Shown one piece after another: positions 1 through 33,816 of a stretch of 33,816 bases of DNA. Under the pieces are notes generated by a model. That model worked only from the letters and a program-made list of their open reading frames with translations. It was not told the DNA's origin and did not search any database. Where the stretch lies: contig CALXDC010000031.1 in assembly GCA_944386975.1 (NCBI GenBank), positions 1 through 33,816 of the forward strand. The letters run 5' to 3'. The position numbers and the translations under genes are program-made. Numbering within the stretch: the first letter of the stretch is position 1; each line of letters begins with the position of its first letter. The stretch comes from an uncultured Oscillospiraceae bacterium. GTDB taxonomy: Bacteria > Bacillota > Clostridia > Oscillospirales > Oscillospiraceae.

Positions 1-36
1 ATGAATATTTTAGGAATTGTTTGCCCTTTCCCAGGC

Positions 37-84
37 AAAAAAGGACCTGCCGCAGATTTTTATTCTGCGACAGGCCCCTTTTTT
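37..84 (+). terminator. Intrinsic terminator upstream of the his operon
   Basis: A GC-rich inverted repeat (arms ACCTGCCGCAG and CTGCGACAGG, with G-U pairs) is flanked by an A-run on the left and a T-run on the right, so it could end transcription in either direction. It insulates the his operon from whatever lies before the window. Bases 1-36 show no supportable gene. Confidence 0.75.
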
Positions 85-108
85 GTCCCTTTCGCCCTCC
101 CCTTTTTC

Positions 109-137
109 TTGACTTTTATTCGCTAATGTATTATCAT
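109..137 (+). promoter_or_regulatory. Sigma-A promoter P1 of the his operon
   Basis: TTGACT at 109-114 and TATCAT at 132-137 are separated by 17 bases, a close match to the vegetative consensus. The predicted start near 144 falls inside the palindrome TAACATGTTA (140-149), which could be an operator. Confidence 0.65.
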
Positions 138-168
138 GCTAACATGTTAAAGAACCGAAAAGTTTTGG

Positions 169-197
169 TTGCCAAACCCGCCCCCAGGCGGTATGAT
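169..197 (+). promoter_or_regulatory. Possible second promoter P2 of the his operon
   Basis: TTGCCA at 169-174 and TATGAT at 192-197 are 17 bases apart. It would start transcription near 204, only about 23 bases before the hisZ start codon and 11 before its ribosome site (AGGAGG, 215-220). It is weaker than P1 and may be chance. Confidence 0.4.
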
Positions 198-226
198 AAA
201 ATGAAATTGTATGCAGGAGGATCACC

Positions 227-1324
227 ATGGACGCGGAGCTTCTTTTGAAAAACGAGGAGCGGGCGGTATTCCGGCTGCGGGAGCTGTACCGCCGCCACGG
301 CTATCTCCCCTATAAGATGAGCAAGTTTGAGGAGTACGACCTGTACGTCCGGAACAAGAGCTTTCTGGTCAGCGACCACATTCTCACCTTTACCGACGTG
401 GACGGGAAGCTGATGGCCCTGAAGCCGGACGTGACCCTGTCCATTCTGAAAAACTCCAACAGCGGCAAGGGGCTGCAGAAGGTCTACTACCACGAGAACG
501 TGTACCGCACCTCCCCCACCTCCCACGGCTACCGGGAGATCATGCAGGCGGGGCTGGAGTGCATCGGCCCCCTGGACGGCTACGCTGTGGGGGAGGTGGT
601 GATGCTGGCCGCCCGGAGCCTGGAGACCATCAGTGAGGAGTATCTCCTGGATCTGAGCCACCTGGGCTTTGTCTCCGGTCTTCTGTCCCCCCTCTCCCTC
701 TCTCAGGAGACGGAGGCGGCCCTTTTGAAGGCCATGGGGGAGAAAAACGTCCCCGCCCTTCAGCAGCTGGGCCGGGAGCAGGGATTGCCGGAGGAGACGG
801 TGGCGGCCCTCAGCCGGCTGGCTCTTCTCTACGCGCCTCCCGCCAAGGCCCTCCCGGTGCTGGAGGAGCTGGCGGTGACGGAGGGGAGCCGGGAGGCCCT
901 TCGGGAGCTCCAGGAGCTCTGGGGTCTTCTGGAGCAGTACGGCCTTGGGGACCGCCTGCGGCTGGACTTCTCCATTGTCAACGACATGAACTACTATAGC
1001 GGCGTCATCTTCCGGGGCTACCTCCCCGGCCTTGCCAGCGGCGTACTGGCAGGAGGCCGGTACGACAACCTCCTTCGGAAAATGGGCCGGGAGGGCGGGG
1101 CCATCGGCTTTGCGGTGTATCTCGACCAGCTGGAGCGCTTCGGCGCCAAGAGCCGGAGCTTCGACGTAGACGTACTGCTGCTCTATGACGGCAGCCGGAC
1201 GCCCGCCGCCGTGGCCGCCGCCGCCAACGCGGTGCTGGCCTCCGGCAAGACGGTGCGGGTGGAGCGGGAGATCCCCGACGGTCTCCAATATCGGGAGCTG
1301 CGGGACATGCGGAAGGAGGCGTAA
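227..1324 (+). CDS. hisZ: ATP phosphoribosyltransferase regulatory subunit HisZ
   Basis: HisZ is a catalytically inactive histidyl-tRNA synthetase paralogue. In the known family it joins the short HisG to form the first enzyme of histidine biosynthesis and gives it histidine feedback control. The 365-residue product shows the class II synthetase-like core: an N-terminal helix with the YLPYK segment, the FxxxDxxGKLMALKPDVTLSI strand region near residues 60-75, a YYHENVYR motif near 88-95 and the late LDFSIVNDMNYYSGVIFRGY-type segment near 245-265. The ATG at 227 follows AGGAGG at 215-220 with ideal spacing. It is the first gene of the operon, three bases before hisG, which is itself the short form that needs HisZ. 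That pairing makes a true histidyl-tRNA synthetase (usually over 400 residues, with an anticodon domain) unlikely. Confidence 0.93.
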   Translation: MDAELLLKNEERAVFRLRELYRRHGYLPYKMSKFEEYDLYVRNKSFLVSDHILTFTDVDGKLMALKPDVTLSILKNSNSGKGLQKVYYHENVYRTSPTSHGYREIMQAGLECIGPLDGYAVGEVVMLAARSLETISEEYLLDLSHLGFVSGLLSPLSLSQETEAALLKAMGEKNVPALQQLGREQGLPEETVAALSRLALLYAPPAKALPVLEELAVTEGSREALRELQELWGLLEQYGLGDRLRLDFSIVNDMNYYSGVIFRGYLPGLASGVLAGGRYDNLLRKMGREGGAIGFAVYLDQLERFGAKSRSFDVDVLLLYDGSRTPAAVAAAANAVLASGKTVRVEREIPDGLQYRELRDMRKEA

Positions 1325-1327
1325 GGG

Positions 1328-1969
1328 ATGGACTTCATCAACATTGCCCTTCCCAAGGGCCGCCTTGGGGAGAAGGTCTACCGCATCTTCAAGGCGGTAG
1401 GCTACGAGTGCCCCTCCATCGAGGAGGAGAACCGGAAGCTGGTGTTTGAAAACCCGGAGCGGGGCGTCCGCTACTTCTGGGTAAAGCCCTCGGACGTAGC
1501 CATCTACGTGGAACGGGGGGCCGCCGACATCGGCGTGGCGGGGAAGGACATCCTGCTGGAGTACGCCCCCGACGTCTACGAGCTGGCAGACCTCGGCATC
1601 GGCAGGTGCCGCATGTGCGTGGCGGGCCGGAAGGACTTCTACGACGAGGGGGGCAGCACCCTCCGGGTGGCCACCAAGTTCCCCCGAATCGCCCGGACCT
1701 ATTACAGCTCCATCAGCCGGGACATCGACATCATCAAGCTCAACGGCTCCATTGAGATCGCCCCCCTCCTGGGCTTAAGCGACGTGATCGTGGACATCGT
1801 GGAGACCGGCCGGACTCTGCTGGAAAACGGCCTGGAGCCCAAGGTGGACATTGTGCCCATCAGCGCCCGGCTCATTGCCAACAAGGTCAGCTATAAATTT
1901 AAGAATGAGCCCATCCGGCAGCTGGTCCAGGCCGTAGGCGCCTGGCAGCCGGAGGAAGGGAAGGAGTAA
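1328..1969 (+). CDS. hisG: ATP phosphoribosyltransferase catalytic subunit, short form HisG
   Basis: HisG condenses ATP and PRPP to phosphoribosyl-ATP, the committed step of histidine synthesis, in the cytoplasm. The product is 213 residues and starts with the typical INIALPKGRLGEKVY segment; DIGVAGKDILLEY and the PRPP-binding stretch around DVIVDIVETGRTLLENGL (about residues 150-170) are clear. It lacks the C-terminal regulatory domain of the roughly 300-residue long form, which fits with hisZ lying directly upstream. The ATG at 1328 is three bases after the hisZ stop and is served by AAGGAGG at 1313-1319, inside the end of hisZ, so the two subunits are probably translated in step. Confidence 0.96.
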   Translation: MDFINIALPKGRLGEKVYRIFKAVGYECPSIEEENRKLVFENPERGVRYFWVKPSDVAIYVERGAADIGVAGKDILLEYAPDVYELADLGIGRCRMCVAGRKDFYDEGGSTLRVATKFPRIARTYYSSISRDIDIIKLNGSIEIAPLLGLSDVIVDIVETGRTLLENGLEPKVDIVPISARLIANKVSYKFKNEPIRQLVQAVGAWQPEEGKE

Positions 1970-1973
1970 GGAT

Positions 1974-3254
1974 ATGATCCGGATTTTACCCTACGGGAAG
2001 GTCTCCCCGGAGGAGATCTTCTCCCGCTGTGAGGCGGCGGCCAATGTGGGCCCCGCCGTGGCGGAGATCATCGCCGCCGTCCGGAAGGATGGAGACGCCG
2101 CCCTCCGGCACTATGCGGAGAAATTTGACAAGGCGGAGCTGAAGGAGATCGAGGTCCCCCAAGAGACGTTGGACGCCGCCGTGGAGGCCCTGGATGGGGA
2201 GCTGCGCCAAATTCTCACTGAGGCGGCGGAGCGCATCCGGAATTTCCACCGCCGCCAGGTCCGCAACAGCTTCGTCATCAGCGAGGAGGAGGGCATCCTT
2301 CTCGGCCAGAAGGTGATCCCCATGGACCGGGTGGGCCTCTACATCCCCGGCGGCACCGCCGCCTACCCCTCCAGCGTCCTCATGAACGCCGTCCCCGCCA
2401 AGATCGCCGGCTGCCGGGAGGTGGTCATGGTGTCGCCCCCCACCTGCAATGGCGACATCCACCCGGTGATCCTGGCCGCTGCCCGGATTGCCGGGGTGGA
2501 CCGGGTGTTCCGCACCGGCGGCGCCCAGGCGGTGGCGGCCCTGGCCTACGGCACCGAGACCATCCCCCGGGTGGACAAGATCGTGGGCCCCGGCAACGCA
2601 TACGTGGCGGAGGCCAAGCGCCAGGTCTTCGGCCAGGTGGCCATCGATATGATCGCCGGTCCCAGCGAGATCCTGGTGGTGGCCGACGGAAAGAGCGACC
2701 CCCGGGTAGTGGCCGCCGACTTGCTCAGCCAGGCGGAGCACGACAGGATGGCCTCCGCCGTCCTGGTCACCGACAGCGCGGAGCTGGCCAAGGCGGTCAG
2801 TGACGAGCTGGAGCGGCAGATTCCTCTCCTGCCCCGCTCCGAGATCGCCCGGGCCTCCATCGACCGCAACGGCAAGATCATCGTGGCGGAGGACCTCACC
2901 GCCGTCATCGACATCGCCAACGAGATCGCCCCGGAGCACTTAGAGCTGTGCCTTGACAACCCCTTTGACTATCTCGATAAAATCCGCCACGCCGGGTCCA
3001 TATTCCTGGGCCGCAGCTGCCCGGAGGCCCTGGGGGACTACTTTGCCGGTCCCAACCACACCCTCCCCACCAGCGGCACCGCCCGGTTCATGAGCCCCCT
3101 CAGCGTGGACGACTTCGTAAAGAAGACCCAGTTCACCTACTACACCCCGGAAGCTCTGGGGAAGGTCAGTGGCAAGATCGCCCGCTTCGCCCGGCAGGAG
3201 GGGCTGGAGGCCCACGCCCGCAGCGTCCTCAGCCGCTTTGACGAGACCATATAG
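1974..3254 (+). CDS. hisD: Histidinol dehydrogenase HisD
   Basis: HisD is the zinc enzyme that makes the last two oxidations, histidinol to histidinal to histidine, using two NAD+. At 426 residues it has the normal length. Family marks are visible: GLYIPGGTAAYPSSVLMNA near residues 121-140, the nucleotide-site segment VGPGNAYVAEAKRQVFG, the zinc-ligand region LLSQAEHD, the catalytic Glu-His pair in ANEIAPEHLEL and the late zinc region GPNHTLPTSG. It starts four bases after hisG. In this operon it sits third although it acts last, an order common in Firmicutes. Confidence 0.97.
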   Translation: MIRILPYGKVSPEEIFSRCEAAANVGPAVAEIIAAVRKDGDAALRHYAEKFDKAELKEIEVPQETLDAAVEALDGELRQILTEAAERIRNFHRRQVRNSFVISEEEGILLGQKVIPMDRVGLYIPGGTAAYPSSVLMNAVPAKIAGCREVVMVSPPTCNGDIHPVILAAARIAGVDRVFRTGGAQAVAALAYGTETIPRVDKIVGPGNAYVAEAKRQVFGQVAIDMIAGPSEILVVADGKSDPRVVAADLLSQAEHDRMASAVLVTDSAELAKAVSDELERQIPLLPRSEIARASIDRNGKIIVAEDLTAVIDIANEIAPEHLELCLDNPFDYLDKIRHAGSIFLGRSCPEALGDYFAGPNHTLPTSGTARFMSPLSVDDFVKKTQFTYYTPEALGKVSGKIARFARQEGLEAHARSVLSRFDETI

Positions 3255-3271
3255 AAAGAAGGCACGCCACC

Positions 3272-4336
3272 ATGAGCAGATTTATGAGCGCACGCTTTGC
3301 CGACCTGGAGGCCTACGTCCCCGGCGAGCAGCCCCAGGACATGCAGTATGTGAAGCTGAACACCAACGAGTCCCCCTTCCCCCCCTCTCCGGAGGTTATT
3401 GCCGCGGTGAACGCCTACGAGGTGGGGCGGCTGAACCTCTACCCCGATCCGGACTGCAAGCGGCTGCGGAAGAAGCTGGCGGACCTCTATGAGGTGGAAG
3501 AGGAGAACGTATTTCTCTCCAACGGCTCCGACGACATCCTGAACTTTGCCTTCATGGCCTTCTGCGACGCCCAGCGTCCCGCGGCCTTCCCGGATATCAG
3601 CTACGGCTTCTACCCTGTCTACGCCAACCTCCACCACGTGCCCGCCACAGTGATTCCCCTTCGGGAGGACTTCCGACTGGAGCCGGAGGACTACTGCGGC
3701 CTCCACCAGAACGTGGTCATTGCCAACCCCAACGCCCCCACGGGCCGCACCATCTCTGTGGCGGACATTGAGAAGATCGTCCAGACCAATCCCGACCACG
3801 TGGTTCTCATCGACGAGGCCTATGTGGACTTCGGGGCGGAGAGCTGCTACCCTCTCATCAGGAAGTACGAAAACCTCCTGGTGTGCATGACCTTCTCCAA
3901 GTCCCGGTCCATGGCCGGAGGCCGCATAGGCTTTGCTCTCGGCAGCAAGGCCCTCATCGAGGACCTCAACAAGATCAAATACTCCACCAACCCCTACAAC
4001 CTCAACCGTCTGACCCTGGTGGCCGCCGAGGCCGCCGTGGACAGCGACGACTACTATAAAAAGAACGCCAAGATCATCGCGGAGAACCGGGCCTACACCG
4101 TGGAGGAGCTGGGGAAGCTGGGCTTCACCACTCTCCCCTCCCAGGCCAACTTCATCTTCACCAGCTGCCCGGGGCTCTCCGGCGGCGACCTCTACCGGGA
4201 GCTGAAGCGCCGGGGCGTGCTGGTGCGCTACTGGAACAAGCCCGCCCTCCAGAATCACGTCCGCATCACCATCGGCTCCAGGGAGCAGATGGACGTGCTG
4301 CTGGAGAAGGTCCGTGAAATTCTCAAGGAGGTGTGA
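3272..4336 (+). CDS. hisC: Histidinol-phosphate aminotransferase HisC
   Basis: HisC is a PLP enzyme that turns imidazole-acetol phosphate plus glutamate into histidinol phosphate. The 354-residue product has the fold-type I pattern: substrate segment VKLNTNESPFPPSP at the N-terminus, SNGSDDILNF for phosphate binding, NPNAPTGR, LIDEAYVDF (the Asp that contacts the PLP ring) and the Schiff-base lysine in TFSKSRSMAGGRIG. It is 17 bases after hisD. Its 3' end carries the ribosome site of hisB. Other class I aminotransferases are similar in sequence, but the operon position settles the assignment. Confidence 0.95.
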   Translation: MSRFMSARFADLEAYVPGEQPQDMQYVKLNTNESPFPPSPEVIAAVNAYEVGRLNLYPDPDCKRLRKKLADLYEVEEENVFLSNGSDDILNFAFMAFCDAQRPAAFPDISYGFYPVYANLHHVPATVIPLREDFRLEPEDYCGLHQNVVIANPNAPTGRTISVADIEKIVQTNPDHVVLIDEAYVDFGAESCYPLIRKYENLLVCMTFSKSRSMAGGRIGFALGSKALIEDLNKIKYSTNPYNLNRLTLVAAEAAVDSDDYYKKNAKIIAENRAYTVEELGKLGFTTLPSQANFIFTSCPGLSGGDLYRELKRRGVLVRYWNKPALQNHVRITIGSREQMDVLLEKVREILKEV

Positions 4337-4338
4337 CC

Positions 4339-4926
4339 ATGCGCTCTGCCCAGATCCAGCGGAAGACCGCCGAGACCGACATCACCCTCTCTCTCACCAT
4401 TGAGGGCACCGGGAAGAGCGACATCGCCACCGGCTGCGGCTTTCTCGACCACATGCTCACCCTCTTCGCCCGCCACGGCCGCTTCGATCTGAATGTCCAC
4501 TGCGACGGCGACACCTACGTGGACGACCACCACACCGTGGAGGACATCGGCATCTGCCTGGGGGACGCCTTCGCCAAGGCTCTCGGCGACCTCCGGGGGG
4601 TAACCCGCTACGGCAGCTGCACCCTCCCCATGGACGAGGCTCTCCTCCTCACCGCCGTGGACCTCTCCGGCCGGGGGATGCTGTGCTGTGACCTCCAGAT
4701 CCCCACAGAGAAGGTAGGGACCTTTGACACGGAGCTGGTGGAGGAGTTCCTCCTGGCCCTGGTTCGCCGGGCCAACATGACCCTCCACGTCCAGCAGCTG
4801 GCGGGGCGAAACAGCCACCACATCATCGAGGGCATATTCAAGAGCCTCGGACGCTCCCTCCGCCAGGCGGCAGCCATTGACCCCGCCTTCGCCCAGGAGA
4901 TCCCCTCCACCAAGGGGGTGCTGTGA
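4339..4926 (+). CDS. hisB: Imidazoleglycerol-phosphate dehydratase HisB
   Basis: HisB dehydrates imidazole-glycerol phosphate to imidazole-acetol phosphate with two Mn ions. The 195-residue product has the duplicated metal-binding motifs: GFLDHML, DDHHTVEDIG and RNSHHIIEGIFKSLGR. It is the single-function form without the N-terminal phosphatase of enteric HisB, so the phosphatase step is left to the PHP gene at the end of the operon. The ATG at 4339 is preferred over the GTG at 4333 because AAGGAGG (4325-4331) would be only one base from the GTG but seven from the ATG. Confidence 0.96.
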   Translation: MRSAQIQRKTAETDITLSLTIEGTGKSDIATGCGFLDHMLTLFARHGRFDLNVHCDGDTYVDDHHTVEDIGICLGDAFAKALGDLRGVTRYGSCTLPMDEALLLTAVDLSGRGMLCCDLQIPTEKVGTFDTELVEEFLLALVRRANMTLHVQQLAGRNSHHIIEGIFKSLGRSLRQAAAIDPAFAQEIPSTKGVL

Positions 4927-5555
4927 TGATCGCCATCGTGGACTACGGGGTGGGGAACCTCTTTTCCCTCACCTGTTCCTTCCGCTCCTTGGGGGCGGAG
5001 GTCACCGTCACCGGGGAAGCGGATATCATCCGCTCCGCCGGAAAGGTGGTGCTCCCCGGGGTGGGGGCCTTCGGCGACGCGGCGGCCCTCCTCCGGAAGA
5101 GCGGCCTCGATCAGGTGGTCATCGAAGAAGCTCACAAGGGCAAGCCCCTTTTAGGCATCTGCCTGGGGATGCAGCTCCTCTTTGACAAGAGTCTTGAGTA
5201 CGGGGAGCACCCGGGCCTGGGTCTCATCCCCGGCCGGGTGGTGAGCATGGAGCCGGTGGTCCCGGCAGGGTACAAGGTACCCCACATCGGCTGGAACGCC
5301 CTCCACTTCCCCAAGAACAAACCTGTCAGCCCCCTCTTCCGCCACATCCGGGAGGGGGACTGCGTCTACTTCGTCCACTCCTACTACGCCACCGACTGTG
5401 ACGGCGACCTCATCGCCACCGCCGAGTACGGCCCGGAGCTGACGGCGGCAGTGGCGCGAGACAATGTCATGGGCACCCAGTTCCACCCGGAAAAAAGCGG
5501 CGCCGTGGGGCTCAACATCCTGCGGGCCTTCTGTGAAATGGAGGATCGGTTATGA
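4926..5555 (+). CDS. hisH: Imidazole glycerol phosphate synthase glutaminase subunit HisH
   Basis: HisH hydrolyses glutamine and passes ammonia through a channel to HisF, which makes imidazole-glycerol phosphate and AICAR. The 209-residue class I amidotransferase shows the opening IVDYGVGNLFSL, GVGAFGDA, the nucleophile elbow GICLGMQLLF with its Cys, and the His and Glu of the triad in GTQFHPEKSG. The ATG at 4926 shares its A with the hisB stop (TGATG), which favours it over the GTG three bases earlier. It is two genes upstream of hisF, its partner subunit. Confidence 0.95.
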   Translation: MIAIVDYGVGNLFSLTCSFRSLGAEVTVTGEADIIRSAGKVVLPGVGAFGDAAALLRKSGLDQVVIEEAHKGKPLLGICLGMQLLFDKSLEYGEHPGLGLIPGRVVSMEPVVPAGYKVPHIGWNALHFPKNKPVSPLFRHIREGDCVYFVHSYYATDCDGDLIATAEYGPELTAAVARDNVMGTQFHPEKSGAVGLNILRAFCEMEDRL

Positions 5556-6271
5556 TCATTTTCCCCGCCATCGACTTAAAGGACGGCAAGGTGGTCCGTC
5601 TCTACAAGGGCGATTTCGCCACGGCCCAGCAGGTGGCCGACGACCCCGTGGCCACCGCCATGGCCTTCCGGGCCGCCGGGGCCACCCACATGCACATGGT
5701 GGACCTGGACGGCGCCAAGGACGGCAAGCGGAAGAACACGGACATCGTAAAGGCCGTGTCCCGGGTGGGGCTCCGCATCCAGCTGGGCGGCGGCATCCGC
5801 ACCATCCAGGACCTGGAGGCCATCTTTGCCATGGGCATCTACCGGGCGGTCATCGGCTCCGCCGCCGTCAGTAACCCGGAGCTGGTCCGCTCCGCCGTGG
5901 CCCACTACGGCGGCGACCGCATTGCCGTGGGCATCGACACCAAGGACGGCCGGGTCCGCACCGCCGGCTGGGTGGAGGACGCCGGCATCGATTACCTGGA
6001 CTTCGCCAAACAGATGGAGGCTCTGGGCGTTCAGAAGCTGATCTTCACCGACATCGACACCGACGGCACCCTCTCCGGCCCCTCCTATGACCGGCTGGCC
6101 GCCCTCCAGGCGGAGGTCAGCTGCGACATCATCGCCTCCGGCGGCATCTCCTGCAACAAGGACATTGTCCGACTCAGCGACATGGGCCTCTACGGGGCCA
6201 TCGTGGGCAAGGCCTGGTACACCGGGGCGGTAGACCTGGAGGACGCCATTCTGGAGGGGGGAGACCAGTGA
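5552..6271 (+). CDS. hisA: Phosphoribosyl-formimino-AICAR phosphate isomerase HisA
   Basis: HisA opens the ribose of ProFAR to give PRFAR, the substrate of HisHF. The 239-residue product is one TIM barrel; the two catalytic Asp residues lie in the opening PAIDLKDGKVVRL and in the half-way repeat FTDIDTDGTLSGP, and the phosphate sites are LGGGIRT and ASGGISC. It overlaps the end of hisH by four bases (ATGA), and hisF overlaps its own end, so hisH, hisA and hisF form a coupled block. Confidence 0.96.
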   Translation: MIIFPAIDLKDGKVVRLYKGDFATAQQVADDPVATAMAFRAAGATHMHMVDLDGAKDGKRKNTDIVKAVSRVGLRIQLGGGIRTIQDLEAIFAMGIYRAVIGSAAVSNPELVRSAVAHYGGDRIAVGIDTKDGRVRTAGWVEDAGIDYLDFAKQMEALGVQKLIFTDIDTDGTLSGPSYDRLAALQAEVSCDIIASGGISCNKDIVRLSDMGLYGAIVGKAWYTGAVDLEDAILEGGDQ

Positions 6272-7026
6272 TCACCAAGCGGATCATTCCCTGTCTCGAT
6301 GTGAAGGACGGCCGGGTGGTGAAGGGGGTCAACTTTCTCGGCCTCAGCGACGTGTCCAGCCCCGTGAAGCTGGCCAGGTTCTATAGCGACTGCGGCGCCG
6401 ACGAGCTGGTGTTCTACGACATCACCGCCTCCGCCGAGGGCCGCGCCCTCTTCACCGACATTCTCACTGAGGTGGCCTCCACCATCTTCATCCCCCTCAC
6501 CGTGGGGGGCGGCATCAACACCGTGGACGACTTTGACCGGGTCCTCAAATGCGGCGCCGACAAGGTCAGCGTCAACTCCGGGGCCATCCGGGACCCCTCC
6601 CTCATCGCCGCCGCCGCCCAGCGCTACGGGGACCAGTGCGTGGTTCTCAGCGTGGACGCCAAGCGGGTGGACGGCCAGTTCCGGGTCTTTGCCAAGGGCG
6701 GCCGGGAGGACACGGGCCTGGACGCTATCGAGTGGATCAAGAAGGGCGTTCAGAACGGCGCCGGGGAGATCGTCCTCAACAGCATCGACACCGACGGGGT
6801 AAAGAAGGGCTTTGACCTTGAAATGCTCTCCGCCGTCTGCGACGCGGTGAACGTGCCGGTGATCGCCTCCGGCGGCGCCGGGTGCATCGAGGATTTTGTC
6901 ACCCTTTTTGAGACCCTTCCCAAGGTGGACGCAGGCCTCGCCGCCTCCATCTTCCACTTCGGCGAGGTCCAGATTCCCGACCTGAAACGCGCCCTGGCGG
7001 ACCGGGGCATCATTATGCGCGTATAA
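6268..7026 (+). CDS. hisF: Imidazole glycerol phosphate synthase cyclase subunit HisF
   Basis: HisF is the TIM-barrel cyclase that joins HisH-derived ammonia with PRFAR to form imidazole-glycerol phosphate and AICAR. The 252-residue product has the two Asp motifs, IIPCLDVKDGRVVKGVNF at the start and NSIDTDGVKKGFD in the second half, and phosphate-binding VGGGI and ASGGAG loops. It begins with GTG at 6268, overlapping the hisA stop as GTGA. It is a paralogue of HisA next door; the Cys in PCLDVKDG and the VNF segment mark it as HisF. Confidence 0.96.
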   Translation: MITKRIIPCLDVKDGRVVKGVNFLGLSDVSSPVKLARFYSDCGADELVFYDITASAEGRALFTDILTEVASTIFIPLTVGGGINTVDDFDRVLKCGADKVSVNSGAIRDPSLIAAAAQRYGDQCVVLSVDAKRVDGQFRVFAKGGREDTGLDAIEWIKKGVQNGAGEIVLNSIDTDGVKKGFDLEMLSAVCDAVNVPVIASGGAGCIEDFVTLFETLPKVDAGLAASIFHFGEVQIPDLKRALADRGIIMRV

Positions 7027-7038
7027 AGGAGAACGACT

Positions 7039-7689
7039 ATGCTTTCCATTGACGATCTGAAATTCAACGGCCACGGCCTCATCCCCGCCATCGTGGTGGA
7101 CGCGGCCACCAAGGAGGTGCTGACTCTCGCCTACATGAACCGGGAGAGCCTGGAGATCACCATGAAGGAGGGCCGCACCTGCTTCTGGTCCCGGTCCCGG
7201 CAGGAGCTGTGGCGGAAGGGAGAGACCAGCGGCAACATCCAGTACGTGGTGGACATCACCGCCGACTGCGACCGGGACGCCCTGGTGATCCGGGTGAACA
7301 AGACCGGCCCCGCCTGCCATTTGGGCACCGCCTCCTGTTTCAATGACAAGATCTTTGTCGGTGAGTCCCCGGAGCCCTTCTCCGTCAAGGGCCTCTACGG
7401 CCTCCTGGAGGGCCGGAAGCGGGATCTCCCCGAGGGGTCCTACACCACCTATCTCTTTCAGAAGGGACTGGACAAGATTCTCAAGAAGGTGGGCGAGGAA
7501 TCCACCGAGGTCATCATCGCCGGCAAGGCAGAGGACAAGGCGGAGACCATCTATGAGATCGCGGACCTCATGTACCATGTGATGGTGCTGATGGTGGAAA
7601 TGGGCATCAGCGTGGATGACATCCTGGCGGAGCTGGCCAGCCGCCACGTCATCGACCACAAGGTGAAGCAGGAGAAGATGACCAAATGA
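7039..7689 (+). CDS. hisI: Bifunctional phosphoribosyl-AMP cyclohydrolase / phosphoribosyl-ATP pyrophosphatase HisIE
   Basis: This fused enzyme does steps two and three of the pathway. Residues 1 to about 115 are the HisI cyclohydrolase: [24 protein letters not shown], and the metal-binding stretch [11 protein letters not shown] followed by [10 protein letters not shown]. From about residue 120 the HisE pyrophosphatase follows, an all-helical MazG-like domain with [16 protein letters not shown] and the acidic metal site [17 protein letters not shown]. The total of 216 residues is normal for the fusion. It starts 12 bases after hisF with AAGGAGA in front. Confidence 0.95.
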
Positions 7690-8504
7690 AACCTCAGACC
7701 CTCCACTGCCACACCGCCCTCTGCGACGGGAAACACACCCCGGCGGAGATGGCGGCGGCGGCCTTTGCCGCGGGCTGCGGGGCCATCGGCTTCTCCGGCC
7801 ACGCGCCGCTCCCCGACGGGGACGACTGGTGCATGCCGGCGGTGTCGGTGCCGGTATACCGCCAGGCGGTGCTGGACCTCCGGGAGCGATATCGCGGTCA
7901 AATGGACGTGTTTCTCGGTCTGGAGCAGGACTACTTCTCCCCTCCCGCCGGGGAGGGCTGGGACTACCTCATCGGCTCCGTCCACTGCGTGGTGAAGGAC
8001 GGGATGGTTCTCACGGTAGACGAGAGCGAAGCCGCTTTTTTGAAAGCCGTCCGGGACTGTTACGGAGGGAACTTTTACGCCTTCGCCCGGGACTATTTTC
8101 GTCTGGAAGCGGAGGTGGTCAAGACCACCGGCTGCCAGATCGTGGGCCATTTTGATCTTTTCACCAAGTTCAACGAGGGAAATCGCCTCTTTGACACCAC
8201 GGATCCCCGGTACCTGGGCCCGGCCATGGAGGCCCTGGACGCCCTTCTGGAGGAGGACGTACTCTTTGAGATCAACACCGGGGCCATATCCCGGGGCTAC
8301 CGCACCACCCCCTACCCCGCCCCGGTGTTCCTCCGGCGGATTCGGGAAAAGGGAGGCCGGGTGGCCGTCACCAGCGACAGCCACAGCGCAGACTCCCTGC
8401 TGTTCGCCTATCCCCAGGCCTTTGCCCTGGCGGCGGAATGCGGATTTACCTCCACGGTGTACCGCACCCAGTCGGGCTTTACTGATGTTCCCCTCCCTCT
8501 ATAG
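7686..8504 (+). CDS. hisJ: PHP-family histidinol-phosphatase
   Basis: The product removes phosphate from histidinol phosphate, the step missing from the single-domain HisB of this operon. The 272-residue PHP-domain protein carries the metal-binding motifs in order: [10 protein letters not shown] at residues 3-12, [33 protein letters not shown] and TSDSHS. It overlaps hisIE by four bases (ATGA) and is the last gene, followed at once by a terminator. The family is called HisJ in Bacillus and HisK in Lactococcus; either name describes the same activity. Confidence 0.9.
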
Positions 8505-8514
8505 CTGTCTCTGC

Positions 8515-8558
8515 GAGGAACCGGCGCGGTACCTGCCGCACCGGCTCCTCCCTTTTTT
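8515..8558 (+). terminator. Terminator of the his operon
   Basis: Arms GAGGAACCGGCGCGG and CCGCACCGGCTCCTC pair over about 15 positions with two G-U pairs, followed by C and a T-run at 8553-8558. It starts 11 bases after the last his gene. Confidence 0.85.
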
Positions 8559-8877
8559 CTGCATAAATCTGCGCGACCGGGCGCCCGGCGGGATATTATT
8601 ACACCACAATCGGGGAAAAACAAGAGGTTGCGAGAACATATGTCCTCTGTTCAAAGACGGGCAGAGAAACAATATACGAACGTTATACATGAATATTTAA
8701 TCGTAGTTTTGAATATCCCATAGGAGTCAAATACGATTCATCCATAGGAATGAAACGCAGATTTTTAAAAGCAGAAAATAAAATCGACATCAAATCTGAG
8801 ATTTTCAAAATAATTTCGAACAGAAATGCACGGAATTGCCAAGGAAGCTCTTACATAATTGTGCAAGTGGCTGGTTC
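8559..8877. other. AT-rich intergenic stretch without a supportable gene
   Basis: The base composition drops sharply compared with the flanking genes. The only reading frame of note (8750-8932, plus) has no ribosome site and no family pattern and runs through the Rex-like box and promoter, so it is not called. Two imperfect copies of a 24-base unit beginning CCATAGGA lie at 8718 and 8742. No riboswitch or known RNA was recognised. Confidence 0.5.
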
Positions 8878-8895
8878 TTGTCTGATTTTTAACAA
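8878..8895 (+). promoter_or_regulatory. Rex-like operator upstream of the hydrogenase operon
   Basis: The 18 bases TTGTCTGATTTTTAACAA have the length and spacing of the known Rex consensus TTGTTAANNNNTTAACAA: the right half-site is perfect and the left keeps TTGT. Rex is the NADH/NAD+-sensing repressor that controls hydrogenase and fermentation genes in clostridia. It ends five bases before the -35 box. The match is by eye and there is no rex gene in the window. Confidence 0.45.
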
Positions 8896-8900
8896 TGCTA

Positions 8901-8930
8901 TTGATTTATGTGGAGAGAATATTATACAAT
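8901..8930 (+). promoter_or_regulatory. Promoter of the hydrogenase operon
   Basis: TTGATT at 8901-8906 is followed by two overlapping -10 choices, TATACA at 8923-8928 (16-base spacer) and TACAAT at 8925-8930 (18-base spacer). A perfect inverted repeat, AAGGCCCC-A-GGGGCCTT at 8940-8956, lies in the leader before the ribosome site at 8979-8984; with no T-run after it, it is more likely an RNA-stability or translation element than a terminator. Confidence 0.55.
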
Positions 8931-8988
8931 AGAGGCAAGAAGGCCCCAGGGGCCTTGCGAGCATGAGAAGTGACGATGGGAGGTCATT

Positions 8989-10824
8989 ATGAGCAGATTG
9001 GAATTTTATTCCACCAGCGGGTCCCAGGCCGTGGTGGAGTCCCTGTACCGGGATCTGGAGCACCGGATCGTGGCCAGCCCCCCGGGACTGTGTCCGGTGG
9101 ATCTGGCGTCGGCCTTTTTGAAGATGTGCCACGCCCAGACCTGCGGCAAGTGCGTGCCCTGCCGGGTAGGGCTGCGGCAGCTGGCGCTGCTGATCGACGA
9201 CGTGCTGGAGGGCCGGGCCACCATGGAGACCCTGGATTTCATCGAGACCACCGCTCAGGTGATCTCCGACAGCGCCGACTGCGCCATCGGTTATGAGGCC
9301 GCCAACATGGTCCTCAAAGGTATCCGGGGCTTCCGGGACGACTACGAATCCCATGTCCGGGACGGCAAGTGTCTGTGCAACCTGGACCAGCCGGTGCCCT
9401 GCGTGGCCCAGTGTCCCGCCGGAGTGGACATTCCCGGCTATGTGGCCCTGGTGGGAGCCGGCCGGTATGCCGACGCTGTGCGCCTTATCCGCAAGGACAA
9501 CCCCTTCCCCGGGGCCTGCGGCCTGGTGTGCGAGCACCCCTGCGAGTCCCGCTGCCGCCGGAATATGATCGAGGGCGCCGTAAACATCCGCGGCCTCAAG
9601 CGCTATGCCGTGGACCACGCGGGCGTCGTCCCCCCGCCCCCCTGCGCCGAGGCCACCGGCAAGACCGTGGCCATTGTGGGCGGCGGCCCCAGCGGCCTCT
9701 CCGCCGCCTTCTACCTCTCCCTCATGGGCCACAAGGTCACCGTGTTTGAGGCGAGAAAGCAGCTGGGCGGCATGCTGCGCTACGGCATCCCCAGCTACCG
9801 CCTGCCCCGGGAGGAGCTGCAGAAAGACATCGACGCCATCCTGGCCACCGGGGTGGAGGTCAATCTGGGCGTCACCATCGGCAAGGACATCTCCCTGGCG
9901 GAGCTCCACCGCCGCTACGACGCCATTTACATCTCCATCGGCGCCCACACCGACAAGAAGGTGGGCATTGAGGGGGAGGACGCCCGGGGCGTCATCTCCG
10001 CCGTGGAGATGCTGCGGGCCATCGGCGACGGCACCATGCCCGACTTCACCGGGAAGAACGTGGTGGTCATCGGCGGCGGCAACGTGGCCATGGACTGCTG
10101 CCGCAGCGCCGCCCGTCTGGGGGCCAAGACCGTCAGCGTGGCCTACCGCCGCCGTCAGCAGGATATGACCGCTCTCGCCGAGGAGGTGGAGGGCGCCATG
10201 GCGGAGGGTGTGGAGCTTCTCACCATGATGGCTCCCGTCCGCATCGAAGCCGACGAGAACGACAACGCCGTGGCGTTGTGGGTCCAGCCCCAGCGGGTGG
10301 GCGCCATCGACAGCGCCGGCCGTCCCCGGCCGGAGAAGGCCGCGGAGCCGGAGGTCCGGGTGCCCGCCGACATCATCATCGTGGCCATCGGCCAGAGCAT
10401 CGAGCTGAAGGCCTTTGAGGAGGCCGGCGTCCCCATCCACCGGGGCACCATCGCCGCCCTCTCCAGCGGCGGCATCGAGAACAACGCGGGCATCTTCGCC
10501 GGCGGCGACTGCGTCACCGGCCCCGCCACCGTCATCAAGGCCATCGCCGGGGGCAAGGTGGCCGCCGCCAACATCGACGAGTATTTGGGCTTCGAGCACC
10601 GCATCGAGGTGGATGTGAAGATTCCCAAGGCCTATCTCGGCGAGCGGCCCAGCTGCGGCCGCAGCGAGCTTCCCATGGAGAAGGCCTACGAGCGCAAGGA
10701 GAATTTCCATTGCATTGAGTGCGGCTTCACCGACGAGGTGGCCAAGCAGGAGGCCCAGCGGTGCCTGCGGTGCGACCACTTCGGCTACGGCGTATTCAAG
10801 GGAGGGAGGACGAAGAGATGGTAA
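8989..10824 (+). CDS. Hydrogenase-linked flavoprotein: NuoF C-terminal cluster domain fused to GltD/NfnB-like oxidoreductase
   Basis: The product (611 residues) probably moves electrons between NAD(P)H and the [FeFe] hydrogenase encoded next. Residues 1 to about 120 match only the C-terminal cluster domain of NuoF-type NADH dehydrogenase subunits, with C52-x2-C55-x2-C58 and C98 as expected [4Fe-4S] ligands; the NuoF FMN- and NADH-binding parts are absent. From about residue 128 the GltD-type module follows: a Cys-rich N-terminal cluster domain (VAQCPAGVDIPGY, CGLVCEHPCESRCRR), the FAD loop GGGPSGLSAA near 231-240, and a second dinucleotide loop IGGGNVAMD near 361-369. A further Cys set, CIECG and CLRCD, ends the protein. 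The domain order is seen; electron bifurcation is an inference from NfnB. The arrangement resembles glutamate-synthase-linked hydrogenases (HydDB group A2), which are little studied. The hydA start overlaps its end by seven bases. Confidence 0.85.
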   Translation: MSRLEFYSTSGSQAVVESLYRDLEHRIVASPPGLCPVDLASAFLKMCHAQTCGKCVPCRVGLRQLALLIDDVLEGRATMETLDFIETTAQVISDSADCAIGYEAANMVLKGIRGFRDDYESHVRDGKCLCNLDQPVPCVAQCPAGVDIPGYVALVGAGRYADAVRLIRKDNPFPGACGLVCEHPCESRCRRNMIEGAVNIRGLKRYAVDHAGVVPPPPCAEATGKTVAIVGGGPSGLSAAFYLSLMGHKVTVFEARKQLGGMLRYGIPSYRLPREELQKDIDAILATGVEVNLGVTIGKDISLAELHRRYDAIYISIGAHTDKKVGIEGEDARGVISAVEMLRAIGDGTMPDFTGKNVVVIGGGNVAMDCCRSAARLGAKTVSVAYRRRQQDMTALAEEVEGAMAEGVELLTMMAPVRIEADENDNAVALWVQPQRVGAIDSAGRPRPEKAAEPEVRVPADIIIVAIGQSIELKAFEEAGVPIHRGTIAALSSGGIENNAGIFAGGDCVTGPATVIKAIAGGKVAAANIDEYLGFEHRIEVDVKIPKAYLGERPSCGRSELPMEKAYERKENFHCIECGFTDEVAKQEAQRCLRCDHFGYGVFKGGRTKRW

Positions 10825-12569
10825 AGATGGTCAATCTGACGATCGATGGCATGGCGGTGTCCGTGCCCCGGGGCACCTCGATCCTCAACGCCGCCCGCAG
10901 CGTGGGCATCAATATCCCCAGCCTCTGCTATCTGAAGGACCTCAACGAGATTGCCGCCTGCCGGGTGTGCGTGGTGGAGATCGAGGGCATTCAGAAGCTG
11001 GTAGCCTCCTGCAACAACCACGTCTGGGACGGCATGGTGGTCTACACCAACTCCCCCCGGGTCCGGGAGGCCCGGCGGGTGAACGTGGAGCTGATCCTCA
11101 GCCAGCACAACTGCGACTGCCCCTACTGCGTCCGCAGCGGCAACTGTGAGCTGCAAAAGCTGGCCAATGACCTGGGTCTCAGCCACCTCAACTATCATAA
11201 GGAGCCCGCTCCCGCCAACTGGGACGTGACCTTCCCCATGATCCGGGACGCCAGCAAGTGCATCAAGTGCATGCGCTGCATCCAGGTCTGCGACAAGGTG
11301 CAGAGCCTCAACATCTGGGACATCGCCAACACCGGTTCCCGGACCACTGTGGATGTGTCCCTGGGCCGGAATATCCGGGAGGCGGACTGCGCCCTCTGCG
11401 GCCAGTGCGTCACCCACTGTCCCGTGGGAGCCCTCCGGGCCCGGGACGACACCCAGCGGGCCTTCGCCCTCCTCAACGACAAGAGCCTCACCACCGTGGT
11501 GCAGATCGCGCCGGCGGTGCGGGCGGCCTGGGGCGAAAGCCTTGGCCTCAGCCGGGAGGAGGCCACTGTCAAGCGGCTGGTGGCGGCCCTGCGGCGCATG
11601 GGCTTCCAGTATATCTTCGACACCAATTTCTCCGCCGACCTCACCATTATGGAGGAGGGCAGCGAGTTTCTCCAGCGGCTGGGGGAGCCGGGCAAGTACG
11701 CCTGGCCCATGTTCACCTCCTGCTGTCCCGGCTGGGTGCGGTTCCTCAAGAGCCAGTACCCCGACATGGTGAAGAACCTCTCCACCGCCAAGAGCCCCCA
11801 GCAGATGTTCGGCGCGGTGACCAAGTCCTACTTCGCCGAGCGCATCGGCGTGGACCCCCACAAGATCCGCTGCATCTCCGTGATGCCCTGTATGGCCAAG
11901 AAGGCGGAGTGCGCCCTGCCGGTGATGAACGACGCCTGCGGGGATCCGGACGTGGATCTGGTGCTCACCACCCGGGAGATCGACCGGATGATCCGGGCGG
12001 AGCACATCGACGTTCACGCCTTGAAGGAGGAGGAGTTTGACTCCCCCCTGGGCGTGGGCAGCGGCGCCGCCGTCATCTTCGGCGCCACCGGCGGCGTGAT
12101 GGAGGCGGCCCTCCGGTCCGCCTACTTCCTGGTCACCGGCGAGAACCCCGACGCAGACGCCTTTGAGGACGTGCGGGGCATGGACGGCTGGAAGGAGGCA
12201 ACCTTCCGCATCCAGGATACCCCGGTGCGGGTGGCGGTGGCCAGCGGCCTTGGCAACACCCGGCGGCTCATCGAGGCCCTCCGGGCGGGGAAGGTCCAGT
12301 ACGACTTCGTGGAGATTATGGCCTGTCCCGGCGGCTGCGCCGGCGGCGGCGGCCAGCCCATCCACGAGGCCCAGGAGCTGGCGGAGAAGCGGGGCCAGGT
12401 GCTCTACGGCCTGGACAAGGTCAACAACCTCCGTTTCTCCCACGAGAACCCCTCGGTGCAGGCCCTCTATAGCGAGTACCTCACCAAGCCCCTGTCCCAC
12501 CGCGCCCACGAGCTGCTCCACACCGACCACGAGGCGTGGACCATGCCCCTGGCGCCCAGCAGGAAATAA
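10818..12569 (+). CDS. hydA: [FeFe] hydrogenase, CpI-like four-cluster form
   Basis: It reduces protons to H2 or oxidises H2 at the H-cluster. With the ATG at 10818 (ribosome site GGAGG at 10805-10809) the protein has 583 residues, close to clostridial CpI. In order: a plant-type [2Fe-2S] domain with C37, C48, C51 and C65; a His-ligated cluster, HNCDCPYCVRSGNC; two ferredoxin-type clusters, CIKCMRCIQVC and CALCGQCVTHC; then the H-cluster motifs FTSCCPGW (C302, C303), MPCMAKK (C358) and MACPGGCAGGGG (C503, C507). The first Cys of the SCC pair matches the proton-relay Cys of CpI and the others its cluster ligands. The C-terminus HELLHTDH is the small-subunit-like helix fused to the enzyme. No signal peptide is seen, so it is cytoplasmic. 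Longer upstream in-frame starts lie inside the flavoprotein gene and are not needed. No maturases (HydE, HydF, HydG) are in the window. Confidence 0.95.
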   Translation: MVKMVNLTIDGMAVSVPRGTSILNAARSVGINIPSLCYLKDLNEIAACRVCVVEIEGIQKLVASCNNHVWDGMVVYTNSPRVREARRVNVELILSQHNCDCPYCVRSGNCELQKLANDLGLSHLNYHKEPAPANWDVTFPMIRDASKCIKCMRCIQVCDKVQSLNIWDIANTGSRTTVDVSLGRNIREADCALCGQCVTHCPVGALRARDDTQRAFALLNDKSLTTVVQIAPAVRAAWGESLGLSREEATVKRLVAALRRMGFQYIFDTNFSADLTIMEEGSEFLQRLGEPGKYAWPMFTSCCPGWVRFLKSQYPDMVKNLSTAKSPQQMFGAVTKSYFAERIGVDPHKIRCISVMPCMAKKAECALPVMNDACGDPDVDLVLTTREIDRMIRAEHIDVHALKEEEFDSPLGVGSGAAVIFGATGGVMEAALRSAYFLVTGENPDADAFEDVRGMDGWKEATFRIQDTPVRVAVASGLGNTRRLIEALRAGKVQYDFVEIMACPGGCAGGGGQPIHEAQELAEKRGQVLYGLDKVNNLRFSHENPSVQALYSEYLTKPLSHRAHELLHTDHEAWTMPLAPSRK

Positions 12570-12576
12570 ACACACG

Positions 12577-12606
12577 GGCGCCCGGGGAAATTCCCCGGGC
12601 GCCTTT
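12577..12606 (+). terminator. Terminator of the hydrogenase operon (hairpin 1 of 6)
   Basis: A perfect inverted repeat with arms GGCGCCCGGGGAA and TTCCCCGGGCGCC, followed by a short T-run, starts eight bases after the hydA stop codon. Confidence 0.8.
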
Positions 12607-12616
12607 CTGCAGGGAA

Positions 12617-12829
12617 AGACGCGCCGAAAAAGCCTCACAGAGTTTGCGCCGGATGGCGCAAATCCAGTCAAATCCATGTTCTCCGGCGACATGTGCGCCG
12701 GAGAACATACTCTGCAGCCCGCAAGTGTGGGAATTGTCCGCTGCAAGCGGACAATTCCTGCGCGCGGCAGGCTGTGTCTCTGCCAAAAAAGTGGCTTAAG
12801 CCACTTTTTCGACAGACTGAGACGCGCCG
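12617..12829. repeat. Hairpin-rich intergenic element bounded by a 10-base direct repeat
   Basis: AGACGCGCCG occurs at 12617-12626 and again at 12820-12829. Between them are four inverted repeats: 12643-12662 (TTTGCGCC arms), 12676-12708 (ATGTTCTCCGGCG arms), 12730-12758 (GGAATTGTCCGCT arms) and 12786-12809 (a perfect 24-base palindrome). No reading frame is credible. It could be a small non-coding mobile or REP-like element; the direct repeats might be a target duplication, or just shared hairpin sequence. Confidence 0.45.
12786..12809. terminator. Bidirectional terminator (hairpin 5 of 6)
   Basis: AAAAAGTGGCTT followed directly by its exact complement AAGCCACTTTTT. Read on the minus strand it ends in TTTTTT and would stop transcripts of the zinc-ribbon gene at 12864. 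Confidence 0.65.
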
Positions 12830-12849
12830 CGGCAATGCCGCGGCGCGTC
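12821..12849. terminator. GC-rich hairpin after the zinc-ribbon gene (hairpin 6 of 6)
   Basis: Arms GACGCGCCGCGGCA and TGCCGCGGCGCGTC pair perfectly with a one-base centre. On the plus strand it is followed by TTCTTTT. It is 14 bases beyond the end of the minus-strand gene at 12864 and works with the hairpin at 12786. Confidence 0.6.
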
Positions 12850-12863
12850 TTCTTTTCCATCTC

Positions 12864-13088
12864 TTATTCCTTGTCGTCCTTGGTGATCCAGATCTTGCAC
12901 AGATCGCAGTAGTAGCTCTGAGGCGTGGGCTTCCCAGCGTCGCCGCTGGCTGCGTCCGCCTTCTTGGTCACATACAACCGCCCCACGTCAAAGCTCCGCA
13001 GATGCTCCGGAATCCAGTAGATTCCCTCGTGGTTGGCGCTGTGCATGGCCCCAGGCCGCATGGCGTTTTTGCAAAACGGACAATTCAT
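12864..13088 (-). CDS. Small zinc-ribbon protein, PF20097-like
   Basis: A 74-residue protein with two CxxC knuckles, MNCPFCKNAM at the start and YYCDLCKIWI near the end, plus an IYWIPEH segment between them. This pattern is typical of small clostridial proteins assigned to a predicted zinc-ribbon family (I recall PF20097). The four Cys should bind one zinc ion; the cellular role is unknown. A GGGAGGATGG ribosome site lies before the ATG at 13088, and the gene has its own strong promoter just upstream. It lies downstream of the secreted hydrolase on the same strand but looks like a separate unit. Confidence 0.8.
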   Translation of the reverse strand: MNCPFCKNAMRPGAMHSANHEGIYWIPEHLRSFDVGRLYVTKKADAASGDAGKPTPQSYYCDLCKIWITKDDKE

Positions 13089-13131
13089 GATTCCATCCTC
13101 CCTTCCCTTTTGCGGATCTCTCCTCCCCTAC

Positions 13132-13160
13132 AGTATACCGGTTTTCCCCGGCATTTGCAA
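13132..13160 (-). promoter_or_regulatory. Promoter of the zinc-ribbon gene
   Basis: On the minus strand TTGCAA (13160-13155) and TATACT (13137-13132) are 17 bases apart. The extended -10 sequence GGTATACTGT is shared with both promoters near 15981 and 16035. Confidence 0.7.
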
Positions 13161-13171
13161 GGGAAACGAGC

Positions 13172-15217
13172 TTACGCCATGGCCACGGAGAAAACCGTCC
13201 CCGCCGCGCCGGCAAAAACCACCAGACCGTCCTCCGGCAGCTCCACCGTGGTACTGCCGTAGGCCCAGGAGGCCGCCACCGTCTGGAGGCTGCCGTCGTA
13301 GACACAGAAGCCGCCGCCCTCCGGTACCGTCACCGTCATGGTCCTTCCGGCGGCCTCGCCCACGTCATACCACCGGGCATAGCCGTCGCTCTGAATGGTG
13401 CAGAGGGAGCGGGCCCCGCCGTAGATGGGTGCAAAGGTCGCCACATCCCGGTAGACGCTGCCGTTGAGGGTCATGTACTCCACGCCGTTTTCGTCGGTGA
13501 TCATCTCAATGACCCCCGCGTCGCGGCTGCCCACGCCGGGAATCTGCAGCACCGGCGCAGCGGTATCCGCATCCTCCAGGCGGTTGATGGAGAGGTAGCC
13601 CCCAGGGCTCCCCACCAGACTCACCGCCCCGAACAGGGCGCCGAAGGGGTAGAGCGCGGAGGTGTAGACCTCGTTGACCTGGGCGTAGATCTTCCCCTCC
13701 CGGGCCTCCCAGGCCGCCAGGGCTTCCTCGTCGGCCACCGGCTGGGGCAGCTTTTCAAAGACGTATTCGGCGCTGTAGAAGGGGGCCAGGCCGGGCAGAC
13801 CGGTATAGGCCATCTGCTGGAGATAGACGTGGCCCTCCTGCTCCGTCAGCCGCAGAGCCACGGTGTTCCCCTCGTCCCGGAAGGTGCCGTCGGCGCGGTA
13901 GGTGAAGGTCATGGGGGCCTCCACCCCCGCCATGGCAAGAGACAGTACTCCGTCCTCGGCAATCGTCACCTGAGCAAGGCCGGTGGCCGCGCCGTAGTCG
14001 CCGGACCAGGCGGTGAGGGAGGCAGGCATGGCCGTCTCTGCCACCTCGTCCAGCACGGCGGCGGAGGCGTCCACCGCCACTCCCTCCTCCGCCAGAGCGG
14101 CCATGAGCATGGTGGCCGCCGCCATCTCGTTGTAGGTGGAAACGCCGCCGCTGGTGAGCACCGCCGCCGCCATGTCATACTCCGGCAGCACCAGGAAGCC
14201 GCAGTGGTAGCTGAGGGTGTCGCCCCCCTTCACCAGGGCCTGAATGCCGCTGTCGGAAAAGGGGTAGAGGGACACGGCGTCCCACCCGAGGCCGTAGGAG
14301 AGGAGGCTGCCCTCGCTGTCCTCCGGCCACATGCCCCGGAGGCACTCCGCATTCTCCATGGCGGCAAGGCTCTCCGCGCTGAGAAGGTCTGTGCCGCACA
14401 GAGCGCCGCCGAAGGCCGCCAGATCCTCGGCGCTGGCGTAGATGCCGCCGGCCCCCACGATGGTCAGGGTCTCCGGAGGCAGGGCCCAGGTGCCCTGGCC
14501 GATATAGGTCTTGGCCAGAAGGGACCGGTCAAAGTCGTCCTGAGGCGAGAAGGTGGCCCCGAGACCCAGAGGCTCCGCGATCTTCTCCCGGAGAAACTCC
14601 TCAAAGCCCATGCCGCTGACCGCCTCGATCACCAGCTGGGCCAGGGTGAAGCCGTCGTTGCAGTAGACGCTGTAGGCCCCCGGGTCCGCCTGGAGGGTCT
14701 GGGTCTTCAGCTGGCTGAGAAGGCCGTCCACCGCGCTGTCATTGTCTCCGTCACTGAGGAGGAAGGCATTCAAAGTGGTGGTGCCCATGAGGCCCGAGGA
14801 GTGGTTGAGGAGCATCCGCACAGTGATGTCCTTGTACCGGCTGTCGGCCATGGTGAACTCCGGGAGGTACCGGGTCACCGGGGCGTCCAGATCCACCTTC
14901 CCCTCCTCCACCAGCAGCATCATGGCTGCGGTGGTGTAAACCTTGCTTACCGAGCCCACGCCGTAGAGGTTGTCCGCCGTGAGGGCCCGGTTCTCGGTCT
15001 TGGAATAGACCCCCTGCTGTCCGGAGACGGTAATTTCCCCATCCTGCCACAGGGCGTACTGGATGGAAGTGGCCCCGCCGTAGGTCATAGCCGCCGCCGC
15101 AGCGTCGAAAGCCGTCCGGGCCACGGCATCCTCCTCCGCCGCCGCAGGCAGCGCCAGCGCCAGGGCCAGCACCAGGGCCATCGCCAGAGCAAGTGGCCGT
15201 TTCAGCATCTGTTTCAT
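13172..15217 (-). CDS. Secreted serine hydrolase of the beta-lactamase / penicillin-binding protein family
   Basis: A 681-residue exported protein. Residues 1-27 form a signal peptide (positive start MKQMLKR, a long Ala/Leu core, AAA before the mature EED); there is no lipobox Cys. The domain at about 35-400 has the class C motifs: SVSK with nucleophile S89 and K92, Y185-C-N187, and H338-C-G340 in place of the usual KTG. The roughly 280 residues after it form a beta-rich domain of the kind found in many such hydrolases, with no motif I can name. Family members include D-aminopeptidases, esterases and cell-wall peptidases; true beta-lactamase activity is not implied. The ATG at 15217 is chosen because it starts the signal peptide and follows GGGAGGA; the frame runs 20 codons further upstream without a ribosome site. 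It is preceded by its own promoter. Confidence 0.85.
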   Translation of the reverse strand: MKQMLKRPLALAMALVLALALALPAAAEEDAVARTAFDAAAAAMTYGGATSIQYALWQDGEITVSGQQGVYSKTENRALTADNLYGVGSVSKVYTTAAMMLLVEEGKVDLDAPVTRYLPEFTMADSRYKDITVRMLLNHSSGLMGTTTLNAFLLSDGDNDSAVDGLLSQLKTQTLQADPGAYSVYCNDGFTLAQLVIEAVSGMGFEEFLREKIAEPLGLGATFSPQDDFDRSLLAKTYIGQGTWALPPETLTIVGAGGIYASAEDLAAFGGALCGTDLLSAESLAAMENAECLRGMWPEDSEGSLLSYGLGWDAVSLYPFSDSGIQALVKGGDTLSYHCGFLVLPEYDMAAAVLTSGGVSTYNEMAAATMLMAALAEEGVAVDASAAVLDEVAETAMPASLTAWSGDYGAATGLAQVTIAEDGVLSLAMAGVEAPMTFTYRADGTFRDEGNTVALRLTEQEGHVYLQQMAYTGLPGLAPFYSAEYVFEKLPQPVADEEALAAWEAREGKIYAQVNEVYTSALYPFGALFGAVSLVGSPGGYLSINRLEDADTAAPVLQIPGVGSRDAGVIEMITDENGVEYMTLNGSVYRDVATFAPIYGGARSLCTIQSDGYARWYDVGEAAGRTMTVTVPEGGGFCVYDGSLQTVAASWAYGSTTVELPEDGLVVFAGAAGTVFSVAMA

Positions 15218-15248
15218 GGTAAGGTTCCTCCCATTCCGTGTTTTCCCT

Positions 15249-15277
15249 ATTATACCGCTTTGAAAATTCCGGGGCAA
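15249..15277 (-). promoter_or_regulatory. Promoter of the serine hydrolase gene
   Basis: On the minus strand TTGCCC (15277-15272) and TATAAT (15254-15249) are separated by 17 bases, about 32 bases before the start codon. Confidence 0.7.
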
Positions 15278-15305
15278 TCCCCATTTCCGTTAAGAGGCGC
15301 AGGGG

Positions 15306-15959
15306 TCATTCCGCCCCCAGCAGCTCCCAGAGGGCCTTTGGACTGCGGACAATGGGGCCGGCCCCCGCCGCCAGCAGCTCCTCCTCCGTACGGAAGCCCC
15401 AGCTGACGGAGATGCAGGGGAGTCCCGCGTTCCGGGCCGTGGCCAGATCCACCTCCGAGTCCCCCACGTACACCGCCCCCGCCTTCTCCGCCCCCAGGCT
15501 GCGGAGAGCCAGCTCCACCGTATCCGGCCAGGGCTTGCGGCGAAGGCCCGCCGTCTCCCCCACGGCAACGGCCACCCGGCCGCCGAAATAGTGGGCGCAC
15601 AGGTCCTTCACCGCCTCGTCCACCTTGTTGGACACCACCGCCACCCCACAGCCCGCCGAGGCGAGCGCGTCCAGCAGGGGCAGGATTCCCTCGTAGGGCC
15701 GGGTGCTCTCCCGGTCGTGGGCGTTGTACCACTCCCGCATCTCCGCGGTGCGCCGGTCGATCTCCTCATCACTGCAGCCTGCCGGAAGGCTCAGCCGCAT
15801 GAGATTGCGCAGGCCGTTGCCCACAAACTGCCGCACCTCCTCCAGGGAGCGCTGGGGATACCCCGCCCCCGAGAGGGTGTGGTTCACCGCGCTTTGCAGG
15901 TCCTCCAGGGTGTTCAGCAGGGTGCCGTCCAGATCAAATAAAATGGTGCGATATTTCAC
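15306..15959 (-). CDS. HAD-family phosphatase, phosphoglycolate phosphatase-like
   Basis: A 217-residue cytoplasmic HAD hydrolase. Motif I is FDLDGTLLNT near residues 7-16 with both catalytic Asp residues, motif II is VVSNK with its Ser, the motif III Lys is in RRKPWPD, and motif IV is YVGDSEVDLATA. A helical cap sits between motifs I and II. Overall it is most like phosphoglycolate phosphatases (Gph/PgpP), but related enzymes act on pyrophosphate or sugar phosphates, so the substrate is open. The frame extends far upstream, but GTG at 15957-15959 fits best: GAGGTG lies six bases before it and the family begins here. It has its own promoter, divergent from yfcE. Confidence 0.85.
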   Translation of the reverse strand: MKYRTILFDLDGTLLNTLEDLQSAVNHTLSGAGYPQRSLEEVRQFVGNGLRNLMRLSLPAGCSDEEIDRRTAEMREWYNAHDRESTRPYEGILPLLDALASAGCGVAVVSNKVDEAVKDLCAHYFGGRVAVAVGETAGLRRKPWPDTVELALRSLGAEKAGAVYVGDSEVDLATARNAGLPCISVSWGFRTEEELLAAGAGPIVRSPKALWELLGAE

Positions 15960-15980
15960 GTTCTTCACCTCACGGCCAAC

Positions 15981-16009
15981 AGTATACCGGGAGAGCGAGC
16001 AAAAGGCAA
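15981..16009 (-). promoter_or_regulatory. Promoter of the HAD phosphatase gene
   Basis: On the minus strand TTGCCT (16009-16004) and TATACT (15986-15981) are 17 bases apart, with the extended GGTATACTGT. It lies back to back with the yfcE promoter. Confidence 0.7.
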
Positions 16010-16012
16010 TGG

Positions 16013-16040
16013 TTGAATTTTCCCTAAAAACTGGTATACT
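16013..16040 (+). promoter_or_regulatory. Promoter of yfcE
   Basis: TTGAAT (16013-16018) and TATACT (16035-16040) are 16 bases apart and share the TGGTATACTGT extended -10 with the opposing promoter, making a compact divergent pair. Confidence 0.7.
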
Positions 16041-16082
16041 GTAGGTCGTATGAGGATATATCCAACCAGAAGGAGACTTGTT

Positions 16083-16631
16083 ATGAAACTGCTGATTGCA
16101 TCGGATATTCACGGCTCCGCCCACTTCTGCGCCCAGCTGATGGAAGCGGTGGAGCGAGAGCAGCCCGAAAAGCTCTTGCTGCTGGGGGACCTGCTCTACC
16201 ACGGTCCCCGGAACCCTCTGCCGGAGGGGTACGACTGCCCCAAGACCTGCGCCATGCTCAACAGCCTCAAGGACCGCATCGCCGCCGTCCGGGGCAACTG
16301 CGACTGTGAGGTGGACCAGATGGTGCTGGACTTCCCCATTCTGGCCGACTACGTCCTGGTGGAAGCCGACGGAGTCTCCCTCTTCGTCACCCACGGCCAC
16401 CGGTTCCACGAGGAGAATCTGCCCCCCATGGCCAAGGGCACCGTTCTCCTCCACGGCCACACCCACGTACCCGTCTGCAGAGTCCACGAGGACTACATCT
16501 ATATGAATCCCGGCTCCGTGTCCCTTCCCAAGGAGAGCAGCCGCCACGGCTACATGACTCTGGAGGATGGGCTCTTTCTGTGGAAGGACCTCAGCGGAGA
16601 GGTCTGGCAGGAGTACCGGCTGGCCCGCTGA
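16083..16631 (+). CDS. yfcE: YfcE-type metallophosphodiesterase
   Basis: A 182-residue cytoplasmic calcineurin-fold phosphodiesterase with two metal ions. All metal-ligand motifs are visible: ASDIHG near residues 7-12, LLGDLLYHGPRN, RGNCDCEVDQM, THGHRF and LHGHTHVP, then the typical NPGSVSLPKE. Length and motif spelling agree closely with E. coli YfcE, which hydrolyses artificial phosphodiesters and whose natural substrate is unsettled. The ATG at 16083 follows AAGGAG; an upstream in-frame ATG at 16050 has no ribosome site. The gene stands alone and ends 80 bases before the sigma-factor gene. Confidence 0.92.
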   Translation: MKLLIASDIHGSAHFCAQLMEAVEREQPEKLLLLGDLLYHGPRNPLPEGYDCPKTCAMLNSLKDRIAAVRGNCDCEVDQMVLDFPILADYVLVEADGVSLFVTHGHRFHEENLPPMAKGTVLLHGHTHVPVCRVHEDYIYMNPGSVSLPKESSRHGYMTLEDGLFLWKDLSGEVWQEYRLAR

Positions 16632-16658
16632 CCGCTTTCGCAAAATTTTTTCCTTTCC

Positions 16659-16691
16659 CTGCAATAAACCGCCTCAGTTTTGCATTATGTA
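16659..16691 (+). promoter_or_regulatory. Possible ECF-type promoter of the sigma/anti-sigma pair
   Basis: No vegetative promoter is evident between yfcE and the sigma gene. The spacing of AATAAACC with a downstream TGTA about 17 bases later resembles ECF promoters (AAC-type -35, GTA-type -10) that sigma factors use on their own operons. This is a weak match. Confidence 0.25.
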
Positions 16692-16711
16692 AGTGACAGG
16701 AGAGATAAGCC

Positions 16712-17287
16712 ATGTGGATGATGCTTGCCGCGATGCCAGCGAATCGCGCCCCCCTCCCGGCGGAACTGGAGGATCTCCTCCTTGGCGTGGCCGCCGGGGA
16801 CCGGGAGGCGCTGTCCGAGTTCTACGCCAGAACCAGGACCGCTGTCTACGGTCTGGCACTGTCGTATCTCCGCAGCGGACACGACGCGGAGGACGTGGTC
16901 CAGGATACCTATATCCGGGTATGGAACAGCGCGGAGAGCTATCGCCCCCAGGGGAAACCCATGGCCTGGCTTCTGACCATCGCCAAACATTTGTCCCTCA
17001 TGCGCCTGCGGGAGCGGGACAAGGTGGTGGATCTGCCCCAGGAGGACTGGAACACCCTGGCTATCGACAGCCCGGCGGTGACGGCAGAGGACCGGCAGGT
17101 CCTCACCGCGGCTCTATGCGCCCTCACCGACCAGGAGCGGCGGATTGTCCTGCTCCACGCTGTCACCGGCATGAAGCACCGGGAGATCGCCCAGGTACTG
17201 GAGCTGCCTCTGGCCACGGTACTGTCCAAGTACCACCGGGCACTGAAGAAACTGAGAAACCGGCTGGAAGGAGATGAACTGCCGTGA
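16712..17287 (+). CDS. RNA polymerase ECF sigma factor
   Basis: A 191-residue sigma-70 family factor of the extracytoplasmic type. Region 2 runs over about residues 25-95, with LRSGHDAEDVVQDTYIRVW (core binding and -10 recognition) and the MAWLLTIAKHL helix; region 4 covers about 125-185, with LTDQERRIVLLHAV and the helix-turn-helix HREIAQVLELPLATVLSKYH. There is no region 1 or 3. AGGAGA lies eight bases before the ATG. It overlaps the next gene by four bases (GTGA); that gene has an RsgI-like layout, so it is the expected membrane anti-sigma factor. The signal it answers to is unknown; the pair may sense envelope state. Confidence 0.9.
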   Translation: MWMMLAAMPANRAPLPAELEDLLLGVAAGDREALSEFYARTRTAVYGLALSYLRSGHDAEDVVQDTYIRVWNSAESYRPQGKPMAWLLTIAKHLSLMRLRERDKVVDLPQEDWNTLAIDSPAVTAEDRQVLTAALCALTDQERRIVLLHAVTGMKHREIAQVLELPLATVLSKYHRALKKLRNRLEGDELP

Positions 17288-18783
17288 CCGATCAGGAACT
17301 GGAGCGCAGGCTGTGCGCCGCTGTGGAGCACGCCGCCCCCGATCAGCTGCAGAGCATCCTCTCCAGCTGCGGTGAGCGGAAAGGAACTGTGATCCCTATG
17401 ACAGAGAACAAGAAGAACAAACGACGCTTTGCCAGGATGGCGGCGGCGGCCTGTCTGGCCCTGCTGCTGGTGGGCGGCGGCGCCGCGGGCGTGTTGACTG
17501 CGCGGGCCAACGCGGTGGCCTCCATCATCTCTTTGGACGTCAATCCCAGCATTGAGCTGAAGGTCAGCAAGAGCGAGAAGGTGCTCTCCGCTGATCCCCT
17601 GAACGCGGAGGCGGAAGAGATTCTCACCGACCTGCCCCTGAAGGGCACCGACCTGAACGTGGCGGTAAACGCCATTGTGGGCAGCCTCCTGCGCCACGGC
17701 TACCTGGACAGCATTGCCTCCGCCATTCTGATCTCCGTGGAGGACGAGGATCAGGCCCGGGCCACCCGGCTGGAGCAGAGCCTCACCACCGAGGTGGGGG
17801 CCGCCCTGCAGAACGCCCAGTCCGGCGCCTCGGTGCTCAGCCAGACCCTGACCCAGAGCACCCAGCTGGACACCCTGGCTCGGGAGAACAACATCTCTGT
17901 GGGCAAGGCCTCCCTGATTCAGTCTGCCATGAGCCTCAACAGCGCCCTCACCTTTGACGGTCTCGCCGCTCTCTCCGTGGAGGAGCTGAGCCAGCTGGTG
18001 GAGATCGGCTCGCCCGCCATGCCGGTGGGCCGGGAGGCCGCCGCCGCCGCGGCGCTGGCCGCCGCCGGTGTGTCTGAGGCAGACGCCTGGGAGCTGGAGG
18101 TGGACGCGGAGCTGGACGAGCGGACCCCCTGCTATGAGGTGGAGTTCAAGACCAGTACCGGCGAGTATGAGTACGCCGTGGACGCCTACACCGGCGAGAT
18201 CCTCTGGGGCGGCGCCGAGGAGCGCTACACCGGCAGCGGCACTTCCTCCAACAGCGGCTCCGGCGGCGGTTCCAACAGCGGCAGCACATCCTCCGGCAGT
18301 ACGTCTTCCGGCAGCGCCGCCGGCAATACCTCCGGCAGCACTTCCGCCGGCGGTGACATCGGCCTGGAAAAGGCCAAGAGCATCGCCTTTGCCGACGCCG
18401 GGGTCAGCGCCTCCAGCGTGGTGAATCTGGAGACAGATCGAGACTGGGACGACGGCCGCTGGGAGTATGAAATCGAGTTCTGGAGCGGCAGCACCGAATA
18501 CGACTACGAGATCTCCGGCACCGACGGAACCATTCTGAAGCGGGAGAGCAAGGTCCACGCCGTCAGCGTTGACAGTATCATCTCCGCCGAGGCGGCCCGG
18601 GACGCCGCCCTGGCCCACGCCGGTCTGAGCCTCTCGGACGTGTGGGACCTGGAGGTGGATGAGGAGCTGGACGACCGCACCCCCCACTACGATGTGGAAT
18701 TCAAAGGCGCCGGAATGGAGTATGAGTACGAGATCGACGCCGCCAGCGGCAGCGTGCTCCATTACGAGAAGGATCGGGATTGA
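17284..18783 (+). CDS. Membrane anti-sigma factor with RsgI-like and three PepSY domains
   Basis: A 499-residue single-pass membrane protein, probably holding the upstream sigma factor. Residues 1-50 are cytoplasmic (MTDQELERRLCAAVEHAAP and a basic NKKNKRRFARM stop). A membrane helix spans about 52-73. Just outside is an RsgI-like middle domain (ASIISLDVNPSIELKVSKSE and following, to about 165), then a helical stretch. PepSY-like domains lie at about 245-312, 358-420 and 430-498; the first and third are close copies (ELEVDAELDERTPCYEVEF against DLEVDEELDDRTPHYDVEF). A Ser/Gly/Thr linker at about 315-356 joins the first two. The start is GTG at 17284. Domain names come from sequence look; binding to the sigma factor is inferred from coupling and topology. 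Confidence 0.85.
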   Translation: MTDQELERRLCAAVEHAAPDQLQSILSSCGERKGTVIPMTENKKNKRRFARMAAAACLALLLVGGGAAGVLTARANAVASIISLDVNPSIELKVSKSEKVLSADPLNAEAEEILTDLPLKGTDLNVAVNAIVGSLLRHGYLDSIASAILISVEDEDQARATRLEQSLTTEVGAALQNAQSGASVLSQTLTQSTQLDTLARENNISVGKASLIQSAMSLNSALTFDGLAALSVEELSQLVEIGSPAMPVGREAAAAAALAAAGVSEADAWELEVDAELDERTPCYEVEFKTSTGEYEYAVDAYTGEILWGGAEERYTGSGTSSNSGSGGGSNSGSTSSGSTSSGSAAGNTSGSTSAGGDIGLEKAKSIAFADAGVSASSVVNLETDRDWDDGRWEYEIEFWSGSTEYDYEISGTDGTILKRESKVHAVSVDSIISAEAARDAALAHAGLSLSDVWDLEVDEELDDRTPHYDVEFKGAGMEYEYEIDAASGSVLHYEKDRD

Positions 18784-18812
18784 TCCCCCCGCCGGTCCGG
18801 GGATGCAATAGA

Positions 18813-18850
18813 GGGAAGGAGAAGCGAAAAGCCGCTTCTCCTTCCCTTTT
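18813..18850 (+). terminator. Terminator of the sigma/anti-sigma operon
   Basis: Arms GGGAAGGAGAAGCG and CGCTTCTCCTTCCC pair perfectly around a six-base loop and are followed by TTTT. Confidence 0.85.
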
Positions 18851-18886
18851 CCTGTTGGGAAAATAGAGGCGGGGATGAATTTGAGG

Positions 18887-18915
18887 TTGCGGGGGGGCGC
18901 GGGATACGATATAAT
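18887..18915 (+). promoter_or_regulatory. Promoter of the aminotransferase gene
   Basis: TTGCGG at 18887-18892 and a perfect TATAAT at 18910-18915 are 17 bases apart. Confidence 0.7.
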
Positions 18916-18977
18916 AGGGGCAAGAGATCCCTCTGTCCCCCCCGCGAGAGGAACTATATCGAAAAGGAGAGATACTT

Positions 18978-20168
18978 ATGAAATTTTCAGAAAAAGCAAA
19001 GAAATGCGGACTCTCCCCCATGCGGAAGTTTCATCCCTACGCAGTGGCCGCCAAAGCAGCGGGGAAAAAGATTTACCATCTGAACATTGGTCAACCCGAC
19101 ATTGAAACCCCGGCGGCTGCCTTCGAGGCGGTGCGCCACTTCACCCAGCCGGTGCTGGAGTACGCCCCCTCCCCCGGCATTCCGGAGCTCATCACCGCCG
19201 TCCAGGGCTACTACGACAAGCTGGGGATCCACTTTAAGGAGAGCGAGATCCTGGTGACCACCGGCGGCAGCGAGGCTTTGCAGATCGCTTTGAACTGCAT
19301 TTTGGACGAGGGGGACGAGATCATCATTCCCGAGCCCTTCTACCCCAACTACAACACCTTTGTCTGCACCACCGGCGCGTCCATCCGTCCCCTCACCACC
19401 ACCCCTGAGGAGGGCTACTTCTACGCCGAGCGGTCCCGGGTGGAAGCCCTCATCAACGAGCACACCCGGGCCATCATGGTCACCAACCCCGGCAATCCCA
19501 CCGGTGTGGTGCTGTCCCCGGATCAGATGCGGATGCTGGCGGACGTGGCCAAGGAGCACGGCCTCTTCCTCATCGGCGACGAGGTATACCGGGAGTTCGT
19601 CTACGGCGGCGAGGCGCTGGCCTCTCTGGGCCAGTATGAGGACGCGGCGGAAAACGTGATTCTCATTGACTCCGTATCCAAGCGGTTCTCCGCCTGCGGC
19701 GCCCGGATCGGCGTGATCATCTCCCGCAACGCGGAGCTGATGGCCCACGCCATGAAGTACTGCCAGGCCCGGCTGTCTGTGGCCACCCTGGACCAGGTGG
19801 CCGCCGCCGCCCTGTACACGGTGCCCGGGAGCTACTTTGAGGCCGTCCGGGAGGAGTACAAGCGCCGCCGGGATACGGTGGTCGGCAAGCTGAAGGAGAT
19901 TCCCGGCGTGGTGTGCGAGTGCCCGGAGGGCGCCTTCTATCTCATGGCCAAGCTGCCGGTGGACAGCGCAGACGCCTTCCAGCAGTGGCTGCTGACGGAC
20001 TTTGACGACAACGGTGAGACGGTGATGTTCGCCCCCGGCGAATCCTTCTACGGCACCCCGGGCAAGGGTGTGGACGAGATCCGCATCGCCTATGTGCTCA
20101 AGGAAGCGGATCTGGCCCGGGCCTGCGATCTGCTGGCTCTGGGCATCAAGGCCTACAACAACCGGTAA
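18978..20168 (+). CDS. Pyridoxal phosphate-dependent class I aminotransferase
   Basis: A 396-residue fold-type I aminotransferase. Visible marks are IYHLNIGQPDIETP near residues 34-47, the cofactor-binding TTGGSEALQIAL near 94-105, NPGNPTGVVL near 174-183 with the family Asn, IGDEVYREFVYGG near 207-219 with Asp and Tyr for the PLP ring, and the Schiff-base Lys in DSVSKRFSACGARIG. This is the aspartate/aromatic/branched-chain group of AspC-like enzymes; the exact amino donor cannot be read from motifs. The ATG follows AAGGAG at a good distance. The gene is alone, with its own promoter and terminator. Confidence 0.9.
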   Translation: MKFSEKAKKCGLSPMRKFHPYAVAAKAAGKKIYHLNIGQPDIETPAAAFEAVRHFTQPVLEYAPSPGIPELITAVQGYYDKLGIHFKESEILVTTGGSEALQIALNCILDEGDEIIIPEPFYPNYNTFVCTTGASIRPLTTTPEEGYFYAERSRVEALINEHTRAIMVTNPGNPTGVVLSPDQMRMLADVAKEHGLFLIGDEVYREFVYGGEALASLGQYEDAAENVILIDSVSKRFSACGARIGVIISRNAELMAHAMKYCQARLSVATLDQVAAAALYTVPGSYFEAVREEYKRRRDTVVGKLKEIPGVVCECPEGAFYLMAKLPVDSADAFQQWLLTDFDDNGETVMFAPGESFYGTPGKGVDEIRIAYVLKEADLARACDLLALGIKAYNNR

Positions 20169-20180
20169 TGTTCCCTCCCC

Positions 20181-20215
20181 GCCCTCTGCAGGTTTCCCCT
20201 GCAGAGGGCGTTTTT
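20181..20215 (+). terminator. Terminator of the aminotransferase gene
   Basis: Arms GCCCTCTGCAG and CTGCAGAGGGC around a seven-base loop, followed by G and TTTTT, 12 bases after the stop codon. Confidence 0.85.
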
Positions 20216-20252
20216 CCGTCTCCGCCGCCTTCAGATTCTCCTCCAGACAGCA

Positions 20253-20282
20253 AAAAAGGAGCCGCCGAAGCGGCTCCTTTTT
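20253..20282. terminator. Terminator of the minus-strand sugar operon
   Basis: AAAAAGGAGCCGC and GCGGCTCCTTTTT form a perfect stem around CGAA with an A-run and T-run on the two sides, eight bases beyond the end of the isomerase-like gene. It can act in both directions. Confidence 0.85.
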
Positions 20283-20290
20283 CATGCTCT

Positions 20291-21763
20291 TCAGGCCCAG
20301 GGGTTCTCCGTGGGATAGGGCAGGGTCTTGGGCTGGTTGTAGGCGATGTCCGCCACGCCGAAGTACTTGAGCACCTCGAAGAGGGCCTTGCCGCAGTGGG
20401 CGAAGGCCACCGCGCCGTGGTGGGGATAGCGCTTCTGCACCAGCACATGGCGGTAGAACCGGCCCATCTCCGGAATGGCGAAGATGCCGATGCCGCCGAA
20501 GGAGCGGGTGGCCACAGGCAGCACCTCGCCCTGGGCGATGTAGGAGCGGAGATTCCCCTCGCTGTCGCACTGGAGGCGGTAGAAGGTGACGGCGCCGGGG
20601 GCGATGTCGCCCTCCAGAGTGCCCCGGGTAAAGTCGGGAGTGCCGCCGTTCTCCAGCAGGCGGTTCTGGATCAGCTGGTACTTCACCGCGCAGCCGCCGC
20701 ACATCTTGCAGCTGGGGGTGTTGCCGCAGTGGAAGCCCATGAAGGTGTCGGTGAGCTTGTAGTCGAACTTGCCGGCGATGTCCTCGTCGTAGATGTACTG
20801 GGGCACGGAGTTGTTGATATCCAGCAGGGTGACGGCGTCACCGGTGATGCAGGTGCCGATGTACTCGCTGAGAGCGCCGTAGATGTCCACCTCGCAGGCC
20901 ACGGGGATGCCCCGGGAGGCCAGGCGGGAGTTCACATAGCAGGGCTCAAAGCCGAACTGCTCGGGGAAGGCGGGCCAGCACTTGTCGGCAAAGGCCACGT
21001 ACTGACGGGCGCCCTTGTGGGCCTCGGCCCAATCCAGCAGGGTCAGCTCAAACTGGGCCATCCGCTCCAGCAGGTCGGGATAGACCTTGTCGCCCATCTC
21101 CTTCTGCATGTCGGCGGCCACCTCGGCAATGCGCTTGTCCCCGGCGTGAGCCTTGTAGGACACCAGGAGGTCCAGCTCGCTGTTCTCCTCCACCTCGACG
21201 CCCAGCTCATAGAGGCCCTTGATGGGGGCGTTGCAGGCGAAGAAGTCCTGGGGACGGGGACCGAAGGTGATGATCTTCAGATTCTTCACACCGATGATGG
21301 CCCGGGCGATGGGGATGAACTCCCGGATCATGTCCGCGCACTCCTGGGCGGTGCCCACGGGGTACTCGGGCAGGTAGGCCTTCAGATGGCGCATGCCCAG
21401 ATTGTAGGAGCAGTTCAGCACGCCGCAGTAGGCGTCGCCCCGGCCGTTGATCATGTCCCCGTCGCCCTCGGCGGCGGCGATGTACATGACGGGACCGTCA
21501 AACTTCTGGCACAGCAGGGTCTCGGGGGTCTCGGGACCGAAGTTGCCCAGGAACACCACCAGGGCGTTGACGCCGTTGGCCTTCACGTCCTCCAGAGCCT
21601 TCAGGGTGTCGGCCTCGTTCTCCACGGTGATGGGGCACTCATAGAGGCCCTCGCCGTAGGCCGCCACAATATTCTTGCGGCGCTGGGTGGACAGGGCGAT
21701 GGGGAAGCAGTCCCGGGACACAGCAATAATGCCCAGCTTCACGTCGGGAATGTTGGTAAACAT
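20291..21763 (-). CDS. L-fucose isomerase-like sugar isomerase with a Cys-rich insert
   Basis: A 490-residue protein related to the L-fucose/L-arabinose isomerase fold, which converts aldoses to ketoses with a Mn ion. The N-terminal part shows GNFGPETPETLL and GDGDMINGRGDAYCG. Candidate metal ligands follow in the family order Glu, Asp, His: ACEVDIYGALS, TLLDINN and MGFHCGN. Right after the His comes an unusual cluster, HCGNTPSCKMCGGC, with four Cys spaced like a metal or iron-sulfur site. Translation probably starts at ATG 21763 after AGAGG; the frame extends further upstream through the end of the DUF4867 gene, which is a shadow. It is last in an operon with xylulokinase and a sugar importer and no xylose isomerase, so it is the likely isomerase of that route; the sugar is not known. 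Confidence 0.8.
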   Translation of the reverse strand: MFTNIPDVKLGIIAVSRDCFPIALSTQRRKNIVAAYGEGLYECPITVENEADTLKALEDVKANGVNALVVFLGNFGPETPETLLCQKFDGPVMYIAAAEGDGDMINGRGDAYCGVLNCSYNLGMRHLKAYLPEYPVGTAQECADMIREFIPIARAIIGVKNLKIITFGPRPQDFFACNAPIKGLYELGVEVEENSELDLLVSYKAHAGDKRIAEVAADMQKEMGDKVYPDLLERMAQFELTLLDWAEAHKGARQYVAFADKCWPAFPEQFGFEPCYVNSRLASRGIPVACEVDIYGALSEYIGTCITGDAVTLLDINNSVPQYIYDEDIAGKFDYKLTDTFMGFHCGNTPSCKMCGGCAVKYQLIQNRLLENGGTPDFTRGTLEGDIAPGAVTFYRLQCDSEGNLRSYIAQGEVLPVATRSFGGIGIFAIPEMGRFYRHVLVQKRYPHHGAVAFAHCGKALFEVLKYFGVADIAYNQPKTLPYPTENPWA

Positions 21764-21801
21764 GTGAATCAACCTCTCTTTTCTCAAATCTGTTCCGCCG
21801 T

Positions 21802-22437
21802 TTACAGATCGGCGGCGATGTCCACGTTGACGCCGTCCAGCCGCACCGGCGCGCCCTGGGCGGCCTCGCTGCTGTCGGCGTGGGCCAGCAGCCACTTATT
21901 GGCGGCCCACAGGGTCTCGTCCTCTCCATTGAGGGGGGTGATGGCGGGCTTGGGGCCGTTGGTGCCCCGGGGCAGCACGATGACCACCTGGAACCCCGCG
22001 CCCTTGGCGGCGGAGCAGGGGGCGTAGTGCAGGGAGGTGGCGTACACCTCCACCACCGCCCCGGCAGGAGCCTTGAAGGCCTTCACCTTGGCGGTGTCGA
22101 GACGGCCGTTTACCACATCGTCCTCCCGGGCCAGGAGGAGAATGAAGTCCTCCGCGCCGATGTTCAGCTCACTGTCCCGATGGTACTCCAGGCAGTTGAG
22201 TTTGGTGTTGTGGCCGTTGCACCACCCCAGCTGGATGGGCATGCCGCCGTAGGCGTTGGCGGCCAGCTGTCCGGCAATGGGCAGGGCCTCCAGCTCCGGC
22301 TGGGAGGGCACATAGTCCACGCCCTCCGGCACAGGGGTCACGGCCTTCAGCGTCTCCAGAAGGGCTGTGGTGTCATAGCCCTCCAGCACCTTGCCGTAGG
22401 GGGCAAAGGCGGCGTCATAGATGGATTGAATGGTCAT
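21802..22437 (-). CDS. DUF4867 family protein
   Basis: A 211-residue soluble protein that I place in DUF4867, a family of unknown function found beside sugar isomerases and kinases in clostridia. It has no signal peptide or membrane helix. The middle holds LGWCNGHNTKLNCLEYHRDSELN, with His, Glu, His and Cys residues that could bind a metal in a cupin-like barrel, and later VVEVYATSLHYAPC and FQVVIVLPRGTN. The ATG at 22437 is preferred to the TTG six bases upstream because GAGGTG is seven bases before it. It lies between a tiny membrane protein and the isomerase-like gene (38 bases away); it may help that enzyme or be an epimerase or lyxose-isomerase-like enzyme itself. Confidence 0.75.
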   Translation of the reverse strand: MTIQSIYDAAFAPYGKVLEGYDTTALLETLKAVTPVPEGVDYVPSQPELEALPIAGQLAANAYGGMPIQLGWCNGHNTKLNCLEYHRDSELNIGAEDFILLLAREDDVVNGRLDTAKVKAFKAPAGAVVEVYATSLHYAPCSAAKGAGFQVVIVLPRGTNGPKPAITPLNGEDETLWAANKWLLAHADSSEAAQGAPVRLDGVNVDIAADL

Positions 22438-22555
22438 AGACAATCACCTCATGTTTGGGAGCGGTCTCCCGCAAAATGATGCAGTGTAACATTACAGAGC
22501 TTCTGGCTGACGGGGAAAAACAGCCGGGCGGCCATCTCCCGGAAGGAGCGTCTCT

Positions 22556-22795
22556 TTATGGCGTCTCCTCCCCGGCGCTCTCGTCCTCCTCCCCCCGTCG
22601 CCCTCCGGTCCGCTTCAGCGCCCAGAGGCAGAAGGCGAGGCCGCTGAGACCCAGCACGCAGCCGCTGCCCCAGGCTGCCAGATCGCTCATGCCCGTGTCC
22701 CCGCCGCCCAGCTGGGCGGAAAGGATCTTGTAGGCCAGGTACATCAGGTACCCACCCACCGCTAGACGGGTCATCAGGCGGATCTCATCACTCAT
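22556..22795 (-). CDS. Small protein with two membrane helices, function unknown
   Basis: A 79-residue protein starting at the ATG at 22795, with GGGAGGA before it. Helix one covers about residues 9-27 (LAVGGYLMYLAYKILSAQL) and helix two about 36-58 (AAWGSGCVLGLSGLAFCLWAL), followed by a charged tail, RTGGRRGEEDESAGEE. I do not recognise a family. It begins 18 bases after xylB on the same strand and precedes DUF4867, so it is co-transcribed with sugar-metabolism genes. A longer GTG start at 22816 overlapping the xylB stop is possible. Confidence 0.6.
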   Translation of the reverse strand: MSDEIRLMTRLAVGGYLMYLAYKILSAQLGGGDTGMSDLAAWGSGCVLGLSGLAFCLWALKRTGGRRGEEDESAGEETP

Positions 22796-22812
22796 ATAGC
22801 TTCCTCCCTCTG

Positions 22813-24288
22813 TCACAGCAGCTGAGGAAATACGCCCTTCAGCGCCGGATAGAGCTTGGAAAACTGCCGGTAGCGCTCCTCATAGCGCCCGGCGATCTCC
22901 GGATCGGGGGTGACGGCGTCCGCCGTCTGCACCAGCTTGGCACACACCGCCTGGACGCTGGGGTAGGCCCCGCAGGCCACCATGGCCAGCATGGCCCCGC
23001 CCATGCCGGGCCCCTGCTCGGACACGGGGGTGGTGAGCTCCACGTTGAGAACGTTGGCCATGATCTTCTTCCACAGGGGGCTCTTGGCGCCGCCGCCGCA
23101 GATCATGCTGCGCCGGATGTCCAGCCCCAGGGACCGGGCCACCTCGAAGCTGTCCCGGATGGCGAAGGCCACGCCCTCCAGCACCGCCTGGGTCATGTCG
23201 GCACGGCTGGTGTCCATGGTCATGCCCACAAAGACGCTGCGGGCGTTGGTGTCGTTGATGGGGGACCGCTCCCCCATGAGGTAGGGCAGGAAGTACACGT
23301 GGTTGCAGCCCAGCTTGTCGTCGGTGATGTCCTTCTGGGCCCCGGCGTAGTCCTGAGAGCCCAGAATCTCGTCCATCCACCACTTGTTGCAGCTGGCGGC
23401 GGAGAGCATGCAGCCCATGAGATGGTAGTGACCGTCGGCGTGGGCAAAGGCGTGAAGAGCGTTGTGGGGATCCACGCCGAAGTGGTCACTGGAGATGAAG
23501 AGGGTGCCGGAGGTGCCGAGAGAGATGTTGCAGCCTCCCTCCCCCACGGTGCCGGTGCCCACGGCGGCGGCGGCGTTGTCCCCCGCCCCGGCGCAGACCA
23601 CCACCTTCTCGGAGAGGCCCAGCTCCTGGGCGATCTCCGGACGGAGGGTACCCACCGCCTCGTAGCTCTCAAAGAGCCGGGGCATCTGGTCCTCGGTGAT
23701 GCCGCAGATGTCCAGCATCTCCCGGCTCCAGCACTTGTTTTTCACGTCCAGCAGCAGCATGCCGCTGGCGTCGGAGTAGTCGGTGCAGTGGACGCCGGTG
23801 AGAACGTAGTTGATGTAGTCCTTGGGCAGCATGATCTTCCGGATGCGGGCAAAATTCTCCGGCTCGTTCTTCCGCATCCACAAAATTTTGGGAGCGGTAA
23901 AGCCGGCGAAGGCGATGTTGGCGGTGAGGGCGGACAGCTTCTCCCGGCCGATGGTCTCATTGAGGTAGTCCACCTCGGCGGCGGTGCGGCCGTCGTTCCA
24001 GAGGATGGCGGGACGGATCACCTGGTCGTTCTCGTCCAGCACCACCAGACCGTGCATCTGGCCGCCGGCGCCGATGCCCGCCACCTGGGACTTGTCAAAG
24101 CCGTTGAGCAGGGCGGGAATCCCCTCCAGCACCGCGTTTTTCCAGTCCTCCGGGGCCTGCTGGCTCCAGCCGGGCTGAGGGAACTCCAGGGGATACTCCC
24201 GGGACAGCTCATTCTGGATCCGCCCCTCCTCGTCCATCAGCAGAAGCTTGACGGCGGAGGTACCCAGATCAATTCCAATATACAGCAT
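22813..24288 (-). CDS. xylB: Xylulokinase XylB
   Basis: XylB phosphorylates D-xylulose to xylulose 5-phosphate, feeding the pentose phosphate pathway. The 491-residue FGGY-family kinase has the ATP-binding opening YIGIDLGTSAVKLLLMD, the xylulokinase signature GIGAGGQMHGLVVLD near residues 75-90, WNDGRTAAEV, LGTSGTLFIS in the second phosphate loop, YLMGERSP and ICGGGAKSPLWKK near the C-terminus. The start is ATG 24288 after GGAGG; the frame continues four codons to a TTG without benefit. It follows the importer permease by 39 bases. No xylose isomerase gene is present, so its substrate may come from the isomerase-like protein downstream. Confidence 0.92.
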   Translation of the reverse strand: MLYIGIDLGTSAVKLLLMDEEGRIQNELSREYPLEFPQPGWSQQAPEDWKNAVLEGIPALLNGFDKSQVAGIGAGGQMHGLVVLDENDQVIRPAILWNDGRTAAEVDYLNETIGREKLSALTANIAFAGFTAPKILWMRKNEPENFARIRKIMLPKDYINYVLTGVHCTDYSDASGMLLLDVKNKCWSREMLDICGITEDQMPRLFESYEAVGTLRPEIAQELGLSEKVVVCAGAGDNAAAAVGTGTVGEGGCNISLGTSGTLFISSDHFGVDPHNALHAFAHADGHYHLMGCMLSAASCNKWWMDEILGSQDYAGAQKDITDDKLGCNHVYFLPYLMGERSPINDTNARSVFVGMTMDTSRADMTQAVLEGVAFAIRDSFEVARSLGLDIRRSMICGGGAKSPLWKKIMANVLNVELTTPVSEQGPGMGGAMLAMVACGAYPSVQAVCAKLVQTADAVTPDPEIAGRYEERYRQFSKLYPALKGVFPQLL

Positions 24289-24327
24289 AGCTTCCTCCAA
24301 AGGCAGCGCCTTGTGTCGATGTTGTTG

Positions 24328-25518
24328 TTACTTGCCGGACTTGCGTCTGGTCACCACGTCGAAGATGACGGCCACCAGCAGCACGCCGCCCTTGACCACA
24401 TACTGCCAGGAGTCGCCGATGCCCATGATGGACATGCCCATATTGATGACGCCCAGCAGCAGAGCGCCGATGACCACGCCGCCCACGGTGCCGCTGCCGC
24501 CGTATGCGGAGGCGCCGCCGATGAAGCAGGCGCCGATGGCATCCATCTCGAAGGAGGTGCCGGTGGAGCCGTTGACGGAGCCCACGCGGGCCACGTTCAG
24601 AAGGCCGCAGAGACCGGCCAGGAGGCCCATGTTGGTGTAGGCGATGAAGTAGATCTTGTCGGTGTTGATACCGGAGAGCTTGGTGGCCTTCTCGTTGCCG
24701 CCCACGGCGTAGAAGTACCGGCCGAAGGCGGTCTTGGCGGTGATGAAGTTATAGATGAGGCAGATGGCCAGCACCCACACCAGCATGACGGAAATACCCC
24801 GGTACTGGCTGAGGAGATAGCAGTAGTAGAGGATCAGAGCGGCGATGAGGCCGGACTTCAGGTAGTCGCTGACGGCGCTGTTCTGACGGTAGCCCTTCTT
24901 CGCCCGGTCGGCCCGGTTCTTCACGGTGTGGAGAATGACATACAGAGCGGCCACCACACCCACGATGAGGGCGGACAGGACCATTTCCCCGTCGTCTAGG
25001 CCGGGGATCTTGATGTACTTGGTGAAGATGTTGAGGAAGGTGGCGTCCTGAATGGCCACGGTCTTGTTGTCCAGCACCAGACGGCCGATGCCGCGGAAGA
25101 CGAACATGCCGCCCAGGGTGGTGATGAAGGGGGGAATGCGGACATAGCCGATCCAGTAGCCCTGCCACACGCCCACCAGCAGGCCCACCAGCAGGCAGAC
25201 GATGATGGTCAGGATGGGGTTCATGCCCATGGTGGTGATCATCACGGCGGCAATACCGCCCACCAGACAGATCACAGAGCCGATGGACAGGTCGATGTTG
25301 CCGCCGGTGAGGATGCACAGCAGCATGCCGCAGGCCATGACCAGCACGTAGCCGTTTTGCAGCATCAGGTTGGACATGTTCTGGGCGTACAACAGGCGGC
25401 CGTCGGTGAGGAAGGCGAAGAGAGCAAACACGATCACCAGGGCGATGACCATGGCGTATTTGGTGAGGAAGTTCACCAGCAGGCGGGAGAAGGAGGTCTT
25501 ATTCAACGTCTCGTTCAT
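24328..25518 (-). CDS. mmsB: Monosaccharide ABC transporter permease (MmsB type)
   Basis: The membrane subunit of a ribose/xylose-class (CUT2) importer. The 396-residue protein has about ten hydrophobic segments, beginning with YAMVIALVIVFALFAFLTDG, and the family signature GNIDLSIGSVICLVGG near residues 72-87, with later AVGGNEKATKLSGIN and GGASAYGGSGTVGG. A hydrophilic stretch near residues 195-220 (HTVKNRADRAKKGYRQNS) is typical of the multiple-sugar subgroup. The ATG at 25518 is preferred to the GTG nine bases earlier, which is too close to GGAG. It forms one transporter with the ATPase and binding protein upstream. Confidence 0.92.
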   Translation of the reverse strand: MNETLNKTSFSRLLVNFLTKYAMVIALVIVFALFAFLTDGRLLYAQNMSNLMLQNGYVLVMACGMLLCILTGGNIDLSIGSVICLVGGIAAVMITTMGMNPILTIIVCLLVGLLVGVWQGYWIGYVRIPPFITTLGGMFVFRGIGRLVLDNKTVAIQDATFLNIFTKYIKIPGLDDGEMVLSALIVGVVAALYVILHTVKNRADRAKKGYRQNSAVSDYLKSGLIAALILYYCYLLSQYRGISVMLVWVLAICLIYNFITAKTAFGRYFYAVGGNEKATKLSGINTDKIYFIAYTNMGLLAGLCGLLNVARVGSVNGSTGTSFEMDAIGACFIGGASAYGGSGTVGGVVIGALLLGVINMGMSIMGIGDSWQYVVKGGVLLVAVIFDVVTRRKSGK

Positions 25519-25539
25519 CAATGTCACACTCCATTTCTA

Positions 25540-27093
25540 TCAAGTATTGGCCGTGTCCCGCACGGTGTCCCGGATGATGTAGCCCATGATGCTCTCCTGA
25601 GAGGCCTCGGAGGCGTCCACCTCGGCCAGCAGGCGGCCCTCATTCATCACATAGATCCGGTCGCACATGCCGAGAAGCTCCGGCAGCTCCGAGGAGATCA
25701 TCACCACCGACTTGCCCTGGCTGACCATGTCGTTGATGAGGCAGTAGATATCGTACTTGGCGCCCACGTCGATGCCCCGGGTAGGCTCATCCAGAATGAG
25801 CACCTCCGGCTCGGTGAACATCCACTTGCCCAGCAGCGCCTTCTGCTGGTTGCCGCCGGAGAGGTTGCCGATGTGCTGCTCGATGGAGGGGGTTTTGGTG
25901 CCCATCTCCGTCTTCATGTCCTCGGCCACCTTCACCTCCTTGTCCCGGTCGATGACGCCGCCGGAGCAGACCTTGTCCAGCCGGGCCAGGGTGGTGTTAA
26001 AGCGGATGGTCTCCCCCAGGATGAGGCCGTTGGTCTTCCGGTCCTCGGTGACATAGGCCAGCTTGTGGCGGATGGCGTCCTCTGTGTTCTTCAGATTCAC
26101 CCGCTCCCCGTTGATGTAGAGCTCACCGGTGATATTGGTACCGTAGCTGCGGCCGAAGAGGGACATGGCCAGCTCCGTGCGCCCGGCGCCCTGAAGGCCG
26201 GAGAAGCCCACCACCTCGCCCTTGTGGACCTTGAAGGAGATGTTGTCGTCCACGATCCGCTCGGGGTACAGGGGATGGTGCACCGTCCAGTTTTTCACCT
26301 CGAAGCTGATGTCCTTCTGGACGTTGTGCTCCCGCTTGGGGTAGCGGTCCTCCATAGACCGGCCCACCATGCCCTTGATGATCCGGTCCTCGCTGAACTC
26401 GTCCACACCCTTGACCAACGTCTCGATGGTGGAGCCGTCCCGGATGATGGTGGCCTTGTCGGCGCAGTAGATGATCTCGTTGAGCTTGTGGGTGATAATA
26501 ATGGAGGTGAGGCCCTCCTTCTTAAACGCAATGAGCAGGTCCAGCAGCATCTTGGCGTCCTCGTCGTTGAGGGAGGAGGTGGGCTCGTCCAGGATCAGCA
26601 GCTTCACCTTCTTGGAGAAGGCCTTGGCAATTTCCACCAGCTGCTGCTTACCGGTACCGATGTCCTTCACCAGAGTCTGGGCCGACTCATTGAGCCCCAC
26701 CTGCTTCATGTGGCGCTCGGCTTCGTAGTAGGTCTTGTTCCAGTCGATGACCCCCATCTTGTTGCGGATCTCGTTGCCCAGGAACATGTTCTCTCCGATG
26801 GAGAGCAGGGGAATCAGGGCCAGCTCCTGGTGGATGATGACGATGCCCACCGCCTCGCTGTCCTTCTGGGTCTTGAACTGGCAGAGCTTCCCCTCATAGT
26901 AGATCTCGCCGGTGTAGGTACCGGCGGGATAGGTGCCGGAGAGGACGTTCATCAGCGTGGACTTGCCCGCGCCGTTCTCCCCGATCAGGGCATGAATTTC
27001 CCCCGGCTCCACCTGGAGGTTGACGTTATCCAGGGCCTTGACGCCGGGGAATTCCTTGGTGATGTTTTTCATCTCCAGAATATACTTGGACAA
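25540..27093 (-). CDS. mmsA: Monosaccharide ABC transporter ATP-binding protein (MmsA type)
   Basis: A 517-residue double ATPase that drives the importer. The first domain has Walker [10 protein letters not shown] near residues 38-46, the degenerate signature [14 protein letters not shown] and Walker [14 protein letters not shown]. The second has the altered Walker [12 protein letters not shown] usual in this class, the signature [14 protein letters not shown] and Walker [15 protein letters not shown]. The start codon is TTG at 27091-27093, read from the family N-terminus [20 protein letters not shown] and the AAAGGAGG site nine to ten bases before it. A strong hairpin lies between it and the binding-protein gene, which may lower its expression relative to that gene. 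Confidence 0.94.
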
Positions 27094-27128
27094 AGGGTGT
27101 TGCCTCCTTTCAGCCTTGGTTGGATGGG

Positions 27129-27172
27129 GTCAGCGCAATGGGCGGGGCAGACGGCCCCGCCCATTGGCTGAC
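27129..27172 (-). promoter_or_regulatory. Intercistronic hairpin between binding protein and ATPase genes
   Basis: Nineteen base pairs with one bulge: GTCAGC then CAATGGGCGGGGC pair with GCCCCGCCCATTG then GCTGAC around a short loop. No T-run follows on the minus strand, so it is not a simple terminator. Such hairpins after periplasmic-type binding-protein genes are known to protect the upstream message and reduce read-through, giving more binding protein than ATPase. Confidence 0.6.
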
Positions 27173-27198
27173 GTTACAGGTTCTTCAGTTCGCTTGGA

Positions 27199-28377
27199 TC
27201 AGGCAGCGGGATGGAGGTACCCATCGGCATCCTGGGTGTAGTAGCCGGTGTCAACCAGCTTCTCCACCATGTTCTCCGTGGTGACCACGTCGGGCACCAG
27301 CAGGAAGGAGGGGCAGTTGTTGCCGTCGGAGGTGAAGTAGGAGGTGGTGTCATAGGCGCACTCGAAATCCCAGCCGGAGGCGGTGATCAGGCTCTCATCC
27401 ACGGTCTCGCCGCTCAGGATGGCCTTGCCCAGATCCAGGGTAACCACGGCCTCGTTGGCAACGGCCTTGTACACGGTCATGGACTGCTTGCCGTCCACCA
27501 GGTTCTTCAGGTTGGCCTCGTCGCCGTCCTGACCGGTGATGATGGGCTGGTTGGAGCCGGCGTAGTCGGACTCAATGGCCTGGGCCACGCCCAGAGCGGT
27601 GGAGTCGTTGGAGCACAGCCACACATCAACCTGGGTGCCGTCGGCATAGTAGGAAGCCAGCACGTTCTGGGCACGCTCCATGGCGGTCTGGGTATCCCAG
27701 GCGGCGGTAGCCACGGTGTCGAAGTCGGTCTGGCCGGAAACCACGTTCAGCTTGCCGGACTCAATGTAGGGCTTGAGGACGTCCATAGCGCCGTTGAAGA
27801 AGTAACCGGCGTTGTTGTCGGCGGGATCGCCGGCGGTGAACTCAATGTTGAAGGGACCGGCGGCGTTGTCCAGATCCAGAGCGTCCACCACATACTGGCC
27901 CTGGAGGGTGCCCACGGTGTAGTTATCGAAGGACACGTAGTAGGAGGCGTTGTCGTTCATGATCAGGCGGTCGTAGGCGATGACGGGGATGCCGGCCTCA
28001 CCGGCCTCGTTCATCACGGTGTTCAGGGCCTCGCCGTCGATGGCGGCGATGACCAGCAGATCCACGCCGTCGGCGATCATGTTCTGGATGTCGCTGACCT
28101 GACGGTTGGTGTCGTTGTCGGAGTAAGTAAGAATGGTCTCATAGCCGGCGCTCTTGAACTGCTCGTCCAGGTAGGAACCATCGCGGTTCCAGCGCTCCAG
28201 AGACTGGGTGGGCATGGCAATACCGACCTTCTGGGTACCGGTGCTGCCGCCCTCGTCGGCGTCGGAGGCGCCGTCGTTGTTGCTGCTGCCGCCGTTGTTG
28301 GTGGCAGTGTTGCCGCAGGCGACCAGAGACAGGGCCATCACAGCAGCAAGCGCAAGAGCCAAAATACGCTTCTTCAT
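27199..28377 (-). CDS. chvE: Sugar-binding lipoprotein of the ABC importer (ChvE type)
   Basis: A 392-residue lipoprotein anchored outside the membrane that captures the sugar. Residues 1-20 are a signal peptide ending in the lipobox SLVAC, with lipidated C21, followed by an Asn/Ser/Gly-rich tether (GNTATNNGGSSNNDGASDAD) to about residue 45. The mature domain is a type I periplasmic-binding fold of the ChvE/xylose/multiple-sugar group: KVGIAMPTQSLERWNRDGSYL, DLLVIAAIDGEAL, GIPVIAYDRLI, FTAGDPADNNAGYFFNGA, WLCSNDSTALGVAQAI and ITGQDGDEANLKN. The start is ATG 28377, where the signal peptide begins. First gene of the seven-gene operon. Confidence 0.94.
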   Translation of the reverse strand: MKKRILALALAAVMALSLVACGNTATNNGGSSNNDGASDADEGGSTGTQKVGIAMPTQSLERWNRDGSYLDEQFKSAGYETILTYSDNDTNRQVSDIQNMIADGVDLLVIAAIDGEALNTVMNEAGEAGIPVIAYDRLIMNDNASYYVSFDNYTVGTLQGQYVVDALDLDNAAGPFNIEFTAGDPADNNAGYFFNGAMDVLKPYIESGKLNVVSGQTDFDTVATAAWDTQTAMERAQNVLASYYADGTQVDVWLCSNDSTALGVAQAIESDYAGSNQPIITGQDGDEANLKNLVDGKQSMTVYKAVANEAVVTLDLGKAILSGETVDESLITASGWDFECAYDTTSYFTSDGNNCPSFLLVPDVVTTENMVEKLVDTGYYTQDADGYLHPAA

Positions 28378-28435
28378 TTCATCAATCGCTCCTTTTTTGA
28401 GTTTTCTCCGCCGGGTGTTCTCCCATGGAGGTTCC

Positions 28436-28473
28436 GTTAGTGAAACTACTTTTATAAAGGTCATTTCTCTAAC
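28436..28473 (-). promoter_or_regulatory. Inverted-repeat operator of the sugar operon (probable ROK site)
   Basis: GTTAGTGAAA at 28436-28445 and TTTCTCTAAC at 28464-28473 form a near-perfect inverted repeat 18 bases apart, lying over the predicted transcription start. Part of it (ATAAAAGTAGTTT on the minus strand) resembles a sequence over the start of the ROK regulator gene (TGTAAAAGTGGTTT at 29795-29808), pointing to one shared repressor. Confidence 0.55.
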
Positions 28474-28480
28474 TGGTTAT

Positions 28481-28509
28481 AGAATACACAATTCCATTTG
28501 GAATGTCAA
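28481..28509 (-). promoter_or_regulatory. Promoter of the sugar import and metabolism operon
   Basis: On the minus strand a perfect TTGACA (28509-28504) and TATTCT (28486-28481) are 17 bases apart. The spacer holds a perfect 14-base palindrome, ATTCCATTTGGAAT (28491-28504), a possible second operator. Confidence 0.8.
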
Positions 28510-28587
28510 CGGGTTCCTTGAGTGATTCTGCACATTTGGAGTCTTTCACAAAATGCCAAAACACATTTTGAACAATTTCACAACGCA

Positions 28588-28620
28588 AAGGGCTCTCCGC
28601 CTATCAGGCAGAGAGCCCTT
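28588..28620 (-). terminator. Terminator of the ROK regulator gene
   Basis: AAGGGCTCTC pairs with GAGAGCCCTT, extended by a further imperfect CGCC/GGCA, just beyond the stop of the minus-strand gene. It also separates this gene from the sugar operon promoter. Confidence 0.7.
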
Positions 28621-28625
28621 CCGGC

Positions 28626-29759
28626 TTAAAGCCGGCTGACAAAGTCGTAGAGGAAACGGGTGGCGGCGCCGATACAGACAGAGCGGCTGGAGCCGGGACA
28701 GAAGATGAGGAAATCCGCCTGTCCGGACAGGGGGTCCAGCTCCCGGATCCGGCTTTCCAGCTGGGTGCGGAAGGGGGGCAGGAACTGGGAGACGGAGCCG
28801 CCGATCATCACCGGGCAGTCCAGAATGGTGTGGATGGTGGTAACGCCGGTGGCCAGATCCTCCAGATAGTTGTGCCACACGGACCGGCACTGTTCGTCCC
28901 CCTGGTCCAGCCGCTGAAAGAAGGTCTCCAGACTGATGCCCAGATCGTCGGAGAGGCGGGCGGAGGAACAGTAGGCCTCCAGGCAGCCCTGGCGGCCGCA
29001 CTCGCACAGCCGGCCGCCGGGGTGGAGGCACAGATGGCCAAACTCCGCCGCCCGGTGGCTGACGCCGTCGTACAACTCCCCCTCCACCAGCAGCGCGCCG
29101 CCCACGCCCCGGCTGAGGGAGAGATAGGCCATGCTCTGTTGAGCAGGGCGGTTCCACCACTCCCCGAAGCCGCCGCAGTTGGCGTCGTTGTCCAGGCGGG
29201 TGGGATAGGGAATGGCCCTGGTGAAGCGGCAGGAGACGGAGGTGTGGACCCCCATGGTGGGGGCATACTCAATGGTACTTTGATCCGGACCGATAATGCC
29301 CGGCAGAGTGACCCCCACTCCCAGCAGCTTCTCCCGGTCCAGCCGGTTTTCGTCCAGAAAGCGCTCGATCCGCTGCGCCAGCTCCGTACCGTAGGCCTCG
29401 GTGTTGGAAAAGGGGAGGTCCCATTTCTGATAAGCCACGGTCTCCTGCCGCAGATTCACCGCCGCCATGCGCAGATCGCTGCTGGTCACCTCCGCCCCCA
29501 CGGCAAAGCGGGCGTCGGCCAGAGGCTGGATCAGCCGGGGCCGCCGCCCCCCGGTGGAGGAGGTGGTGACGGAGCGGTCGATGAGCCCCATCTCCGCCAG
29601 CTCGTTGAGATTCTGAGACAGGGTGGGCAGACTCATGGACAGCCGGGCGGCCAACTCCTGTTTGGTGATGGGTTCCCACAGGGAGGTAAGCTGACGATAC
29701 ACCCGGTTTCGATTTTGCCGTCGGACTTCAACAGTGGAAAGGGGCTTGTGGGCGCACAT
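28626..29759 (-). CDS. ROK-family transcriptional repressor, XylR/NagC-like
   Basis: A 377-residue regulator that probably represses the neighbouring sugar operon until a sugar binds. Residues about 10-75 are a winged helix-turn-helix (NRVYRQLTSLWEPITKQELAARL, then LPTLSQNLNELAEMGLI and the STGGRRP wing). The rest is a ROK sugar-kinase-like domain with LLGVGVTLPGII, the zinc site EFGHLCLHPGG followed by LCECGRQGCLEAYCS, and VMIGGSVSQFL. ATG 29759 is chosen because GAGGAG lies just before it. Its promoter carries a sequence like the sugar-operon operator, which suggests autoregulation. The name XylR is not used because the effector is unknown. Confidence 0.88.
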   Translation of the reverse strand: MCAHKPLSTVEVRRQNRNRVYRQLTSLWEPITKQELAARLSMSLPTLSQNLNELAEMGLIDRSVTTSSTGGRRPRLIQPLADARFAVGAEVTSSDLRMAAVNLRQETVAYQKWDLPFSNTEAYGTELAQRIERFLDENRLDREKLLGVGVTLPGIIGPDQSTIEYAPTMGVHTSVSCRFTRAIPYPTRLDNDANCGGFGEWWNRPAQQSMAYLSLSRGVGGALLVEGELYDGVSHRAAEFGHLCLHPGGRLCECGRQGCLEAYCSSARLSDDLGISLETFFQRLDQGDEQCRSVWHNYLEDLATGVTTIHTILDCPVMIGGSVSQFLPPFRTQLESRIRELDPLSGQADFLIFCPGSSRSVCIGAATRFLYDFVSRL

Positions 29760-29790
29760 GACAATCTCCTCAATGCACAAAATAAAGGCA

Positions 29791-29848
29791 GTTATGTAAA
29801 AGTGGTTTTGTTATCTTTGATTATATCATAGTCCGCTCCAACTTGTAA
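29791..29848 (-). promoter_or_regulatory. Promoter and putative operator of the ROK regulator gene
   Basis: On the minus strand TTACAA (29848-29843) and a perfect TATAAT (29825-29820) are 17 bases apart. Immediately downstream, 29791-29815 matches about 15 of 22 bases of half of the sugar-operon operator, covering the likely start near 29813. Confidence 0.6.
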
Positions 29849-29898
29849 AGACAACTTGCTGAAAAGGCCCTGTGGTTTTTTGGTTCGCCCCCTCTCTC

Positions 29899-29957
29899 TT
29901 GACAGGCCGGTCTATCCATGATAGACTTATTGCAGAGAGGTCTATTGCGAATAGACC
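29899..29957 (+). promoter_or_regulatory. blaI-type promoter with two operators
   Basis: TTGACA (29899-29904) and TAGACT (29922-29927) are 17 bases apart. Operator 1, GTCTATC-CAT-GATAGAC (29910-29926), fills the spacer and most of the -10. Operator 2, GGTCTATT-GCG-AATAGACC (29939-29957), lies just downstream. Both share the half-site GTCTAT, so a dimeric repressor, most simply the BlaI-like product, should shut this promoter. Confidence 0.75.
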
Positions 29958-29972
29958 AGAAAGGAGGACCTT

Positions 29973-30335
29973 ATGGAAGATGGAAAGCTGGGGGCCATTG
30001 AGAGCCGCTTTGCCGACCTCATCTGGGCCAACGCTCCCCTCTCCTCCGGGGAGCTGGTAAGGCTGTGTCAGGAGGAGCTGGGCTGGAAGAAGTCCACCAC
30101 CTACACGGTGCTGAAAAAGCTGTGTACCCGGGGGCTCTTTCAAAACGAGAAGGGCATGGTCACCCCTCTCCTCTCCCGGGAGGACTATTACGCCGCTCAA
30201 AGCCGGCGGTTTGTGGAGGAGGCCTTCCAGGGTTCTCTGCCCGCCTTTGTGGCCGCCTTCACCAGCCGTCGGAAGCTGTCGGAGGAGGAGGTCCACCAGC
30301 TCCAGGCCCTGATCGACCGGAGCAGGGAGGGCTGA
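29973..30335 (+). CDS. BlaI/MecI-family transcriptional repressor
   Basis: A 120-residue winged-helix repressor. The recognition region is WKKSTTYTVLKKLCTRGLF (about residues 38-56), a close match to the family pattern in which the second helix reads the operator; MVTPLLSREDYYAAQSRRF follows, and the C-terminal helices (about 75-118) would dimerise. In the known system the repressor is inactivated by cleavage after a membrane protease senses its signal, and that protease-like gene starts four bases downstream. AAGGAGG lies five bases before the ATG. The protein is likely to repress itself through the two GTCTAT operators. Confidence 0.9.
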   Translation: MEDGKLGAIESRFADLIWANAPLSSGELVRLCQEELGWKKSTTYTVLKKLCTRGLFQNEKGMVTPLLSREDYYAAQSRRFVEEAFQGSLPAFVAAFTSRRKLSEEEVHQLQALIDRSREG

Positions 30336-30338
30336 GCC

Positions 30339-31775
30339 ATGGACGACGCCTTCATCGCTCTCTCCTACCGACTGCTGCCCATTCTGTGCAACATGAGTCT
30401 TGCCGCCGGGGCGGCCGTTCTGCTGATCCTGCCGGTACGTCTGGCCCTGCGGCGAGCCCCCGCCTGCTTCTCCTACGCCCTGTGGGCGGCGGTGCTCTTC
30501 CGGCTGTTGTGCCCGGTATCCCTGTCCGCCGGTTTTTCCCTTCTGGGGCTGCTGGGCACACCGGCGGAGCGGATCTCCGGCTCCCTCACCGCCGTATCCG
30601 CCATCCCCCCCGACGTGGTGCGCACTCCTTCCCCCCAGGCGGCGCTGCCCCTGGCAGGCGAGGCTGTCACAAACGCACTGCCCCAGGGGCTGGAGCAGCT
30701 GGCGGCGGACCCTCTCCCTGTGACCCTGGCCACAGCGGTGTGGCTGATGGGGGTGCTGGTCATGGCGGTCTGGGGGCTCTGTTCCCTTCTCCGGCTGCGC
30801 CGCCGCCTCATCGGCGCAGTGATGCTGGAGCGCGGCGTCTTTCTGGCGGACCACATCCCCTCCCCCTTTGTCCTGGGGGTCGTCCGCCCCAAGATCTACC
30901 TTCCCTCCCGGCTGACGGAGGAGGAGCGGCGTCTGGCCCTCCTCCATGAGCGGCGCCACATCCGCCGCGGCGACCCTCTTTTCCGTGCCCTGGCCTATGC
31001 CGCCCTGTGCCTCCACTGGTGGAATCCGCTGGTGTGGCTGGCCTTTGTGCTGGCAGGCCGGGACATGGAGCTCAGCTGCGACGAGGCGGCGGTAAGGCAT
31101 CTCGGCCGGAGGGAGCGGGAGGGCTATGCCGCGCTGCTCCTCCGTCTCTCCGCCGTCCCCGGCCCTTTTCTGGCCTTCGGCGCGGGGAACCTCCGATCCC
31201 GGGTGGAGCGTCTGCTGCGGCCGGTGCGCCTCCGCCGGAGGACCGCTGCCGCAGCTGCCGCGGTGGTTTTGGCGGCGGTAGTGCTCTGCGCCGTCAACGC
31301 TCTCCCCGAGAGCAGCGTCACAGCGGAACAGGTGGAGGACGGCATGTCCATCTCCCTGGAGCTCCGATCTCCCATCCGCTCCTGGATGCTGGTGGAAGAA
31401 ATCCGGCAGGGAGAGACGCTGCTCTCCTCCCTTCCCCGGCTGGCGAAGGGTGACGCGGACGATCCCCTGGAGGACCCTTACCGCCAAAGCTTTCTTCTCA
31501 CCACCATCCGGGAATCGGACAGTGGTCCTCAAATCTCCGCCCGGGCGGGCGGTGCGGCAGCCCAATGGTCTCTTCCGCTGCCGGAGGGGGACTGGACCCC
31601 CGGCGGCTTTGCTCCGGGACCGGAGGGGCTGGGCTCCTCCTACCGAAAAACGCTGCGGGAAGCGGAGACCGAAACGGTGCTGTGCCAGCTGCCCCTCACC
31701 GGTGAGGCCGGAGACCTGACGGTCCGCTACCTGCTGGTCACCTCCGCTGAACCGGCGGACTTTTCGTCCTCCTGA
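30339..31775 (+). CDS. M56-family membrane metalloprotease, BlaR1-like, without penicillin-binding sensor
   Basis: A 478-residue membrane protein that should sense an outside signal and act on the BlaI-type repressor. Hydrophobic helices lie at about residues 14-35, 45-70 and 125-150, and another before the C-terminal part at about 305-327. The zinc site HERRH (HExxH) is at about residues 206-210, within LALLHERRHIRRGDP, and the third-ligand region is MELSCDEAAV. The outside C-terminus is about 150 residues and lacks the SxxK-bearing sensor domain of true BlaR1/MecR1, so beta-lactam sensing is not supported. It starts four bases after the repressor gene and ends before a strong terminator. 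Confidence 0.87.
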   Translation: MDDAFIALSYRLLPILCNMSLAAGAAVLLILPVRLALRRAPACFSYALWAAVLFRLLCPVSLSAGFSLLGLLGTPAERISGSLTAVSAIPPDVVRTPSPQAALPLAGEAVTNALPQGLEQLAADPLPVTLATAVWLMGVLVMAVWGLCSLLRLRRRLIGAVMLERGVFLADHIPSPFVLGVVRPKIYLPSRLTEEERRLALLHERRHIRRGDPLFRALAYAALCLHWWNPLVWLAFVLAGRDMELSCDEAAVRHLGRREREGYAALLLRLSAVPGPFLAFGAGNLRSRVERLLRPVRLRRRTAAAAAAVVLAAVVLCAVNALPESSVTAEQVEDGMSISLELRSPIRSWMLVEEIRQGETLLSSLPRLAKGDADDPLEDPYRQSFLLTTIRESDSGPQISARAGGAAAQWSLPLPEGDWTPGGFAPGPEGLGSSYRKTLREAETETVLCQLPLTGEAGDLTVRYLLVTSAEPADFSSS

Positions 31776-31818
31776 CGCCGCCCTTCTCCCGTTTCTCCCC
31801 GGACAGGGCGGCAAGATG

Positions 31819-31861
31819 ACAAAACGGCCTCCGGCGCTATATGCGCCGGAGGCCGTTTTGT
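31819..31861. terminator. Bidirectional terminator between the M56 gene and the radical SAM gene
   Basis: A perfect 19-base-pair stem, ACAAAACGGCCTCCGGCGC with its complement, around TATAT. It lies between two convergent genes (ends at 31775 and 31881) and can serve both. Confidence 0.85.
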
Positions 31862-31880
31862 CTTTCACATAGCAAAAACC

Positions 31881-32918
31881 TTAGTCCCTGCCAGAAGCGG
31901 TCCTGTTCCGCGCGCAGGCGGAGGACTCGTACAACTTTCCGTGGGTAAAATAGTTGTAGGACCGGCAGCCTCCGGCGCAGAGAGAGCCGTAGGGACAGCT
32001 CCGGCACGGCCCTGTCAGGAGGTCCGGGGTAAACCGGCGGTTGTAGGCGAAGGCGTTCTCGTCGTACCAGATATCCGCCAGACGTCTGGTGCGGAGATTC
32101 CCCTCGATAAAGCGGTCGTCATACATGGACTCACAGCCCCGCACATTTCCCACGCTGTCGATGCCGACGGTGGTCAGTCCGGCGCGGCAGCCGCCGAAGA
32201 CGGCCTCTCCGCTGAGATCCCCCCGCAGCCAGCCCTCCCGTTGGGTGAAGTAGCCGATATTGTCCGCAATTCCCAGGGAGAAGGGGGCCTCGAACATGTG
32301 GGCCTCCACAAATCGGATCACCGCCTTCGCGTCAAAGCGGTACCGGACGCCTGAGGTTGCGGCGTTTCCCATGGGGGAGCAGGCCTGAATCTGCCACGCG
32401 AACAGGGGCCGCTCCCGCAGGAAGGCGTATAGCTCCTCCAGAAGCGGGGCGTTTTCGCTGTGCAGCGTTGTGATGACGGAGACGGGGATTCCCCCGCCGG
32501 AGAGGGCGTCGAGGGCGGCGGCGGCCCGGTCGAAGCTGCCCGGCTGGCGGTAGGCGTCGTGAACGGCCCGGGGGCCATCCATAGAGACGGCCACAGATTC
32601 GATCTCCGCCCCCCGCAGCCGCTCCAGCAGCTCCGGCGTAAACAGAAACCCGTTGGTGATGAGAGTGGTGCGGATGCCGCGGCCTGTCAGGGCCCGGACA
32701 ATTGTCTCCCAATCCGGGCGGAGAAACACCTCTCCGCCGATGAGAGAAACTCTGCGGCAGCCCAGCGCGGCCAGCTGCGCGGCCACGTCCAGGCACTCGG
32801 CGGTGGTGAGCTCATGTGCCCTGGCCCGGCCGCCCTTCGACCCGCAGTACCGGCAGGAAAAGCAGCAGGCCAGCGTGATCTCCCACACGCAGGACTGCAG
32901 GCGGTATTCGGTCCTCAC
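31881..32918 (-). CDS. Radical SAM/SPASM peptide-modifying enzyme
   Basis: A 345-residue radical SAM protein with a C-terminal SPASM domain, of the type that modifies ribosomal peptides. The radical SAM cluster motif is C18-x3-C22-x2-C25 (CCFSCRYC), followed by SLIGGEVFLRPDW as the SAM-binding GGE motif and ITNGFLF. The SPASM part begins near residue 235 (FGGCRAGLTTVGIDSVGNV, RGCES) and ends with CRSCPYGSLCAGGC and a last Cys in SSACARN, enough Cys for two auxiliary iron-sulfur clusters. Translation starts at GTG 32918, overlapping the stop of the peptide gene by four bases (GTGA). No obvious peptide-binding (RRE/PqqD-like) domain is seen at the N-terminus. The reaction, for example a thioether or carbon-carbon crosslink, cannot be told from sequence. 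Confidence 0.9.
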   Translation of the reverse strand: MRTEYRLQSCVWEITLACCFSCRYCGSKGGRARAHELTTAECLDVAAQLAALGCRRVSLIGGEVFLRPDWETIVRALTGRGIRTTLITNGFLFTPELLERLRGAEIESVAVSMDGPRAVHDAYRQPGSFDRAAAALDALSGGGIPVSVITTLHSENAPLLEELYAFLRERPLFAWQIQACSPMGNAATSGVRYRFDAKAVIRFVEAHMFEAPFSLGIADNIGYFTQREGWLRGDLSGEAVFGGCRAGLTTVGIDSVGNVRGCESMYDDRFIEGNLRTRRLADIWYDENAFAYNRRFTPDLLTGPCRSCPYGSLCAGGCRSYNYFTHGKLYESSACARNRTASGRD

Positions 32919-33223
32919 GGCTTCTTTCTCCCGCCGAACAGGCGCGCAAGCAGCCCCTTCTTGGGCTGAGACGGCGCCGCATACCGCTGCGGATAGGCGC
33001 CCCCGGCCATCCGGACCCTTTCAGAAACAGGGGGTGGTCCGGCGTAGACGCAGCCCATGGGAGGCTCCCGGGAAGGCGGCGGAACCTCGCCGCTCCGCTC
33101 CTCTCTGCCGCCGAAGCGCTCGGGACCGGCATAGACGCAGGCCATCGGTGGTTCCTCCCTGTCGCGCCAACCGGCTTGCGCCGGCTGCTCCGGTAAACGG
33201 CGGGACGTTTCCTGATCCTTCAT
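32915..33223 (-). CDS. Putative RiPP precursor with two PPMxCVYAGP repeats
   Basis: A 102-residue basic, Pro-, Arg- and Gly-rich peptide. Two copies of a motif stand out: EPPMACVYAGP at residues 24-34 and EPPMGCVYAGP at 53-63, giving the only two Cys (C29, C58), each in Cys-Val-Tyr. A looser echo, GGAYPQRYAAP, is at 74-84. The end is a short amphipathic basic tail, KKGLLARLFGGRKKP. Third codon positions differ between the copies at most sites while the residues stay the same, so the motif itself seems selected. AAAGGAG lies before the ATG at 33223, and the stop overlaps the GTG of the radical SAM gene, a coupling typical of precursor and maturase. There is no signal peptide or double-glycine leader. 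I do not recognise a named family; the precursor role is inferred. Confidence 0.75.
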   Translation of the reverse strand: MKDQETSRRLPEQPAQAGWRDREEPPMACVYAGPERFGGREERSGEVPPPSREPPMGCVYAGPPPVSERVRMAGGAYPQRYAAPSQPKKGLLARLFGGRKKP

Positions 33224-33250
33224 ATCCGTCTCTCCTTTCCCTGTTCTCCT

Positions 33251-33264
33251 CTATCGGATGATAG
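33251..33264 (-). promoter_or_regulatory. Inverted repeat over the start of the peptide/radical SAM operon
   Basis: CTATC-GGAT-GATAG is a perfect inverted repeat just downstream of the -10 box. Its arms equal the core of BlaI-type operator 1 (CTATC-CAT-GATAG) with one more base in the middle. Confidence 0.4.
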
Positions 33265-33268
33265 GTTC

Positions 33269-33297
33269 AGCATACTATATCCGGCGGCCGGAATCAA
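33269..33297 (-). promoter_or_regulatory. Promoter of the peptide/radical SAM operon
   Basis: On the minus strand TTGATT (33297-33292) and TATGCT (33274-33269) are 17 bases apart. The predicted start is near 33262, about 39 bases before the peptide start codon. Confidence 0.6.
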
Positions 33298-33340
33298 GCA
33301 AGCCGGAATATTTTCATGCAAATCATGCGGCATTCCGAAA

Positions 33341-33576
33341 CCGGGCCCCCGCACAGCGGGGCGGCGCTTTTGCAACCTACAAGCGTTTTGCCGCAGGCAA
33401 AACCTCGGCGGAGGCGGAATTCACTGCGCAGCCGTTGGCGGCTTTGTCGCCTTACGGATGCGGCGTACCCCTTGCGGGTGCTTCCGCCGAGCATTTGAAA
33501 TTCCCCAGGAATCCAAAAAAGAAGCACCTGCAAAGTAGGTGCTTCTTTTTTGTCTTGTCCGCAAAGTATAGATGCC
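33341..33576. repeat. Intergenic repeat, copy A
   Basis: It starts CCGGGCCCCCGCACAGCGGG, then holds GTTTTGCCGCAGGCAAAACCTCGGCG, AGGCGGAATTCA, TCCGCCGAGCATTT, CCCCAGGAATCCAAAAAA, a terminator-like hairpin and GTCTTGTCCGCAAAGTATAG, ending GATGCC. Copy B has the same blocks in the same order. Copy A has about 60 extra bases near 33424-33486. Open frames run through both strands but look like GC-rich chance frames. Confidence 0.7.
33515..33551. terminator. Terminator-like hairpin in repeat copy A
   Basis: AAAAAAGAAGCACCTGC pairs with GTAGGTGCTTCTTTTTT (one G-U) around a three-base loop; A- and T-runs make it bidirectional. Confidence 0.6.
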
Positions 33577-33584
33577 GGACAAGA

Positions 33585-33766
33585 CCGGGACCCCGCACGG
33601 CGGGGCGGCGCGTTTGCGCCGTACGAGTGTTTTGGCCGCAGGCCAAAACCTCGGCGCAGGCGGAATTCATTTCCGCCGAGCATTTTAAAATCCCCAGGTA
33701 TCCAAAAAGAAACACCAGCCTGTCGGCTGGTGTTTCTTTTTGTCTTGTACGTAAGGTATAGATGCC
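33585..33766. repeat. Intergenic repeat, copy B
   Basis: Second, shorter copy of the element at 33341: CCGGGACCCCGCACGGCGGG, GTTTTGGCCGCAGGCCAAAAC, AGGCGGAATTCA, TTTCCGCCGAGCATTTTA, CCCCAGGTATCCAAAAA, a hairpin with a different stem, then GTCTTGTACGTAAGGTATAG and GATGCC. The hairpin stem sequence differs from copy A while keeping its position. Confidence 0.7.
33704..33741. terminator. Terminator-like hairpin in repeat copy B
   Basis: A perfect 17-base-pair stem, AAAAAGAAACACCAGCC with its complement, around TGTC, flanked by A- and T-runs. Confidence 0.6.
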
Positions 33767-33816
33767 ATCGAACTCCCGCTTGAAAATTTATAGCCATTTA
33801 TCAAAATGGTGGCACC
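33767..33816. other. Window end, no supportable gene
   Basis: AT-richer sequence after repeat copy B. It holds a partial inverted repeat (CCATTT and AAAATGG near 33793-33808). It may be the edge of another repeat or gene beyond the window; nothing can be called. Confidence 0.3.

Follow-up and report, generated by a model that had tools for sequence, protein, structure and literature searches.

The minus strand of the DNA analyzed here carries a two-gene operon in which the gene for a 102-amino acid partner protein precedes that for a 345-amino acid radical SAM/SPASM enzyme. Sequence comparisons make it reasonably probable that this enzyme is a peptide maturase of the wider PlpX-like splicease group, which splices its upstream substrate at the tyrosines of Val-Tyr-Ala-(Gly/Ala/Pro)-Pro sites. 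The operon comes from an uncultured Oscillospiraceae bacterium (GCA_944386975.1, contig CALXDC010000031.1, positions 1-33,816), and we refer to this whole stretch of 33,816 nucleotides as the window. If the proposal is true, anaerobic bacteria of the gut and rumen alter the backbone of proteins of their own at many encoded positions, using one small enzyme and neither leader nor helper.

The partner gene (32915..33223, minus strand) encodes the putative substrate, which has two or three Tyr-Ala-x-Pro sites, a basic amphipathic tail and no recognisable leader. It overlaps by four bases (GTGA, 32915..32918, minus strand) the enzyme gene, which has a GTG start (31881..32918, minus strand). The arrangement suggests translational coupling, and the same -4 overlap is found in 18 of 41 loci with the chosen starts. 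The peptide gene, the overlap, the two PPMxCVYAGP motifs 29 residues apart and an enzyme with CxxxCxxC and a SPASM end had all been noticed in a preliminary description of this DNA, and all of them hold. The same description gave the peptide gene its own promoter, which a sigma-70 scan of the operon did not find; AGGAG stands 5' of the ATG of the partner gene. It also reported a strong terminator. A perfect 20-bp inverted repeat (31818..31862, assigned to neither strand; fold -44.4 kcal/mol, z -8.4) is indeed present and probably serves as a bidirectional terminator for the operon and the gene that converges on it. The repeat falls slightly beyond the interval first described, is common to both transcription units, and was not listed by a simple terminator scan, which returned only chance-level sites.

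Site 1 of the partner protein is V30-Y31-A32-G33-P34 within PPMACVYAGP (33122..33136, minus strand; the cysteine is C29), and site 2 is V59-Y60-A61-G62-P63 within PPMGCVYAGP (33035..33049, minus strand; C58). Both follow from the sequence and from the motif statistics on 138 copies given below. The two-site product initially proposed accounts for both, but overlooks a possible third site, R80-Y81-A82-A83-P84 (32972..32986, minus strand), which comparison with relatives brings out. It stands directly before the basic tail, in a position that matches VYASPP, VYAAPP and IYASPP in the partners of L011, L012 and L005. Arginine before the tyrosine occurs here alone among 139 sites of 41 partners, so that site 3 may be degenerate. 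The basic amphipathic tail itself is KKGLLARLFGGRKKP (32918..32962, minus strand); by a loose pattern, 'LFGKK'-like basic modules are present at either end of 13 of the 41 partners. The 102-amino acid protein matches no Pfam or NCBIfam family, leader families included. Within its own genome the CVYAGP pattern is found only at the two sites of this protein, and single VYA[G/A]P-coding strings elsewhere occur at about the rate of a reversed control pattern.

The genome of the window has one copy of the system, and the partner protein has no match in the other 10 genomes searched of its genus. At E <= 1e-60 the enzyme is found in 7 out of 400 genomes from the taxonomic family, one of which (G121, 35% identity) falls outside the enzyme family as defined here, and in 6 out of 394 genomes of the order (E <= 1e-40). 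A pattern-based scan of species genomes returned 43 loci; 39 of them are near full length and belong to the enzyme family with 59-74% identity. According to their titles, these 39 derive mostly from Clostridia in rumen and gut samples, and two are labelled Actinomycetota (L036, L047). The non-redundant set used for all counts likewise comprises 43 loci, namely the window, L005, the 39 from the scan, L054 and L057. L006, L007, L008, L009, L055 and L056 were removed as repeats of L032, L052, L045, L051, L025 and L023, on the grounds that partner or enzyme text, and lengths, were the same. Also excluded were L050, which is partial, and L053, at 29% identity; L089, L091 and L094 are represented in the tree but are not counted among the 43 loci.

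A partner protein lies directly upstream of the enzyme in 41 of these 43 loci. The view of a minimal enzyme-plus-substrate operon with repeated sites, lacking exporter and protease, thus extends from the window to the whole family. Two findings had been named in advance as speaking against it. Enzymes without an adjacent peptide occur at two loci (L034 and L043), and motifs within large unrelated proteins are confined to a minority, an FMN reductase (L021) and perhaps a kinase-FHA protein (L031), both still directly beside the enzyme. Among 298 neighbouring ORFs (at least 60 amino acids, up to 7 kb away where the often short contigs allow), no family is present in more than four of the 43 loci, and no exporter, protease, helper or PlpY-like gene recurs. 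Phage or viral carriage was rejected, as 37 pattern-matching stretches in viral contigs included no relative and the three phage matches were weak and partial. At L036 an in-frame TGA (5073-5075) falls exactly at the third cysteine of CxxxCxxC in an otherwise open enzyme frame, which may reflect recoding (selenocysteine), mutation or an assembly error. At L091 the enzyme lies between two motif proteins, one of 231 amino acids before it and a zinc-ribbon-like one of 101 amino acids after it.

The 41 partners contain 138 copies of [V/A/I/L/T]-Y-[A/G]-[G/A/P]-P, from 1 to 10 per protein, while shuffling each partner yields 1.3 copies in total. The search admitted few residues at -1, +1 and +2 relative to the tyrosine, and allowing any residue at -1 adds a single site (139). 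Within these limits, position -1 is Val in 119 copies, position +1 is Ala in 126 and Gly in 9, and position +2 is Gly in 114. Position +3 is Pro in all 138, although the search pattern also permitted Ala; position +4 is Glu or Asp in 83, and +5 and +6 are often aromatic or Met. The constant core of the sites is Tyr-(Ala)-x-Pro. Cys precedes Val at position -2 in 21 of the 138 copies, spread over 17 of the 41 partners and usually one copy in each. By loose pattern, 25 of the 41 partners also have zinc-ribbon-like pairs, and 28 have a YPx[N/S/K] motif; the start of the L036 partner was mis-picked (22 amino acids), which affects the lengths and the zinc-ribbon count.

To place the enzyme, we relied on family profiles, a tree and shared residues. 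Pfam recognizes Radical_SAM (6.5e-26) and SPASM (1.9e-6) domains, with the cluster site at C18-C22-C25 and SPASM cysteines at 244, 262, 305, 308, 314, 318 and 335. Among NCBIfam profiles, TIGR04103 (nif11-class maturase 3), which we take to be the same as IPR026482, ranks first (3e-65, 220.4 bits), followed by TIGR03913 (GDL peptides; 2e-61, 208 bits). Lower matches are heme b synthase in third place (6e-37), MftC (2.4e-36) and StsB (1.8e-31). The window enzyme has the CxxxCxxC and SPASM features of TIGR04103 but scores below the curated cut-offs of both leading profiles (for TIGR04103, 725 bits), and no match above the TIGR04103 cut-off was found in 291 genomes of the class. The earlier remark that no named family is recognizable is therefore strictly right, although the family closest to the enzyme has been named before. 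Across 35 family enzymes the best E-values are 8e-83 for TIGR04103 and 4e-69 for TIGR03913, against 5e-45 for the next profile. It is this margin that counts, because many SPASM profiles match all 35.

A tree with 64 rows groups all 46 rows of the family in one clade (support 100/100), and this clade together with 12 rows of relatives is separated from six outgroup rows with support 100/98. The outgroup consists of two MftC, TIGR04053, TIGR04347 and two unnamed enzymes, without AhbD, NirJ, PqqE or StsB. The tree is to be read with its few outgroups, its long branches (about which the program warned) and the absence of a true PlpX sequence in mind. Only the second L049 enzyme was entered; the first L049 enzyme and both L048 enzymes were left out. 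From 197 plasmid records with a match 11 were taken, as relatives (H1, H2, H3, H5, H7) or outgroups (H8, H11, H16, H18, H24, H25). Against the six-row outgroup, the family shares both a clade and a set of residues with the wider splicease-like group (TIGR04103, TIGR03913 and their kin). W175, Q176, Q178, M183, N185, I221, G222, G252, G261 and S264 are conserved in the family and its relatives, and each is present in at most one of the six outgroup rows. By sequence, the family is thus nearest, among the radical SAM groups sampled, to TIGR04103 (PlpX-type), TIGR03913 and enzymes partnered with X-Tyr-Gly/Ala proteins. An AlphaFold model of the enzyme (pLDDT 88.7) matches the folds of SkfB, PqqE and SuiB, which would suit any peptide-modifying SPASM enzyme and so leaves the chemistry undecided.

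The proteins next to the related enzymes point in the same direction. Ten of the 13 relatives read that do not belong to the family (L010, L048, L049, L088, L090, L092, L093, L095 and L097-L101) have an adjacent X-Tyr-Gly/Ala protein, and no adjacent XYG protein was found for L088, L090 and L101. A Nostoc relative, whose enzyme is annotated as TIGR04103, accompanies a Nif11 peptide with ALYGLPP and has a 71-amino acid gene behind the enzyme. Clostridia relatives have peptides with RPLYGIEP, archaeal ones SYYG, HYG and FYG, and an Agathobacter relative PVMYGTG. DUF1843 peptides bear LYGG, PYGV, VLYAA, PMYAA or PYGA, and one of the six (the third at L099) has MYM at the site position. A 274-amino acid protein beside a related enzyme (L092:467-1288) has ten Tyr-Gly sites (KYGVP-like), several of the form C-x-[LV]-[KE]-Y-G-[VIA]-P. 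Adjoining a splicease-type enzyme at L010 (2554-3501) is a protein with SLH-like repeats, recognized by eye, that ends in NYAVPPYGVPCCCDDYSLPAYGFPDCCCDDVAMPEYGFP with YGVP/YGFP; it is possibly an edited surface protein. Tyr is followed by Gly or Ala in 37 of 68 cases in 16 proteins of relatives, a set chosen for the motif, and in 0 of 8 cases in seven partners of five outgroup enzymes.

The chemistry that we propose draws on the splicease of Pleurocapsa. In the literature, PlpX/PlpY, which produces spliceotides, is assigned to IPR026482 (PMC11002830), and PlpX is described as excising tyramine at X-Tyr-Gly without requiring a leader (PMC10533398, PMC11002830). Kinship to PlpX-type enzymes, taken together with this reaction, suggests backbone splicing at Val-Tyr-Ala rather than cysteine crosslinking. 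The enzyme would act on the tyrosine of each Val-Tyr-Ala-(Gly/Ala/Pro)-Pro site of the upstream protein, cut out a tyramine equivalent (C8H9NO, about 135.07 Da) and close the chain again, so that a Val-derived alpha-keto-beta-amino acid, that is, a ketoamide in the backbone, remains. In the window partner the edited residues would be Y31, Y60 and perhaps Y81. Recognition may rely on the motif and on accessory modules, such as the basic tail or a zinc ribbon, rather than on a leader. Ten-residue tags can suffice for a splicease (PMC10533398, PMC11002830, PMC10373908), but most of the positions at which a tag was tested in FtsZ were not accepted by PlpXY (PMC10533398), so that the motif alone need not be sufficient. 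A point against the proposal is that the window sites are Tyr-Ala whereas those of the characterised PlpX are Tyr-Gly, and the YA sites of relatives (DUF1843) are only putative splice sites. Cys180, present in every one of the 35 aligned enzymes of the family, did not qualify as a residue common to the relatives, and the reaction could therefore differ from that of PlpX. Splicing centred on tyrosine would be missed by a search for losses of 2 or 4 Da, as originally suggested, and the mass test would become a loss of 135 Da per site.

Such a difference would suit an enzyme that modifies the tyrosine or its neighbour without excision, through a Val-Tyr C-C linkage as in mycofactocin MftC or through epimerisation of Val or Tyr with Cys180 as hydrogen donor. 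The predominance of Val before Tyr agrees with this reading, since MftA ends in Val-Tyr, as do the MftC profile match and the invariance of Cys180 in the family, where it is not among the residues shared with the relatives. MftC is likewise a radical SAM/SPASM enzyme with a Val-Tyr target. Yet it works with a neighbouring mftB on a C-terminal core, while the sites here are internal and no such neighbour recurs, and in the tree it lies outside the clade of the family and its relatives; tree placement and internal sites led us to reject a mycofactocin-like identity. In the relatives the residue before Tyr is Leu, Met, Lys, Pro, Glu, Phe, His or Tyr, and because of this variety Val is not the common element. 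Overall, modification without excision seems unlikely, with about one chance in several. The partner might instead serve for binding or targeting, with repeats that bring the enzyme to a different substrate, as could be suggested by their position in long, variable linkers that adjoin zinc ribbons and amphipathic tails. We regard this as improbable, given that the adjacent Tyr-Gly peptides of the PlpX system are substrates according to two reports (PMC10533398, PMC11002830) and that the motif is centred on Tyr in the ten relatives showing one.

The preliminary description favoured a thioether or other crosslink at Cys-Val-Tyr, as in sactipeptides and ranthipeptides. Their synthases are also radical SAM/SPASM enzymes encoded beside short peptides, here a Cys-bearing one, and Cys at -2 is in fact enriched (21/138, compared with a background of 65/6965). 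These synthases need Cys donors, however, and 117 of the 138 sites have no Cys, in loci whose enzymes are 59-74% identical; the window partner is the only one of the 41 with Cys at every matched copy, and the StsB profile is far weaker than the leading ones. Cys-Val-Tyr as the reacting unit was accordingly rejected for lack of Cys at most sites, and we give the crosslink only a slim chance. Slimmer still is that of a three-residue cyclophane (aromatic-x-x) beginning at the tyrosine, which a radical SAM/SPASM enzyme with a repeated short aromatic motif might bring to mind. The third residue of such a crosslink needs a beta carbon, and we rejected it because Gly occupies +2 in 114 of 138 sites.

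Splicing at tyrosine remains our preferred reading, and spliceases in general are known and widespread. The window system resembles PlpX/PlpY in its radical SAM/SPASM enzyme, in a partner with sites of Tyr and a small residue, several of which are possible per substrate, and in signature residues common to the group, including the TIGR04103-annotated Nostoc enzyme. It differs in having Tyr-Ala-Gly-Pro instead of Tyr-Gly (Gly at +1 in only 9 of 138 sites family-wide), in the absence of a Nif11/NHLP leader from the window protein, and in that no PlpY/RRE-like gene recurs among neighbouring ORFs of at least 60 amino acids. GDL-motif/DUF1843 systems (TIGR03913) are similar in giving the second-best profile and in sites that include Tyr-Ala (VLYAA, PMYAA), but have very small peptides (56-64 amino acids), tandem genes, and enzymes of 474 and 516 amino acids in the two read. 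We found no paper joining VYAGP with radical SAM and RiPP, and papers containing at least one of four motif strings seem, from their titles and the opening of their abstracts, to deal with other subjects. Nor did a Tyr-Ala subfamily without leader or helper, carried by modular proteins, appear in the literature searched, which excluded the main splicease survey (Scott 2022, Chem); an earlier description is possible. That survey (Scott et al. 2022) reportedly covers spliceases under a title ending in 'peptides and proteins'.

The partners of the family are modular. A Pfam scan of 10 of the 41 identified zinc ribbons in five (L013, L018, L023, L042 and L046, with L018 just below the cut-off), a kinase and FHA domain in L031 and an NADPH-dependent FMN reductase in L021, and no match in L005, L011 and L047. 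Homologues of the L021 partner are present in 76 out of 196 genomes in a search of the class, and every match listed ends by residue 227 of 364; since its VYAGP sites are at residues 269 and 295, the segment carrying them has been added onto a common flavoprotein. The L031 partner has homologues in 11 of the 196 genomes and a single VYAAP at 297-301. Most of its matches listed end by 290, and one, of 27% identity, reaches 301. It is the weaker case of a carrier, as single VYAGP strings occur at the control rate in the window's own genome. Carriers such as zinc ribbons, a flavoprotein tail and perhaps a kinase-FHA protein make protein editing likelier than a small exported natural product, and after editing the product probably remains an intracellular protein. 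More speculatively, and with clearly less than even confidence, this leaderless two-gene system may use Val-Tyr-Ala-Gly-Pro as a natural portable tag, in many cases added several times over, on resident proteins, whose backbone would be rewritten into electrophilic ketoamides at up to 10 positions. This would amount to programmed protein editing with Tyr-Ala as a new recognition code. If true, tyrosine splicing would extend to Tyr-Ala and provide a compact means of introducing ketoamides into proteins. Spliceotide products inhibit proteases, according to a review and a paper (one of them PMC10373908).

Several features of the surroundings were also recorded. At L108 (10073-13943), genes for WXG100, DUF6382-FHA and PP2C proteins come after the L005 pair and together resemble a type VII secretion set. 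A general link to type VII secretion was dropped, as five of the six neighbours of L031 have no Pfam match, the sixth has WG repeats only, and no such gene recurs. In the window, a duplicated intergenic block (33340-33766) contains direct repeats of 51, 38, 30 and 26 nucleotides that are 84-96% identical, and two perfect hairpins followed by T runs. Farther away, at positions 227-8504, visual inspection of the ORF list indicates a histidine operon that looks complete, made up of hisZ, G, D, C, B, H, A, F and IE together with a gene resembling that for histidinol-phosphatase.
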